DNA of 64,000 nt. Source: Amphiplicatus metriothermophilus. GTDB taxonomy: Bacteria; Pseudomonadota; Alphaproteobacteria; Caulobacterales; Parvularculaceae. Positions 1 to 64,000 of this stretch are shown one piece after another. Position 1 is the first letter of the stretch, and every line of letters begins with the position of its first letter. A program made the translations under genes and the position numbers. Under the pieces are notes generated by a model, which was not told the origin of the DNA, made no database searches, and saw only the letters and a list, made by a program, of their open reading frames with translations. Where the stretch lies: NCBI RefSeq assembly GCF_900199215.1, contig NZ_FZQA01000003.1, forward strand, positions 248,001 through 312,000. The letters run 5' to 3'.

Positions 1-746
1 ATCCGTACGACTTGCGAATAGTTTTTCTGCAGCCACCCCTGCGCCCGGTGAATGCGCTCGTCGTCATGCGGCGGCCGCATGGAGAAATGGGTGAATGCGT
101 TCTGCCATGTGCGCGGCATTTCGATCAGCAACGCTTTCGCGCATCGCGTCGCGGTTTCACGCCCGCAAAATTTCTCGACGAGATAAAGGGCGAGGTCGGC
201 CGCGGAGTTGATTCCCCCGCCGCAATAGAAGCGGCCGGCGTCGGTCACCAGATATTCCGGCCGCCAATCGACGCGGGGAAAGCGTCGGGCATATTGCTCC
301 ACCAGGCCCCAATGAGCCGTCGCAGGCTTTCCGTCGAGAAGGCCCGCTTCGGCGACCAGCGCGACGCCGGAGCATACGGCGGCGATCTGCGCGCCGTCTT
401 CAGCCCAGCGTTTGAGCCAGCCGACCGTTTCGACGTTTCGGTCGATGACCGCATCAATGTCGTAGCCGTTCTGCGCGAGCGCCTCGAGCTCAAGGCCGCC
501 GGCCGGCACGAAAACGAGATGCGGCGATGCGATGTCCCTGAAAGAGCGCTCCGGCCGCAGGCTGATCAGGCGATCGGTCCTCACGGGCTCGCCGTCGAGC
601 GACGCCGTCGTCACGCGGAACCGCGGTCGCGGCGGCTCGCCGCTGACGAGATTCCAGAACACGCCGGCGTTGCAGAATATCTCTGTGGGCAACGTCGCCG
701 TCGAGGCGCAGCCGCCGTTCAGAAAAAGGACGGCCACATTCATCAT
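1..746 (-). CDS. GlxA-type AraC-family transcriptional regulator, C-terminus cut by window edge
   Basis: Reading leftwards from an ATG at 746, the frame stays open to base 1 (248 codons), so the gene continues outside the window. The N-terminal part is a DJ-1/PfpI (class I amidotransferase-like) domain: it opens MMNVAVLFLNGG and contains the nucleophile-elbow-like AAVCSGVALVAEAGLL, as in GlxA-type regulators. The visible end (HFSMRPPHDDERIHRAQGWL) is the linker into the expected C-terminal AraC helix-turn-helix pair, which is not visible. Family members are cytoplasmic DNA-binding regulators; the ligand is unknown. It is divergent from the DUF4242 gene at 860. Confident in the family, not in the target genes. 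Confidence 0.85.
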   Translation of the reverse strand, partial: MMNVAVLFLNGGCASTATLPTEIFCNAGVFWNLVSGEPPRPRFRVTTASLDGEPVRTDRLISLRPERSFRDIASPHLVFVPAGGLELEALAQNGYDIDAVIDRNVETVGWLKRWAEDGAQIAAVCSGVALVAEAGLLDGKPATAHWGLVEQYARRFPRVDWRPEYLVTDAGRFYCGGGINSAADLALYLVEKFCGRETATRCAKALLIEMPRTWQNAFTHFSMRPPHDDERIHRAQGWLQKNYSQVVR

Positions 747-859
747 GACGGCGCCCCTTTGGCGTTTTTCACTATCTACTATGTCATATTCGCCATCTGC
801 CCGACAAGCGGCCCGTCCGCCATGTTGGCGCCGTCCAACAGATCGGAAGGGAGACGGAC

Positions 860-1153
860 ATGTTGAGGAAATACGTGATCGAACGAGATATCCCGGGCGT
901 GGGCGATTTGGGTCCGACGCAGCTGGGCGAGGCTGCCAGCAAGTCGAATGCGGCGCTGGGCAAGCTCAGGGGAATTCAATGGCAGCACTCTTACGTGACG
1001 CGGGACAAGACATTCTGCATCTATCTTGCGGAGAGCGAGGAGGCGATCCGCGAACACTCTCTGCTGTCGGGCTTTCCCGTCGCCCGGATCACCGAAGTCT
1101 CCGGCGTCATCGACCCGAGCACCGAGCGGAAATGCGAACTGGTTTCGGCGTGA
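860..1153 (+). CDS. DUF4242 (SCO4226-type) small protein
   Basis: A 97-residue protein starting MLRKYVIERDIPGVG, preceded by a good ribosome site (GGGAG, 849-853). The ferredoxin-like DUF4242 pattern is visible: the N-terminal strand YVIERDIPG, a central WQHSYVTRDKTFCIYLAESEE and a late GFPVARITEVSGVIDP. The family includes the Streptomyces nickel-binding protein SCO4226, but most members have no known function, and nickel binding is not shown here. Divergent from the GlxA-type regulator, which may control it. No signal peptide or membrane segment. Confidence 0.75.
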   Translation: MLRKYVIERDIPGVGDLGPTQLGEAASKSNAALGKLRGIQWQHSYVTRDKTFCIYLAESEEAIREHSLLSGFPVARITEVSGVIDPSTERKCELVSA

Positions 1154-1435
1154 GCCGATAACGTTTCAGCCGAATCAGCCAGGCGCGTTCGTCGGCGTTA
1201 AAGGCGAAGGCCGGAACCCTTTCACCGCCGGGCGGATCGCCATGTCTTGCGCCGGATTCCTTCCGGCGTGCTGATTGACCGGATCAAATGAGATCGGTCT
1301 TTCCTGGTCATCGCGGAAGACCTGCCCGCCGCCTTGAGGCGATCGCTGCGGCGCGTGGGGTCGAACGCGATGATCTTCAGGCTTTTGCGGGTCGCGCTCG
1401 GGACGGCCATGACTGCTTGCGGGACTGGCCGCCGA

Positions 1436-1528
1436 TGGCGGAGAGGAAGGGATTCGAACCCTCGAAGCGGCTTTTGACCGCTTACTCCCTTAGCAGGGGA
1501 GCGCCTTCGACCACTCGGCCACCTCTCC
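1436..1528 (-). tRNA. tRNA-Ser (anticodon GCT)
   Basis: On the minus strand the sequence begins GGAGAGGTGGCCGAGTGG and ends with CCTCTCC, a G discriminator and an encoded CCA. The acceptor stem pairs perfectly (7 bp). The anticodon arm reads CCCTGCTAAGGG, so the anticodon is GCT, reading AGC/AGU serine codons. The long variable arm (class II tRNA) and the T-arm GGGTTCGAATCCC are present. Confidence 0.95.
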
Positions 1529-1708
1529 GCGGCGGAAAATGTCGGCATTTCGCCGGCATGGCAAGGCTGGCCGGCCGGCTCGGGGAAAAAATCCGCAAGC
1601 CCCGCGCAACGCCGGGCCTTTCAGGAAAAGCCGTTCGCAAGGGCCGATCGCCGGCGGGCGGCGATCGGGACAGCCTGGCGCTGCGGAAGAACCCGTCCCG
1701 CGCGCCTG

Positions 1709-1741
1709 AAAAAAAATCGCCGGTGCGCGCCGATTTTTTTT
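1709..1741. terminator. Bidirectional A/T-flanked hairpin
   Basis: Eight A residues, TCG, an 11-base loop, then CGA and eight T residues form an 11-bp perfect inverted repeat with a T tract on both strands. It sits in the 460-base gene-free stretch (1529-1990) downstream of purQ and could serve as its terminator, although it is 250 bases from the stop codon. The GC part of the stem is short, so the call is moderate. Nothing else was recognised in this gap. Confidence 0.45.
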
Positions 1742-1990
1742 CGATCCGCGCCGTCCGGGCGCCATCGTATACGAAATTCTGGCGCGGGAGAACGGAACCA
1801 ACCTATTGATTTCATGAAGACTTTTCGCCCGCTGCGAGAGCGACTCCGCACTGGCGCGGATAGTTATCCCCGCCTTTCGCGCCGGCCTTAAACTGCCTGT
1901 CGTCCCGCGCATGGGACGAGACTGAAGCAGGACGCGATAAAGGACATGCAGGCTTTTTCGACCCGGAACGCGGCGCCGCGCCGCCGGCGA

Positions 1991-2650
1991 TCAGGCCGCT
2001 TCGAGCAGGCCGCGGAAAAAGGCCGCGCCGTCGACGCCGCCGAGCAGCGGCGAGATTGCGCGCTCCGGGTGCGGCATCATGCCGAGAACGTTGCCGGCCT
2101 CGTTGAGAACGCCGGCGATGTCGCGCGCCGAGCCGTTGGGATTGTCCACATAGCGGAAGGCGACGCGGCCCTCGCCTTCGAGGCGGTTCAGCGTCTCCGC
2201 GTCGGCGAAGTAATTGCCGTCGTGATGGGCGACGGGGAAGTTCACATACTGGCCCTGGGCGAAGCCGCTGGTGAACAGGGACTGGCTGTTCTCGACGCGC
2301 AGCGCGACGGTCCGGCACACGAAATCGAGGCCGGCGTTGCGCAGCAGCGCGCCGGGCAGAAGGCCCGCCTCGCACAGGATCTGGAATCCGTTGCAGATGC
2401 CGAGCACGGGCGTTCCGTCGCGCGCCTTCTCCACGACCGCGCGCATGATCGGCGAGCGCGCCGCCATCGCCCCGGCGCGCAGATAGTCGCCATAGGAGAA
2501 TCCGCCCGGCAGCACGATGAAGTCCGTGTCGGGAAGCTCGCTGTCGCCGTGCCAGACCATGCGGGGCTTCTTGCCGGTCGCCATTTCGAGCGCCGCGGCC
2601 GCGTCCCGGTCGCAATTGGAGGCGGGAAAGACGATGACCGAAGGCTTCAT
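1991..2650 (-). CDS. purQ: Phosphoribosylformylglycinamidine synthase subunit I (glutaminase)
   Basis: A 219-residue class I glutamine amidotransferase that supplies ammonia to the PurL subunit at the FGAM step of purine synthesis. The N-terminus [16 protein letters not shown] and the motif [15 protein letters not shown] are typical of PurQ; the catalytic cysteine lies in GICNGFQIL (about residue 86) and the His/Glu pair in MMPHPERA near the C-terminus. It lies 3 bases downstream of purS, as is usual for the three-subunit (PurS/Q/L) form of the enzyme. purL is not in the window. Cytoplasmic. Confidence 0.97.
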
Positions 2651-2653
2651 GGC

Positions 2654-2896
2654 TCAGGCCGTGATCTCGATGGCGTAGTTCTCCATCACCGGATTGGCGA
2701 GGAGCTTTTTGCACATCTCTTCGGCCTTGGCGCGCGCGGCGGCCTCGTCGGTCTCGTCGAGGGTGAGCACGATCTCCTTGCCCTGACGCACGTCGCTGAC
2801 GGTGTCGAAGCCGAGGCCCCTGAGCGCGCCTTCGATCGCCTTGCCTTGCGGGTCGAGCACGCCGGGTTTGAGGGTGATGTGGATTTTCGCTTTCAT
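2654..2896 (-). CDS. purS: Phosphoribosylformylglycinamidine synthase subunit PurS
   Basis: An 80-residue protein, MKAKIHITLKPGVLDPQGKA, with the PurS signature of a small dimeric bridging subunit between PurQ and PurL. The start at 2896 is chosen because it gives the usual 80-residue length; an in-frame ATG 54 bases upstream only adds residues that PurS proteins lack. It is cotranscribed with purQ, three bases apart. Its presence means this organism uses the small-PurL three-subunit FGAM synthase. Confidence 0.95.
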   Translation of the reverse strand: MKAKIHITLKPGVLDPQGKAIEGALRGLGFDTVSDVRQGKEIVLTLDETDEAAARAKAEEMCKKLLANPVMENYAIEITA

Positions 2897-3086
2897 GAAG
2901 GCCTCGCGCGGCTGCGCCGATCCCATAAAGCGACCCCGCGATTCCCGCAACAGCCGAAACGGGCGGGGGAGAGAGAAGGGCGCGCGAGGCGTCGCGCCGC
3001 GCAGCCTGCTCCTGCAAATTCGGGTTCCGGTTTCGCCGCGCGCGCCCTATATCCCCGCCGCCGATTCGCAGGAGCCTTCCGCGCCG

Positions 3087-3605
3087 ATGAGTCCGATCAT
3101 TTCCGTTCGCGCCGCCGCGCCCGGCGATCTCAAGGCCATCGTGGCCATGTGCGACGCGCTGAACGCCCATTCTGGCCTGCCGACCGGACGGCTCGATCCG
3201 CGCCGCTTCCGGGGCGCGCTGTTCGGGCGCAGGGCTTTCGTCTTCGCGGATATCGCCGAGGCGATGGAGGCGGGCGACCCGCGTCCCTCGCCGGCGGGCT
3301 ATGCGCTTTCGCACGACAGCTTTACGACCGACCACGGCGAGCGGGGCATGTATCTCATCGACATCTATGTGGAGCCGGCCTGGCGGCGGGCCGGGGTCGG
3401 CCGCCGGCTGATGGCCGCGGTCGCGGCGCGCGCGCGCCGACGCGGCGCGACGCATCTGTGGTGGGCCTCGATGCCGCGGAATTATCAGGCGCGCCGGTTT
3501 TACGCCGCCCTGGGCGCGAGCGACGAGCCTCTGCACAGCCACGCCGTCTTCGGCCGGGCGTTCGAACGGCTGGCCGCGGCCGGCGCGCGCCGTCAGAAGC
3601 CGTAG
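3087..3605 (+). CDS. GNAT-family N-acetyltransferase
   Basis: A 172-residue protein starting MSPIISVRAAAPGDLKAIVAMCDALN; the start at 3087 has AGGAG 12 bases upstream. The acetyl-CoA binding loop is visible as RRAGVGRRLM (about residues 105-114), with the preceding strand MYLIDIYVEPAWR and the C-terminal NYQARRFYAALGA, both typical GNAT elements. The substrate is unknown. It lies opposite in direction within the pur region and overlaps the 3' end of the convergent outer-membrane protein gene by 13 bases. Confidence 0.85.
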   Translation: MSPIISVRAAAPGDLKAIVAMCDALNAHSGLPTGRLDPRRFRGALFGRRAFVFADIAEAMEAGDPRPSPAGYALSHDSFTTDHGERGMYLIDIYVEPAWRRAGVGRRLMAAVAARARRRGATHLWWASMPRNYQARRFYAALGASDEPLHSHAVFGRAFERLAAAGARRQKP

Positions 3606-4360
3606 GACAGGAAAAAGCGCATGTCGGCGTCGGGCGCGCGCGCGGACAGGCCGAACAGGGCGCCGGCCTCGTATTTCAGCCCCCGCGCGATCTTTCCCTT
3701 CGCCACGAAGCCGAGCTGATGGCGCTGGTCGTCGAAACCGCCGAGATCGGCGGTGGCGTTGTAATCGTTGAACATCTGCGCGCCGAAGCGGAACCCGTCG
3801 CCGAAGCCGCGCGTCGCCTCGAAACGGGTCTCGAGCGTCAGCCCGTCGCGGGCGCGATCGCCATATTCCCGGCCGGCGTAGAGATTGCCGCGCAGCTCCC
3901 ACGGGCCCTCGCCGGGCTCGACCTTCGCCAGCCAGCCGACGCGCACGCGTCCCGGCCCGTCGCCGTCGTCGGGAATGACCACGTCGAAATTGAAGGCGCT
4001 GTCCCAGCCCGCTTCCTCGTCCTCCAGAAACTGCCAGCGCGCGTCGAGCGTCGCCGAGCGGAAGTCGAGGTCGCCGTCGCCGCGCTTTCTTTGGCTGACG
4101 ATGACGCGCGCCCGCCAGCTGTCGTTGAACGAATGCTGATAATGCAGCCGATGGGCGAAGGCGGCCTCGCGCCCGTCATGGGCCGGCGCGAAGGCGGCGC
4201 GGTACTCGACCGCCCGGTCGCCGGCCTTCACGTCGGCGTTCGACACGCCCGACGTGTTTTGGGCGCGCGCCGAAGGGGCGGCGACGCCGGCCGCCGCGAC
4301 GGCGAGCGCGATTCCGATAAGGGACGTTCTGACCGACAAGGCCGACCCCGCAAGGCGCAT
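3593..4360 (-). CDS. Putative outer-membrane or secreted beta-strand protein
   Basis: A 255-residue protein from the start MRLAGSALSVRTSL (4360); a longer reading from 4402 lacks signal-peptide character. Residues 1-34 form a signal peptide ending APSARAQ. The mature part alternates aromatic and charged residues in strand-like blocks (ARWQFLEDEEAGWDSAFNFDVVI, then LRGNLYAGREYG) and ends in RFFLSYGF; a terminal phenylalanine is typical of outer-membrane beta-barrels. No named family was recognised. It lies between purC and purS on the same strand, with no evident link to purine synthesis. The overlap with the acetyltransferase gene is tail to tail. Confidence 0.7.
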   Translation of the reverse strand: MRLAGSALSVRTSLIGIALAVAAAGVAAPSARAQNTSGVSNADVKAGDRAVEYRAAFAPAHDGREAAFAHRLHYQHSFNDSWRARVIVSQRKRGDGDLDFRSATLDARWQFLEDEEAGWDSAFNFDVVIPDDGDGPGRVRVGWLAKVEPGEGPWELRGNLYAGREYGDRARDGLTLETRFEATRGFGDGFRFGAQMFNDYNATADLGGFDDQRHQLGFVAKGKIARGLKYEAGALFGLSARAPDADMRFFLSYGF

Positions 4361-4456
4361 TTTTTGCGCCTCATAACGGGGGCGGGATCCGATTGCAAGC
4401 ATTCGCGCCTGGCGCCGCGGCGCGGCGCCTCGCCGCGCAGGCGCGAAAGGCAGGCC

Positions 4457-5233
4457 TTACTTCTCGTTGTCGGTGACCAGCACAGGCCCGCGCGCGCCCT
4501 GGCCTTCGACGTCGCGCAGCACGCCGAGCCGGCGCGCCACCTCGCGATAGGCCTCGGTGACGCCGCCGAGATCCTTGCGGAAGCGGTCCTTGTCCATGAT
4601 GTCGCCGGACTCCATGTCCCACAGCCGGCAGGAATCGGGGCTGATCTCGTCCGCGACGACGAGGCGCACCATGTCGCCCTCATATTGCCGGCCGAACTCG
4701 ACCTTGAAGTCGACGAGGCGGATGCCGACGCCGGCGAACAGCCCGGCGAGGAAGTCGTTGATGCGCAGGGCGAGCGCCATCATGTCGTCGATCTCCTGCG
4801 GGCTCGCCCAGTTGAAGGCGGTGATGTGCTCTTCCGCGACCATGGGATCGCCGAGCGCGTCGTTCTTGTAATAGAACTCGATCACCGAGCGCGGCAGGGC
4901 GGAGCCTTCCTCCAGCCCCAGACGCTTGGCGATGGAGCCCGCCGCGACGTTGCGCACCACCACTTCGAGCGGAATGATCTCCACATGGCGGATGAGCTGC
5001 TCGCGCATGTTCAGCCGCCTGATGAAGTGGGTCGGCACGCCGATGCGCTCCAGGCCGAGCATGATGAACTCGGAGATGCGGTTGTTGAGCACGCCCTTGC
5101 CTTCCAGCACGGCGCGCTTCTGGTTGTTGAAGGCGGTGGCGTCGTCCTTGAAATACTGGATGAGGGTGCCGGGCTCCGGCCCCTCGAACAGGATCTTCGC
5201 CTTGCCTTCGTAGATTTGCTTGCGGCGGGCCAT
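4457..5233 (-). CDS. purC: Phosphoribosylaminoimidazole-succinocarboxamide (SAICAR) synthase
   Basis: A 258-residue enzyme joining aspartate to CAIR in purine synthesis. Family motifs seen: N-terminal [35 protein letters not shown], the [10 protein letters not shown] loop and the active-site region [10 protein letters not shown], followed by [14 protein letters not shown]. The length is typical. It heads the minus-strand purine cluster (purC, then an unrelated gene, then purS-purQ). The 300-base gap upstream should hold its promoter. Confidence 0.97.
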
Positions 5234-5537
5234 GGGGGTCGTCCTCGCTCAGAATTCGTCAATACGCCGCCGGTCCGGGCGGCCGCGGCGCGCTTCGGGG
5301 CGCGGCGGGCCTCGCCCGTCGCCTCCATCGCTAGCATACGCCCCGGCGGGGGAGAAGGCGGCGTCTATAGGCCGGAAGGCCGGCCAAGGGAACCCCCGCG
5401 GGCCCCGCCCGCGCCGGTTGCGGCGCCTTGCGCCTGCAAGCCCGTGACGGCCCCGGAAATCCCGGCTAAAGACCTTGGCGGGGGGCCGCCGCCCGCCCGA
5501 TACGCCCATCCGTTCCGTTCATTTTCGAGAGGCGCAG
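5234..5537. other. Divergent intergenic region, no gene
   Basis: About 300 GC-rich bases between the divergent purC and DUF1476 genes. Apart from the ribosome site of the DUF1476 gene (GAGAGGCG, just before 5538), no clear promoter boxes, riboswitch or open reading frame with coding character was recognised. Confidence 0.4.
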
Positions 5538-5861
5538 ATGACGAGTTTTGACGACCGGAAAGAGAGTTTCGAGAAGAAATTCGCTCATGACGCTACGCTG
5601 CGGTTCAAGGCCGAGGCGCGGCGCAACAAGCTTCTCGGGCAATGGGCGGCGAAGCTTCTCGGACTCGAAGGCGACAAGGCCGCCGAATATGTGGCCTCCG
5701 TCATCAAGGCCGACCTGCAGGAGGCCGGCGACGAGGACGTCTTCCGCAAGCTCCGCGCCGATTTCGACGCCGCCGGCGTCGAACAGTCCGACCACCAGAT
5801 TCGCCGGCACATGGAGGAATTCATGCGCGAGGCGATGAAGCAGGTCCATGAGGAGGGGTGA
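5538..5861 (+). CDS. DUF1476 protein (ATPase inhibitor subunit zeta family)
   Basis: A 107-residue, highly charged, helical protein beginning MTSFDDRKESFEKKFAHDA. This is the alphaproteobacterial DUF1476 signature; the Paracoccus homologue is the zeta subunit, which blocks rotation of the F1 ATPase in the hydrolytic direction. The conserved N-terminal half, the LRFKAEARRNKLLGQWAA stretch and the C-terminal helix ending REAMKQVHEEG are all visible. The start at 5538 is favoured by the GAGAGG site and the conserved N-terminus. The inhibitory role is inferred from the family. Confidence 0.9.
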   Translation: MTSFDDRKESFEKKFAHDATLRFKAEARRNKLLGQWAAKLLGLEGDKAAEYVASVIKADLQEAGDEDVFRKLRADFDAAGVEQSDHQIRRHMEEFMREAMKQVHEEG

Positions 5862-5914
5862 GGCCTTAGGCATGAACGCTTCGCGCTGAACCGATTGAAA
5901 TATGCGGGAGAGCA

Positions 5915-6160
5915 ATGCCGCCCGTACTGAAGCAAGGGCCTTGCCGCCTCTTCTTCTATTCAAACGAGGGAAGCCCCCGCGAGCCTGTTCATGCGCATGT
6001 GCGAAGCGGCGGAAATGAAGCGAAGATTTGGCTCCATCCGGCTGTTTGCGCAGCCGAAAGCTTTGGGTTCAATTCGAAAGAGCTGAAAGATATGATCTCT
6101 TTGGTTGAAGCTAACCGCACGCGGATCGAGCAGGCATGGCATGACCATTTCGGCCGCTAA
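5915..6160 (+). CDS. DUF4160 domain protein
   Basis: An 81-residue protein with the DUF4160 pattern: MPPVLKQGPCRLFFYSNEGSPREPVHAHV, in which the EPVHAHV histidines are characteristic, then AKIWLHP and the C-terminal helix EANRTRIEQAWHDHFG. The family has no proven biochemistry. It overlaps the next gene (DUF2442) by 20 bases, a pairing that recurs in bacteria and resembles a toxin-antitoxin layout without being demonstrated as one. Confidence 0.8.
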   Translation: MPPVLKQGPCRLFFYSNEGSPREPVHAHVRSGGNEAKIWLHPAVCAAESFGFNSKELKDMISLVEANRTRIEQAWHDHFGR

Positions 6161-6389
6161 GGCGCGCTTTGACGACAGTACGATGTGGGTGGAGCTCAAT
6201 GACGGGCGCGCCATCGGCGCGCCTTTGGCCTGGTTTCCTCGCCTGCTGCATGCAAAACCCCGCGAACGCGAGGCAATCGAGATCACGGCCCTCGGTTTGC
6301 GCTGGGATGCGCTTGACGAGGATATTTCCATCGCCGGCCTTTTGGCCGGGCGCGCAGACCAGACAGTCCGTCAGCCGAATGTCGCCTGA
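6141..6389 (+). CDS. DUF2442 domain protein
   Basis: An 82-residue protein; the start MTISAAKARFDDSTMWVELNDGR at 6141 is the one that fits the family. It has the DUF2442 core: a strand pair ending DGRAIGAPLAWFPRLLHA, then LRWDALDEDISIAGLLAG. Members are often encoded beside DUF4160 proteins, as here, with overlapping reading frames that suggest translational coupling. The function is unknown; a partner or antitoxin-like role is only a guess from layout. Confidence 0.8.
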   Translation: MTISAAKARFDDSTMWVELNDGRAIGAPLAWFPRLLHAKPREREAIEITALGLRWDALDEDISIAGLLAGRADQTVRQPNVA

Positions 6390-6502
6390 GACGCAAGCCC
6401 GGGCATGGGCTCCTTTGTTTGGGGAAAACGACTGCGCCTCGCGCTGTCGTCGCGGCGCGCGGCGGCCTAGCATCGCCCCGCACGCGACATCGAGGAGGCG
6501 AC

Positions 6503-7291
6503 ATGGCTGAGGGCGGCGCGGGACGGCTTGCGGGCAAGAAGGCGTTCATCACGGGCGGGGCGCAGGGGCTCGGCGCGTGCTTCGCGCGCATGTTCGTGGC
6601 GCATGGGGCCAGGGTCTTCGTCACCGACGTCAACGGCGAAGGGGCGGCGCGCGTCGCCGTCGAGATCGACAAGGCGCATCCGGGCGCGGCCTTCTCGGCC
6701 GTCCATGACGTGACGAAGAAGGCGCACTGGGAAGCGGCGCTCGCCGAAGCCGACAGGGCGATGGGCGGGATAAACGTGCTCGTCAACAACGCCGGCGTCG
6801 GCGGCTGGGGCAATATCGAGGACGAGACCTGGGAGGGATGGCGGCGCACTTTCGAGATCGACGTCGATTCGATCTTCATCGGCACGCAGCTCGCCATGCC
6901 TTACCTGAAGAAGTCCCAGCCGGCCTCCATCATCAATATTTCATCCGTAGCCGGAATGATAGCGCACGGGAACATGCTCGCCTACAACGCCGCCAAGGCG
7001 GCGGTGTGGATGATGTCGAAGTCGATAGCGCTGCATTGCGCGTCGGCGGGCTACGACATCCGGTGCAATTCCGTGCACCCTGTTTTCACGCGCACGCCGA
7101 TCGTCGATCCGTTGATCGCGCTCGGCGGCGGCGGCGAGGAGGGCGAAAGGCGGCTCGCGCGCCAGATTCCGCTGCGCCGGCTCGGCGAGCCGGAGGATGT
7201 CGGCCATGTCGTCGTCTATCTCGCCTCGGACGAAAGCCGCTTCGTCACCGGCTCGGAGTTCAAGGTCGACGGCGGAATCACCGCGCAGTAG
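6503..7291 (+). CDS. SDR-family NAD(P)-dependent oxidoreductase
   Basis: A 262-residue classical short-chain dehydrogenase. The cofactor motif TGGAQGLG is near residue 17, NNAG near residue 95, the catalytic Ser in INISSVAG and the Tyr/Lys pair in YNAAKAA. The acidic VTDVN after the second strand favours NAD over NADP. The C-terminal FVTGSEFKVDGGITAQ is typical of 3-alpha/beta-hydroxysteroid-like or cyclopentanol-type SDRs; the substrate cannot be named. Start at 6503 after GAGGAGG. It ends four bases from the convergent parE stop. Confidence 0.9.
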   Translation: MAEGGAGRLAGKKAFITGGAQGLGACFARMFVAHGARVFVTDVNGEGAARVAVEIDKAHPGAAFSAVHDVTKKAHWEAALAEADRAMGGINVLVNNAGVGGWGNIEDETWEGWRRTFEIDVDSIFIGTQLAMPYLKKSQPASIINISSVAGMIAHGNMLAYNAAKAAVWMMSKSIALHCASAGYDIRCNSVHPVFTRTPIVDPLIALGGGGEEGERRLARQIPLRRLGEPEDVGHVVVYLASDESRFVTGSEFKVDGGITAQ

Positions 7292-7295
7292 TGCG

Positions 7296-9287
7296 TCAGA
7301 TATCCAGCTCCTCGCGCACGAAGGCGGCGTTTTCCTGAATGAACTGGAAGCGCGCTTCGGGTCTGCGGCCCATCAGGCGCTCGACGAGATCGGCGGCCGT
7401 TTCGGCGCGGTCTTCGGGGATGACGACGCGCGCGAGCGCGCGCGTTTCCGGATTCATCGTCGTCTCCTTGAGCTGGGCCGGCATCATCTCGCCGAGCCCC
7501 TTGAAGCGCGAGACCTCGACCTTCTGGTTCGGCTTGAACGCGGTCTTGACGAGCCGGTCGCGCTCCTCCTCGTTCATGGCGTAGACGGACTTTCCGCCCG
7601 CCGTCAGGCGATAGAGCGGCGGCTGGGCGAGATACAGCCGGCCGGCGTTGATGAGCTCGGGCATCTCCTGATGAAAGAAGGTGATGAGCAGCGCCGCGAT
7701 ATGCGCCCCGTCCACGTCTGCGTCGGTCATGATGATGACCTTTTCGTAGCGCAGGTCCTGGAGGTCGAATTTCGGCCCCAAGCCGACGCCGAGCGCCTGG
7801 ACGATGTCCTGAATCTCCTGGTTCTGGGCGATCTTGTCGCGGCCGGCCGAAGCGACGTTGAGAATCTTGCCGCGCAGGGGCAGGATCGCCTGGGTCGCGC
7901 GGTTGCGCGCCTGCTTGGCCGAGCCGCCGGCGGAATCGCCTTCGACGAGGAAAATCTCCGTGCCCTTCCTTTCCTTCTGCGTGCAGTCGGCGAGCTTGCC
8001 GGGCAGGCGCAGCTTGCGCGTGGCGGCGGCGCGGGAGACCTCCTTCTCGCGCCGGCGGCGCTGGCGTTCATCGGCCCGGTCTATCACCCATTGCAGAAGC
8101 TGGTCGGCCTGCTTCGGGTGGCTGGCGAGCCAGTGGTCGAAGGCCGGCCGCACGGCGTTCTCGACGAGGCGCGCGGCCTCGGCCGTAGCGAGCTTGTCCT
8201 TGGTCTGGCCCTGGAACTCCGGGTTTCGGATGAACACGGAAAGCAGCGCGCCCGCCGTGCCCATCGCGTCTTCGGGCGTGATCGCGGCGGCCTTCTTGTT
8301 GTTCGTCATGTCGGCGTAGGCCTTGAGGCCCTTCGAGAGCGCGGCGCGCAGGCCGTTCTCGTGCGTGCCGCCTTCCGCAGTCGGAATGGTGTTGCAGTAG
8401 GAGTTGACGAACCCGTCCGCGTCGCCGAAACCGGCCGCGCCCCATACGACCGCCCACTCGACGGAGCCGTGGCCGCCGTCTTCCTTTCGGTCGACCTTGC
8501 CGGCGAACATCTCGTCGACGACGAGCGGACGGCCCGCGGCGAGGCTCGCAAGATAATCGGTGAGCCCCTGCTCGAAACGAAATACCGCCTCGGCGGGCGT
8601 GTCGTCCTTGATGAGAGAAGGCGCGCATTTCCAGCGGATCTCGACGCCGCCGAAGAGATAGGCTTTCGAGCGCGCCATGCGGTGAAGCCGGGCCGGCCTG
8701 AAGCGCGCCTTGTCGCCGAAAATCTCCGGATCCGGATGGAACATCACCATGGTGCCGCGGCGGTTGGGGGCGTCGCCGCCCTTCTCCAGCCTCGTGCGCG
8801 GCTTGCCGCGGCTGTAGGCCTGGCGCCACATGGTCCGGTTGCGGCAAACTTCGACGATGAGGTCGTCGGAGAGCGCGTTCACCACGGACACGCCGACCCC
8901 GTGCAGGCCGCCCGACGTCTGATAGGCCTTGCCCTCGAACTTCCCGCCCGCGTGAAGCGTCGTCATGATGACTTCGAGGGCGGATTTGTTCTTGAACTTC
9001 GGATGAGGGTCGACGGGAATGCCGCGGCCGTTGTCGGTCACCGACACATAGCCGTTCTCATGCAGCTCCACCTCGATGCGCGTGGCGTGGCCGGCGACCG
9101 CTTCGTCCATGGCGTTGTCGAGGACTTCGGCGAAAAGGTGGTGCAGCGCCTTTTCGTCTGTCCCGCCGATATACATGCCGGGGCGTTTGCGCACGGGCTC
9201 GAGGCCCTCGAGGACCTCGATGTCCTTCGCGGTGTACTCGCCGCCGAACAGATCAGCCGTCGCTTTCGCTTTCGCCGTACGCGCCAT
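7296..9287 (-). CDS. parE: DNA topoisomerase IV subunit B
   Basis: A 663-residue GHKL ATPase/TOPRIM subunit that, with ParC, unlinks replicated chromosomes. ATP-binding elements: EVLDNAMDEA, VTDNGRGIP and the QTSGGLHGVG lid. The TOPRIM domain shows EGDSAGGSAKQARNR and IIMTDADVDGAHIAALL; the latter (AHI rather than SHI) and the length point to ParE rather than GyrB. The start MARTAKAKATADLFGG at 9287 is chosen because upstream residues in the open frame do not look like ParE. The gene follows the crotonase on the same strand after 52 bases. Confidence 0.95.
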   Translation of the reverse strand: MARTAKAKATADLFGGEYTAKDIEVLEGLEPVRKRPGMYIGGTDEKALHHLFAEVLDNAMDEAVAGHATRIEVELHENGYVSVTDNGRGIPVDPHPKFKNKSALEVIMTTLHAGGKFEGKAYQTSGGLHGVGVSVVNALSDDLIVEVCRNRTMWRQAYSRGKPRTRLEKGGDAPNRRGTMVMFHPDPEIFGDKARFRPARLHRMARSKAYLFGGVEIRWKCAPSLIKDDTPAEAVFRFEQGLTDYLASLAAGRPLVVDEMFAGKVDRKEDGGHGSVEWAVVWGAAGFGDADGFVNSYCNTIPTAEGGTHENGLRAALSKGLKAYADMTNNKKAAAITPEDAMGTAGALLSVFIRNPEFQGQTKDKLATAEAARLVENAVRPAFDHWLASHPKQADQLLQWVIDRADERQRRRREKEVSRAAATRKLRLPGKLADCTQKERKGTEIFLVEGDSAGGSAKQARNRATQAILPLRGKILNVASAGRDKIAQNQEIQDIVQALGVGLGPKFDLQDLRYEKVIIMTDADVDGAHIAALLITFFHQEMPELINAGRLYLAQPPLYRLTAGGKSVYAMNEEERDRLVKTAFKPNQKVEVSRFKGLGEMMPAQLKETTMNPETRALARVVIPEDRAETAADLVERLMGRRPEARFQFIQENAAFVREELDI

Positions 9288-9339
9288 CACCCAGCCGTTT
9301 CTTCGCAGATGTCGATCATCGCCGATGGCGGCGAGAAGC

Positions 9340-10107
9340 TCAGTCGAGCCGCCCGCCGCCGCGGCCTTCGCCGGCGGAAAAGCGCGCCGCGCCCTGAACC
9401 GTCTCGCCCGATTCGAGGGTCCGTAGCCCATGCCGGAATTCGTTCGCAAGGGCCTCGCTTTCCCCAAGCCCCCACTGCTCCAGCGCCGAGGCGCGATCGT
9501 TTCTGAGGCATGTCTGGGGCAGGGCGGCGAGGTCACGGGCGAGCGCTGTCGCGGCGGAAAGCGCCTCGCCCGGCTCGCAGAGGCGGTTGACGAGGCCCCA
9601 GCCGAAAGCCTCCTCCGCGCCGACGCCGCGGCCCGTGAGGATCATGTCCATCGCCCGCGAGGCGCCGATCAGCCGCGGCAGGCGCACCGTGCCGCCGTCG
9701 ATGAGGGGCACGCCGAAGCGCCGGCAGTAAACGCCGAAGGTCGCGTTGCGCGCCGCGACGCGCAGGTCGCACCAGAGCGCGAGTTCGAGCCCGCCGGCGA
9801 CCGCGAAGCCTTCGACTGCGGCGATCACGGGCTTCGACAGCTTCATCCGTGTAGGACCCATCGGCCCGTCGCCGTCCGGCGCGGCGCGGTTGCCCCTGCC
9901 TTCGGCGACGGCCTTCAGGTCGGCGCCCGCGCAAAAGGTCCCGCCCGCGCCGGTCAGCACGGCGACGGCGAGGGTCTTGTCCGTCTCGAAGGTTCGGAAG
10001 GCCGCCGCCAACGCCTCCGCCGTCGCGCGGTCGACGGCGTTGCGCCGGTCCGCGCGATCGATTGCGACGATGAAGACGAGGCCCTCGCGGGCGATGTTTA
10101 CGCTCAT
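9340..10107 (-). CDS. Crotonase (enoyl-CoA hydratase)-family protein
   Basis: A 255-residue crotonase-fold protein. The first oxyanion-hole stretch is GTFCAGADLKAV and the second VEGFAVAGGLELALWCDLRVA, which keeps the glutamate equivalent to Glu144 of rat hydratase. The second catalytic glutamate (FGxPE in hydratases) is replaced: the sequence reads FGVYCRRFGVPLIDGG, a form common in a subgroup of crotonase paralogues. The exact reaction (hydratase, isomerase or other CoA chemistry) is therefore uncertain. Start MSVNIAREG at 10107. Confidence 0.85.
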   Translation of the reverse strand: MSVNIAREGLVFIVAIDRADRRNAVDRATAEALAAAFRTFETDKTLAVAVLTGAGGTFCAGADLKAVAEGRGNRAAPDGDGPMGPTRMKLSKPVIAAVEGFAVAGGLELALWCDLRVAARNATFGVYCRRFGVPLIDGGTVRLPRLIGASRAMDMILTGRGVGAEEAFGWGLVNRLCEPGEALSAATALARDLAALPQTCLRNDRASALEQWGLGESEALANEFRHGLRTLESGETVQGAARFSAGEGRGGGRLD

Positions 10108-10240
10108 GAATATTTCATGCGCCGGCGCGCCGGAGCCATCAAGGGCGCCCGGCGCCTGACGATCGCGGGAGCAGATTCCGCCAAAAACGGCGGAAAATTC
10201 GCCTTGACGCGCTCCAGTCTTGTCCGTAATGCTGCGGTTG

Positions 10241-10376
10241 CTCATCGAGACCGGCTGAGGGACAGGCCCTGTGACGCCGGGGCAACCACCCAAGGGGAAC
10301 GCCGCTCCCCGCGGGAAAGGTGCCAACTCCTGCGGTGGCGGAAAGGCTTCGGCCGGCCCGCCAGCCGAGAGATGAG
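10241..10376 (+). promoter_or_regulatory. SAM-I (S-box) riboswitch
   Basis: The 5' strand CTCATCGAGA pairs with the 3' strand GAGATGAG to form the basal P1 helix. Between them lie the conserved S-box blocks in order: GAGGGACAGGCCC, GCCGGGGCAACC, then AAGGTGCCAACTCCTGC, ahead of GAGAGATGAG. This is a close match to the SAM-I consensus, which binds S-adenosylmethionine. It ends 95 bases before the start of the Cys/Met-metabolism enzyme at 10472, which it should switch off when SAM is high. No U-tract terminator was evident, so control may be at translation. Confidence 0.88.
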
Positions 10377-10471
10377 GAGGCGACAAGCCCTGCGGGGCGC
10401 GCGCCGCCGAAGTCCGGTGTTCCGCGAAAACTCGATGGGTTGTGGACCTTGAGAGGAAAGGAAGACCGGTC

Positions 10472-11698
10472 ATGTCCCAACCCATAGCGTCAACCGACCG
10501 CGCCGTGCGCGCCGCCGCGCGCACGGCCGACAGGTCCGACCCGCGCACCATCGCCGCCGGGGCGGGCGTGCGCGCCGATGCGGCCTTTCGCGCCGTCATG
10601 CCGCCGCTCTATCTGTCGGCGACCTATGCTTATGACGAAGTCGGCGTAAAGCCGCCTTGCGACTATTCGCGCACCAACAATCCGACGCGGGCGATCTTCG
10701 CCAAGGCGGTCGCCGAGCTCGAAGGCGGCGCGGGCGCCGTCGTGGTGTCGTCGGGCATGGCGGCGGTCGATCTCGTGCTGCATCTTCTGATCGCCGACGA
10801 TCTGGTGGTGGCGCCGCATGACTGTTACGGCGGCACGCGCCGGCTTTTGAACGCGCGCGCAAGACGCGGCGACATTTACGTCGAATATGTAGACTTCACT
10901 GACGAGGCCGCCTTCGACGCTGCGCTGGAGAAGGGGCCGAAGCTGGTGCTGATAGAAACGCCATCGAACCCGCTTCTGCGCATCACGGATCTTGCGGCCG
11001 CCATCCGCAAGGCCCATGCGGCGGGCGCGCTGACGGCGGTGGACAACACTTTCCTCTCGCCGGTTCTGCAACGCCCGATCGAGCGCGGCGCCGATTTCGT
11101 TATTCATTCAACTACGAAGTATCTAAACGGACATTCGGACGTCGTCGGCGGCGCGGTGGTGGCGAAAGATGCGGCGAAGGTGGAGGAACTCGCTTGGTGG
11201 GCGAACTGTATCGGCTCGACGGCGAGTCCGTTCGACTCATGGCTGTCCCTTCGAGGACTGAGGACGCTGCCCCTGCGCCTCGCCGCCCAGGAGGAGAACG
11301 CCCGCCGCGCCGCCGAGGCGCTCGACGATCACCCCGCCGTGGCGAAGGTCTATTATCCGGGGCTAGCCTCCCATCCCGGCCATGCGATAGCCGCGCGCCA
11401 GCAGGACGGCTTCGGCGCGATCCTGTCCTTTGAGCTGAAAGGCGGGTTCGCGGCCTCAAAGCGCTTTCTCGAGTCGCTTTCGATCTTTTCGATCGCGGCC
11501 TCGGTCGGCGGGGTGGAAAGCCTCGCCTGTCACCCGTGGTCGGTCACGCATGCCGGCATTCCGGAGGAGGAGCGCCGCGAAGCCGGCATTACCGAAGGGC
11601 TCATACGGCTTTCGCTCGGGGTCGAGGCGGCGCGCGATATTCTCGCCGATCTGGCACTCGGACTCGAAGCGGCCGAAGCGGAAGCCGCCGCGGCGTAA
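10472..11698 (+). CDS. Cys/Met-metabolism PLP enzyme (cystathionine gamma-synthase / O-succinylhomoserine sulfhydrylase type)
   Basis: A 408-residue fold-type I PLP enzyme of the Cys/Met family. Motifs: YSRTNNPTR near the start, SSGMAAVDL, DNTFLSP with the PLP-ring aspartate, and the lysine-containing STTKYLNGHSDVVGG. The C-terminal SVGGVESLACHPWSVTHAGI is typical of gamma-synthases/lyases. Control by a SAM riboswitch supports a biosynthetic role, making cystathionine or homocysteine, rather than a degradative lyase; sequence alone does not separate MetB from MetZ. Start MSQPIAS at 10472 after GAGAGGAAAGGAAG. C-terminus is alanine/glutamate rich. Confidence 0.88.
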   Translation: MSQPIASTDRAVRAAARTADRSDPRTIAAGAGVRADAAFRAVMPPLYLSATYAYDEVGVKPPCDYSRTNNPTRAIFAKAVAELEGGAGAVVVSSGMAAVDLVLHLLIADDLVVAPHDCYGGTRRLLNARARRGDIYVEYVDFTDEAAFDAALEKGPKLVLIETPSNPLLRITDLAAAIRKAHAAGALTAVDNTFLSPVLQRPIERGADFVIHSTTKYLNGHSDVVGGAVVAKDAAKVEELAWWANCIGSTASPFDSWLSLRGLRTLPLRLAAQEENARRAAEALDDHPAVAKVYYPGLASHPGHAIAARQQDGFGAILSFELKGGFAASKRFLESLSIFSIAASVGGVESLACHPWSVTHAGIPEEERREAGITEGLIRLSLGVEAARDILADLALGLEAAEAEAAAA

Positions 11699-11771
11699 AC
11701 CGCGTCCGGCGCATCGAGGCGGCTGGCGAGACCTTGCGTCTACGGACGAAGAGCCGTTGCGGCCGGCGCGA

Positions 11772-12206
11772 TTACCGCAGCCAGCCTCTGGCCTTGGCCC
11801 GCATTGAAAACCAGAACAGGAAGGCGCCAATAATGACGATCACGGCGGGAAAGATCGCCGCGCTCGCCCCGAGCGTTGCGATGACTTTCATGCCGAACAG
11901 AACGTAGCCCATCTGCGCGACGACGGCGACGAGCGAGACGCCGAACAGCGGAGTCGCCCAGCGTTTCTTGAGCGCCAGAAAGACGGCGCCGGCGAAGGCG
12001 GAGAAAACCGCGACGGCGTAGAGGCCGACGATCCAGGAAGGGCGCGTTTCATAGATCTCCCGCTGCGTCTCAGGCATTTTGGCGAGCGTCTCCTCGCTCA
12101 TCGTGACATCCATGAAGTATGAGGCGACGCCGATCAGGGTCCAGACGATCGCCGCAGCAGCGACGACCCAGAACCAGACGGGCGGTTTTATCGACATGTC
12201 GGACAT
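11772..12206 (-). CDS. Four-helix membrane protein, unknown function
   Basis: A 144-residue inner-membrane protein with four hydrophobic segments: roughly residues 10-28 (VWFWVVAAAAIVWTLIGVA), 60-80, 84-106 and 112-132. The first loop is acidic and short. The start at 12206 is strongly supported by AGGAGAG at the right distance. It follows the SRPBCC and ArsR genes on the same strand; similar small membrane proteins accompany ArsR-SRPBCC pairs in other alphaproteobacteria, but no biochemical role is known to me. The upstream gene's reading frame runs 137 bases into this one (see findings). Confidence 0.75.
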   Translation of the reverse strand: MSDMSIKPPVWFWVVAAAAIVWTLIGVASYFMDVTMSEETLAKMPETQREIYETRPSWIVGLYAVAVFSAFAGAVFLALKKRWATPLFGVSLVAVVAQMGYVLFGMKVIATLGASAAIFPAVIVIIGAFLFWFSMRAKARGWLR

Positions 12207-12819
12207 GCTTCTCTCCTAGGCTCGGTTTGGCGAAGGATAGCGTCTTTCGGTCCGCTCGTTTATATTTCGAACGGGTTCGCGCGTCATGCGCGCCTTTCAA
12301 GCGGCCAGTTTTCGGCGCGCATGACTTGGGGGTCAGCGGAGTCATGAGGCCGAACATCGCGAGCATCAGCCGGCCGGGGAAGGTCGGCTTGCCGCGCTCG
12401 CACCAGGACTTGAGATTCTCGGCGATGAAAGAGCCGCCCTGCGCCATGGACTTCTCCATCTTTCCGCTGGCCGGAACATTCTCCGTGATGAGAGAGAATT
12501 CGACGCCCTCCGGCGTTTCCTTCAGCGTATAGGTCACCTTGCACGGCCCTTCGTCCATGTTCGTGAAGCGGAAGGACTGCACGAAGCGGTAGGGCGGCTC
12601 GAATTCGAGGATCTCGCCGACGACGGACACGAACTTTCCGTCCCGGGTGATCATCCGATAGGGCGTCCCGGCTCTCATGCCGCTTGGCGTTTCGCATTTT
12701 GCGTTGAAGAAGAAGGGGCGGGGAGAGGTCGTGTCGACCAGTTCGGACCAGACTTTCTCGATCGGCGCCTTGATGAGCGTTCTGTAGACGGCGCGCTCGG
12801 CGTATTTCTTCTCTGTCAT
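12070..12819 (-). CDS. SRPBCC (AHSA1-like) domain protein, possible frameshift at C-terminus
   Basis: The open frame codes 249 residues. The first 170 or so are an SRPBCC/START-like ligand-binding fold: ERAVYRTLIKAPIEKVWSELVD, then FFNAKCETPSGM, RFVQSFRF, and a late amphipathic helix ENLKSWCERG. The remaining 75 residues are arginine/lysine rich, unlike the family, and overlap the next gene's well-supported start by 137 bases. In another frame the protein would end ...MRAENWPLERRA at 12284. A one-base indel in the C5 run near 12330 would produce this. Overlaps the ArsR gene by ATGA, so the pair is translationally coupled. Confidence 0.75.
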   Translation of the reverse strand: MTEKKYAERAVYRTLIKAPIEKVWSELVDTTSPRPFFFNAKCETPSGMRAGTPYRMITRDGKFVSVVGEILEFEPPYRFVQSFRFTNMDEGPCKVTYTLKETPEGVEFSLITENVPASGKMEKSMAQGGSFIAENLKSWCERGKPTFPGRLMLAMFGLMTPLTPKSCAPKTGRLKGAHDARTRSKYKRADRKTLSFAKPSLGEKHVRHVDKTARLVLGRRCCGDRLDPDRRRLILHGCHDERGDARQNA

Positions 12820-13196
12820 TGTCTTTTGTCCTTTTCCGCTTTTTTCTGCTCGCGCGCGCGGGCTTCGGCCCGGCGTTTGATGTCGGCGACCTGTCCGCTC
12901 CAGTAGGCGCTGTATTGGTCCGTCCAGCGGTCATAGACGAGCTGGATCGGCATGGGATTGAAATAGAGGCGGCGCGCGCGCCCGTCTTTCTGCGAAACGA
13001 CGAGGCCGGCCTCCTCGAGTACGGCGAGATGCTTCATCACGGCGATGCGCGAGACGTCGAAAGCGCCCGCCAGCGCGCCGACAGTCAGCCCCGGCCGGTC
13101 CTTGAGGATGTCGAGCATGCGCCGGCGGCTCTCATGGGCGAGCGCCTGAAAAACGAGATCCCAGGAGGCGTCTTCCGAAGGCGGGCGCGAATTCAT
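12816..13196 (-). CDS. ArsR-family transcriptional regulator
   Basis: A 126-residue winged-helix repressor. The recognition region reads GLTVGALAGAFDVSRIAVMKHLAVLEEAGLV, with the wing following at SQKDGRARRLYFNP. It lacks the CxC metal motif of ArsR/SmtB sensors, as do other ArsR proteins paired with SRPBCC genes. The start at 13196 (MNSRPP) is preferred over 13208, because the palindrome AAGTAAC-N6-GTTACTT would then lie immediately upstream rather than over the start codon. The stop overlaps the SRPBCC start. Confidence 0.85.
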   Translation of the reverse strand: MNSRPPSEDASWDLVFQALAHESRRRMLDILKDRPGLTVGALAGAFDVSRIAVMKHLAVLEEAGLVVSQKDGRARRLYFNPMPIQLVYDRWTDQYSAYWSGQVADIKRRAEARAREQKKAEKDKRQ

Positions 13197-13216
13197 AAGT
13201 AACATCATGGTTACTT
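13197..13216. promoter_or_regulatory. Palindromic operator candidate of the ArsR-type regulator
   Basis: A perfect 7-bp inverted repeat AAGTAAC / GTTACTT separated by six bases abuts the chosen start codon of the ArsR gene. Twofold symmetry at the gene's own start is the usual layout for autoregulation by this dimeric family. Binding is inferred. Confidence 0.5.
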
Positions 13217-13274
13217 TTGTGCGCGCAAGTCAAGCAGGCCCGTCCGGAAGAGAAGAGCAGGGAACGGCGCACAA

Positions 13275-13304
13275 GGAAAAGGCCGGGGTATCGCCCCCGG
13301 CCTT
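13275..13304 (-). terminator. Rho-independent terminator of glnA
   Basis: On the minus strand, 26 bases after the glnA stop, a 10-bp stem AAGGCCGGGG / CCCCGGCCTT is followed by a short T run. The stem is perfect, with a six-base loop. Confidence 0.75.
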
Positions 13305-13329
13305 CCGGCTCAATCGTATCTCGCGCGGA

Positions 13330-14736
13330 TCAGCTCGAATAATACATCGCGAACTCGACCGGGTGCGGCGCGGTTTCGAAGCGCTTCACCTCGGCGTTCT
13401 TGAGCTCGATATAGGCGTCGATCTGGTCGTCGTTAAAGACGTTGCCTTTCTTGAGGAACGCCCGGTCGCGGTCGAGCGCGTCGAGCGCGTCGCGCAAGCT
13501 GTGGCAGACTGTCGGAACGTCCTTGAGCTCCGCCGGCGGCAGATCGTAGAGATCCTTGTCCATCGGATCGCCCGGATGGATCTTGTTTTCGATCCCGTCA
13601 AGGCCGGCCATCAGAAGCGCGGTGAAGGTGAGATAAGGGTTCCCGGCCGCGTCGGGGAAGCGCGTTTCGATGCGCTTGCCTTTCGGCGAGGCCACCCACG
13701 GAATGCGCACCGAGGCCGAGCGGTTGCGCGCCGAATAAGCAAGCAGCACCGGCGCCTCATAGCCCGGCACGAGGCGCTTGTAGCTGTTGGTCGTCGAGTT
13801 CGCGAAGGCGTTGATCGCACGGGCGTGGCGGATGATCCCGCCGATGTAGTAAAGGCAGGTCTCGGAAAGATCCGCATAGCGATCGCCGGCGAAGGTCGGC
13901 TTGCCGTCCTTCCAGATCGACTGGTGGACGTGCATGCCGGAACCGTTGTCGCCGAAGACGGGCTTGGGCATGAAGGTCGCGGTCTTGCCGTAGCTCGCGG
14001 CGACCTGTTGAACGACGTATTTGTAGATCTGCATGGAGTCGGCCATGCGCGTGAGCGTGGCGAACTTCATGCCGAGCTCGTGCTGGGAGGGCGCGACCTC
14101 GTGGTGATGCTTCTCCGGCGTCACGCCCATCTCCGCCAGCATGGCGAGCATTTCCGAGCGCATGTCCTGTGCGGAATCGACTGGAGGCACCGGGAAGTAG
14201 CCGCCTTTCGGCGCCGGCCGGTGGGCGAGGTTGCCGGTGGGATAACCGGTCGCGGAGTTGTACGGACCTTCGACGGAGTCGATCAGATAGCCGGTGTTGT
14301 TCTGCTCGGTGGACCAGCGTACGTCGTCGAAAACGAAAAATTCCGCTTCCGGGCCGAAATAGGCGGTGTCCCCGATTCCCGTCGAAGCCAAATAGGCTTC
14401 GGCCGCTTTCGCGGTGCTGCGCGGGTCGCGGCTGTAGGCTTGGCCGGTCGAGGGTTCGAGCACGTCGCATATCAGCGTCAGCGTCGGCTGCGCGAAAAAA
14501 GGATCCTCGATAAGCGTCGACGCGTCCGGCATCAAAATCATGTCGGACTCGTTGATGGCCTTCCAGCCAGCGATGGAAGAGCCGTCGAACATCGTGCCTT
14601 CCGTCAGGAAGTCTTCGTCGACGAGCGCGCTGTCGAAGGTGACGTGCTGCCATTTCCCGCGCGGGTCGGTGAAGCGCAGGTCCACATATTTGATTTCTTT
14701 GTCCTTGATGCGTTTAAGGACGGCGTCGACGGACAT
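13330..14736 (-). CDS. glnA: Glutamine synthetase, type I
   Basis: A 468-residue ATP-dependent ammonia-assimilating enzyme, forming dodecamers in the cytoplasm. Seen: [11 protein letters not shown], the metal/nucleotide-site [33 protein letters not shown] and NRSASVRIP. Tyrosine 397 in KDLYDLPP is the adenylylation site, so activity should be controlled by GlnE (at 26358) through PII (glnB, immediately upstream). The start [12 protein letters not shown] at 14736 gives the canonical numbering; the longer open frame is not used. A terminator follows. The 218-base glnB-glnA gap holds no recognised promoter boxes. Confidence 0.97.
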
Positions 14737-14954
14737 GGGCGAGGCTCCTTTTCGTTCTTCCTGCCGGTTCGTTTCGGCCGCTGGATGCAAACGCCCGCGG
14801 CCCATGCTGCGAAGCTCGCAGCACGGGCGCAGAGGATGCGCCCTTCCGTTAAGAGAAATCAAGAAATTTTTTGCGCCGCAGCATCGTCTGCGACAATTTC
14901 GTTGCGTCCAAGCTACAGATTTAGCGGAAATCGCTCACGAGTAGAAGAAAATTG

Positions 14955-16867
<1,913 letters not shown>

Positions 16868-16871
<4 letters not shown>

Positions 16872-17368
16872 GCGGGCCTGTGGCGCGGCGCGCGATTCCA
16901 GCCGATGCGGCCGGGATCAATGCGGTCTACAATCCCTATATCCGCGACACGGCGGCCACCTTCGAACTCGTCGAACATGACGAAGCGCAGCGGCGGCGCT
17001 GGATCGAGGAGCGCTGCGCCGACCCCCGCCATCCCGTCTTCGTGGCCGAGGACGAGAGCGGCCTATGCGGTTTCGCCAACGCCGGGCCTTTCGATCCGCG
17101 CGGGGCCTATGCGACCTCGGTGAAGGTCTCGGTCTTCGTCGGCTTCGGGCGCCAGGGGCGCGGCGCGGGGCGCGCTCTTTACGAAGCGCTGTTCGAGGCG
17201 CTCGCCGCGACGGACGTCCACCGCGCCTATGCGCTCATCGTCCCGCCCAACCCTGCCTCCGTGGCGCTCCATGAGCGGTTCGGCTTCGTCCATGTCGCCA
17301 CCTTGAGCGAGGTCGGGCGCAAGTTCGGCCGGTACTGGGACGTCATGTGGTTCGAAAAGCGGTTCTGA
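16868..17368 (+). CDS. GNAT acetyltransferase (phosphinothricin acetyltransferase-like)
   Basis: A 166-residue acetyltransferase starting at a GTG that overlaps the nnr stop (GTGA), so the two are coupled. The acetyl-CoA loop is GRQGRGAGRALYEALF; upstream SVKVSVFVG and downstream NPASVALHERFGFVHVA complete the GNAT fold. The early INAVYNPYIRDTAATFEL and the C-terminal FGRYWDVMWFEKRF match the PAT/MddA group, which acetylates amino-acid analogues such as phosphinothricin or methionine sulfoximine. The real substrate is unproven; the glutamine-synthetase neighbourhood is suggestive only. Confidence 0.88.
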
Positions 17369-17454
17369 GGCGCTGGACGGGCCGGTTTTCTCTGTTATAG
17401 AAGCCCGCTCCGAAACCGCCGTCCCGCCGCAAAGGGGAGGGCGCCAGGATCCCT

Positions 17455-17539
17455 GCGGATGTGGCGGAACTGGTAGACGCGCTGGATTTAGGTTCCAGTG
17501 GGGCGACCCGTGGGGGTTCGAGTCCCTCCATCCGCACCA
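17455..17539 (+). tRNA. tRNA-Leu (anticodon TAG)
   Basis: Starts GCGGATGTGGCGGAACTGG; the acceptor stem GCGGATG pairs with CATCCGC, followed by A and an encoded CCA. The anticodon arm CTGGATTTAGGTTCCAG gives the anticodon TAG, reading CUA. A class II variable arm and the T-arm GGGTTCGAGTCCC are present. Confidence 0.95.
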
Positions 17540-17618
17540 GCCTTGTCGCATGGGCCCGACGGGCGCGCGGTCGGAAAGGCATGAACGTTGAGGCCGAATA
17601 GCCAGGACTGGATTGAAC

Positions 17619-18980
17619 ATGGAAGTCATTGAGAAGAGCGCCGAAGGGCTAGACCGCCGCTTCACGGTTAAGGTGTCGGCGGCCGAGCTTGACGAACGGC
17701 TGGTCAAGCGCCTCGAGTCGCTCAAGGGCCGGGTTCACCTCAAGGGCTTCCGCAAGGGCAAGGCCCCGATCTCCTTCTTGAAGAAGCTCTACGGAAAGGG
17801 CGTAATGGGCGAGATCGTCCAGGAAATCGTCAACGAAACCGCCCAAAAAGCCTTCGCCGATCGCGACCTTCAGCCGGCCAGCGAGCCCCATCCGCATTTT
17901 CACGGCGACCTCGACGCCGTGATCGAAGGCAAGGCTGATCTCGAATACGAGGTTCACGCCGAAATCCTGCCGACGTTCGAGCCGATGGACGTCTCCACGC
18001 TCAAACTCAAGCGTCCGGTCGCCGAGGTCGCCGAAGGCGACGTCGAGGAGGCGCTCAAGGATCTCGCCGAACGTCAGCGCAACTATGCGCCGCGGGGCGA
18101 GGGCGAAGCGGCGCAGGAGGGCGATCTTCTCGTCATCGACTACGCCGGGCGCGTCGGCGGCGAGCCGTTCGACGGCGGCCAAGGCGAGGAGCAGGAAATC
18201 GTGCTCGGCTCCGGCCGGTTCATCCCGGGCTTCGAGGAGCAGCTCGCGGGCGCCAGGGCAGGCGAGGAAAAGACGGTCAAAGTAACGTTCCCGGAAGATT
18301 ACGGCTCCGAGACGCTGGCGGGCAAGGAAGCCGAGTTCAACGTCAAGGTCCGCGAGGTGAAGGCGCCGGAAGAGGTCAAGATCGACGACGATTTGGCCAA
18401 GAACTTCGGGCTCGACAATCTCGACGAGCTGAAAGCCCGCCTGCGCGAGCGCATCGAAGCGGAGTACAAGGATCTTTCCCGCGCGCATATGAAGCGCGCG
18501 CTGCTCGACAAGCTCGACGCCGCGCACGACTTCGATCTGCCGGCCGGCATGGTCAACGCCGAGTTCGAGCAGATCTGGCGCCAGGTCGAAAACGCCGAGC
18601 GCGACGAGGAAGACAAGGACAAGAGCGAGGAAGAGCTGAAGGCGGAATATCGCAAGATCGCCGAACGGCGCGTGCGCCTCGGGCTCGTGCTTGCGGAAAT
18701 CGGCAAGCGCGCCGGCGTGCAGGTGCCGTCCGATCAGCTCCAGCGCGCGGTGCAGGAGCAGGCCCTGCGCGAGGCGCGCTTCATGCAGATGGCGGGCCGG
18801 GACGTCACGCCCCAGCAGATTTTGCAATTCTATCAGCAGAATCCGCAGGCGATCGCGCAGATCCGCGCGCCCCTCTTCGAAGAGCGCGTGGTCGACTATA
18901 TTTTCGAGCGCGCCGCCGTCGAGGACAAAAAGGTCTCGAAGGAAGAGCTCATGAAGGATCCCGAGGGGGACCTCGACTGA
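17619..18980 (+). CDS. tig: Trigger factor, ribosome-bound chaperone and prolyl isomerase
   Basis: A 453-residue three-domain chaperone that meets nascent chains at the ribosomal exit. The ribosome-docking signature GFRKGKAPISFLKKLYG is near residues 45-61; the FKBP-like isomerase domain spans roughly 150-245 (GDLLVIDYAGRVGGEPFDGG, GSGRFIPGFEEQL); the rest is the helical substrate-binding C-domain with an acidic insert (ERDEEDKDKSEEEL). The start at 17619 is an ATG that begins MEVIEKSAEGLDRRF, as in homologues; a TTG six bases earlier is less likely. Heads the tig-clpP-clpX-lon block. Confidence 0.96.
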   Translation: MEVIEKSAEGLDRRFTVKVSAAELDERLVKRLESLKGRVHLKGFRKGKAPISFLKKLYGKGVMGEIVQEIVNETAQKAFADRDLQPASEPHPHFHGDLDAVIEGKADLEYEVHAEILPTFEPMDVSTLKLKRPVAEVAEGDVEEALKDLAERQRNYAPRGEGEAAQEGDLLVIDYAGRVGGEPFDGGQGEEQEIVLGSGRFIPGFEEQLAGARAGEEKTVKVTFPEDYGSETLAGKEAEFNVKVREVKAPEEVKIDDDLAKNFGLDNLDELKARLRERIEAEYKDLSRAHMKRALLDKLDAAHDFDLPAGMVNAEFEQIWRQVENAERDEEDKDKSEEELKAEYRKIAERRVRLGLVLAEIGKRAGVQVPSDQLQRAVQEQALREARFMQMAGRDVTPQQILQFYQQNPQAIAQIRAPLFEERVVDYIFERAAVEDKKVSKEELMKDPEGDLD

Positions 18981-19000
18981 GCCTTCAGGACCCAGCCCCG

Positions 19001-19780
19001 ATGCAGGCGACCAGGTTCAATCGAAAGTTCGTCTTCATCGCCGGGCTGCATCGCAGCGGAACCACATTGCTCGCCGATCTTCTGGGCGCGCATCCGGACA
19101 TCAGCGCTTTCAGGAACACCGGCGCCTATATGGACGAGGGCCAGCATCTCCAGTCCGTCTATCCGGTCGGTCACGTCTGGGGCGGCGACGCGGTGGGCCG
19201 CTTCGGTTTCGACCCGTTCGCCCATCTCACCGAGAAATCGCCGCTGGCGAGGCCCGAAAAGGCCGACGCCTTGTTCGCCCAATGGGCGCGTTACTGGGAT
19301 CTTTCGAAGCCGGTTCTTCTTGAGAAATCTCCGCCCAACATCATCCGCACCCGCTATCTTCAGGCCTGCTTTCCCGAGAGCTATTTCGTCGTCATCACCC
19401 GCCATCCCGTGGCGAACGCCGTCGCCACGAAAAAATGGTGCGGGCGCAATCCGCTAATCGGCATCATGGCGAACTGGGCGGTTTGCCACGTCCGCTTCCT
19501 GCGGGACCAGGCGCGTCTGAAAAACGCCATGGTGATAAAATACGAGGATCTCGTCGCGGAGCCGGCCCGCATCCTGCGCGCGGTGACGGACTTCATCGGC
19601 CTGGCCCCGCTTGCGCCTGCGGATCACGACCTTCGCAGGGATGTGAACGAGAAATATTTCGCTCGCTGGCGGGAGGCGAGCGCGGGCCCCCTCGGGCGCG
19701 CCGCGGCCGCGGCCGGTCGGCTTTTTCTGGAAGGATCGTTCCGGCGCTTCGGTTACAGCTTCGACGAGGCGCGCGGCTGA
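19001..19780 (+). CDS. PAPS-dependent sulfotransferase-family protein
   Basis: A 259-residue P-loop sulfotransferase. The 5'-phosphosulfate-binding loop is GLHRSGTTLLADLL (about residues 15-28) and the 3'-phosphate site is VITRHPVANAVA; YEDLVAEPARILRAVTDFIGL is the usual C-terminal element. Family members move sulfate from PAPS to sugars, lipids or proteins; the acceptor is unknown. There is no signal peptide or membrane segment. It interrupts the usually adjacent tig and clpP genes, 20 bases after tig and 225 before clpP. Confidence 0.85.
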   Translation: MQATRFNRKFVFIAGLHRSGTTLLADLLGAHPDISAFRNTGAYMDEGQHLQSVYPVGHVWGGDAVGRFGFDPFAHLTEKSPLARPEKADALFAQWARYWDLSKPVLLEKSPPNIIRTRYLQACFPESYFVVITRHPVANAVATKKWCGRNPLIGIMANWAVCHVRFLRDQARLKNAMVIKYEDLVAEPARILRAVTDFIGLAPLAPADHDLRRDVNEKYFARWREASAGPLGRAAAAAGRLFLEGSFRRFGYSFDEARG

Positions 19781-20005
19781 TCGCCGCGGAAAGAAGCGAC
19801 CAGGGCGAAAAGGCGATCCGCTTCCGGCAAGGTCTTGAGCCCGAACGGGAAACCGGAATAACCGTCGCTTAAGCGCCGCCGCGTAGCCTTGACGGCGAAT
19901 CGGGGGCGGCGCGAGAAGCTGGCCTTCGCGGGCGACGGCGCCCATATCATGGCTGAGCCGACTGTCGGCGTCGGTTTCTGAGGCGAAACGGGCAGGAAAA
20001 ACTGA

Positions 20006-20638
20006 ATGAAAGACCCCTACGACATCTACATGAACACCCTGGTGCCGATGGTCGTCGAGCAGACGAGCCGCGGCGAACGGGCCTTCGACATCTACTCCCG
20101 GCTGCTGAAAGAGCGCATCATCTTCCTGTCCGGTCCGGTGCATGACGCGGTTTCGACGCTTGTCGTCGCCCAGCTCCTGTTCCTGGAAGCGGAAAACCCC
20201 AAGAAGGAAATCGCCTTTTATATCAACAGTCCGGGCGGTTCGGTGTCGGCCGGCCTCGCCATGTACGACACCATGCGCTACATCCGCCCGGCAGTCTCGA
20301 CCATGTGCGTCGGCATGGCCGCCTCCATGGGCTCGCTGCTGCTGGCGGCCGGGGAGAAGGGCCTGCGCTTCTCGCTGCCGAACTCGCGGATCATGGTCCA
20401 CCAGCCCTCGGGCGGGTTCCAGGGCCAGGCTTCCGACATCGAACGCCACGCCCAGGACATCATCAAGCTCAAACGCAGGCTTAACGAGATCTATGTGGAG
20501 CACACTGGCCAACCCTATGAAGTCATTGAAAGGACCCTCGATCGGGACCATTTCATGGCCCCCGAGGAGGCCGTGGAGTTCGGCCTGATCGACCAGGTGC
20601 TCACGCGCCGGCCCGTCCCCTCCGAGGACGAGCGCTAG
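20006..20638 (+). CDS. clpP: ATP-dependent Clp protease proteolytic subunit
   Basis: A 210-residue serine protease subunit that forms the tetradecameric chamber fed by ClpX or ClpA. The catalytic serine is in [14 protein letters not shown], the histidine in [10 protein letters not shown], and the aspartate in the HTGQ...RTLDRD region. The N-terminal propeptide-like [19 protein letters not shown] is typical of alphaproteobacteria. Precedes clpX by 222 bases, which contain no gene. Confidence 0.97.
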
Positions 20639-20860
20639 GGCGATGGGCGCAATCCGGCGGAAATGGCGGCTTGATCGCCTCGCCGGGATTATGGTCGAAT
20701 GCGTCTGCAGGGGCTCCGTCGCGGGGGTGGCGCCCTTCGTGCAGGTTTCCGGCCGGGGCCGGCGCCGCTCCGGCGCGGCGAGACGGCCCAAGCGCCGCGG
20801 ACACGGGGCGAACGATTGCAAGGCCGCCCAGGCGCGGCGCCGAAAGGGAGTTTAGTCAGC

Positions 20861-22147
20861 GTGAGCAAAGTCGGCGGCAAAAGCGGCGGTGACGGGAAAA
20901 ACACCCTTTACTGTTCGTTCTGCGGAAAAAGCCAGCACGAAGTGCGCAAGCTTATCGCGGGCCCGACGGTCTTCATCTGCGATGAGTGCGTCGAGCTGTG
21001 CATGGATATCATCCGCGAGGAGTCGAAATCCTCGCTCGTGAAGGCGGGCGACGGCGTTCCGACGCCCCAGCAGATACACAAGGTTCTTGACGACTATGTG
21101 ATCGGCCAGAGCTACGCCAAGCGCGTGCTCTCGGTGGCGGTGCACAACCATTATAAACGCCTCAATCACGCGTCGAAAAACAACGATGTCGAGCTGGCGA
21201 AGTCGAACATCCTGCTGATCGGCCCGACGGGCTCGGGCAAGACGCTGCTCGCCCAGACGCTCGCCCGCATTCTCGACGTGCCGTTCACCATGGCGGACGC
21301 GACGACGCTGACCGAAGCCGGCTATGTCGGCGAGGATGTCGAGAACATCATTCTCAAGCTCCTCCAGGCGGCCGATTACAATGTCGAGCGCGCCCAGCGC
21401 GGCATCGTCTATATCGACGAGGTCGACAAGATCAGCCGCAAATCCGACAATCCGTCGATCACCCGGGACGTCTCCGGCGAGGGCGTGCAGCAGGCGCTCC
21501 TCAAGATCATGGAAGGAACCGTCGCTTCGGTGCCGCCCCAGGGCGGTCGCAAGCATCCGCAGCAGGAATTCCTGCAGGTCGATACGACGAACATCCTGTT
21601 CATCGTCGGCGGCGCGTTCGCCGGCCTTGAGAAGGTCATCTCGGCCCGGCGCGCCGGGACCTCGATCGGCTTCGGCGCCAACGTCAACGCGCCGGACGAC
21701 CGCCGCGTCGGCGAGGTCCTCCGGGAGGTGGAGCCGGAGGATTTGTTGAAATTCGGGCTCATTCCAGAATTCGTGGGGCGCTTGCCGGTGATCGCCACGC
21801 TGGAGGATCTCGACGAGGACGCGCTGGTCCAGATCCTGACCACCCCCAAGAACGCGCTGATCAAGCAGTATCAGCGGCTGTTCGAGATGGAGGACGTGAA
21901 GCTCACCTTCGCCGACGACGCGCGTGTGGCCATCGCGCGCAAGGCCATCGCCCGAAAGACGGGCGCGCGCGGCCTTCGCTCGATCATGGAGGGCATCCTG
22001 CTCGATTCGATGTTCGAGCTGCCCACGCTTGAGGGCGTCGTCGAGGTGGTGGTCAATCGCGAGGTCGTCGAGGGCAACGCCAAGCCGCTCTACATCTATG
22101 AAGAGCGCCGGGGCAAAGAGGCGATGGAAGCCGACGCCAGCGCCTGA
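20861..22147 (+). CDS. clpX: ATP-dependent Clp protease ATP-binding subunit ClpX
   Basis: A 428-residue AAA+ unfoldase. The N-terminal C4 zinc-binding domain is CSFCGK...CDECVELC; Walker A is GPTGSGKT, Walker [10 protein letters not shown], and the IGF loop for ClpP docking is present as [12 protein letters not shown]. Sensor-2 [11 protein letters not shown] is near the C-terminus. The start is a GTG at 20861 ([10 protein letters not shown]) with AAAGGGAG upstream; no ATG exists at a sensible place. Works with ClpP upstream and, in alphaproteobacteria, is central to cell-cycle proteolysis. Confidence 0.96.
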
Positions 22148-22229
22148 CCGCGCAGCTTACGCCGAGCGGCCGGCTCGCCCGGCGCGCCGGCTTGAATCCT
22201 GAAATCCGGGCGCCACATTACTATCGGTC

Positions 22230-22253
22230 GCCGCCTCTCGAGGCGGCGGTTTG
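22230..22253 (+). terminator. Hairpin between clpX and lon
   Basis: GCCGCCT-CTCG-AGGCGGC is a perfect 7-bp stem followed by GGTTTGG. The T tract is short, so it may only attenuate transcription into lon. Confidence 0.4.
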
Positions 22254-22356
22254 GTCCCCGCTCCTTTACGGGCGATAAGCGCTTTGGATGTATTCTGGGG
22301 CGGAATCGCCGCCGAATGGCGTAGAGGACCGATCCGACAGCGTCTAGGAGAACCGA

Positions 22357-24744
<2,388 letters not shown>

Positions 24745-24889
24745 GACAGTCGGGGATGGCGGCGGACCTCGCTTCTTTCTTTTTGGCGCGGCCGGGCGGG
24801 CAAGGCCGCGCACCCGCATGACAGGGCGAGCGGTTGCCGTTAAGGGTGCGTAAACGCTGGCGCGACAAAAGGGCTGAAAGCCTCGCCTC

Positions 24890-26314
24890 ATGCTGCGGCT
24901 TTTGCGGACCACGACCTTTCGCTTCACGATCGTCTATGTGATCGTGTTCACCGCTGCGGTCGCGGCGCTCGGGGCGTATCTCTACAACGAAACATTCGGG
25001 GTCGCGGCCAAGCAGACGGACTCTGTCATCGATCAGGAAATCGAAGTGCTGGCGGAGCTTTTCGCCGCGGAAGGCGCCGGCGCTTTGCGCCGGGTCATCC
25101 GGGAACGGGCGGCCTGGCGCGACGACGGGCTATATATGCTGATCGCGGCTCCCTCCGGCGCGATTCTGTCCGGCAACCTGACCGCTCTGCCGCCGGAAGC
25201 TCTGACGGCGGAGGAAGATTTCTTCAACTTCGTTTACGAGCGTCCTCTCGTCGACGCCGCAGGGCGGGAGATCGGAGTCGACCGGCGGGAGGCGCGCGGA
25301 AAAATACGGCGGTTCCGCTCCTCTCCTGATGCGGAGAATTTCTTTCTTGTTTTCGTGGCGCGCGACATCGCCGGGCGCGAAGACCTTCGCCAGCGTCTGC
25401 AGGGCGTGATCGTGCGCGCGGCCTTGGCGATTCTCGCTATTGGCATGGTCATGGGTCTGGTTTTTTCGCGCTCGTTGTTGCGCCGGGTCGACGCGGTCAA
25501 TCGCACGGCCAAGGCGATCCGCGGCGGCGATCTGTCGAAACGCATCGCGCTCACGGGATCGGGCGACGAGCTCGAGAATCTCGCCATCAATCTGAACGCC
25601 ATGCTCGACCAGATCGAACGGCTGATGACGGGAATGCGCGAAGTCTCCGATAATATCGCTCACGATCTGCGCTCCCCGCTCACCCGCATCCGCAATCGGC
25701 TGACGGAAGCGCTGAAAGCCGGCGACGCCGCGAAGAACGCCGCGCTGCGCGCGACTCTCGAAGACGCCGAGCGTATGATCGCGACCTTCAATGCGTTGCT
25801 GTCGATCGCGCGCATCGAGTCCGGCGAAGGCGCGGGGCATATGGATCCGGTCGATCTCGCCGCGATCGCGCAGGAGGTGGCCGAGCTATATGAACCGGCC
25901 GCGCAGGAAGCCGGCTTTTCGCTCAGCGTGCATACGAGTCCGTGTCCTCCCGTGCGGGGCTCGCGCGCGCTCATCTCTCAGGCTATCGCCAATCTCCTCG
26001 ACAACGCTCTTAAATACGCTGTAGACGGAACGAAAATCGCGCTTCGCGTCGGCAAGAGCAAGGCGGGCGGGGTTCTCCTGTCCGTCTCAGACGACGGTCC
26101 TGGCGTGCCGGAAGGAGAACGGCCGCATATTCTCAAACGCTTCGTGCGGCTTGAGACGAGCCGCTCCACGCCGGGAAGCGGTCTGGGATTGAGCCTTGTG
26201 GCCGCCGTCGCCCGCGCGCACGGAGCGAGGCTTAATATCAGCGATGCAGGCGGGCAGGAGGATCGGCCCGGCCTTAGCGTCACGCTCGCTTTTCCGGCTT
26301 TCGATCGGGCGTGA
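24890..26314 (+). CDS. HAMP-domain sensor histidine kinase
   Basis: A 474-residue inner-membrane kinase. A first transmembrane helix (residues 11-31), a periplasmic domain of about 140 residues, a second helix near 177-197, then HAMP (DAVNRTAKAIRGGDLSKR). The phosphoacceptor is histidine 258 in DNIAHDLRSPLTRIRNRL; the ATPase domain shows NLLDNALKY, DDGPGVP and GSGLGLSLV. The HDLRSPLTR box resembles kinases of the heavy-metal or envelope-stress type. No response regulator is adjacent (lon lies upstream, glnE downstream), so the partner is unknown. Confidence 0.9.
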   Translation: MLRLLRTTTFRFTIVYVIVFTAAVAALGAYLYNETFGVAAKQTDSVIDQEIEVLAELFAAEGAGALRRVIRERAAWRDDGLYMLIAAPSGAILSGNLTALPPEALTAEEDFFNFVYERPLVDAAGREIGVDRREARGKIRRFRSSPDAENFFLVFVARDIAGREDLRQRLQGVIVRAALAILAIGMVMGLVFSRSLLRRVDAVNRTAKAIRGGDLSKRIALTGSGDELENLAINLNAMLDQIERLMTGMREVSDNIAHDLRSPLTRIRNRLTEALKAGDAAKNAALRATLEDAERMIATFNALLSIARIESGEGAGHMDPVDLAAIAQEVAELYEPAAQEAGFSLSVHTSPCPPVRGSRALISQAIANLLDNALKYAVDGTKIALRVGKSKAGGVLLSVSDDGPGVPEGERPHILKRFVRLETSRSTPGSGLGLSLVAAVARAHGARLNISDAGGQEDRPGLSVTLAFPAFDRA

Positions 26315-26357
26315 AGGAGACTTTGCCTCGCCGTCGTGGTCATGGTGATATGGCCCT

Positions 26358-29294
26358 ATGAGCGCCTTTTCTTCTGACTCTCTGGCGAGCCGGATTCAGG
26401 ATATTCCGCGCGTCTACGACGAGGCGGCGGCGGGACGGCTGCAAGAGGCGCTGGGGGGGATCTGGGGGCGCTTGCCGCCGTCGGCCCAGGCGCTCGCACG
26501 CGCCGTGGGCGGCGCTTCACCGTATCTCAGCCGGCTCATGGCGCGCGACGCCGGAGGCGTCCTCGCTCTGTTCGAGCGCTCCCTTGAGGCGACGCTAGAC
26601 AGTGTACTCGAGGCGGCCGACCGCGCCGGCGATGCGGACGATCTTGCCTACGTCATGCGCGCGCTGCGCAAGGCCAAAGACGAGGCTGCGCTCGCGATTG
26701 GCCTTGCCGAGATCGCCGGCGTCTGGACGAGCCTTGAGGCCGGCGCGGCGCTGGCCGACTTTGCGGACGCCGCCGCGGGAGCCGCGTTGCGGGCGGCGTT
26801 GCGGGGGCTTGGGAGCAAAGGGCTTCGCAACGCGGACCGTCCGCGCTGCGAGGAAGAATCCGGCATCTCCGTCATCGCGATGGGCAAGCATGGCGCGCGC
26901 GAGCTCAACTACTCCAGCGACATCGACCTCATCGTTCTGTTCGATCCGGAAGCCCCGGCTTTGGGCGATCCGTTGAGCGCTCGCGAGATCGCAATCGCTG
27001 CGGCGCGCACGCTCGTTCGTCTCCTCAACGAACAGACGGCTGATGGATATGTTTTCCGCACCGATTTGCGGCTGCGGCCCGATCCGGGCGTATCTGCGGC
27101 GGCGGTGTCGACGCGCGCCGCCGAAGCTTATTATGAAGCGCACGGACAAAACTGGGAGCGCGCGGCTTTTATCAAGGCTCGCGCAGCCGCTGGCGACCGC
27201 GCCGTGGGCGAAACGTTTCTAAAGGCGTTGCGCCCATTCGTGTGGCGCAAGTATCTTGATTTCGCGGCGATAGAAGACATCCATTCCATCAAACGCCAGA
27301 TTCACGCGGCGAAGGGCGGCGAGGCGCTTGAATTTTACGGGCATGACATCAAGACAGGGCGTGGGGGCATCCGCGAGATCGAATTTCTCGCCCAGACGCA
27401 GCAACTCATTCTCGGCGGCAAGAATCCAGATTTGCGCGCGTCGGCGACCATCGACGCCCTTGCTGCGCTTAACCGAGCCGGTCAGGTCTCGGATGAAGCG
27501 TTGGAAAAGCTGACGGCCGCCTATCGCTATCTTAGAAAAGTCGAACATCGCCTTCAGATGATTAACGATGAGCAGACGCATCGGATCCCGCGCGACCCGG
27601 GCGGCGTTGAAAGGCTTGCAGCTTTTCTAGGCGAAGAAAGCGCGGCTGAATTTGAAACGCGTCTTACAGAAACCTTGAGAAACGCTCATGACCTTTTTGC
27701 GGAATTATTCGAACGCGAGGAAAGACTGTCCGGCGAAGGCGGCAGCCTGATTTTCACCGGCGTTGAAAATCATCCGGCGACGTTGGAGACGCTGGAGAAG
27801 CTCGGCTTCGAGCGCGCGGTCGACGTCAGCGACACGATCCGCCGCTGGCATACGGGGGCTTATCGCGCGACCCGGTCCGCGCGCGCGCGCGAGCTGTTGA
27901 CAAAGCTCGTGCCGGGTTTGCTGGAATCGCTGGGAAAGGCCGGCGATCCGGACGCCGCCTTCGTGGCATTCGATCAGTTCCTCTCGCGCTTGCCTGCGGG
28001 AGTGCAGGTGTTCGCGCTGTTCGCGAACAATCCGCATGTCTTCGACATACTTGTGCGCATTATGACGATTTCTCCGTATCTGGGACGCGAGCTGTCGAAA
28101 CGGCTGCATCTGATTGAGGCGGTGTTGGAAAGCGGCTGGCCCGGACAGCTGCCGGATCCGGAAAGCTTCCTGCCGGAGCTACAGAACCGGCTTGTAAAGG
28201 CCGAGACATACGAGGCGCGTCTCAACGAGGCGCGGCGCTGGGCCTCTGAGCAGAACTTCGAAATCGCCGCGCAGCTCATCCTTGATCTAATCTCTCCTGA
28301 AGAAGCCGCGCGCCTGTTCACCGCGGCGGCCGACGCGGCGATTCAGGGCCTCCTACCTGTCGCGCGCGAGGAAATCGAGCGCAGCCACGGCCGCATCGAA
28401 GGCGGTCTCGCCGTGTTGGGGCTCGGCCGGCTCGGCGCCGGCGCGATGACGGCGAGCTCCGACATTGATCTCGTCTTCATCTACGAGGCGACGGAGGGCG
28501 CCGTCTCGACCGGTCCCAAACAGCTCGAAGCGGCGGATTATTTCATCAGGCTGGTGCGTCGCTTTTTGACCGCCCTGTCGGCGAACACCGAAGAAGGGGC
28601 GCTCTATGACGTTGACATGCAGCTTCGACCGTCAGGCGGGAAGGGGCCCTGGGCGGTCACCTTGGCGTCGTTCGAACGCTATTATGAGGCCGACGCTTGG
28701 ACATGGGAGGAGTCCGCGCTTCTGAAGGCGCGGATCGTCGCGGGCGATGCGGCGGTCTGCGCGCGCGTGAGGGGCGCGATCGACGCCGTGATCGCCCGCC
28801 CGCGCGATTCGGCGAAGGTGGCCCGCGACATCGACGACATGCGCGAGCGGCTGCTTTCGGCGAAGCCGGCGACCGGCCCCTGGGACCTGAAACAGGCGTT
28901 GGGCGGTCTCGCCGAGCTCGATTTCATCCTGGCGTTTCACGCTCTCACGGCGGGGGCCGAGGTCGGAGCGCCCCCTCCCGGCATACGCGCGATGGCCGGC
29001 TTTTTGCGTGATCGCGGCGTGATCGACACCGCGACGGCGGATGTCATATTAACCGCGTCCGAACGATTTGAGGCTGTAATGCAGGTGGGCCGGGCGGCGA
29101 CGGGGAGCGGTTTCGCGCCGGAGAACGCGGGCGAGGCCATGAAAACGCGAATGGCGGCGGCCTGCGGCGTTTCCACTATTGAGCAGGCCGAGAAGAGCCT
29201 CGCCGCGCTTCAGACCGCCGTCAGAAGCCTTTATGAAAGGACGATCCTTGCGGCGGCCGGCGCGCCGGACCTGCCGACTGGCTGGAAAAGTTAA
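26358..29294 (+). CDS. glnE: Bifunctional glutamine synthetase adenylyltransferase / adenylyl-removing enzyme
   Basis: A 978-residue protein with two nucleotidyltransferase domains. The N-terminal (deadenylylating) domain has SDIDLIVLFDPEAP near residue 187 and GRGGIREIEFLAQ after it; the C-terminal (adenylylating) domain has SDIDLVFIYEATEG near residue 699 and a degenerate second element LGGLAELDFILAF. It modifies Tyr397 of GlnA under control of PII; both targets are encoded 11-12 kb upstream in this window. It follows the sensor kinase by 43 bases, possibly cotranscribed. Confidence 0.95.
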   Translation: MSAFSSDSLASRIQDIPRVYDEAAAGRLQEALGGIWGRLPPSAQALARAVGGASPYLSRLMARDAGGVLALFERSLEATLDSVLEAADRAGDADDLAYVMRALRKAKDEAALAIGLAEIAGVWTSLEAGAALADFADAAAGAALRAALRGLGSKGLRNADRPRCEEESGISVIAMGKHGARELNYSSDIDLIVLFDPEAPALGDPLSAREIAIAAARTLVRLLNEQTADGYVFRTDLRLRPDPGVSAAAVSTRAAEAYYEAHGQNWERAAFIKARAAAGDRAVGETFLKALRPFVWRKYLDFAAIEDIHSIKRQIHAAKGGEALEFYGHDIKTGRGGIREIEFLAQTQQLILGGKNPDLRASATIDALAALNRAGQVSDEALEKLTAAYRYLRKVEHRLQMINDEQTHRIPRDPGGVERLAAFLGEESAAEFETRLTETLRNAHDLFAELFEREERLSGEGGSLIFTGVENHPATLETLEKLGFERAVDVSDTIRRWHTGAYRATRSARARELLTKLVPGLLESLGKAGDPDAAFVAFDQFLSRLPAGVQVFALFANNPHVFDILVRIMTISPYLGRELSKRLHLIEAVLESGWPGQLPDPESFLPELQNRLVKAETYEARLNEARRWASEQNFEIAAQLILDLISPEEAARLFTAAADAAIQGLLPVAREEIERSHGRIEGGLAVLGLGRLGAGAMTASSDIDLVFIYEATEGAVSTGPKQLEAADYFIRLVRRFLTALSANTEEGALYDVDMQLRPSGGKGPWAVTLASFERYYEADAWTWEESALLKARIVAGDAAVCARVRGAIDAVIARPRDSAKVARDIDDMRERLLSAKPATGPWDLKQALGGLAELDFILAFHALTAGAEVGAPPPGIRAMAGFLRDRGVIDTATADVILTASERFEAVMQVGRAATGSGFAPENAGEAMKTRMAAACGVSTIEQAEKSLAALQTAVRSLYERTILAAAGAPDLPTGWKS

Positions 29295-29299
29295 AGGTC

Positions 29300-30640
29300 A
29301 TGAAACAGCGCCGTCAGTTCGATCTGGTGATCGTCGGCGCCGACGCGCCGGGGCTGGCGGCGGCGGCCTGCGCGGCGCGGCGGCGAGCGGACATTGAGCT
29401 GCGCGTGGCGGTCGTGCGGACCGGCGACGAACCTTCGCACGGCGCTTCTGCGCCGGGCGTGCCGGATTTCGTCTGGCGGCAGCTGGACCTTCACCGGACC
29501 GCCCTGCAAGCCCGCCCTGTCGAGGCGCTGGTGTCGGTTTTCGAGGACGGGCGCATGCTTGCCACGAGCCGAAACGGGCAGCGGATGAAGCAGATCCTGG
29601 ACGAGGCCTGTGGCGGCATACATAATTTGTACACTGATTTTTCTGCGGAGATGCGGCGGTTATGGAATCGTGCGGATGAAATCATGCATGGCGAAGCGGC
29701 CAGGCCGTTCGGCGGCGCATTGCTCGCCGCTCTGGCGAGCGAGGACTCTACAGCGCTCGCCTTGTCGATGACTCAGGACTGCGAAGCGCTGCTCGACGAT
29801 TACTTCTCTGACGAAGCGTTCAAGACTCATCTGACGAGCGTCGCTCTTATGCCTTTCGGTCTAGGCGGCGACGAGCCCGGCTCTGCGCTCGCCCTGGCCG
29901 CCGCCAATGCGCCCGCGGCATGGCGGCTCCGCGCTGGCGATCGCGAGCCTTCGCTTGTGAAAGTGCTTGAGGACGTTTGCAAAGCCGCGAGCGTGGCGAT
30001 CATAGACGGCGCCGTGCGCGACATCGAAGCGCCCGACGACAAGACCCGCCATGTCATCTTGAGCGACGGCGAGGCGCTACGCACGCCGATCGTCATGGCC
30101 TCTCGCGCCATGTCGGAGATCGCGGCGCGCCTCGGCGCCGCTTCCGCCGCGTCGACGCCTATGGGGAGACGGGAAGGCGCCTGCGCAGAAGCGCGCGTGA
30201 AACTTGCTCGTCCCGCCGATCCGCCGGGCGGCAGCACCGCCGCGATCTTCTATGCCGCGGGATCAATCGATGCGTTGCAGGCGGCGCGCGACGCGGCCCT
30301 CGTCGGGCGATTGCCCGACGATCCGCCCATCTATTTTGAGTTCGTGCGGGATGAGATCCATGTGCGCGCCCCATACTGCCCGGCTGTGTTCTATACGGAC
30401 GACCAGCCGCGCGATTGGAGCGAACAGGATCGCCAGGCGCTCGGCCGCCAGCTCGCGCGTCGGCTCAGCAAGCTTCTTAACGGCGCCGCCCATGATGTGC
30501 GCCGCGTCGACGTGAAGGTGTTTGTCCGTTCGCCCGCGAAAAGCGCGCGCGGGCCGGGAGTTCTGATCGTTCCCCCGGCATGTCACGATGAGATCGGCGC
30601 GGCGGCGCGTCTTGCGATGGATCTTGTGCATGGCGCATGA
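29300..30640 (+). CDS. Degenerate FAD/NAD(P)-binding protein, phytoene-desaturase-like
   Basis: A 446-residue protein whose N-terminus DLVIVGADAPGLAAAACAA has the layout of the FAD-binding Rossmann motif but with aspartate in place of the middle glycine of GxGxxG. The middle part (residues 100-250) is helical and resembles the substrate domain of carotenoid desaturase-like proteins; the C-terminal glycine-rich flavin motif is not recognisable. It starts 6 bases after glnE and overlaps the next, related gene by 11 bases. It may be a non-catalytic partner subunit; this is inference. No signal peptide. Confidence 0.6.
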   Translation: MKQRRQFDLVIVGADAPGLAAAACAARRRADIELRVAVVRTGDEPSHGASAPGVPDFVWRQLDLHRTALQARPVEALVSVFEDGRMLATSRNGQRMKQILDEACGGIHNLYTDFSAEMRRLWNRADEIMHGEAARPFGGALLAALASEDSTALALSMTQDCEALLDDYFSDEAFKTHLTSVALMPFGLGGDEPGSALALAAANAPAAWRLRAGDREPSLVKVLEDVCKAASVAIIDGAVRDIEAPDDKTRHVILSDGEALRTPIVMASRAMSEIAARLGAASAASTPMGRREGACAEARVKLARPADPPGGSTAAIFYAAGSIDALQAARDAALVGRLPDDPPIYFEFVRDEIHVRAPYCPAVFYTDDQPRDWSEQDRQALGRQLARRLSKLLNGAAHDVRRVDVKVFVRSPAKSARGPGVLIVPPACHDEIGAAARLAMDLVHGA

Positions 30641-32219
30641 AGCGACGGATTTATTGACGGAGCCAAAAGAAGCGCTGGCGCCGTCCGCTTCGTCAGAGCC
30701 GGTAGATCAACCGCGCCCTTCGCCGCGCGGACGAATCGAAGGCGGCGTCGACGCGCTGGTCCTCGGCGCGACTTTCGACGGCCTTGCTGCGGCCGCTCTG
30801 CTGGGCAAGGCCGGACTCAAGACGATTCTTCTTGGCGGCGAGGAGGCGGAGCCTTCAATACGGGAGTTCGCGCCTGGCTATCGTTGCGTCGACGGCGAGC
30901 ATCTTGTAGGCGCGCTAGATCCTGAGCTTGTCTCGGCGCTCGATCTTTACCGGCATGGGCTTGCATATGCCGCCCGTCGGCTCGATACGGTCTATTTTTT
31001 TTCGGACGGAGCGGCGCTTCTCACAGATGGCGACATCTATCGTCTGCGAGAGTCGGTCGCCGCCATGAGCGAAGCGGACGCGGCGGCCTTCGCCGCTTTC
31101 GCCGAGCGCGCCCTCGATGCGGCGCAAATCCTGCGCGGCGTTTTCGAGGGGGGCGATATGAGCGATCTTCCGGCCGCGCTCGCCGACGGAATGCGCAGGG
31201 CGCTGCATGACAGCCTCGAGGAGGTTCTAGACGATACCTTTACGGACGAACGGCTCAAGGCGATGCTCGCCGCCGAAGGCTCGTTCAGAAGCGCCGCCCG
31301 GCCCGGCGATCCGTTTACATTCGTGTCGCTTGTTCGCCGTTGGGCGGGGGAAGCGGCAGGATTGCAGGGCGCGTTCGCTTATCCGGAAGGGGGCGCTCTC
31401 GGCGTTCACAAAGCGGCGCGGCGCGCCGCTGAGGCGGGCCGGGTGGACTTTCGGCTGGCGGCCGCCGTCAAGAGCGTGCTCGTCGAATGGGACGGCGTCG
31501 CCGGCGTCGAAACGGAAGACGGCGGGCAGATTCGCGCGCCGATCGTCGTCTGCGCGCTCGACGCCCGCCGCGCCTTTTCCGGGCTCATCGGCGCCAATGC
31601 CCTCGACATCGAGTTTCAGGCCGGATTGATCGCCCCTGCGCCGCAGATCGCCTCCGTGCGCGTGAATTTCGCGCTCGCCGGCGGCCTTCCGGAAGGGCGC
31701 GCCAAGCCCCATCTGGCGCGCCGTCTCTTTTATGCGCCGAGCCGGCTGGAGCTGCGCCGCGCCTATAACGCCGCACGGGAAGGCTGGCGCGAGGGCGAGC
31801 CGGCGGCGCCGCTCATCATGGAGGTCGTTTTCCCAAGCGCGCTCGAAGCTGGTCTCGCGCCCGCGAACGGGCCGGAGCAGGGGCATGTCGCCTCCGCCTT
31901 GCTCCATCCTGCGCCCTATCGTCTGGAAGCTGACGAATCCTTCGCCCGGGCGGTCGAACGCGCCGCGCGCGCGACATTCGAAAAAATCGCCCCAGGGGTT
32001 TCCGCGCGCATTCGCGCGGTTGATATTCGCCTTCCGCCTGAGCCTGCCGCGCCGCCCGTTCTGGCGGCATGGGCGCGCGCCCGCCATGTCGCCGCCGCTT
32101 CGGGCGTGCGCGGGCTGTTCTTTTGCGGTCCTGAAGCCCAAGTGGGGCCCGGAATTCAGGGCGCCGCCGCACGACGCGCCGCGCAGGCGGCGATCCGGTA
32201 TCACAGGGGCAGGGGATAA
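30630..32219 (+). CDS. FAD-dependent oxidoreductase, phytoene-dehydrogenase-like, atypical Rossmann motif
   Basis: A 529-residue protein. After a 38-residue proline/glutamate-rich leader comes DALVLGATFDGLAAAALLGKAG, a dinucleotide-binding fold in which threonine replaces the middle glycine of GxGxxG. The C-terminal FFCGPEAQVGPGIQGAAARRAA keeps the shape of the carotenoid desaturase flavin motif, so this partner is better conserved than the gene before it. The start at 30630 lies inside the upstream gene; the stop overlaps the GcvT-like start by one base. Substrate unknown. Confidence 0.7.
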   Translation: MAHEATDLLTEPKEALAPSASSEPVDQPRPSPRGRIEGGVDALVLGATFDGLAAAALLGKAGLKTILLGGEEAEPSIREFAPGYRCVDGEHLVGALDPELVSALDLYRHGLAYAARRLDTVYFFSDGAALLTDGDIYRLRESVAAMSEADAAAFAAFAERALDAAQILRGVFEGGDMSDLPAALADGMRRALHDSLEEVLDDTFTDERLKAMLAAEGSFRSAARPGDPFTFVSLVRRWAGEAAGLQGAFAYPEGGALGVHKAARRAAEAGRVDFRLAAAVKSVLVEWDGVAGVETEDGGQIRAPIVVCALDARRAFSGLIGANALDIEFQAGLIAPAPQIASVRVNFALAGGLPEGRAKPHLARRLFYAPSRLELRRAYNAAREGWREGEPAAPLIMEVVFPSALEAGLAPANGPEQGHVASALLHPAPYRLEADESFARAVERAARATFEKIAPGVSARIRAVDIRLPPEPAAPPVLAAWARARHVAAASGVRGLFFCGPEAQVGPGIQGAAARRAAQAAIRYHRGRG

Positions 32220-33385
32220 TGATCTTTCCGGCGGACAATCCCTGCACGGAAGACCCGAGCCCGACGGCCCTCTTCTCCGCTGTCGCTTCCGCCGCGCGGG
32301 CCAACAGCTGGACATCGGTCAACGGCCTGGCGACCCCGCGCGCCTATTCGAATGTCGCGGAGGAATATGAGGCGGCTCACGCCAGCGCTGTCATGGCGGA
32401 CTTCGGGCCGATCATTCGGTACACGGTGCGCGGATCGGATGCGGCCGCGCTGCTTTCGCGCGTGACGAGCGCGCCTGCGTCAGGTCTGATCCCGGGAGAA
32501 AGCGCGCGCGGGCTTATGCTCGACGCGGGCGGATTCGTGGTTGATATCGTCGAGGCGACGCGACTTGCAGAGGAGCTTTTTCTGCTTTCGACATCTCTGC
32601 GTCATGCCCGCAGGATGCAGCTCGCCGCCCGCGGCTTCGAAGCGACGGTCGAGGAGATCACCCAACGAGTCGCGGCGCTTGCGATCCTGGGGCCGGAGGC
32701 GCGCGACGCGGCCGCCGCAGCCGGCCTTGACGCAGCAAGCGAGACTCTTGCACGGCAAAAGCGCGTGCGCGGCGTCGAAACCTGCGCGCGCCCCGTCCAT
32801 TTCGGCGCGCTCCCGGGCGTAGAAGTCATCTTCCCTTATGAAGAAGCGCTTGTCTTGTGGGAGCGGTTGCGGCGCGCCCGCGCGCCGACGCCGATCGGCC
32901 TTGACGCGCTGGAGATCATCCGGATCGAGGGCGGCACGCCGCGTCCGGGGCTGGATTTCATCAACGCCGACGCCGTGTCGCATGGTGATGACAAACGTTC
33001 GCCGGATGAGATCGGCCTTGTTCATCTCGCCCCGCTGGACCGGGCCTGGTTCAATGGACGGCGGGCGCTTGCTCAAGCGCCGCGGCGCCGCCGGATGCTG
33101 GCTGTCGTGATCCTTGATGCGGATGAAACCTCGCCCGGCGCCCCCGTTCATGGACGGAAAGGTCCGGTCGGGCGAATCACGTCCTGGGCATGGTCGCCGC
33201 GTTTGAGGCGCGCAGCGGCTTTCGCGGAGCTTTCTGCGGAGGCTTTCGCCCGGACCGAAGATCTTGTCGTTATCGGGCGGGGCGGGGGGGCGCCTGTCGC
33301 GGCGCGCCTGTTCGAGACGCCGGAAAGTCGTCTTGCCCAGGCTTTCCGGGCCTCCCAGCGTCAGGCGACGGAATCGGCCGGCTGA
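32219..33385 (+). CDS. GcvT-like folate-binding aminomethyltransferase-family protein
   Basis: A 388-residue protein of the GcvT/YgfZ/DMSP-demethylase fold. It contains EEYEAAHASAVMADFGPIIRYTVRG (the family's first conserved block with the ADFG turn), ALAILGPEARD, IGLDALEIIRIEGG and a C-terminal barrel domain with GPVGRITSWAWSP. In the family these segments bind tetrahydrofolate and move a one-carbon unit. Coupled to the upstream flavoprotein-like gene by an overlapping stop/start, it completes a three-gene unit; a demethylase-like role for the whole is plausible but unproven. Confidence 0.8.
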   Translation: MIFPADNPCTEDPSPTALFSAVASAARANSWTSVNGLATPRAYSNVAEEYEAAHASAVMADFGPIIRYTVRGSDAAALLSRVTSAPASGLIPGESARGLMLDAGGFVVDIVEATRLAEELFLLSTSLRHARRMQLAARGFEATVEEITQRVAALAILGPEARDAAAAAGLDAASETLARQKRVRGVETCARPVHFGALPGVEVIFPYEEALVLWERLRRARAPTPIGLDALEIIRIEGGTPRPGLDFINADAVSHGDDKRSPDEIGLVHLAPLDRAWFNGRRALAQAPRRRRMLAVVILDADETSPGAPVHGRKGPVGRITSWAWSPRLRRAAAFAELSAEAFARTEDLVVIGRGGGAPVAARLFETPESRLAQAFRASQRQATESAG

Positions 33386-33430
33386 TGCGTTCAAGAAGCG
33401 CTGGGAGCATGAACCGAAAGGAAAAGGATC

Positions 33431-33844
33431 ATGAAACGAATGACAGCGCTTCTTCTTTTCACAGGGTTGAGCGTCGCGGCCGGCGTGGCGGCCGCCGCTT
33501 CCGCCGGTCCGGACGGCCGCTGGGAGAAGCTGGACAGAGACGGCGACGGCGCGGTCAGCTTCAGTGAAATGATGGAACGTCACCGCGCCATGTTCGAGGC
33601 CGCCGACGCGAACGGCGACGGCGCGGTCTCAAGAGAGGAAATGAAGGCCTTTCACGAGAAGAAGCGCGCCGAGATGAAGGCGCGTCGGTTCCCCGACCGC
33701 GACGGAGACGGCGTTGTCAGCAAGGCCGAATTCCGCGCTTCGGCGGACGAGCGCTTCGATAGGCTGGACGCCGATGGCGACGGCGTGCTGACGGAAGAGG
33801 AAATGAAAGCCGGCCGTCATGGCTGGAAGCGCCGTCATCATTGA
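33431..33844 (+). CDS. Secreted EF-hand calcium-binding protein
   Basis: A 137-residue protein with a signal peptide (MKRMTALLLFTGLSVAAGVAAAASA) and four EF-hand loops: DRDGDGAVSFSE, DANGDGAVSREE, DRDGDGVVSKAE and DADGDGVLTEEE. All keep the acidic residues at positions 1, 3, 5 and 12, so calcium binding is likely. It ends with a basic HGWKRRHH tail. It stands just upstream of an ECF sigma-factor gene in the same direction. Its role in the periplasm is unknown. Confidence 0.88.
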   Translation: MKRMTALLLFTGLSVAAGVAAAASAGPDGRWEKLDRDGDGAVSFSEMMERHRAMFEAADANGDGAVSREEMKAFHEKKRAEMKARRFPDRDGDGVVSKAEFRASADERFDRLDADGDGVLTEEEMKAGRHGWKRRHH

Positions 33845-33907
33845 TAGAATCAGCGGAACGGCTTGCGGGAATATACCGCGCGCCCGGAAAGGAACGCTTC
33901 GGCGGTC

Positions 33908-34504
33908 GTGTCTGTCGGCGAGGAAAGCGACGAAGAGCTTGCGAGCCGGGTCGGCGGCGGCGATCGGCTGGCCGCCGGCGCGCTTGTCGCGCGCCACGCC
34001 GATCGCATATTCGCGACCTGTTATCGGATGCTTGGCGAGCGCGCAGCCGCCGAGGACGCCGCGCAGGAAACCTTCATGCGGCTTTGGAAGCACGCGAGCC
34101 GGTGGCGGCCTCGCGGCGCCAAACTCGAAACATGGCTCTATCGGATCGCGATGAATGTCTGTCTCGATATGTTGCGACGGCGCAAGCGTATGATGTCCAA
34201 CGCGGAAACCGTCGCGTTCGAGCGCGCAGACGAAACGCCGAGCGCGCTTGAACGCATCGAAGCGAATCAAACCCGCGCAGCCGTGGCGGCGGCGCTGGCG
34301 GCGCTGCCCGAACGGCAGCGTGCGGCCATTGTGCTTTGTCATTATCAGGAGCTTTCGAATATCGATGCGGCGGCGGCGCTTGATGTAAGCGTCGAGGCGG
34401 TCGAATCGCTGCTGTCTCGCGCGCGGCGGTCATTGCGCGAAAAGCTTCTGTCGCAACGAGACGAACTGCTGGAAGGAGCGCGGCATGGCGCGGCGAATCT
34501 CTGA
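33908..34504 (+). CDS. ECF-type RNA polymerase sigma factor
   Basis: A 198-residue sigma-70 family protein of the extracytoplasmic-function group. Region 2 is LVARHADRIFATCYRMLG...AEDAAQETFMRLWKH and region 4 is LAALPERQRAAIVLCHYQELSNIDAAAALDVSVEAVESLLSRARRSL. There is no ATG at the beginning; GTG 33908 is chosen with AAAGGAA upstream, and a TTG at 33863 is the alternative. It overlaps the next gene, the probable anti-sigma factor, by 20 bases, the usual arrangement. Confidence 0.9.
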   Translation: MSVGEESDEELASRVGGGDRLAAGALVARHADRIFATCYRMLGERAAAEDAAQETFMRLWKHASRWRPRGAKLETWLYRIAMNVCLDMLRRRKRMMSNAETVAFERADETPSALERIEANQTRAAVAAALAALPERQRAAIVLCHYQELSNIDAAAALDVSVEAVESLLSRARRSLREKLLSQRDELLEGARHGAANL

Positions 34505-34973
34505 AACCGCAGAGCAGCGCCTTGCGGCGCGCGCGAAGGCATGCGTGGCTGCTTTCGGCGCCGATCCCGCGCGATGGCCGGCTGAGGATCAAAGCCTTTA
34601 CGTGCGGTTCGAGAACGATCCGGCCTTCGCTGCGGCGTTAAGGAGCGCCGCAAGACTCGATGATGCGCTTGACAGCTACGCCGCGCCGGAAATCAGCGAG
34701 GCTGCGAAAGCGCGTCTGCTGGCGCGGGCGCCGACGGGCTCGACTCCATCGTTGCGCGAACGGGCTTCTGCGGAGCGGTTGATCAAGGTCTTGCGCCGGC
34801 GCTTGATCCCTGCGAGCGCGCTGGCTGCGACCTGCGCGATCGGCTTCGCCGTCGGCGCTCTCGATGCGCAGCGCGCAGGAGCCGCGGACGAAGAGGCCCT
34901 CGTTTACGCCGAAGCCGCCATCGACGCGGCGTTTCAGGAAGAGGACGCTCTATGGGCGACGGGCGACCAATGA
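34485..34973 (+). CDS. Probable anti-sigma factor, single-pass membrane protein
   Basis: A 162-residue protein without an obvious named domain. Residues 1-100 are cytoplasmic in character, with FGADPARWPAEDQ near the start; one hydrophobic segment (about 105-128, LIPASALAATCAIGFAVGAL) follows, then a short acidic tail. Overlap with the sigma gene, good GGAAGGAG site and a single helix suggest an anti-sigma factor that holds the sigma at the membrane. No zinc-finger (HxxxCxxC) is present. Assignment rests on context. Confidence 0.6.
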   Translation: MARRISETAEQRLAARAKACVAAFGADPARWPAEDQSLYVRFENDPAFAAALRSAARLDDALDSYAAPEISEAAKARLLARAPTGSTPSLRERASAERLIKVLRRRLIPASALAATCAIGFAVGALDAQRAGAADEEALVYAEAAIDAAFQEEDALWATGDQ

Positions 34974-35479
34974 GAACGCTGACGATCATTTTATTCGCAT
35001 CGCTCGCCGCCAACGTCTTTCTCGGCGGCTTCGTGGCGGGCCGGCTCGTCGGCGATGCGGCGCCTTCCGCCACGCGCGTCGAACATCACGGCTGGGCCGA
35101 CAGAGGTGATCATCGCCGCCTCGCAGGCGCGTTGTCGGAAGAAGGGCGCGAGGTCTTTCGCCAAGCCTTCAACGCGCATCGCGAAGAAATCAAATCCAGC
35201 CACCGGGAAGCGCGCCGGCTGCGGCGCGCCTATGCCGAAACGCTCGTCGCCGACCCATGGGACCGCGCCCGCGCCGAGGCCGCGCTGGCGGCGCTGCAGG
35301 AGGCGGAAGCCGACTACGCGCGGACGATGGGGCGCATGCTTCTCGACGCCATGGAGAAGCTTTCGCTCAAGGACCGTCAGGCGATGATCGATAAAATGGC
35401 GAAGAAGCGCCACATGAAACGCCTCATGAGGGAGCGTGCAGAAGACGGGGCGCCTCCCCGGCCGCCGCAATATGATTAA
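34970..35479 (+). CDS. Periplasmic heavy-metal sensor family protein (CnrX/RseM-like)
   Basis: A 169-residue protein with an N-terminal membrane anchor (MRTLTIILFASLAANVFLGGFVAGRLVG) followed by a long helical periplasmic hairpin: LSEEGREVFRQAFNAHREEIKSSHREARRLRRAYAE and a second helix ending MLLDAMEKLSLKDRQAMIDKM. This matches the CnrX/CpxP-like heavy-metal-resistance fold, which senses metals or envelope stress and acts on an anti-sigma factor. The ATG at 34970 overlaps the preceding stop (ATGA). Metal ligands are not evident beyond a few histidines. Confidence 0.75.
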   Translation: MRTLTIILFASLAANVFLGGFVAGRLVGDAAPSATRVEHHGWADRGDHRRLAGALSEEGREVFRQAFNAHREEIKSSHREARRLRRAYAETLVADPWDRARAEAALAALQEAEADYARTMGRMLLDAMEKLSLKDRQAMIDKMAKKRHMKRLMRERAEDGAPPRPPQYD

Positions 35480-35590
35480 CCATTCGTTGTCCTGACTACG
35501 GGCGGATCGCGGCGCCGGGCCAGCATTCAGGTAGGCTCGGCTTAAGGAATTGATCATATCCTTACGCCTGCAACAGGGGGAGCCGATCAC

Positions 35591-37441
35591 GTGCAGGCGC
35601 AAGGAGCCGAAGCCGTCGGGCAGGCTGCCGATTCGAAGATTCCTTCCGTCGCCTCGACACTGTCGAGATTGCAGGCCGTGGCGACGGCGCGCGCTCGCGG
35701 CGCGGTTTTGCGGCTTGTCATCGCGGCGGTGGGCGCGGCGGTGCTTTCGCTCGCGGCCGGCGTCGTCCTAGCGGGGGCATGGTTTTCATGCATCGTCCTC
35801 AGCCAGCTTCTGGATTCGCGTGCGTGGGCCGCTTTCAGGCGGCCGGAACGTACGGCGCCGCCGACCCGGCTGGAGCTTTTTCTGCTTTACGCCTCATGCG
35901 TTCAGGCGACGCTCATTTATTCCCTGTTCCCGGCTCTGATGTGGTTTCTGTGGGGCGAAGCCGGGAAGCTCTTCGCCATAATTTGGCTAAGCGGCGCCTT
36001 GTTGCACGTGGCGATGCACATGCATCACGAACCGCGAGTCTTTTTCGCGGCGATCGCGCCCCATACGGCGTATTTCCTTGGCCTGCCTTTGCACGCGCTA
36101 ATCGTCGACGCCCCACCCGGACGAGTGGGCGGCGCCGTGGTGCTCATGGCGGCCGCGCTGTATTTGGCGCACCTGTTCACAGCCTTCCGCCAGTATGGGG
36201 AGAGCAGCCGCCAAATGCTGGCGGCGCAGGAGAACGCTCGCGAAAAACAGATCGCCGCAGAAGAAGCAAGCCGCGCCAAGTCGACGTTTCTGGCCACTAT
36301 GAGCCATGAAATCCGTACGCCAATGAACGGCGTGCTTGGAATGGCGGAGGCGCTGGAAGCGACCGAGCTTACTTCTGGTCAGGCGGAAAAACTTCGGATC
36401 ATTCGCGAGTCCGGCGATCTTCTTCTTACGATTCTCAATGACATTCTGGATTTCTCGAAGATCGAGGCGAACAAGATTGAAATTGAGACGGCGCCGTTCC
36501 GACTGACCGATGTCGCGCGCAAGGTAGAGAACCTTCACAGTCTCAAGGCGCGGGAAAAAGGGCTTGATTTCAGCGTGATCTGCGAGATCGACGGCGAGAC
36601 GCCGAGGCTCGGCGATCAGCATCGAATCGTGCAGATCCTTCACAACCTCGTCGTCAATGCGATCAAATTCACGCAGATTGGGGGCGTGGCGGTGCGGATC
36701 GCCGCCGCGCCGGGAACGCCTGATCGCTGCGTTATCGAGGTGGCGGATTCCGGCATCGGCATGACGCCCGAACAGGCCGCAAGGATTTTCGAGCCGTTCT
36801 CCCAGGCGGACACAGCGACTTCGCGTCAGTTCGGCGGCACCGGGCTAGGTCTTTCGATCGTGAACGGGCTCGTGCGGTCGATGGGCGGGACGATCAGCGT
36901 GGAGACGGCGCCGGGTGCAGGATCGACCTTCATCGTCGAGCTGCCATTGCCGCGCGCGCCGGCAGATGCGCTGCCTGAAAATGGCCGCTCCAACGACTAT
37001 TCCGACGCGGCTGCGCCATGCGAACGGTCGCTGCGCATACTGGCCGCAGAGGATAACGCCGTGAACCGCGCCGTGCTTCAGGCTCTACTTGCGCCGGCAG
37101 GGCACAGGATCGAGTTTGCGACGGATGGTTTTGAGGCGATTGAGGCGATCAGAGGGGAGTCTTTTGACCTCGTGTTGATGGATATTTCGATGCCGGGCAT
37201 GGACGGCGAAGAAGCCATGCGGCGTATCAGGGAGGCGGAAACCGAACGCGGCGCCGCGCGGCCGACGCCGATCATCGCCGTTTCTGCGCACGCTATGCGC
37301 CAACAGATCGAGCATTACCGTACGATCGGCTTCGACGGCTACGTGACGAAACCGGTAACGTCAGACCGACTTCTCAGCGAGATCAACCGAGTCATTTCCG
37401 TCCACGCGGGCGGTAGGCGAGATTCCTCCGCAGCCGCATGA
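35591..37441 (+). CDS. Hybrid sensor histidine kinase / response regulator
   Basis: A 616-residue kinase starting at GTG 35591 behind GGGGGAG. The N-terminal 200 residues hold about six hydrophobic segments and a histidine cluster (HVAMHMHHEPRVF). The transmitter has the phosphoacceptor histidine 239 in ATMSHEIRTPMNGVLGMAEAL; the ATPase domain has NLVVNAIKFT, ADSGIGM and FGGTGLGLSIV. A C-terminal receiver has aspartate 531 in LVLMDISMPGMDG. No HPt or DNA-binding domain is included, so output must go through another protein. Ends 28 bases from the convergent PleC-like kinase. Confidence 0.92.
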   Translation: MQAQGAEAVGQAADSKIPSVASTLSRLQAVATARARGAVLRLVIAAVGAAVLSLAAGVVLAGAWFSCIVLSQLLDSRAWAAFRRPERTAPPTRLELFLLYASCVQATLIYSLFPALMWFLWGEAGKLFAIIWLSGALLHVAMHMHHEPRVFFAAIAPHTAYFLGLPLHALIVDAPPGRVGGAVVLMAAALYLAHLFTAFRQYGESSRQMLAAQENAREKQIAAEEASRAKSTFLATMSHEIRTPMNGVLGMAEALEATELTSGQAEKLRIIRESGDLLLTILNDILDFSKIEANKIEIETAPFRLTDVARKVENLHSLKAREKGLDFSVICEIDGETPRLGDQHRIVQILHNLVVNAIKFTQIGGVAVRIAAAPGTPDRCVIEVADSGIGMTPEQAARIFEPFSQADTATSRQFGGTGLGLSIVNGLVRSMGGTISVETAPGAGSTFIVELPLPRAPADALPENGRSNDYSDAAAPCERSLRILAAEDNAVNRAVLQALLAPAGHRIEFATDGFEAIEAIRGESFDLVLMDISMPGMDGEEAMRRIREAETERGAARPTPIIAVSAHAMRQQIEHYRTIGFDGYVTKPVTSDRLLSEINRVISVHAGGRRDSSAAA

Positions 37442-37469
37442 ACCTCTCAACGCGCGCGTAGTTTCAGCG

Positions 37470-39710
37470 TTATTCTGCCGCCTCGGAGGCGACATGCATC
37501 GTTTCGGAAGCGGCGGGCGCCGTGAGAATGTGCGCTTCGTTTCGGATGAATTGCGGCAGGCGTACTCGCGCGTCTTTGCGCCGCGGGAATGTCGCACAGG
37601 CGACCGTGCCTTTGCCGGGCTGAGAGGCGATGGCGAGGATGCCGCCCTGCATCTCCATTAATGACTTCGACAGGGCGAGCCCGAGACCGGCCCCGCTCCG
37701 GCTCCGGGAGAAATGATCGTCCGCGAATTCGAACGGCGCGCCGAGTCGGCGGAGCCGGCGGCTGTCGATGCCTGCGCCGGAATCTGCGACGATCACCGTT
37801 ACGCCATCAAGATCGGCTTCGGCAGTGACCGCAATTTCGCCGCCGGCCGGCGTGAATTTGACGGCGTTCGACAACAGATTAAGGGTGACCTGCTTGACTG
37901 CACGCGCATCCGCCCACACGGCGGGCGCATGGCGCACATGGGCGGTGAGTCTCACGCCTGCGTCTGCTGCGCGCTTGGCGATAAGGCGGACGCTTTCCTG
38001 CAGCACGCGCTCCAGATCGACGCGCCGCGGCTGGAGCTCGACGCGGCCGGCCTCTATCTTCGACATGTCGAGAATGTCGTCGATCAGCTCGAGCAGATGG
38101 CGGCCGCTGGCGAGTATGTCGGCGACATATTCCTTATATTTCTTGTCGCCGAGAGGTCCGTACAGCTCCGAGTGCATGATCTCGGAAAAGCCGTTGATGG
38201 CGTTTAGCGGCGTTCGCAGCTCATGGCTCATATGCGCCAGAAACTCGCTTTTCGAGCGATTGGCTTCTTCGGCGCGATGCTTTTCGAGCTCGTATTTGCG
38301 CATTGTCTCCGTGAGCTCGCGGCGGGAGCGTTCAAGATCGGCGACGAGATTCTTGAGATCCCGCTCCCGCTTTTTCTGCGCGCGGGCGCGGCGCTTGACG
38401 TCAGTGATGTTGGAGGCGATGCAGACAAGGCCGCCTTCGGCCGTGCGCCGACGGGAAACATGCAGCCAGTGGTCGCCGGGCAGGGCGACTTCGACGCTCT
38501 GCTGGTCCAGCGCCGCCTCGGGCGCGAAATATTGCTGGACGATGTCGCCGCGCGCCCGCGCCCGCGCGGCGACTTCGCGGCTGGGAAGGCCGGGTTCAAG
38601 CGCGCGGTCGGGAAAGCGGAAGATTGTGGAAAAACGGCGATTCCATACCACGAGGCGGCCCTGCGCATCCCACAGCACGAAGGCTTCGGGAATGCTTTCG
38701 ATGGCGTCCCGCAACCGCGATTCCGCCAGCGCCACGGCCGGCGTGACGGTCCTGGCTCCGGAAAGGTCGAAGGCGACGCCTGACCTTTTAAACCGTGTCG
38801 CGTCGGGGGCGGTTCTCAGGTAGAGGCGCGACCAGCCGCCGCCGGGGTCGCGCAGGCGAATCTGGCCTTCATTGAGACCCGCTGGCTCGCCTGTGAGGAT
38901 CGCGAGCGCCGCGCGCAGGTCCTCCGGGTGCGCGAGCGCCGAAATCTCGCGCAAGGTGAAAACCCGGTCCCGTCCGCCAAGGCCGAGCGGCTCGAGAAGC
39001 GACCGCGCCATGGTGACCGTGCGGCTTTTGCCGTCATAGCGCCAGGGACTGCATCGGCCGCCGGCGAGGGCGGCGGAAAACTCGCGCAGCGTCCTGACCG
39101 CGCCGGCCGCGTCGGCCGCCGCCCGGCTCTGGCGCAAAAAAGCGGCCATCAGCGACGCCGTCACTAGCGTGATGGCCGCCAGAATGAGGCCATAACCGAT
39201 CCATACGGGCGTGCGTTGATAGATGTCCTTCGCCGGCGCGGCGACGAGAACGGCCTCGCCATTGTCGAGCGGGCGCCAGGCCGCAACAGCCTTGCCCGAC
39301 GGCAGATCGAGGACTTCTTCTCCCCGTCGGTCGAGCGAAAGAGCGCGCGCGGTCCCGGGATCGAGCCGCACTTTCTGATTGGCGCCGTAGACGGCGAGCA
39401 CATCTCCCGTCGCGGACAGGTGAAAAGCCGTCGCCAGCCCGCCCGGGTGGCATTGCGCCAACGCCTGTCGGGCTGAGGCGCCGGTCATGATGGCGATATT
39501 GAGGAGGCTTGCGCATTCAGCCTCCGCTTTCTCGACGCGCAAGGCGGTCTCGATTCGGCGTGATGCAACTTCTTCCCGCAGCTGAAGAACGATGAGAACG
39601 GCGAGCGCGGCGATAAAGGCGGCGGTGAGCAACATGAGCCGGCGGGGCGATAACGCCTCCACGCGAGCCCGCAGTTCGTCGCCGTCGTGCTGCCCTGTAT
39701 CGCCTCGCAT
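37470..39710 (-). CDS. PAS-domain sensor histidine kinase, PleC-like
   Basis: A 746-residue membrane kinase. Two hydrophobic helices (about 24-44 and 174-196) flank a periplasmic domain; then PAS-type segments (ESIPEAFVLWDAQGRLVVWN) and a coiled coil lead to histidine 496 in FLAHMSHELRTPLNAINGFSEIM. The following ELYGPLGDKKYKEYVADILASG is the signature shared with Caulobacter PleC/DivJ-class kinases. ATPase motifs NLLSNAVKFT, ADSGAGID and SGAGLGLAL are present. PleC controls DivK/PleD in Caulobacter; an equivalent role here is inference. The start at 39710 is a better fit than 39755. Confidence 0.9.
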   Translation of the reverse strand: MRGDTGQHDGDELRARVEALSPRRLMLLTAAFIAALAVLIVLQLREEVASRRIETALRVEKAEAECASLLNIAIMTGASARQALAQCHPGGLATAFHLSATGDVLAVYGANQKVRLDPGTARALSLDRRGEEVLDLPSGKAVAAWRPLDNGEAVLVAAPAKDIYQRTPVWIGYGLILAAITLVTASLMAAFLRQSRAAADAAGAVRTLREFSAALAGGRCSPWRYDGKSRTVTMARSLLEPLGLGGRDRVFTLREISALAHPEDLRAALAILTGEPAGLNEGQIRLRDPGGGWSRLYLRTAPDATRFKRSGVAFDLSGARTVTPAVALAESRLRDAIESIPEAFVLWDAQGRLVVWNRRFSTIFRFPDRALEPGLPSREVAARARARGDIVQQYFAPEAALDQQSVEVALPGDHWLHVSRRRTAEGGLVCIASNITDVKRRARAQKKRERDLKNLVADLERSRRELTETMRKYELEKHRAEEANRSKSEFLAHMSHELRTPLNAINGFSEIMHSELYGPLGDKKYKEYVADILASGRHLLELIDDILDMSKIEAGRVELQPRRVDLERVLQESVRLIAKRAADAGVRLTAHVRHAPAVWADARAVKQVTLNLLSNAVKFTPAGGEIAVTAEADLDGVTVIVADSGAGIDSRRLRRLGAPFEFADDHFSRSRSGAGLGLALSKSLMEMQGGILAIASQPGKGTVACATFPRRKDARVRLPQFIRNEAHILTAPAASETMHVASEAAE

Positions 39711-39832
39711 CGGAATAGATAGAAAACCGCAAGTCCAGGCCGCCTTGATGGCCAACCGTTTACCTTTTGGAAACTATTCCCATTCGTGCGCGAAAGTCAC
39801 GGACAATCGAGCTGCTGAAGCCTCAGGAAAGC

Positions 39833-42466
39833 TCATGCGAGCAGCCGGGCGGCCATTTCGTAAAGATTGGGGGAGATCCCTTTCGCATTGGCGAGACGGC
39901 GCAGCTCGCGCTCGGCCTGCGCGCGGCGGTGCGGTTCGAGCCGCCGCCAGTTGTCGAGCGCGGCGATCAGACGCGCCGCGAGCTGGGGGTTAAGGGCGTC
40001 GATCGAGAGAATCTCGTCGACGAAAAAGCGATAGCCGGCGCCGTCAAGACGGTGGAACCCTGCGAGATTTTCGCGCGCGAAAACGCCGAGGAGACTGCGC
40101 GCTTTGTTCGGGTTGCGCCGGTCGAACGCCTCATGCCCGGTGAGCCGACGGACATGATCGAGAGAAGAGTCGCCTTGCGCTCCGTCCGGCTCGGGCCTCA
40201 TGGCGTTCCACGCCAGCCACTTATTGACCACGAGCGCATCGGCCTTCCAGCGCGCATAGAAGCGATCGAGCGCCTCACGCCGCTCCGGCCCGGAGCTTGT
40301 CGCGAGAGTCGCGGTCGCAGCGGCTTCGTCCGTCATGTTGTTGGCCGATTTCGCCTGCTCCAGCGCGAGAGATGTTTCGCCGGCCGCGACAAGCAAGGCC
40401 AACGCGGCGTTCTTCAGCGCGCGCTCGCCGGCCTGTTCCGCCGTAGGCTGGAATGGGCGATTCGGCCGCAAGCGCTCATACAGGGCGAGGAGCCGGTCTT
40501 TGAGCGCCGCGCCGACAGCTTCGCGCACATAGGTTCGCCCTCGCACGATCGCCGTAGGTTCGATGATCTCGACATTTCGGGCGAGGTCAGCCTCGCTTGG
40601 GCAGCGTAGAAGCTCGGCCGCGAGCGCAGGATCGCGATCGGCTTCGCCCATGGCGGCGAACAGCGCCTCTTCGAAGCGACTGAGCGCGGCTTCCCTGCTC
40701 TCCATCTCCTTTGCGCCGGCGAAGGCGAGGCAAAGGTCGCGCCAGAGCGCCTCCGTCGCGGCCCAGCGGTTGAATAGATCATCGTCGCGGGCGGCGAGGA
40801 AAAGTCGGTCGTCAAGAGACAGGCTGCGCTCAAGCCTGACCGGCGCGGAAAAACCGGTCAGAAGCGAGGCGATCGGCCGTTCATCAAACTTGCCGAGATC
40901 GAAATGCCCGGTTTCTTCTTTGAACTCCAGAACGCCTTCGGCGAGCCGCCGGCCGGACTCTGCGCCATAAAGCGCGTAGGCGATGGGGATATGTCGCGGC
41001 GGCTTTTCGGATTGTCCGGGCGTCGGGTCGGTCTTTTGGGCCAGTTCCAGCGCGTAAGCGCCGCTGGGGGCGATATGCTCCCTTACGCTCACTCGCGGCG
41101 TTCCGGCGTCGGAATACCAGCGGCGGAATTGCCGGAGATCGATGCCGCCGCCGTCCTCCATCGCCCTGACGAAATCTTCGACCGTGGCGGCCTCGCCGTC
41201 ATGACGCTCGAAGTAAAGATCGCAAGCGCTGCGGAATTTCTCGTGTCTCAGAAGGGTCTTCACCATCCGGACGATCTCGGCGCCTTTCTCATAGACGGTG
41301 GCCGTATAGAAATTGTCGATGGTGATGTAAGTCTCCGGGCGCGGCGGATGGGCGAGGGGGCCGGCGTCCTCCGGAAACTGCTGGCTCCACAGCCGGCGGA
41401 CGTCCTTGATGCGCTGAACGGCGCGGGACCGCATGTCCGCGGAGAATTCCTGGTCGCGAAAGACCGTGAAGCCTTCCTTCAGGCAAAGCTGGAACCAGTC
41501 GCGACAGGTCACGCGGTTGCCGGACCAGTTATGAAAATATTCGTGGGCGACGATGGACTCGATGGCCTCGTAATCGGTGTCGGTCGCGGTTTCGGGGCTG
41601 GCCAGCACATAGGCTGAATTGAAGATGTTGAGCCCCTTGTTCTCCATCGCGCCGAAGTTGAAGTGATCGACGGCGACGATCATGAAGATGTCGAGATCGT
41701 ATTCCCGCCCGAACGTTTCCTCGTCCCAGCGCATGGCGCGTTTGAGACAATCGAGGGTGTAAGCGCACTTATCGGCGTTTTGCGGCTGGACGAAGATCTT
41801 GAGCGCAACCTTGCGGCCCGAGCGGGTGATGAAGGAATCCTCTACCGCGGCGAGGTCGCCGCCGACCAGCGCGAACAGATAGGACGGCTTGGGATGGGGG
41901 TCCTCCCACCGGACGAAATGACGGCCTTCCGGCAGCATCCCTGACTCGACCGAATTGCCGTTGGAAAGAAGAACCGGGTAACGCGCCTGATCCGCTTCGA
42001 TCCGCACGGCGTATTTCGCCAGCACGTCCGGCCGGTCGAGGAAATAGGTGATGCGCCGAAAGCCTTCCGCCTCGCACTGGGTGCAGAACATGTCGTTGGA
42101 TATGTAGAGGCCCGACAAGGCGGTATTGGCCGCGGGGGCGCAGGCCGTGCGGATCGCCAGCGCGAAGCTCTCCGGCGGGTCGAACAGAGTCAGGGACTTC
42201 TCGTCGAGCGCGTACCGGTCTTTTGGCAGCGGCGCGCCGTCGAGGGCGACGGACAGAAGCTCGATCTTCTCGCCGTCAAGGACAAGCGGCGCCCCGGCGG
42301 GCGTTCCAGGAGCCTTCTGAACGGAGAGTCGAGAGGCGACGATCGTTCGCTGCGGATCGAGGCAGAAATCAAGCTCGATCCGGTTGATCAGATAGGCCGG
42401 CGGCCGATAATCGGCGAGGCGAACCGGTCGGGGCGCAGGAGCGTCGGGCGGGGCGTCGTCGCGCAT
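39833..42466 (-). CDS. pepN: Aminopeptidase N (M1 metallopeptidase)
   Basis: An 877-residue zinc aminopeptidase. The exopeptidase motif FGAMENKGLNIFN precedes the zinc site HEYFHNWSGN (first histidine at about residue 308) with its downstream glutamate in LKEGFTVFRDQEF. The length and the C-terminal helical domain match proteobacterial PepN. The start MRDDAPPDAPAPRPVRLADYRPPAY at 42466 is preferred; the open frame runs 53 codons further but reads like non-coding. Divergent from the argF'-type gene. Confidence 0.95.
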   Translation of the reverse strand: MRDDAPPDAPAPRPVRLADYRPPAYLINRIELDFCLDPQRTIVASRLSVQKAPGTPAGAPLVLDGEKIELLSVALDGAPLPKDRYALDEKSLTLFDPPESFALAIRTACAPAANTALSGLYISNDMFCTQCEAEGFRRITYFLDRPDVLAKYAVRIEADQARYPVLLSNGNSVESGMLPEGRHFVRWEDPHPKPSYLFALVGGDLAAVEDSFITRSGRKVALKIFVQPQNADKCAYTLDCLKRAMRWDEETFGREYDLDIFMIVAVDHFNFGAMENKGLNIFNSAYVLASPETATDTDYEAIESIVAHEYFHNWSGNRVTCRDWFQLCLKEGFTVFRDQEFSADMRSRAVQRIKDVRRLWSQQFPEDAGPLAHPPRPETYITIDNFYTATVYEKGAEIVRMVKTLLRHEKFRSACDLYFERHDGEAATVEDFVRAMEDGGGIDLRQFRRWYSDAGTPRVSVREHIAPSGAYALELAQKTDPTPGQSEKPPRHIPIAYALYGAESGRRLAEGVLEFKEETGHFDLGKFDERPIASLLTGFSAPVRLERSLSLDDRLFLAARDDDLFNRWAATEALWRDLCLAFAGAKEMESREAALSRFEEALFAAMGEADRDPALAAELLRCPSEADLARNVEIIEPTAIVRGRTYVREAVGAALKDRLLALYERLRPNRPFQPTAEQAGERALKNAALALLVAAGETSLALEQAKSANNMTDEAAATATLATSSGPERREALDRFYARWKADALVVNKWLAWNAMRPEPDGAQGDSSLDHVRRLTGHEAFDRRNPNKARSLLGVFARENLAGFHRLDGAGYRFFVDEILSIDALNPQLAARLIAALDNWRRLEPHRRAQAERELRRLANAKGISPNLYEMAARLLA

Positions 42467-42605
42467 TGTCTCGATCCTGAAAGCCGAAACGGGCGGGGGA
42501 GAGTGGCCGCTCCGACGACCTCTGTCAAAGCCGGGGCCGGAGGAAACCAGGCCGCGGCGTCTAAAGCCGCTTGGAATCAGGAAGGCCGCCTTATAAATAG
42601 CGCCG

Positions 42606-43616
42606 ATGAAGCATTTTCTGAACACCGCCGACTGGAGCCGCGCCGAACTTCAGGCGATGCTCGACGACGCCAGGGCGATGAAGAAATCACCCTATGGCGA
42701 TGCGCTGAAAAATAAAACCGTCGCCCTTCTGTTCCTGAACAACAGTCTGAGGACGCGTACGTCCTTCGACGTCGGCGCGCGCCAGCTCGGCGGCCATGCC
42801 GTAGTGCTCTCTCCATCGGGGGGCATGTGGCCTCTCGAGTTCGAGGACGGCGTCGTCATGGACGGCGAGGCCGAGGAGCACGTCAAGGAGGCCGCCAAGG
42901 TACTGTCGCGCTATTGCGACCTCATCGGCATCCGCGCCTTCCCGAAGTTCCAGAACTGGGAGGAGGACCGAAAGGACCGCATCCTAACCGCCTTTGCGAA
43001 ATACGCCGACGTGCCTGTCATAAACATGGAGACGATCACCCATCCCTGTCAGGAGATGGCGCTCGTCATGGCGTTGCAGGAGCGTTGCGAGAAGGATGGG
43101 CGCGGCCCGCTTGACGGCAAGAAGTTCCTGCTCACCTGGACCTATCATCCCAAGCCCCTGAACACCGCGGTCGCGAATTCCGCCCTCATGATCGCGGCGA
43201 AATTCGGCATGGCGGTGACGGTGCTGTGCCCGACCGAGGATTATATTCTCGACGAGCGATACATGGCTCAGGCGCTGCGCGACGCGAATGCGAACCGTCA
43301 GGCGGTGACCATCACCCATGATATCACCCAAGGCTATGACGGCGCCGATTTCGTCTACGCGAAAAGTTGGGGCGCGCTGCCCTATTTCGGAAATTGGGGC
43401 CCGGAAAAGCGCATCCGCGACCGCTTCAGGCATTTCATCGTCGATGAAGAGAAAATGGCGCGAACGAACAATGCGTTGGTGTCGCATTGCCTGCCCATGC
43501 GCCGGAACGTGAAGATGACGGACGCCGTTTTCGACGGACCGAATTGCATCGCCTATGAGGAGGCCGAAAACCGGCTGCATGTGCAAAAGGCGATCATGAA
43601 GGCGCTGGCGACGTGA
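42606..43616 (+). CDS. argF': N-acetylornithine carbamoyltransferase
   Basis: A 336-residue transcarbamylase that makes N-acetylcitrulline from N-acetylornithine and carbamoyl phosphate. The carbamoyl-phosphate loop is SLRTRTSFDVG. The sequence follows the Xanthomonas enzyme rather than ordinary ornithine transcarbamylase: MKHFLNTADWSRAEL, VINMETITHPCQE, WTYHPKPLNTAVANSAL, CPTEDYILDERYM and SHCLPMRRNVK. This implies arginine synthesis through acetylated citrulline, then deacetylation. Stop overlaps the GTG of the next gene. Confidence 0.93.
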   Translation: MKHFLNTADWSRAELQAMLDDARAMKKSPYGDALKNKTVALLFLNNSLRTRTSFDVGARQLGGHAVVLSPSGGMWPLEFEDGVVMDGEAEEHVKEAAKVLSRYCDLIGIRAFPKFQNWEEDRKDRILTAFAKYADVPVINMETITHPCQEMALVMALQERCEKDGRGPLDGKKFLLTWTYHPKPLNTAVANSALMIAAKFGMAVTVLCPTEDYILDERYMAQALRDANANRQAVTITHDITQGYDGADFVYAKSWGALPYFGNWGPEKRIRDRFRHFIVDEEKMARTNNALVSHCLPMRRNVKMTDAVFDGPNCIAYEEAENRLHVQKAIMKALAT

Positions 43617-44950
43617 GCGTCCCGAAGACAGCCCAACCCATGAGCCGCTCCACCCGCCAGACCATCGTCCAGCTCCTGTCCAACATGCAGGACGGCAAGG
43701 AGATCCGCTCTTATCTGCAGCGGTTCTCCGCGGTCGATCAGTCGCGTTTCGCCGTCATCAAGATCGGCGGCGCCATCCTGCAGCAAGAGATTGAGGAGAC
43801 CGCCTCCGCGCTCGCCTTTTTGCATACGGTCGGCCTCACGCCGATCGTCCTGCACGGCGCCGGGCCGCAGCTCGACGCGGCGCTGCAGGCCCGAGGCGTG
43901 GACACGCCCAAGATCGACGGCCTTCGCGTGACCAGCGCGGAAGCGCTTGACGTCGCCCGCGATGTCTTCATTGGCGAGAACATCAAACTGGTCGAAGCCA
44001 TCCGCGCGCAAGGGGTGGACGCTCATTCGCTGACGACGGGCGTCATAGAGGCCGATTGCCTCGACAAGGAAAAGTATGGTTTCGTCGGCGAGCCGACGAA
44101 TGTACGGCTCGGCCTGATCCGCTCGGTCGTCAGATCGGGCGCGATTCCGATCCTCGCCTGCCTCGGCATCGCGCCTGGCGGTCAACTCCTCAACATCAAC
44201 GGCGATTCAGCGACGCGCGCGCTGGTGGGCGCGCTCCAGCCGATGAAGGTCGTGTTTCTGTCCGGAGTCGGCGGTTTGCTCGACAAGCACGGCAAGCCCA
44301 TGCATTCGATCAACTTGGCGTCGGACTATGACCGGCTGATGCAGGCGGAGTGGGTGCAGGGGGGCATGCGCCTGAAACTTCAAGAGATCAAGCGGCTTCT
44401 TGAGACGCTCCCGCTGTCGTCGTCCGTTTCGATCACGACGCCTTCGGGCCTCATCCGCGAGCTGTTCACACATGGCGGCTCCGGCACGCTTGTGCGTCTG
44501 GGCGAGCGTATCAATACGATCACCGATCAGGGGGATCTGGACAGAGCGCGAACGATCGCGCTGATCGAAGGCGCCTTTGGCCGAAAGCTGAAGTCTGACT
44601 GGTGGAAAGGTCTCGACTTTCATGAAGCGCATATGGCCGAAAGCTATCGCGCCGGCGCGATTTTGACCAAGGTTGATGATTTCATCTATCTCGACAAATT
44701 CGCGGTGCTGGAGGACGCGCGCGGAGAGGGGCTGGCGCGCACCGTCTGGCGTCAGTTCGCAAAGACCAATCCCCGTTTCTTCTGGCGCTCGCGCACCGAG
44801 AACGGCTTCAACGCGTTTTACGCCGAATCCGCCCAAGGTTCGGTGAAGCGGGGCCAGTGGACCATCTTCTGGATCGGCGAGGCGGATCTCAATCGCGTCG
44901 CCGACGTCGTCGATCGCATCGCCGCCCTGCCGCCGTCATTCGAGGACTAG
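43613..44950 (+). CDS. argB: Bifunctional N-acetylglutamate synthase/kinase
   Basis: A 445-residue protein. Residues about 1-285 are an acetylglutamate kinase of the amino-acid kinase fold (FAVIKIGGAILQQ, LHGAGPQLDAAL, LNINGDSATRALVGAL). Residues about 290-445 are a vertebrate-type NAT acetyltransferase domain (IALIEGAFGRKLKSDWW, LDKFAVLEDARGEGLARTVW, FFWRSRTENGFNAFYAESAQGS). This fusion is the NAGS/K described from Maricaulis maris and Xanthomonas, doing both first steps of arginine synthesis. GTG start at 43613 overlaps argF'; an ATG at 43640 is possible. Confidence 0.93.
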   Translation: MSVPKTAQPMSRSTRQTIVQLLSNMQDGKEIRSYLQRFSAVDQSRFAVIKIGGAILQQEIEETASALAFLHTVGLTPIVLHGAGPQLDAALQARGVDTPKIDGLRVTSAEALDVARDVFIGENIKLVEAIRAQGVDAHSLTTGVIEADCLDKEKYGFVGEPTNVRLGLIRSVVRSGAIPILACLGIAPGGQLLNINGDSATRALVGALQPMKVVFLSGVGGLLDKHGKPMHSINLASDYDRLMQAEWVQGGMRLKLQEIKRLLETLPLSSSVSITTPSGLIRELFTHGGSGTLVRLGERINTITDQGDLDRARTIALIEGAFGRKLKSDWWKGLDFHEAHMAESYRAGAILTKVDDFIYLDKFAVLEDARGEGLARTVWRQFAKTNPRFFWRSRTENGFNAFYAESAQGSVKRGQWTIFWIGEADLNRVADVVDRIAALPPSFED

Positions 44951-44954
44951 AGCC

Positions 44955-45905
44955 GTGAGCGAGCCTTATCTCATCGGCCTAGTCGGCGCCCGGGGGCATA
45001 CGGGCGCGGAGCTCTTGCGGCTTATCGGCGGCCATCCCGAGCTCATGCTCGCCTTCGCGGTAAGCCGGGAATGGGCCGGGCGGCGGGTCAACGAGATCGC
45101 GCCCGAAATTCTGGACGATTGCCTCTTCGAGGCGTTGACGCCGGAAGAGGTCGGCGATCGCCGCGCCGACGCCGTCATTCTGGCGCTCCCTGACGGGGCT
45201 GGGGCCGATTACGTTGCCGCCATTCAAAAACGCGCGCCGGAAAAGATCATTATCGATCTGTCAGCGGATTATCGCTTCGACGACGCCTGGGCTTATGGCC
45301 TGCCGGAGCTTTTCCGCCATCGCATCGCCGGCAAACGGCGAATCGCCAATCCCGGATGCTATGCGACGGCCATGCAGCTCGCGGTCGCGCCCCTGCTCGA
45401 TCATCTCGACGGCCCGCCATCGCTTTTCGGCGTTTCCGGCTATTCAGGCGCGGGAACGACGCCGAGCCCGCGCAACGATGCCGAACGGCTCAAAGACAAT
45501 CTCATGCCCTACGCTCTCGCCGGCCACAAGCACGAGCGTGAAGCATCGCGTCATCTCGGGCGCACCGTACGGTTCACGCCGCATGTCCATCCGGCTTTTC
45601 GAGGGCTGCTCGTCACGGCCCATCTGCCGCTCGCCGCGCCCATGAAGGCGGAGGAAGTGAGGGCGGTTTTCATCAAGGCGTACAAGGACGAACCGCTTGT
45701 CAGCATCATAGACGGGCCGCCCGAACTGAAGGACGGGACAGGACGCGCCGGGGTCGTGATCGGCGGGTTCGCCGTGAGCGCAGACGGCGATCACGCCGTC
45801 GTCGTGGCGGCGGAGGACAATCTGCTCAAAGGCGCGTCGGTGCAGGCGATTCAGAATCTCAATCTGGCGCTTGGCCTCGATGAGTTCGTCGGCCTTCCGG
45901 TTTAG
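44955..45905 (+). CDS. argC: N-acetyl-gamma-glutamyl-phosphate reductase
   Basis: A 316-residue enzyme for the third step of arginine synthesis. N-terminal IGLVGARGHTGAELLRLIGGHPE binds NADP; the catalytic cysteine is in NPGCYATAMQLAVAPL; FTPHVHPAFRGLLVTAH follows. The length fits the shorter ArgC type found with NAGS/K fusions. GTG start four bases after argB, so it completes an argF'-argB-argC operon. Confidence 0.95.
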   Translation: MSEPYLIGLVGARGHTGAELLRLIGGHPELMLAFAVSREWAGRRVNEIAPEILDDCLFEALTPEEVGDRRADAVILALPDGAGADYVAAIQKRAPEKIIIDLSADYRFDDAWAYGLPELFRHRIAGKRRIANPGCYATAMQLAVAPLLDHLDGPPSLFGVSGYSGAGTTPSPRNDAERLKDNLMPYALAGHKHEREASRHLGRTVRFTPHVHPAFRGLLVTAHLPLAAPMKAEEVRAVFIKAYKDEPLVSIIDGPPELKDGTGRAGVVIGGFAVSADGDHAVVVAAEDNLLKGASVQAIQNLNLALGLDEFVGLPV

Positions 45906-46015
45906 ACAGCGCGCCCAGTCCTGCATGCGCTGATTAGTCCGTAGGCGGGCCAGGTTTGCGGCGCTTGCGCACAAGCGGATCAAGCGGTTCTAATGAAGCG
46001 AATTGGGCGCGGAAC

Positions 46016-47770
46016 ATGGCGGTCGAAGGCGGCGATTTTCTCTTTCAGGCGGCGACCTATCTCGGCGCGGCGGCGATCGCCGTGCCGCTGTTCAACCGTT
46101 TCAAGCTCGGTTCGATTCTCGGCTATCTGGCCGCCGGCATGGTCGTGGGGCCGGGCGGGCTAAATCTCCTGCACCAGGAAGAAGGGGTCTTTCACGTCGC
46201 GGAGCTCGGCGTCGTCCTGTTCCTGTTCGTGATCGGTCTTGAGCTTTCGCTGTCGCGGCTGTGGGCTTTGCGAGACAATATCTTCGGCCTTGGCGCCGCG
46301 CAGATGACCGTCACCGGCGCCGTCATCGCCGGGCTTTTTGTCGCGGCGCAAGTGATGCCCGCGCCGGCGGCGATCATCGCGGGACTGTCGCTCGCCTTTT
46401 CGTCGACGGCTTTCGCGCTTCAACTCATGAAGGAGCGCGGCGAGCTCAATTCGAGCTACGGGGCCCGCGCCTTTCCGGTGCTGCTTTTTCAGGACCTCGC
46501 CGTCATTCCACTGCTCGCGGCGATTCCTTTTCTAGCGGGCGCCGGGTCGGACGCCCCGGCCGCCGCCGGCTGGAACGATTCGGCGAAGGCGGCAGGCGTG
46601 ATCGTCGCGCTGGTGCTGATCGGGAAATACGCGCTCAATCCGATCCTGCGTCTGGTGGCGAGCTCAGGCTCGCGCGAGGCTTTCGCCGCCACGGCGCTGT
46701 TCATCGTCGCGGCGACGGCGCTCGCCGTCGGCTGGGCGGGCCTCTCGATGGCGCTCGGCGCGTTTCTCGCAGGCGCGCTTCTCGCGGATTCAGCGTATCG
46801 CCATCAGATCGAAGTCGACATTGAGCCGTTCCGCGGTCTGCTTCTCGGCCTGTTCTTTATCTCGATCGGCATGCGGCTGGATCTGACGCTGATTCTGGAT
46901 GCATGGGGCGTCGTGCTCGGCGGGGCGCTCGGGCTCGTGCTCATCAAGATGGCGATCCTCTACGCGCTGGCGAGGCTGTTCGGCGCACGGCGACAAGACG
47001 CGTTTATGACCGGCGCGGTGCTGTCCCAGGGAGGAGAGTTCGCCTTCGTCACGCTCGCTCTCGGGACGGAAGCCGCCCTGTTCAGCAATGTCGAGGCGAC
47101 GCTCATGTCGGCGATCGTGACCGTCTCCATGGTTGCGACGCCGTTCCTGCTTCTGCTCGTTCGCGGACTCTCTAAAAAGAAGGAAAGCCGCGGCGAGCCG
47201 CTTGATGAAGCGCAGCAAAGATCCGGACACATTCTTGTCGTCGGGTTCGGGCGCATGGGTCAGATCATCTCCCAGGTGCTCGGCAATTCCGGCTTCGACG
47301 TGATCGCCATCGACCGCAATCCTTCGCATATTCACAACGCCCAGCGTTACGGCTTCAAGGTTTACTATGGCGACGGGGCGCGGCTCGACACGCTGATCAC
47401 CGCCGGCGCGCTCGACGCGAAGGCGGTCATTCTGTGCATGGACGATCCCGCCTCGGTCAATCATGCGGTCGCGGCTTTGCGCGAAAGGGCGCCGGCTTTG
47501 CCCATCTTCGCCGTCGCCCATGACCGGATGCACGAGATCGCCCTCAGACCGCTCGGCCCTGACTTCATCGTTCGCGAAACGCTGGAATCGAGTCTGCTGC
47601 TCGCCCGTAACGTGCTTGAACGCCTCGGTTTCGATGAGCGCCTGATTGACGACGTGGTGCAGGAGTTTCGCAAGCGCGATCGCGAAAGGCTGCTCGCGCA
47701 GATGGATTACGGTCCGGAAGCCGGCAAGGACGTCATGCACCAGCGGTTCGAGGCGATCGACAGAAAATGA
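46016..47770 (+). CDS. CPA2 monovalent cation:proton antiporter (KefB/KefC-like)
   Basis: A 584-residue inner-membrane protein. About twelve hydrophobic helices fill residues 5-390 (YLAAGMVVGPGGLNLL, FLFVIGLELSLSRLWALRD, FSSTAFALQLMKERGE, LFFISIGMRLDLTLI). A cytoplasmic TrkA-N/RCK domain begins near residue 405 with HILVVGFGRMGQIISQVL, followed by IAIDRNPSHI and ILCMDDPASVNHAV, as in Kef potassium efflux proteins. No KefF/KefG accessory gene is adjacent. The start at 46016 is preferred because upstream residues are not hydrophobic or conserved in type. Confidence 0.9.
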   Translation: MAVEGGDFLFQAATYLGAAAIAVPLFNRFKLGSILGYLAAGMVVGPGGLNLLHQEEGVFHVAELGVVLFLFVIGLELSLSRLWALRDNIFGLGAAQMTVTGAVIAGLFVAAQVMPAPAAIIAGLSLAFSSTAFALQLMKERGELNSSYGARAFPVLLFQDLAVIPLLAAIPFLAGAGSDAPAAAGWNDSAKAAGVIVALVLIGKYALNPILRLVASSGSREAFAATALFIVAATALAVGWAGLSMALGAFLAGALLADSAYRHQIEVDIEPFRGLLLGLFFISIGMRLDLTLILDAWGVVLGGALGLVLIKMAILYALARLFGARRQDAFMTGAVLSQGGEFAFVTLALGTEAALFSNVEATLMSAIVTVSMVATPFLLLLVRGLSKKKESRGEPLDEAQQRSGHILVVGFGRMGQIISQVLGNSGFDVIAIDRNPSHIHNAQRYGFKVYYGDGARLDTLITAGALDAKAVILCMDDPASVNHAVAALRERAPALPIFAVAHDRMHEIALRPLGPDFIVRETLESSLLLARNVLERLGFDERLIDDVVQEFRKRDRERLLAQMDYGPEAGKDVMHQRFEAIDRK

Positions 47771-47785
47771 GGGACGCGCGAACAC

Positions 47786-48205
47786 TCAGCCCGGCTGGGC
47801 GGAGTCCTCGATCGCGTGCATTTCCGCGTCGCTCAGGCCGAAATGATGGCCGATCTCATGCACGAGCACATGGGTTATCAGTTCGCCGAGCGTGATCTGT
47901 CCGTTCTCGATCCATTCCTCAAGCAGCGGGCGGCGATAAAGATGCACGTGATCAGGCGTCGCTGCGGGATCGGATACGGACTTTTCGAGAAGATCGACGC
48001 CTTCATAAAGTCCGGTGAGTTCGAATGGATCGTCGATGCCCATCTCGTTTAGGACTTCCTCTTCAGCGAAGTCCGCGACATGCAGCACGACATTGCCGCA
48101 CAAACGGCGAAAGGCTTCCGGCAGCGCATCGAAAGCGGCGCGTGCGAGGGCGTCGAACTCCTCGAGCGAAGGCGCGCGCCGGGCGCGCCAGTCGGCGGCG
48201 CTCAT
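47786..48205 (-). CDS. Metallopeptidase-family (zincin-like) protein
   Basis: A 139-residue protein of the zincin-like DUF1025 family. The zinc motif is HVLVHEIGHHFGLSDAEM near the C-terminus (HExxH plus a further acidic pair). Preceding segments EFDALARAAFDALPEAFRR, FELTGLYEGVDL and VHLYRRPLLEEW are typical. No activity has been shown for most members. No signal peptide. Overlaps the upstream serine-hydrolase gene by 4 bases. Confidence 0.88.
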   Translation of the reverse strand: MSAADWRARRAPSLEEFDALARAAFDALPEAFRRLCGNVVLHVADFAEEEVLNEMGIDDPFELTGLYEGVDLLEKSVSDPAATPDHVHLYRRPLLEEWIENGQITLGELITHVLVHEIGHHFGLSDAEMHAIEDSAQPG

Positions 48206-49608
48206 GGCGACGCCTCAGCGCCTGACGACGCCCCGGCTTCGTCGCTGGATCCGATCGCTGCGACGATGGCCGCGACGGTGGGCGCGACGACGCTCAGGGG
48301 AGGCATCCCCCGCGTCATGCCCGTCCGGACGATGACAGTCCGTTTGTCCGGGATGATGAAGACATACTGTCCTTCATGGCCGGAGAAGAAGTAGAGGCTT
48401 TCCGGCGCCCCGGAAATATAACGCCGGCGCATTTCGCCGTCCCTGTTGAGCCAGAAATGCGCGCCGTAAGCGCCGTCTGACGCCGGCGTCGGCGCGCTGA
48501 CGTAATCCGGCCAGCCTTCCGGCAGCAGCCGGCGCCCTTCCCAGACTCCGTCATTGAGATAAAGCTGGCCGAGCCGCCCCCAGTCGCGCGCCGTCGCATA
48601 AACGTAAGACGAACCGATCGGCGCGCCGGCGCTGTCAGTTTCCATGACGACGCTCGCCGCGCCGATCGGCCGGAAAACGGCCTCGCGCGCGAAGGCCTGA
48701 TAATCGACGCCCTTTTCCGCCAGAACGCGGCGCAATGTGCGCGCGATGAGATTGGTCGTTCCGCTCGAATAGGACCAATGATCTCCAGGCGGATGAACGA
48801 GCGGTCGGCGCGCCGCCGCTGCGCCGGCGTCAGCCTCGCGGAACAGCATCCGGTTCACGTCCGAGCGAGGATCGGCGTAGTTCTCATCGAAGGCGAGCCC
48901 GCTTTGCATCCGCAGAAGGTCGTTCCAGGTGATCGCCGCCCGAGCCGGGTCGTCGCGCCATTCCTCGACCGGCGCGGGGTCCGTAATGTCGATATGGCGG
49001 CGCAAAACGGCGGCGCCGACGATCGTCGCCGTGACGCTCTTGGCCATCGACCAGCTCAGGAAGGGCGTCGCCGCGTCGAATCCGTCCGCGTAACGCTCTG
49101 CGACCAACGCGCCGTCGACGACAACGAGCAAGGCGCGATGCGCGGCGCGGGCGTCGGCCATCGCCGCGTCGAGAGCGTTTTCGATCGCCGCATAATCCAC
49201 ACGGGGCAGGGCGCTGACGGAATCCGCCCGCGCTTCAGGCCAAGGCGCGCCGGGGCGCATCGGTTCGAGCGGGGGAAGCGGGGCAAGGGGGCCGCGCGCG
49301 ATCGCGCAACCATATCCATCGCGGTAAATCGCCCGAGAGCGGCCCAGGCCGTAGAGCGCGGCGCTGACGGCTTTCGCCTCCTTGTCCGCGCGGGCGCGCA
49401 CGTGGTCTAAAACGGGATTAATTCCGGAGAACTCGCCAGCTCGCACGACCGCTTCCGGCCGGCCGGCGAGAAAGATCTCCGAACACAGGGTTTTCGCCAC
49501 GTAGCCGGCCGGAACCTGGGCCACGCCGTTCAGATAATAATGAAGGAATGCGCCCGCCGCTGTCGCGAGAACGACGCCGCCGGCGAGCCAAAATCCGCGG
49601 CGGCTCAT
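48202..49608 (-). CDS. Serine hydrolase, class C beta-lactamase/esterase family
   Basis: A 468-residue protein with an N-terminal signal or anchor (MSRRGFWLAGGVVLATAAGAFLHYYL). The SxxK nucleophile is SWSMAKSVTATIVG, the Tyr-x-Ser-like element HWSYSSGTTNLIAR, and downstream HFWLNRDGEMRRRY. The family covers beta-lactamases, D-amino-peptidases and esterases; a 150-residue segment before the catalytic domain is unusual for a true beta-lactamase, so an esterase or peptidase role is more likely. Follows the small membrane protein gene by 4 bases. Confidence 0.88.
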   Translation of the reverse strand: MSRRGFWLAGGVVLATAAGAFLHYYLNGVAQVPAGYVAKTLCSEIFLAGRPEAVVRAGEFSGINPVLDHVRARADKEAKAVSAALYGLGRSRAIYRDGYGCAIARGPLAPLPPLEPMRPGAPWPEARADSVSALPRVDYAAIENALDAAMADARAAHRALLVVVDGALVAERYADGFDAATPFLSWSMAKSVTATIVGAAVLRRHIDITDPAPVEEWRDDPARAAITWNDLLRMQSGLAFDENYADPRSDVNRMLFREADAGAAAARRPLVHPPGDHWSYSSGTTNLIARTLRRVLAEKGVDYQAFAREAVFRPIGAASVVMETDSAGAPIGSSYVYATARDWGRLGQLYLNDGVWEGRRLLPEGWPDYVSAPTPASDGAYGAHFWLNRDGEMRRRYISGAPESLYFFSGHEGQYVFIIPDKRTVIVRTGMTRGMPPLSVVAPTVAAIVAAIGSSDEAGASSGAEASP

Positions 49609-49612
49609 GCGG

Positions 49613-49894
49613 TTATTCCAGCGGGCGGAAAACCAGGGTGAGCACGACGCCGATCAGGCCGACCACCGCCCATAGCGGGAGGTCCATGATCGTGGCGATG
49701 GCTTGGGATGCTCCTTTCGGTGCGGCTTCGGCCAAGGCGAGCCCGTCGATTCCGAAAAGCGAGATGATTTCCGCCGTAGTGCGAACCACCGGCGAGCCGT
49801 TCTCGAGGGAAGAGACCGCGTCCGCCCCCAACAGCGCCACCGCGATCGCCACCAGCAACCATGCCAGAAACCTGAACGCCGCCATGTTCGTCAC
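49613..49894 (-). CDS. Small membrane protein, unknown function
   Basis: A 93-residue protein with two hydrophobic helices: about 6-25 (FRFLAWLLVAIAVALLGADAV) and 71-89 (LPLWAVVGLIGVVLTLVF), joined by a loop containing SSLENGSPVVRTTAEIISLFG. No family name was recognised. The start could also be the ATG at 49885. Coupled in position to the serine hydrolase downstream. Confidence 0.65.
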   Translation of the reverse strand: MTNMAAFRFLAWLLVAIAVALLGADAVSSLENGSPVVRTTAEIISLFGIDGLALAEAAPKGASQAIATIMDLPLWAVVGLIGVVLTLVFRPLE

Positions 49895-50066
49895 CCCTCG
49901 CGAACCGCATCCCCGACCGGCAGACTATCCCGATGCGAAACAGGCTGCAAATCCCCCGCCCGCCGGACGCACGCAGCGCATCTCGCCCGTCGCAGTTCGC
50001 GGAACGGGAGGGCCGGGAGGGGGCTGCTTGCGCGCCCGGCGCGCCTTTGATAGTCCGCCTCGTCAA

Positions 50067-50156
50067 GGACAGGTGGCCGAGTGGTTGAAGGCGCACGCCT
50101 GGAACGCGTGTAGGCGGGTAACCGTCTCGAGGGTTCGAATCCCTCCCTGTCCGCCA
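50067..50156 (+). tRNA. tRNA-Ser (anticodon GGA)
   Basis: Begins GGACAGGTGGCCGAGTGG and ends CCTGTCC, G, encoded CCA; the 7-bp acceptor stem is perfect. The anticodon arm GCGCACGCCTGGAACGCGTG gives GGA, reading UCC/UCU. Long variable arm present. It marks the left edge of a region of differing composition. Confidence 0.95.
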
Positions 50157-50437
50157 TATGCCGCCGTCCGCCGACGTCACCCGCTTTCAACCGCCGTCGC
50201 TACGCTCGGCGCCCGAACTGCGGTTTGTGGGACAAATTCGTCATTGAAGCTGACCCGCTCAAATGGCGGCTCCCGGCAGAAACAGACGCTCTCGGAAAGC
50301 GTGCCGAAGCGATGAATGAGCATGCAAGGTATGGTGCCGACCAGCTTAAGCTGTCGGCGGCGGCAGTCCAAAAAGGAAGCAGTTGTGGAAACGCCCCAGC
50401 TCGCCTGACCGAGCGGCGGATGCGCAATTTCACGAGT
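50157..50437. other. Gene-free stretch next to tRNA-Ser
   Basis: About 280 bases with no convincing reading frame, between the tRNA and the convergent end of the methyltransferase gene. No integrase fragment and no repeat of the tRNA 3' end were noticed. Confidence 0.4.
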
Positions 50438-51217
50438 TTACCTGCGTGCCATACCGATCAACGCGGTGGACGGGATTGGGAGCTGCGGTTGATCGCCAGC
50501 CATCCGACGCAACTCGGAGACGATCAGGCCCTTCTGGGCGGCATCCAAACCCGTCCAGTCAGGGGAAGGGCCGAACAGCGCATCGATATCCTCAAGCATT
50601 GCCATGTCGAGGTCAAAGTCGCGGGTCACATGTTCGATCTGCGGATCACGATACCCTGCTTTGACCAGCTCGCTGGCAAGGCCCTCGGCCGTGCTGAGGA
50701 TCGCCATTGCCTCAGGCATGGGCGCGAGATCACGATCTGGAAACAGTCGTCGAATCAACTGGCCGAGCAGCATGAAGGCACCGGCACCACGATCCTGCCA
50801 GACGGCGACGACGCCGTATCCGGCGGGCCGCGTGACCCGTGCCATTTCCGCCAGCCCCTTGCGCCAGTCCGGGAACATGAACACGCCGAAAAACGAAAAA
50901 ACCGCGTCGAAGGCTTCGTCGGGCAAGTCGAGCGCCTGGCCGTCCATCACTCGCGCCTCGATGTTTGACACCGCCTTGGCCGCGATGCGCGCGACCATAC
51001 CGGGCGAGAAGTCGGTCGCGAGAACCTGCGCCCCCGCCCGCGCCGCAGCAAAAGCGAGCGCGCCTGTTCCGGCTGCAACGTCAAGCACCCGGGAAGCATG
51101 CGTCAGCGGTACGTGGGCCAGCGCGGCATCGACATAGCGTGACGTGTAGGGGTGAGCCGTCTTTTCGTACCGCTCGGCAGCGCCGTCCCAGTGGTCGGTG
51201 TTGTTGAACTCACCCAT
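50438..51217 (-). CDS. Class I SAM-dependent methyltransferase
   Basis: A 259-residue methyltransferase of the Ubie/Methyltransf_11 type. It starts MGEFNNTDHWDGAAERYEKTAHP; the SAM-binding motif I is VLDVAAGTGALAFAAARAG, motif II region is GQALDLPDEAFDAVFSFFGVFMFPD and motif III is RVTRPAGYGVVAVW. The substrate is unknown. It diverges from an Rrf2-family regulator, 86 bases apart, which may control it. Confidence 0.87.
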   Translation of the reverse strand: MGEFNNTDHWDGAAERYEKTAHPYTSRYVDAALAHVPLTHASRVLDVAAGTGALAFAAARAGAQVLATDFSPGMVARIAAKAVSNIEARVMDGQALDLPDEAFDAVFSFFGVFMFPDWRKGLAEMARVTRPAGYGVVAVWQDRGAGAFMLLGQLIRRLFPDRDLAPMPEAMAILSTAEGLASELVKAGYRDPQIEHVTRDFDLDMAMLEDIDALFGPSPDWTGLDAAQKGLIVSELRRMAGDQPQLPIPSTALIGMARR

Positions 51218-51303
51218 TCGCTATGTTCCACGATTCACGCAACTTAATAGGTATCGTGAAAATGCAGGCTTGCCAAGTCGATGACGGCGACGAAGGTGGC
51301 GCC

Positions 51304-51738
51304 ATGCGGAATGACCGTCGCCTCTCCCGGATGCTGCACGTGCTGATTCACATGGCGCGGCACGACGGCCCGATGACCTCGGAGGCAATCGCTCGGATGC
51401 TGGGAACCAACCCCGTCCTGATCCGCCGCACGATGGCGGGCCTTCGGGATGCGGGCTACGTCAGTTCGGAAAAGGGGCATGGTGGCGGCTGGGCCATCAC
51501 GGCCGACCTGAATGCGGTGACGCTGCTGGACGTGCATCGTGCCGTTGGCGGTCCCCGCCTTTTCGCGATTGGAATCGAGCATCCGGAGCCCGGCTGCCAA
51601 GTCGCCATCGTCGTCAACGAAGCCTTGGGCGACGCGCTACAGGAAGCAGAGCGGCTGCTGGTAACGCGTTTGGGATCGATCAGCCTGGCGGCACTTGTCC
51701 AGTCCTTCGATGATCGCTGCGACAGCGTCAGCAGCTAG
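51304..51738 (+). CDS. Rrf2-family transcriptional regulator
   Basis: A 144-residue winged-helix protein. The start MRNDRRLSRMLHVLIHMARHDGP at 51304 matches the family; 27 extra upstream codons do not. The recognition helix region is SEAIARMLGTNPVLIRRTMAGLRDAGYVSSEKGHGGGWAI. It has one cysteine (EPGCQVAIV) instead of the three that bind an iron-sulfur cluster in IscR/NsrR, so it is of the cluster-free or redox-thiol kind (YwnA-like). Divergent from the methyltransferase gene. Confidence 0.87.
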   Translation: MRNDRRLSRMLHVLIHMARHDGPMTSEAIARMLGTNPVLIRRTMAGLRDAGYVSSEKGHGGGWAITADLNAVTLLDVHRAVGGPRLFAIGIEHPEPGCQVAIVVNEALGDALQEAERLLVTRLGSISLAALVQSFDDRCDSVSS

Positions 51739-52242
51739 GCCGACTAGGTTTTTCCAGTTTGGGAAGCTTGCACGGCATGGCGGGCCAACACCCGTCTTCC
51801 TGAACCTCCCGGGGGCCGCCTTCTTATAAAGAGGGCATGGCGAACTGCGGAATGTGCTGGATTGGACGGCTGCCGGCGAATTGCTTCATCATGCGCTGAC
51901 GACTGCTTCTGTTAGACTTGGACGTTCGCACCGGCAGACGCAAATGTCGTAACCTGGTCCTCATTTGCTATTCGCTATCGTAGTGCTACTGCGTGGACAT
52001 AGTGCTCATCTTCATCGGGCGTGGCCCGCCAAACACCGATTGCGCGAGGTCTTGTGACGTTGCCGCCCACCGCCGCTACTTCCGGGTCGCGCCGGACCCG
52101 GCCGCTCAAGCCTTCGCGGTCGTCTTAAAGGCGGCCGATCGTTGGAGGAGCCGACGGTCGCTCCACCCTTCGCAACCGTGGAGAGCGACGCCGCTCAACG
52201 CAGCGGTTGACTCGAGCGCTCTTTCGATCAATACTTAAGTGA
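51739..52242. other. Gene-free stretch upstream of the ArsR-SRPBCC pair
   Basis: About 500 bases with no convincing coding frame. It contains the left copy of a 36-bp repeat (51977-52012). A short frame at 51993-52238 overlaps that repeat but has no recognisable domain and is not called. Confidence 0.5.
51977..52012 (+). repeat. 36-bp imperfect direct repeat, left copy
   Basis: Begins ATCGTAGTGCTACTGCGTGG and ends GTGCTCATCTT; matches 33 of 36 bases with the copy at 53090-53125, in the same orientation. The two flank the ArsR-SRPBCC genes. Confidence 0.75.
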
Positions 52243-52590
52243 ATGCTACAGCATCAAGCCGAGCCGCTCGATCGCGCGTTCCAGGCCCTGTCCGATCCAG
52301 GACGGCGCGCCATGGTCGAGCGTCTGAGCGTAGGTCCCGCCTCGGTCAGCGAACTGGCCAAGCCCCTGCCGATGACTCTGTCGGCGGTGATCCAGCACCT
52401 CAAGGTTCTGGAGGAGGCGCGGCTGGTGAGGAGCGAGAAAGTCGGTCGCGTGCGCACCTGCACGCTGGAGATCGGGACCATGATCCAGGTCGAACGCTGG
52501 ATCGCCGAGCGCAAGCGCTTCTGGGAACGGCGATACGACCAACTCGAGGCCTACCTAGCCCAAACCGCGTCCGAGGAGAAAGGCCGATGA
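52243..52590 (+). CDS. ArsR-family transcriptional regulator
   Basis: A 115-residue winged-helix regulator: DRAFQALSDPGRRAMVERLSVGPASVSELAKPL, recognition helix TLSAVIQHLKVLEEARLV and wing SEKVGRVRTCTLE. No metal-binding CxC motif. It is the form that regularly precedes SRPBCC/AHSA1 genes, with which it overlaps by four bases (ATGA). A second, distinct ArsR-SRPBCC pair lies at 12.1-13.2 kb. Confidence 0.88.
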   Translation: MLQHQAEPLDRAFQALSDPGRRAMVERLSVGPASVSELAKPLPMTLSAVIQHLKVLEEARLVRSEKVGRVRTCTLEIGTMIQVERWIAERKRFWERRYDQLEAYLAQTASEEKGR

Positions 52591-53096
52591 CCGTCACCAA
52601 CGCCACATTCACGATCGAGCGGATGCTGAACGCCTCGCCGGCGCGGGTCTTTGCGGCCTACGCCACTCTGGAGGCCAAGAGCGCCTGGTTCAAGGCGCCG
52701 TCGGACATCGAAACCCTGAACCGCGACTTCGACTTCCGCGTCGGCGGCAAGGAACGGTTCCACGCCCGCTGGCCCAGCGGCATGATCACCGACTTCCAAG
52801 CCGTCTACCACGACATCGTGGAGAACGAGCGCATCATCCTCGTCTACGACATGTTCCTCAACGGCGATAAGCTGTCGGTCTCCCTGGTGACGCTCGAATT
52901 CAGGGCTGAAGGTGACCGGACCCGGCTGATCCACACCGAACAGGGCTGCTATCTGACGGGCGGAGACGAGGCGGTGAAGGGCCGCGAGCACGGCACGACC
53001 TGGCATATCGATAATCTGGTCGCCGTCATCGAAGGTCGAGAGGGCCGAAATATGACGTTTTATGGGAGCGGACCGCTCACCCTCGAGCAATCGTAG
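52587..53096 (+). CDS. SRPBCC (AHSA1-like) domain protein
   Basis: A 169-residue helix-grip protein: FTIERMLNASPARVFAAYATLEAKSAWF, FDFRVGGKERFHARWPSG, VYHDIVENERIILVYDMFLNG, and a late TRLIHTEQGCYLTGGDEAVKGREHG with the terminal helix. The fold binds hydrophobic ligands; no ligand is known. Start at 52587 overlaps the ArsR stop. Its stop codon falls within the right copy of the 36-bp repeat. Confidence 0.88.
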   Translation: MTVTNATFTIERMLNASPARVFAAYATLEAKSAWFKAPSDIETLNRDFDFRVGGKERFHARWPSGMITDFQAVYHDIVENERIILVYDMFLNGDKLSVSLVTLEFRAEGDRTRLIHTEQGCYLTGGDEAVKGREHGTTWHIDNLVAVIEGREGRNMTFYGSGPLTLEQS

Positions 53097-53125
53097 TGCT
53101 ACAGCGTAGGCATAGTGCTCATCTT
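53090..53125 (+). repeat. 36-bp imperfect direct repeat, right copy
   Basis: Begins ATCGTAGTGCTACAGCGTAG and ends GTGCTCATCTT; three mismatches to the copy at 51977-52012. It overlaps the stop codon of the SRPBCC gene. Confidence 0.75.
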
Positions 53126-53147
53126 TGGCGTGCATGGCCAGCTAGCC

Positions 53148-53207
53148 GAGTTAGGGTTCGGCCCGGAGACATAGGTAACGGTTTGCACCTAAGACATGGG
53201 TGATAAC
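53148..53207. other. Possible insertion-sequence end remnant
   Basis: The stretch around GGAGACATAGGTAACGG and CCTAAGACATGGGTGATAAC resembles, from memory, the terminal sequence of IS481-type elements. No transposase is nearby, so at most a remnant. The rest of the 356-base gap 53097-53453 holds the repeat, promoter and operators listed separately. Confidence 0.25.
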
Positions 53208-53335
53208 CTCGGGCCGCTCATCGGGTCGTATGCTCCGGGCGTTTTCGCTTCATTCGCGTCGCAGCGTTCGCATGGCGACGCACATTTCTCCGGGGGCTAA
53301 ATGGGGCAGGCCGCGCCGAAATCGCCCCAAAGTGC

Positions 53336-53364
53336 TTGTCATGACCGCCGCCATCAGGTATCTT
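53336..53364 (+). promoter_or_regulatory. Promoter of the TonB-dependent receptor gene
   Basis: TTGTCA and TATCTT are separated by 17 bases. Transcription would start near 53371, exactly where the paired palindromic operators begin, so a bound repressor would block it. Confidence 0.55.
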
Positions 53365-53371
53365 TCAATCA

Positions 53372-53385
53372 TGACACCGGTATCA
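53372..53385. promoter_or_regulatory. LacI-type operator, copy 1 (receptor promoter)
   Basis: TGACACCGGTATCA, one mismatch from the perfect palindrome 19 bases downstream. Central CCGG with twofold symmetry is typical of LacI-family sites; the likely binder is encoded at 60435. Confidence 0.65.
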
Positions 53386-53390
53386 ATATA

Positions 53391-53404
53391 TGACACCGGT
53401 GTCA
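53391..53404. promoter_or_regulatory. LacI-type operator, copy 2 (receptor promoter)
   Basis: TGACACCGGTGTCA, a perfect 14-bp palindrome, two turns of the helix from copy 1 and 50 bases before the receptor start. Confidence 0.7.
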
Positions 53405-53453
53405 TCACCAACAGCGCGGACGCGAACGCCGTGCGGAAAGATGGGAGGGAAAA

Positions 53454-56213
53454 ATGGCGACTTTCTCCGGCAAGATGAGAATTCTGGCGGGCGTTTCCGC
53501 GTTGGCCCTCGCGGCCGGCGCAGGCGCAGCCCAAGCGCAGCAGGAAGGCGATAACGCTCAGTCCAGCGACGAAATCGTCGTTACGGGATTCAGGAGCAGT
53601 CTTGGCGCCGCATTAAATACGAAGCGCAATGAGACGGGCATTGTCGACGCAATTGTCGCTGAAGACATCGCGGATTTTCCGGACCTCAACCTAGCTGAAT
53701 CGCTACAGCGCATCCCGGGCGTATCAATCAGCCGCCAAGCCGGCGAGGGCCGCCAGATCACGGTACGTGGCCTTTCCGGCATTTTCACACGCGTGCGCAT
53801 CAACGGCATGGAATCGCTGACGACTACGGGCGCGTCGGATGCGGGCGGCGGGTCTAATCGGTCACGGACTTTCGATTTTAACACGTTCGCGTCCGAGCTG
53901 TTCAACGAGCTTGTCGTGCGCAAGTCGCAGTCGGCCTCGGTGGAGGAGGGCTCGCTCGGCGCCAATGTGGAGCTGAAAACGGCGCAGCCTTTCGATTACG
54001 GGCCGGGCTGGACGGGAACGGTAGCCGGTTCCGCGCTCTATAATGATCTTTCGGATGATGTCGGCCCGCGCGTCGCCGGCCTTCTTTCCTACACGAATCC
54101 GTCGGAAACCTTCGGCGCGCTGGTGTCGGTCGCCTATACGAGCCGCGACATCCGAGAGGAGGGCTTTTCGACCGTCCGTTTCGACGCATTCGACGTGTTC
54201 CGGTCCGTGGGAGGAACGTCCTGCCTTGACGGCGCCGGCGACCCGATCGAACCATTGCCGGGCGATTGCGCGACAGTGCGCAATGCCTGGTATCCGCGCA
54301 TTCCGCGTTACGGCCGTCTCGATTACGATCAGGAGCGGCTTGGGATAACCGGCTCCATGCAGTTCAGGCCGACGGAAAGAACCACGCTGTCTCTTGACGG
54401 ACTTTTTTCCGACTTCGACGGCGTGCGCGACGAGCATTTCCTCGAAGTCTTCATCCGCAGCAACAACGGCGCCATCGACATTACGGACTTCTCCGTGAAC
54501 AGCGACGGCGTGCTGGAGCAATTCACCGCCGACCTGCAGCCCGCCTCCAACGGCCTCGTGCCGGCGCGCATCGAGCACCGGCGGGATTTTCTGTCAACGG
54601 AGTTCTACCAGTTTACCGGCAATCTCGAGCACGAATTCAATGATCGGTTCCGAGGCAATATTTTCGGCGGGGTTTCGCGATCCGATTTCGACGTGCCGGT
54701 GCAGGCGACGATCTTCTACGATGCGGCCGATCCGGTGACCGGTTATACGTTCGACGGATCGGACAACATCAATGCGCCGTTTATCGATTTTGGTTCGCTC
54801 GACGTCAACAATCCGGGCGACTTCCTGTTCACGCAGTTCCGCAACCGGCCGCAGGGCGTCGATAATGATTTCAATACGATTCAATCCAACCTGTCCTATG
54901 ATCTCAATGACGCGATCACAGCCAGCGCCGGCGTAAGCTGGAAAGAGTTCGCATTCGAAACGCGCGAGGCGCGCGCCGAGGGCGATGTCGCGGACTTGTC
55001 GGGCTTTTCCGCGCCCATCCCGGTGACTGCCGATCTCGTCGATCCGGTCACCGGATTCGGCGACGGACTTGGCGCGCCTTCAGGCATCGATACCTCCTGG
55101 GCGTCGCCGGACTGGGACGCGGCCGTCGCGTTGATCGACCTGCTTAACATCCCGGCCGTTCAGCGCATTCAGGACACGCGCGGCGTGACCGAAAAGGACC
55201 TCGGCGGGTATGTGCAGTTCGATTTCAATTTCGACGCCGGCGGCCTGCCGGTGCGGGGAGATTTCGGCGTGCGCTATGTGCGGACGAAAACCGCGTCGAC
55301 CGGCTTCATCGGCGAAGACGAAGTCACGATCACGCGCAAATATGACGACTGGCTGCCGGCGTTTAACGTCGTTCTCGAGCCGGCTGAGGACTTCCTCGTC
55401 CGCGCGGGCTTCGCGCGCGTCATCGCGCGCCCGGCGCTCGGCAACCTGACGCCGGGCGGCACGATTGACACTTTCAACGGCCCGCCATTCACGATCAATA
55501 TGGGCAATCCGGACCTCGACCCCTTCCGCGCCACCAATATCGATTTCGCGATGGAATGGTATTTTGCCGAGGAGTCGCTGCTCGCGCTGGGCGTGTTCTT
55601 CAAGGACATCGATTCCTTTTTCACCTAGTCGCAGACGGTGGAAACGACATTCAGCCAGTCGGGACTGCCCCCCTCCGTTGCGTCTCCGACCAGCCCCCTG
55701 GCTATCCTGTTGGGCATGGGCGAGGATCCGGCGGTCGATATCAATCAGGTCACAAATGGCGGCTCGGGCAAGGTGAAAGGTCTGGAATTCATTTACCAGC
55801 AGCCCTTCACGTTCCTGCCGGGGTTTTTGGGTAATACCGGTTTCACCGGCAATTACACCTATGTCGATTCCGAAGACATCATCGGTTTTTCCGACAATGC
55901 CTTTAACGCCACCTTCTATTATGAAGACGAGCGCTTCGGCGCGCGCCTCACGGGCGCCTATCGCAGCGATTTCCAGACGAGGCTGCCGATTACAAGCGGC
56001 GAAAAAACGGGCCGTGAAGAGCGCGGCGTTGCATCCACGTTCAATCTCGATTTCGCGGCACAATATCAGGTGACGGACAATATCGAGCTGACGTTCGACG
56101 TGATCAACATCACCGATGAATTCGAAAATCAGACGTTCGACCGTCTGAAGCTTCCGGACGTCTATCACCATACGGGACGTAACTTCATTCTCGGAGCGCG
56201 TTACAACTTTTAG
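53454..56213 (+). pseudogene. TonB-dependent receptor split by an in-frame amber codon
   Basis: The reading frame codes 919 positions and is interrupted once by TAG at 55626-55628 (codon 725), after DIDSFFT. The frame continues unchanged afterwards with SQTVETTF to the C-terminal GARYNF. Parts: a signal peptide (MATFSGKMRILAGVSALALAAGAGAAQAQ); plug domain with TGFRSSLGAALNTKRN, DFPDLNLAESLQRIPGVSI and RGLSGIFTRVRING; then the beta-barrel. It is a Caulobacter-type receptor for carbohydrate oligomers, here presumably pectin fragments. Truncation would remove the last 194 residues of the barrel, including the terminal strand needed for assembly, so it is nonfunctional unless the stop is suppressed or a sequence error. 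Preceded by a promoter and two operators. Confidence 0.85.
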
Positions 56214-56259
56214 TCCCTGAGAGTTTCCGGATACGTTGACTCTCTCCGGACTGGACCGG

Positions 56260-56300
56260 AACCCGAGGCGGACCTCCTCCCCCGCCTCGGGTTATTATTT
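56260..56300 (+). terminator. Rho-independent terminator after the receptor gene
   Basis: A perfect 12-bp stem AACCCGAGGCGG / CCGCCTCGGGTT with a 10-base loop is followed by ATTATTT. It lies 47 bases after the receptor stop and just before the glycosidase gene, so the latter probably has separate or read-through expression. Confidence 0.8.
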
Positions 56301-56311
56301 GCGGCGGGAGC

Positions 56312-57946
56312 ATGAGGGATACGCAGCGGCGATTTTCACGCCGACGCGCGCTGAGCGTCATTACGGCGGCAGGCGTTGCCGGCGCTGCCTGCGCCTCGTC
56401 GCCTTTAGGTCAAGGCGCCTCCTCCGGACCGCGAGCGGGCTCATCGCGCCGCTGGGGCCGGGGATATGATGGACAGCGCATCGCCGACAGGGGCGACGGA
56501 ACATTTTTAAACCCGATCTTCGCCGGCGATCATCCGGACCCGTCCATCATCAAGGACGGCGACGTTTATTATCTGACCTTTTCGAGCTTTGACGCCTATC
56601 CTGGGTTGATGATCTGGCGCTCGTTCGATCTGGTGAACTGGGCGCCGGTCGGGCCGGCGCTGACGAGGCCCGTCGGCTCGGTCTGGGCCCCCGATCTCGT
56701 AAAGCATGACGGGCGCTATTACATCTATATTCCGGCGCGCACGCGCGATTATAAATCGATCTATGTCATCTGGTCCGACCGCATCGAGGGGCCGTGGAGC
56801 GAGCCCGTCGATCTGAATCTGCCTGATCACATCGATCCCGGCCATATCGTGGGCGAGGACGGGAAACGTTATCTCTTCCTGTCGAACGGCGACATGGTTC
56901 CGCTGACGGACGACGGCCTCGCAACGGCCGGGCCGGTCAAACATGTCTACGATCCCTGGCGGTATCCGGAAGAGTGGGATGTGGAATGTTTCTGCCCGGA
57001 AGGGCCGAAAATGCTGCGCCGTGGCGAGTGGTTCTACATGCTCACCGCCGTGGGCGGCACGGCCGGCCCGCCGACGGGGCACATGGTGATCGCCGCGCGC
57101 TCGAAGTCCGTACACGGCCCGTGGGAGCACGCGCCGAACAATCCGCAGGTGCGCACCCGTTCGCGCGAAGAAATGTGGTGGTCGCGCGGGCATGCGACCT
57201 TGATCGAAGGCCCTGCGGGCGACTGGTGGTTGATCTATCACGGCTATGAAAAAGACTACTGGACGCTCGGCCGGCAATGTCTTCTGGAACCCGTGCGCTG
57301 GCGCGAGGACGGCTGGTTCGAAGCGCTCGGGGGAGATCTTTCCGCGCCTCTGGCGAAGCCCGCTGGCGGGCGCGCAGTCCGGCATGGCCTGCCGCTGTCG
57401 GATGATTTCAGCGGCGACCGGCTCGGCCCGCAATGGGCGTTCTATGATCCGTCAGCGGATGAGTATGATCGCGTCCGCATCGCCGACAACACGCTGCATC
57501 TGCGCGCGAAGGGGACTGACCCTTCCGACAGTTCGCCCTTGTGCTTCGTGTGCGGCGACCGCGCCTATTCGGCGGAGGTCGAGGTCGAGCGCGACGCGGA
57601 GGCTCGCGGCGGCCTTCTGTTGTTCTACAATCGCCGACTCTACTGCGGGCTCGGATTCGATGAGGCCGGCCTCGTCATGCATCGTTACGGCATGGAACGG
57701 CGCCGTTCCGAGGGTTCCCGGCCGTTCCCGCGCCGCCTTTTCATCCGTATCGAGAACGACAGGCATATCGTCACGATTTATACCAGCGTCGATGGCGCGC
57801 GATGGGAGAAGTTCGACGTCCAGATGGATACGTCAGGCTATCACCACAACGTCGCTTATGATTTTCTGAGCCTGCGGCCAGGGCTTTATGCGGCGGGGCG
57901 GGGGAGCGTGCGCTTCAGGGGCGTGAAGTATCGCGCGTTAGGCTGA
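56312..57946 (+). CDS. GH43-like glycoside hydrolase, Tat-exported
   Basis: A 544-residue protein. The N-terminus RRFSRRRALSVITAAGVAGAACASS has a twin-arginine type signal with a possible lipobox (AGAAC). The five-bladed propeller of family GH43 follows: NPIFAGDHPDPSIIKDGDVYYLTFS carries the catalytic-base aspartate, VWAPDLVKHDGRYYIY the middle aspartate, and CPEGPKMLRRGEWFY the probable acid glutamate. After residue 370 comes a concanavalin-like domain (LSDDFSGDRLGPQWAFYDPS) as in xylosidase/arabinofuranosidase forms. Probably trims arabinose or xylose side chains from pectin. Ribosome site GGCGGGAG. Confidence 0.87.
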   Translation: MRDTQRRFSRRRALSVITAAGVAGAACASSPLGQGASSGPRAGSSRRWGRGYDGQRIADRGDGTFLNPIFAGDHPDPSIIKDGDVYYLTFSSFDAYPGLMIWRSFDLVNWAPVGPALTRPVGSVWAPDLVKHDGRYYIYIPARTRDYKSIYVIWSDRIEGPWSEPVDLNLPDHIDPGHIVGEDGKRYLFLSNGDMVPLTDDGLATAGPVKHVYDPWRYPEEWDVECFCPEGPKMLRRGEWFYMLTAVGGTAGPPTGHMVIAARSKSVHGPWEHAPNNPQVRTRSREEMWWSRGHATLIEGPAGDWWLIYHGYEKDYWTLGRQCLLEPVRWREDGWFEALGGDLSAPLAKPAGGRAVRHGLPLSDDFSGDRLGPQWAFYDPSADEYDRVRIADNTLHLRAKGTDPSDSSPLCFVCGDRAYSAEVEVERDAEARGGLLLFYNRRLYCGLGFDEAGLVMHRYGMERRRSEGSRPFPRRLFIRIENDRHIVTIYTSVDGARWEKFDVQMDTSGYHHNVAYDFLSLRPGLYAAGRGSVRFRGVKYRALG

Positions 57947-58003
57947 CGCCGCTGGCGTGATCCGTCTGCGAGCCGGTTTCCTCGGCCGGAGTCTGTCCGA
58001 TTT

Positions 58004-58864
58004 TCAAATCGTGACGTTTTTCGGCGACGCCCGCCTTTGGCGCTCATCCGGCGCGGCGGCTTCTATGCGAAGCGTAAGATCATCAAGTCCGGCGAAGCGC
58101 AGGACGGCGGTTTGGCCGACGGCGATCCGATGAACGCCGGTCACTGCGCCTGTCGACACCGCAGCGCCCTTTTTGAGCGGAAGGCCGCGACGCGCGGCGT
58201 TCTCCAGCATGAAGCGCAGGGATTCGAGCGGGCCGCCTGGTATGGCGGCCGCGGCGTTTTCGCCGACGCTCTCTCTGTCGATGAAGACTTCGCATCGCCA
58301 GTCGGCGAGATTGAACGCGCGCCAGTCAGGAATCTCCGGCCCCAGAAGCAGCCCGTTATTGTTGCCGAAGTCGGAGATCGTCACGAGAGGGCCGAGGTCG
58401 TTAATGCCGGCGAAAGGGCTGCTGGCGATTTCCGCGCCCGCGCGCACCGAGTCGACCAGCGCGCGCGCTTCGTCGATCGTCCATGACGTTTTCCCGGCCG
58501 GCGCATCGGCGGCGAGAATGAGAACGAACTCTCCTTCGACGGCGGCGAATCCGCCTTCGAAGGCCTGCGCGGCCGTCGGTTGCGCCGTCGCGGGCCACAG
58601 ACGCTGTTTGAAGATCGGCCCGGCCAGCCGATCGCAGCCCAGCGCCGAGGCGAATGGCTCGGGCACGCGCCCGACCTTCCATCCGGCGATTTCATCAGGC
58701 CAAAGACGAATCGCCCTATCCTGTATGGCGTAAGCCTCGTCGAGCGTCCCGGGCTGATCGCCCGGATAGGCGGATAGAGGCGCGGCCTCAAGGCGCGCCC
58801 CGACGAAGGCTCCGGCGATCCGCTGCGCCTTCGTGTCGGTTGCTTCTTTTTGTTTTTCCTGCAT
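58004..58864 (-). CDS. 2-keto-4-pentenoate hydratase / fumarylacetoacetase-fold protein
   Basis: A 286-residue protein of the FAH superfamily (MhpD/HpcG type). Seen: LDEAYAIQDRAIRLWPDEIAGWKVGR, AVEGEFVLILAADAP with the metal-binding E-x-E pattern, and a C-terminal GLPLKKGAAVSTGAVTGVHRIAVGQTAVLRFAGL. Usual members hydrate 2-oxo-4-enoates in aromatic meta-cleavage. In this pectin cluster it may instead act on a 2-keto-deoxy sugar acid; this is inference. Divergent from the pectate lyase, sharing an operator half-palindrome. Confidence 0.85.
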   Translation of the reverse strand: MQEKQKEATDTKAQRIAGAFVGARLEAAPLSAYPGDQPGTLDEAYAIQDRAIRLWPDEIAGWKVGRVPEPFASALGCDRLAGPIFKQRLWPATAQPTAAQAFEGGFAAVEGEFVLILAADAPAGKTSWTIDEARALVDSVRAGAEIASSPFAGINDLGPLVTISDFGNNNGLLLGPEIPDWRAFNLADWRCEVFIDRESVGENAAAAIPGGPLESLRFMLENAARRGLPLKKGAAVSTGAVTGVHRIAVGQTAVLRFAGLDDLTLRIEAAAPDERQRRASPKNVTI

Positions 58865-58910
58865 TTTTTGTTCGCCCGGCCGGCCGCTAGCTTTTCGGGT
58901 GGACAGTATA

Positions 58911-58924
58911 GGAAACCGGTGTCA
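58911..58924. promoter_or_regulatory. LacI-type operator, hydratase / pectate lyase intergenic region
   Basis: GGAAACCGGTGTCA on the plus strand (TGACACCGGTTTCC on the other) keeps one perfect half of the palindrome at 53391. It sits between the divergent genes, 47 bases from one start and 71 from the other. Confidence 0.55.
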
Positions 58925-58994
58925 TTTTCAAATGGAATCAGCCCGGCGAATGAACCGGGACGCCGCATAAGCAGGAACGGGAGGAATCGACGAA

Positions 58995-60368
58995 ATGGGC
59001 GCGCGCATCCCTTCTCGGATTCTGACGCTTGCAGGGCTCGTATTGGCCTGCGCGGCCGCGTTATGGGGCTGCGACGGCCAGCGGCAGGGCTCGGCGCCGA
59101 CCAAAGAGGAAGCGCGGCTGGCCTTTCCTGGGGCAGCGGGATGGGCGGCGGCGACTCCTGGCGGACGAGGGGGCGAGATCATTCGGGTGACGACCCTCGC
59201 GGCGGACGGGCCCGGCTCCTTGCGGGAAGCGCTCGAGCGGAAAGGGCCGCGCATCATCGTCTTCGAAGTCGGCGGCGTAATCGACCTCGGCAAGCAGACG
59301 CTGGTCGTTTCCGAGCCTTTCGCGACCATCGCCGGCCAGACGGCGCCGTCGCCGGGCATCACGCTCATTCGCGGCGGCCTTTCCATCCGCACGCATGACG
59401 TCATCGTGCGCCATATCCGCATCAGGCCGGGCGACGGCGGCGAACCCCCGCGCAGCGGCTGGGATACGGACGGAATCACAACGGTCGGCGCCTATAACGT
59501 GATCGTCGATCATTGCACGCTGACCTGGGCGACGGACGAGAATCTTTCCGCCTCGGGCCCGCGCTTCACCGGCGAATCGCCTGAAGAGTGGCGCCGCGGC
59601 GCGTCGCACCGCATCACCTTCAGCAATAACATCATCGCCGAAGGGCTCGCGCACGCCACTCATGCGAAGGGCGAGCATTCGAAAGGCTCGCTGATACACG
59701 ACAATACGAGCGAGATCCTGATTTACGGCAATCTGTACGCGCACAATTATGAACGCAATCCGTTGTTTAAAGGCGGCGTGCGCGGAGCTATCGTGAACAA
59801 TCTTATCTACAATCCCGGCCCCCGCGCCATTCATTACAATCTGCAGGCGCTGGAATGGGGCGACGTCCCGTTTGAGAACGGACGCATCACGGCGATAGGA
59901 AACGTCGTTCGGGCGGGACCGTCTACGCCGAACGGGCTTGCGGTTTTCATGATCGGCGGAGACGGCGATCTCGAGCTATACGAACGCGACACCATCGCGA
60001 TGGACGCGTTCGGCGCGTCCATGCCGCTTGTGGGCCGTTACACGGCCGGGCCTGCGCAAATTCTTCGCCGCGACGCGCCGCTTGATCTTCCGGACGGGCT
60101 TGAGCCGATGCCGGCCCATGCGGTCGAGCGCCACGTTCTGGCGAACGCAGGGGCGCGCCCCTGGGACCGCGACGCCCATGACGTCCGCCTGCTCGCCGAC
60201 GTTGCGGAAGGGCGGGGTCGAATCATCGACAGCCAGGAGGAGGTCGGCGGTTATCCGGCGCCGGTCGAGACCCGCAAGCCATTCGACCCGGCGCAATGGA
60301 ATCTTGATACGATGGAGCCCCTCACCCCTGAGGCGTTTGACTCCGCCGCGCGGGCAAGGGGCACGTGA
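58995..60368 (+). CDS. Pectate lyase-like lipoprotein (polysaccharide lyase family 1 type)
   Basis: A 457-residue protein with a lipoprotein signal peptide (LVLACAAALWGC, lipobox LWGC). It then has the parallel beta-helix start FPGAAGWAAATPGGRGGEIIRVTTL and GSLREALERKGPRIIVFEVGGVIDL, and the lyase motifs IAGQTAPSPGITL, HDVIVRHIRIRPGD, DGITTVGAYNVIVDHCTLTWATDEN (calcium ligands expected here), RITFSNNIIAEGL and FKGGVRGAIVNNLIYN. It should cut homogalacturonan by beta-elimination in the periplasm or at the outer membrane. Its products would feed KduI. Followed by lacI-type gene after 66 bases. Confidence 0.9.
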   Translation: MGARIPSRILTLAGLVLACAAALWGCDGQRQGSAPTKEEARLAFPGAAGWAAATPGGRGGEIIRVTTLAADGPGSLREALERKGPRIIVFEVGGVIDLGKQTLVVSEPFATIAGQTAPSPGITLIRGGLSIRTHDVIVRHIRIRPGDGGEPPRSGWDTDGITTVGAYNVIVDHCTLTWATDENLSASGPRFTGESPEEWRRGASHRITFSNNIIAEGLAHATHAKGEHSKGSLIHDNTSEILIYGNLYAHNYERNPLFKGGVRGAIVNNLIYNPGPRAIHYNLQALEWGDVPFENGRITAIGNVVRAGPSTPNGLAVFMIGGDGDLELYERDTIAMDAFGASMPLVGRYTAGPAQILRRDAPLDLPDGLEPMPAHAVERHVLANAGARPWDRDAHDVRLLADVAEGRGRIIDSQEEVGGYPAPVETRKPFDPAQWNLDTMEPLTPEAFDSAARARGT

Positions 60369-60434
60369 TTTTGCCGATTGTTCGGCCGGCCGCATCGAGC
60401 GATACAGAACCGACGGACAAGACGGAGGAGAAAC

Positions 60435-61526
60435 GTGGCCAAGCGCGGAAGCAGGCCCGCCGGCGGCCGCGGCGGCGGCGCGCCGGAACAGGAGCCGCCG
60501 CCCCGCGACCGGTCGAAAGTGACGATCAACGACATCGCGCGGCTGGCCAACGTTTCGAAGAAGACCGTATCGCGGGTCATCAATGAGTCGCCGCTGGTGC
60601 GGTCTGAAACGCGCGAGCGCGTCCTGACGATCATCAAGCAGCATGGCTACACGCCTGATCCGCAGGCGCGCGCGCTCGCCCTCAGGCGCTCGTTCCTGAT
60701 CGGCATGATCTACGACAATCCAAGCCCCCAATATGTCGTGAACATGCAGCGCGGGATTCTGGATGAGCTTGAAGACACCAGTTTTCAGCTCGTCCTGCGT
60801 CCCTGCGACCGCGCCGATCCGCGGTTTCATGAAAAGATCGAAGCGTTCGTCGTTCAGCAGAAGCCGTTCGGCGTGATCCTGCCGCCGTCGGTGTCCGAGG
60901 ACGAAAAACTCGCCGAAATGCTGCGCGCGCTTAATTGCGATTACGTCCGCATCGCATCGGTGGTTCTTGACGAGCCGGCGCGGATGGTTCGCACGCATGA
61001 CTTCGAGGGCGCGGCCGCCGCCGCCCGGCATATCGCGGCGCTCGGCCATTCTCGGATCGCGCATATTCACGGGCCGAAGACCTTCCGTTCGGCGCATGAA
61101 AGGCTCGCGGGATTTCGGCAAGGACTCGCAGAAAGCGCGATCGAGCTGGACAAAGCGTTGACAGTGGAAGGGGGATACACGTTCGAATCCGGCGTTGAAT
61201 GCGCGGCGCGTCTGTTCCGGCGCAAGCAGCGGCCGACGGCGATTTTCGCCGGCAACGACGAAATGGCCGTCGGCGTGTACAAGGCTGCGCGGGATTTCGG
61301 CCTCAAGGCGCCCGAAGACGTATCCATCGTGGGTTTCGACGACACGCCCATGGCTTCGCGGGTCTGGCCGCCGATGACCACGGTGCGTCTGCCAATTCGC
61401 GATATGGGTCGGGCGGCGGCCAGACTGCTCCTGCGGCAGGCGGCCGGCGTCGAGCCAGAAGAGCTGATCGCGTTCAAGCCTGAGCTGATCATACGCGAGT
61501 CCGCGGCGCCTCCGAAAAACGGCTGA
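60435..61526 (+). CDS. LacI-family transcriptional regulator of the pectin cluster
   Basis: A 363-residue repressor. GTG start at 60435 with GGAGGAGA upstream. After a 27-residue basic, glycine-rich leader comes the helix-turn-helix VTINDIARLANVSKKTVSRVINE and hinge GYTPDPQARALALRRS. The periplasmic-binding-like sensor domain has IGMIYDNPSPQYV, GVILPPSVSED, RIAHIHGPKTFRSAHERLAGF, AIFAGNDEMAVGVY and VSIVGFDDTPMASRVWPP. Ligand is probably a pectin-derived keto-deoxy sugar acid. Probable binder of the TGACACCGGTGTCA sites in this cluster; no such site was seen before its own gene. Confidence 0.92.
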   Translation: MAKRGSRPAGGRGGGAPEQEPPPRDRSKVTINDIARLANVSKKTVSRVINESPLVRSETRERVLTIIKQHGYTPDPQARALALRRSFLIGMIYDNPSPQYVVNMQRGILDELEDTSFQLVLRPCDRADPRFHEKIEAFVVQQKPFGVILPPSVSEDEKLAEMLRALNCDYVRIASVVLDEPARMVRTHDFEGAAAAARHIAALGHSRIAHIHGPKTFRSAHERLAGFRQGLAESAIELDKALTVEGGYTFESGVECAARLFRRKQRPTAIFAGNDEMAVGVYKAARDFGLKAPEDVSIVGFDDTPMASRVWPPMTTVRLPIRDMGRAAARLLLRQAAGVEPEELIAFKPELIIRESAAPPKNG

Positions 61527-61672
61527 ACTTCGGTCGCGCAACACAGCGCAGCCGCGCGCCGCCCGAGCGAGGGCCAGCGCCCCGTAGCCGGAGAACCCCT
61601 CTTGACTGTGGTGCGGGATTGAAGGCCAAATCACGGCCATATCGGGTTCAGGGGGAGTCAAAGGGCGGGGCG

Positions 61673-63319
61673 GTGACAGAGAAATCTCGCATCAGCAGCG
61701 GCATTTCTTCGCTTTTACTCTCCTTCTCAATACTGTTGCTCGCGGCTTGCAGCGACGGCGGAAGCTCCGGGGGCTCGACGCTGCCTCCGCCTCCGCCGCC
61801 TCCTCCGCCGCCGGGCGGGACCGGCCCGACCTGGACGGAAGGGGTTTTCGAACCGGCCAGCAGATTCAAGGACCGCTGCGAGGTCGTGCGCACGGGCGTC
61901 GACATCGAAGGCAATCCCTTTCCGGACATGCCGGGCTCGATGCTCGAGGAGATGTTCTGGCTGCGCTCCTGGACGCATGAGACCTATCTGTGGAACGACG
62001 AAGTGATCGATCGCAATCCGGCGGACTTCGGCGATCGCCTGGAATACTTCGCCCTGCTGCGAACTTTCGCGACGACTCTCTCCGGAAGGGACAAGGACGA
62101 GTTTCATTTCACCATCCCTACCGATGAATTCTTGAGGCAACGAAATTCCACGCCGCGCGCAGAATATGGCGCGGAATTAGCCATATTTTCGGCAACGCCG
62201 CCAAGAGATGTGCGCGTTCTGTATACGGAGCCTGGCTCGCCGGCTGCGGAAGTCGTCGGCGGCCAGATAAATCTTCCGCGAGGAACGCGCATTCTTGAGG
62301 TGGACGGCGTCGATCTCGTCAACGCCAACACGCAGGCTGAAATCGATATCCTGAACAACGGTCTTTTTCCGGCGACGGCGGGCGAACAGCATACCTTCGT
62401 CGTTCGGGACGCCGGCGCCGCATCGACGCGAACCGTGACCTTGATCTCGGAGAACATCGCGCCCAAGCCGGTCAATCTGACGAGCGTCGTCGACACGCCG
62501 GGCGGAAAGGTAGGCTATATGCTGCTGACGACGTTCAGCCCTTTCGCGTCAGAGAAGGACATCGCCGATGCGATCGCCGCCATGAGGGCGGACGGCGTTC
62601 AGGATCTCGTTCTCGACCTCAGATACAATAGCGGGGGATTGCTCGCCGTCGCCTCGCAGCTCGGTTATATGATCGCCGGGGAGGCGCGCACGAGCGGCAG
62701 AGTTTTTGAAAGGCTGCGCTTCAACGACGACGCCGGCGACCTCAATCCGGTGACCGGCCAGTTCAATGAACCTGTGCCTTTCTTTGACGAGGGGCTCGGA
62801 TTCTCCCTGCCTGCCGGCCAGCCGCTGCAAAGTCTCGATCTGCCGCGCGTTTTCATTCTGTCGACCGAGATTACGTGCAGCGCCAGCGAGGCGGTGCTTA
62901 ACGCGCTGCGCGGGATCGACCTTGAAGTGGTGCTGATCGGCGGCGCGACCTGCGGGAAGCCGTTCGGGTTCTTCCCGCAGGACAATTGCGGCGTCACCTA
63001 CTTCACGATCCAGTTCCAGGGCGTGAACGACAAAGGATTCGGCGATTACGCCGACGGGTTTTCGCCGGAAAACTCCAGCGCCGCTTTTGCGGTGAAGGTT
63101 CCCGGCTGCGAGATTTCCGATGATCTTGGCAGCGCGCTCGGCGATGAAAACGAGCCGATGTTCGCCGCGGCGCTCGCCTATCGCGAAACCGGCGCCTGCC
63201 CGACCTCGGCCATGGCGTTTTCCGCCAGTAGTTCGAGCGTCAAGGAGAGCGGGGCGTCGCCCATGCTGCCGGGCAGGAGCGTATTTGAGACGAACCGCGA
63301 CATGCGGATGCCGAATTGA
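61673..63319 (+). CDS. S41-family serine peptidase, lipoprotein
   Basis: A 548-residue protein starting at GTG 61673 (VTEKSRISSG), with a lipoprotein signal LLLSFSILLLAAC followed by a linker with ten consecutive prolines. The C-terminal-processing-peptidase core follows: a PDZ-like segment (VRVLYTEPGSPAAEVVGGQI, ILEVDGVDLVNANT), GKVGYMLLTTFSPFA, LVLDLRYNSGGLLAVASQLG and the catalytic serine in EITCSASEAVLNALRGI. Probably an outer-membrane-anchored periplasmic protease. Why it sits in a pectin cluster is unclear. Confidence 0.88.
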   Translation: MTEKSRISSGISSLLLSFSILLLAACSDGGSSGGSTLPPPPPPPPPPGGTGPTWTEGVFEPASRFKDRCEVVRTGVDIEGNPFPDMPGSMLEEMFWLRSWTHETYLWNDEVIDRNPADFGDRLEYFALLRTFATTLSGRDKDEFHFTIPTDEFLRQRNSTPRAEYGAELAIFSATPPRDVRVLYTEPGSPAAEVVGGQINLPRGTRILEVDGVDLVNANTQAEIDILNNGLFPATAGEQHTFVVRDAGAASTRTVTLISENIAPKPVNLTSVVDTPGGKVGYMLLTTFSPFASEKDIADAIAAMRADGVQDLVLDLRYNSGGLLAVASQLGYMIAGEARTSGRVFERLRFNDDAGDLNPVTGQFNEPVPFFDEGLGFSLPAGQPLQSLDLPRVFILSTEITCSASEAVLNALRGIDLEVVLIGGATCGKPFGFFPQDNCGVTYFTIQFQGVNDKGFGDYADGFSPENSSAAFAVKVPGCEISDDLGSALGDENEPMFAAALAYRETGACPTSAMAFSASSSSVKESGASPMLPGRSVFETNRDMRMPN

Positions 63320-63339
63320 GGTGCGAAACGGAGCCAGGA

Positions 63340-63714
63340 ATGGTTTCATATCGCGGCATGTTCATTCCGATCGCGCTTATCGCGCTGATGGCGAGCGCCT
63401 GCCAATCGAACGGCGAAGGCGAGGGGGAGCCCGCCGCGCTCGCTGCAGCGGACGCCGAGACGATGGCACGGGCGAAGGCCGCGCTCGCTGAGGCGATGGG
63501 GGTCGCGAAGGTCGAGTTGGGTCCCGGAGATCCGACGAAAATGTCGACCCTTGCCGTTCTGCCGCCGCGCCCGACCGCGCATGAGGACAGAAGCCTGGCG
63601 CGGCCGACGGTGTTCGACATTGTTTTGAAAGACGGACGGTGCTTCGCGGTCAGGCGCGAGACCGGCGAGGCTTACGAGCTGAAAGACGTGTCCTGCCGCG
63701 CGCTGCGGGAATGA
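63340..63714 (+). CDS. Small lipoprotein, unknown function
   Basis: A 124-residue protein with a signal peptide ending ALIALMASAC (lipobox ASAC), then a helical alanine-rich part and VFDIVLKDGRCFAVRRETGEAYELKDVSCRAL with two cysteines that could pair. No family recognised. It follows the S41 peptidase gene by 20 bases and is likely cotranscribed. An ATG at 63358 is an alternative start. Confidence 0.65.
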   Translation: MVSYRGMFIPIALIALMASACQSNGEGEGEPAALAAADAETMARAKAALAEAMGVAKVELGPGDPTKMSTLAVLPPRPTAHEDRSLARPTVFDIVLKDGRCFAVRRETGEAYELKDVSCRALRE

Positions 63715-63726
63715 CCGGGGCGATGC

Positions 63727-63755
63727 TTGCAGGAGGCGTTCCGTGATGGTATGAC
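63727..63755 (+). promoter_or_regulatory. Promoter of kduI
   Basis: TTGCAG and TATGAC with a 17-base spacer. The operator at 63752 begins within the -10 box. Confidence 0.5.
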
Positions 63756-63765
63756 ACCGGTTACC
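63752..63765. promoter_or_regulatory. LacI-type operator before kduI
   Basis: TGACACCGGTTACC keeps the left half of the palindrome found at the receptor promoter. It overlaps the kduI -10 box and ends 68 bases before the start codon. Confidence 0.6.
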
Positions 63766-63833
63766 TAACCTGATGCGGCGTCCTGCCGTCGGGCGTCTCA
63801 TAAGGCGCATCAGGCGGCGGGCGGGAGGAAGCG

Positions 63834-64000
63834 ATGTTCGACAGGATTTATCAGGCTACGCATCCCGACATGATGGAAGGGGTCTCCAACGAAAAGCTCC
63901 GCGAGCGCTACGCGGTCACGGGGCTTTTCGGCAAGGATCGCATTTCGCTCAATTATTCGCATAATGAACGTTTCGTCATCGGCGGCGCGGCGCCGGTCGC
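63834..64000 (+). CDS. kduI: 5-keto-4-deoxyuronate isomerase, 3' part outside window
   Basis: The first 55 residues are visible: MFDRIYQATHPDMMEG, LRERYAVTGLF, then RISLNYSHNERFVIGGAAPV. The spacing and the YSH-DR/ERxxxGG pattern match the N-terminus of KduI, a cupin enzyme that isomerises 4-deoxy-5-hexulose uronate, the end product of pectate lyase and oligogalacturonide lyase, to 2,5-diketo-deoxygluconate. Ribosome site GGGAGGAAG. Its operator places it in the LacI regulon. Confidence 0.88.
   Translation, partial: MFDRIYQATHPDMMEGVSNEKLRERYAVTGLFGKDRISLNYSHNERFVIGGAAPV

Follow-up and report, generated by a model that had tools for sequence, protein, structure and literature searches.

A gene trio of Parvularculaceae with degraded FAD motifs and a GcvT-like partner: a derived variant of a widespread alphaproteobacterial unit

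The enzymes that oxidise sarcosine and dimethylglycine couple a flavoprotein of the DAO type to a GcvT-like domain. In heterotetrameric sarcosine oxidase, dimethylglycine dehydrogenase/oxidase and TMAO demethylase this domain is part of a longer, fused chain. A different outcome for an FAD-binding fold is seen in Rab-GDI and the Rab escort protein (REP), eukaryotic proteins that bind prenylated Rab GTPases and have kept the fold for another role without FAD. The FAD/NAD(P)-binding fold and superfamily include REP and RabGDI (PMC1994686); the structures of GDI resemble FAD oxidases (PMC4915359). We have analyzed a locus of Amphiplicatus metriothermophilus, within a stretch of 64,000 nucleotides (the window), at which two consecutive flavoprotein-like genes (A and B) are followed by a gene for a GcvT-like protein (C).

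The three genes form an array with the appearance of a transcription unit (Table 1). They lie on the same strand as glnE and, as the original prediction stated, directly 3' of it, with a gap of 5 nt between the end of the glnE stop codon at 29294 and the start of A. The coupling by overlaps that had also been predicted is confirmed: B begins inside A, with an overlap of 11 nt, and C begins on the final base of the stop codon of B, with an overlap of 1 nt (TAATG). Orthologs of glnE are also found 5' of the trio in loci L119-L122. Just 3' of C, at window positions 33431-33844, is a gene for a small protein that looks secreted and has several calcium motifs of the EF-hand-like DxDxDG type.

Table 1. 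Features of the glnE-A-B-C locus, in positions of the window
Feature	Positions	Strand	Description or evidence
glnE (glutamine synthetase adenylyltransferase)	26358..29294	+	ORF; PF03710 matches (G000:C8:276050)
Gene A	29300..30640	+	446 aa; predicted CrtI/amine-oxidase fold without FAD motifs
Degenerate dinucleotide-binding loop of A, GADAPG, residues 13-18	29336..29353	+	sequence; family motif table
A-specific motif W373-S-E-Q-D-R-Q379 (family WTGQDRQ)	30416..30436	+	W, Q, D, R, Q invariant in 31 aligned sequences
Gene B	30630..32219	+	529 aa; ATG at 30630 to TAA; predicted CrtI/amine-oxidase fold, FAD motifs partly degraded
Degenerate dinucleotide-binding loop of B, GATFDG, residues 46-51	30765..30782	+	sequence; family motif table
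Gene C	32219..33385	+	388 aa; GcvT-like folate-binding-domain protein
C D109-I110, site of the GcvT Asp-Asp pair (T. maritima D95-D96)	32543..32548	+	residue mapping
C E202, site of the pterin-binding Glu195 of GcvT	32822..32824	+	kept in 36/36 sequences with that column

HMM searches and structure prediction, both proposed as checks in the original prediction, point to a CrtI/amine-oxidase fold for A and B and to GCV_T for C. AlphaFold models were built from alignments of 31 family sequences and reached a pLDDT of 88.2 and pTM of 0.90 for A, and 90.0 and 0.88 for B. The best PDB match of each is 4rep (for A, Z 21.3, rmsd 3.8, 392 residues aligned; for B, Z 30.8, rmsd 3.0, 452 aligned), and on these models both proteins are assigned the carotenoid desaturase/amine oxidase fold. 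Rab-GDI structures are also among the fold matches of A, with Z values of 15-16 (15.8). In Pfam, A and B gave only sub-threshold flavoprotein matches, with weak similarity to Lycopene_cycl, GIDA and Amino_oxidase, and no match to the DAO-type family PF01266 was found in either protein at E values up to 1. Among the NCBIfam models, B shows similarity to CrtO, CrtI and CrtD (E 3.7e-13 to 3.9e-10), and A to CrtD at E 5.2e-6, with scores that fall well short of every cut-off; B scores 41.3 bits against TIGR02734 (crtI_fam), whose cut-off is 238.1, and A has no listed match to it. A role in carotenoid synthesis was rejected because of these low family scores and because no carotenoid gene was seen beside the trio. 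C had been described from the outset as GcvT-like, and it matches PF01571 (GCV_T) with an E value of 9.9e-30 and 104.1 bits, against a curated cut-off of 25.6. It also matches 1woo (E 3.9e-15). Its scores lie below the level of GcvT equivalogs (59.7 bits against 235.85 for TIGR00528 and 89.8 against 300 for NF001567), and its C-terminal barrel falls just below the cut-off for that domain.

Judged by its motifs, A has been stripped of essentially every FAD-binding element in Parvularculaceae. The GxGxxG of CrtI-type phytoene desaturases is replaced by GADAPG in the window, and the middle glycine is absent from 31 of the 34 distinct A proteins of the family, 26 of which have Asp instead; three proteins have Gly at this position, and in one genome the loop reads GGGLPG. 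In homologous trios elsewhere the middle glycine of A is intact in 15 of 15. Since the loss recurs throughout the family and the motif is intact outside it, neither chance nor sequencing error can account for it. The acidic residue of strand 2 is kept in none of the 34 family members (Arg in 20), against 14 of 15 outgroup first genes. The GG pair is deleted in 33 of 34 and present in all 15 outgroup first genes, and the C-terminal HPGGG segment, a glycine motif, is deleted in every family member and kept in about 10 of the 15 outgroup sequences. The A protein of the window is some 100 aa shorter than the intact first flavoproteins. Given the known geometry of the fold, FAD is unlikely to be bound by an A protein that has Asp in the pyrophosphate loop and has these deletions. 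Motif loss is in itself no proof that the cofactor is gone; our reading of the sequences is that A has very probably lost it. A has also gained residues that are invariant in the 31 aligned sequences, such as W59, R60, D167, H177 and W373-x-x-Q-D-R-Q.

Unlike A, B is only partly degraded. Its loop reads GATFDG in the window in place of GxGxxG, and the middle glycine is missing from 26 of 34 distinct family B proteins; it is intact in 13 of 14 B proteins of homologous trios elsewhere. The original prediction, that both flavoproteins lack this glycine, is correct for the window but not as a rule for B, since 8 of the 34 family members keep it. The strand-2 acid is kept in 23 of 34 and the GG pair in most. 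The C-terminal flavin motif CG...G is found in 35 of 35 sequences and takes the form FCGPEAQVGPG in the window. The HWHHGEL...DQ...RP segment of the intact enzymes is altered or lost in nearly all family members. The copy in the window is among the more degraded ones, with Thr at the middle glycine, Gly at the strand-2 acid and no GG pair. Thus the two proteins are not the "twin" flavoproteins first described: the suggested loss of FAD binding is well supported by the motif table for A, but B keeps its C-terminal flavin motif throughout. The genome of the window contains a further relative of B, 32% identical (L002, G000:C6:429804-431195), for which the match spans one in-frame TGA; this may be a broken gene, or the match may extend beyond the stop of its gene.

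In C, the equivalent of the first Asp of the GcvT pair (Asp95) is kept in 37 of 37 family proteins, and that of the catalytic Asp96 is absent from all 37, with Leu in 30 and Ile110 in the window. This counts against a GcvT-type reaction. The Tyr83 equivalent has become Arg in 36 family members.

The survey of co-occurrence that had been proposed was carried out on 60 genomes of Parvularculaceae, a family of marine bacteria, and shows a conserved unit. A is present in 37 genomes and is accompanied by orthologs of B and C in 36 of them; in the exception (G036) A lies at a contig edge. No genome of the 60 has C without A. The trio is found in four genera (g1, g2, g4 and g6) and is absent from five, among them g3, g5 and g7, each sampled in at least three genomes. 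All 36 named loci belong to Parvularculaceae (Marinicaulis, Parvularcula and MAGs) or to alphaproteobacterial records that lack a family name, and the degenerate trio is confined to Parvularculaceae. At several loci the whole neighbourhood is shared, from a histidine kinase through glnE and the trio to a second kinase beyond it. In two genomes, G003 (99% complete) and G012 (96% complete), no GlnE match was found, and the trio (L123 and L124, respectively) stands directly behind the histidine kinase that precedes glnE elsewhere. Conversely, G017, G007, G015 and G004 have glnE and no trio. A functional tie to GlnE was rejected on these grounds; the linkage to glnE is old, but the two near-complete genomes indicate that it is not a functional requirement.

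Other alphaproteobacterial families have trios of the same order, with two flavoproteins of about 525-550 aa, both carrying motifs of the GAGHNG type, and a GcvT-like protein. The 142 genomes surveyed across the class yielded 13 trio-type C genes, that of the window included, and for seven of them glnE is on the same strand at a distance of about 10 kb or less. The trio follows glnE at L109, L115, L117, L111, L162 and L163 and is found elsewhere at L106, L107, L108, L113 and L116. The original prediction had named intact homologs unlinked from a GcvT gene as an observation that would speak against it; intact homologs exist, but they too are GcvT-linked. Three intact trios unlinked from glnE occur in Parvularculaceae themselves (L106:5667-10058, L107:1072-5430 and L108:5477-9887); the one at L108 adjoins a Rieske oxygenase and the one at L106 a DAO-type FAD enzyme and an amidohydrolase. 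Two genomes of the family, G014 and G022, contain both a degenerate and an intact trio. In hhalign comparisons A is closer to the intact first genes (E 2.4e-33) than to the second (5.2e-26), and B to the second (5.6e-84) than to the first (2.8e-62). The final ~90 columns of the intact proteins, with the GEL-DQ-RP and HPGGG segments, lie beyond the end of the alignment with A. In trees the Parvularculaceae trio is one fully supported clade, and the trees favour no particular nearest relative, whether among the glnE-linked trios or outside them. Descent of the trio from FAD enzymes paired with a GcvT-like protein is supported by these sequence comparisons. In the glnE-linked intact trios the Tyr188 equivalent of C is already lost, and Asp96 or Asp95 is often lost as well, so that the use of folate is uncertain there too. 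An outgroup trio at L164:4803-8799 on the reverse strand has an intact GAGGDG in A and GGDASG in a shortened B, which indicates that the losses did not occur in one step. Two loci depart from the usual arrangement: L118:4868-8146 has an open frame of 1093 aa, possibly a fusion, whose best match is an intact first flavoprotein, and at L112:7756-10465 two consecutive GcvT-like genes stand behind an intact flavoprotein pair. No paper on the trio was found in the literature searched, although work outside it may exist, nor was a described function for the intact trios found there. The intact kind is thus widespread and, as far as we found, undescribed, and the version in the window is a derived variant of it with systematic loss of cofactor motifs. 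On present evidence it is neither a new fold nor a new pathway. Overall, the interpretation first given to the locus is partly supported.

All three genes are under purifying selection and are in working order rather than in decay. In pairs with dS below about 0.6, dN/dS was 0.09-0.14 for A, 0.07-0.14 for B and 0.03-0.11 for C, and no frame breaks were found in the orthologs used. The progressive loss of motifs, and the outgroup trio in which A is intact and B broken and shortened, could suggest a functionless relic of a demethylase operon. Such a relic is extremely improbable given dN/dS values of 0.03-0.14 in close pairs, unbroken frames, strict co-occurrence and new invariant motifs; simple decay was rejected on dN/dS and co-occurrence. 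Because selection strictly keeps the trio despite the loss of cofactor parts, it probably does something other than its annotated role. The reading that we favour, at about even odds, is of a remodelled folate-linked amine-oxidising complex, in which A serves as an FAD-less partner subunit of B. The ancestor would have been a two-flavoprotein, folate-coupled amine-oxidising (N-demethylating) complex of the kind found across Alphaproteobacteria; its demethylase nature is suggested by the fold, the GcvT partner and the Rieske oxygenase or DAO-type enzyme beside two intact trios. In Parvularculaceae A, without FAD, would have no catalytic part and would hold or shape B in the manner of a prozyme. 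Flavin could then be carried by B alone, in those species at least whose B retains the motifs, and by a site that is weakened at best. C may still use its conserved Glu to bind a pterin or a folate-like ligand, without Asp96-dependent aminomethyl transfer. Co-occurrence and overlapping genes suggest that A, B and C probably form one complex; that this putative complex still carries out one-carbon oxidation is doubtful.

A related possibility, which we consider only tentatively, is that folate-linked oxidative demethylation is still carried out by the trio, with methylated amines oxidised by the flavin of B, the one-carbon unit accepted by C and A purely structural. The flavin motifs that B retains (the strand-2 acid and GG in most species, CG...G in all), the conservation of Glu195 and Asp95 in C, and purifying selection on every gene agree with this, and related GcvT-fold demethylases and demethylenases are counted in its favour since they work with tetrahydrofolate (PMC5547118). 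It is less easily reconciled with the near-universal loss of the HWHHGEL...DQ...RP segment from B, with a B in the window that lacks the middle glycine, the strand-2 acid and GG, or with a C that has lost the catalytic Asp in every family member. At the other extreme, the whole trio might be a non-catalytic, ligand-binding or chaperone-like complex, as Rab-GDI and REP are within the same FAD fold. A has kept its fold, lost all FAD contacts and gained invariant residues, and Rab-GDI is among its closest folds; but the GDI-like Z values lie below that of the carotenoid desaturase, no partner is known, and both the flavin motifs of B in most species and the pterin Glu of C are preserved, and we regard a wholly non-catalytic trio as rather unlikely. 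Less probable again is a bacterial complex made wholly of repurposed one-carbon enzymes, with FAD-less and Asp-less folds, and given a new non-redox task such as ligand carriage or assembly; if real, it would be a bacterial counterpart to the origin of Rab-GDI from an FAD enzyme.

Human PYROXD2 presumably belongs to the same broad CrtI-like group as A and B, and was considered as a possible lead to an N-demethylase role. The PYROXD2 locus associates with trimethylamine and dimethyllysine metabolites (PMC8777681, PMC13352909). As for annotation, these genes would be named a phytoene desaturase-like pair and an aminomethyltransferase; in view of the conserved losses the name is probably mistaken for A, and for C it is doubtful. 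The intact trio, too, is of interest as a widespread candidate for a folate-linked amine oxidase. Since intact and degenerate trios occur in one family, sometimes in one genome, nature provides the controls for a test of how an enzyme becomes a pseudoenzyme.

Among the known systems, the CrtI-type carotenoid desaturases (4rep, 4dgk) have a fold in common with A and B, which differ from them in scoring below all curated cut-offs, in their degraded FAD motifs and in having no carotenoid genes beside them. The GcvT-like domain of heterotetrameric sarcosine oxidase, dimethylglycine dehydrogenase/oxidase and TMAO demethylase is matched by C, and the pairing with a flavoprotein recalls the sarcosine and dimethylglycine enzymes, although in the trio the GcvT-like protein is a separate chain and A and B are CrtI/MAO-like. 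A is likened to Rab-GDI and REP by its fold and by the loss of its FAD motifs. C resembles the aminomethyltransferase GcvT in its PF01571 domain, its pterin Glu and the first Asp of the Asp-Asp pair, and differs in the loss of Asp96, the change of Tyr83 to Arg and a C-terminal barrel just under the cut-off. The intact alphaproteobacterial trios, with GxGxxG, the strand-2 acid and, in most cases, the C-terminal HPGGG preserved in their flavoproteins, share with A-B-C the gene order, gene-by-gene homology, overlapping or abutting genes and often the position after glnE.
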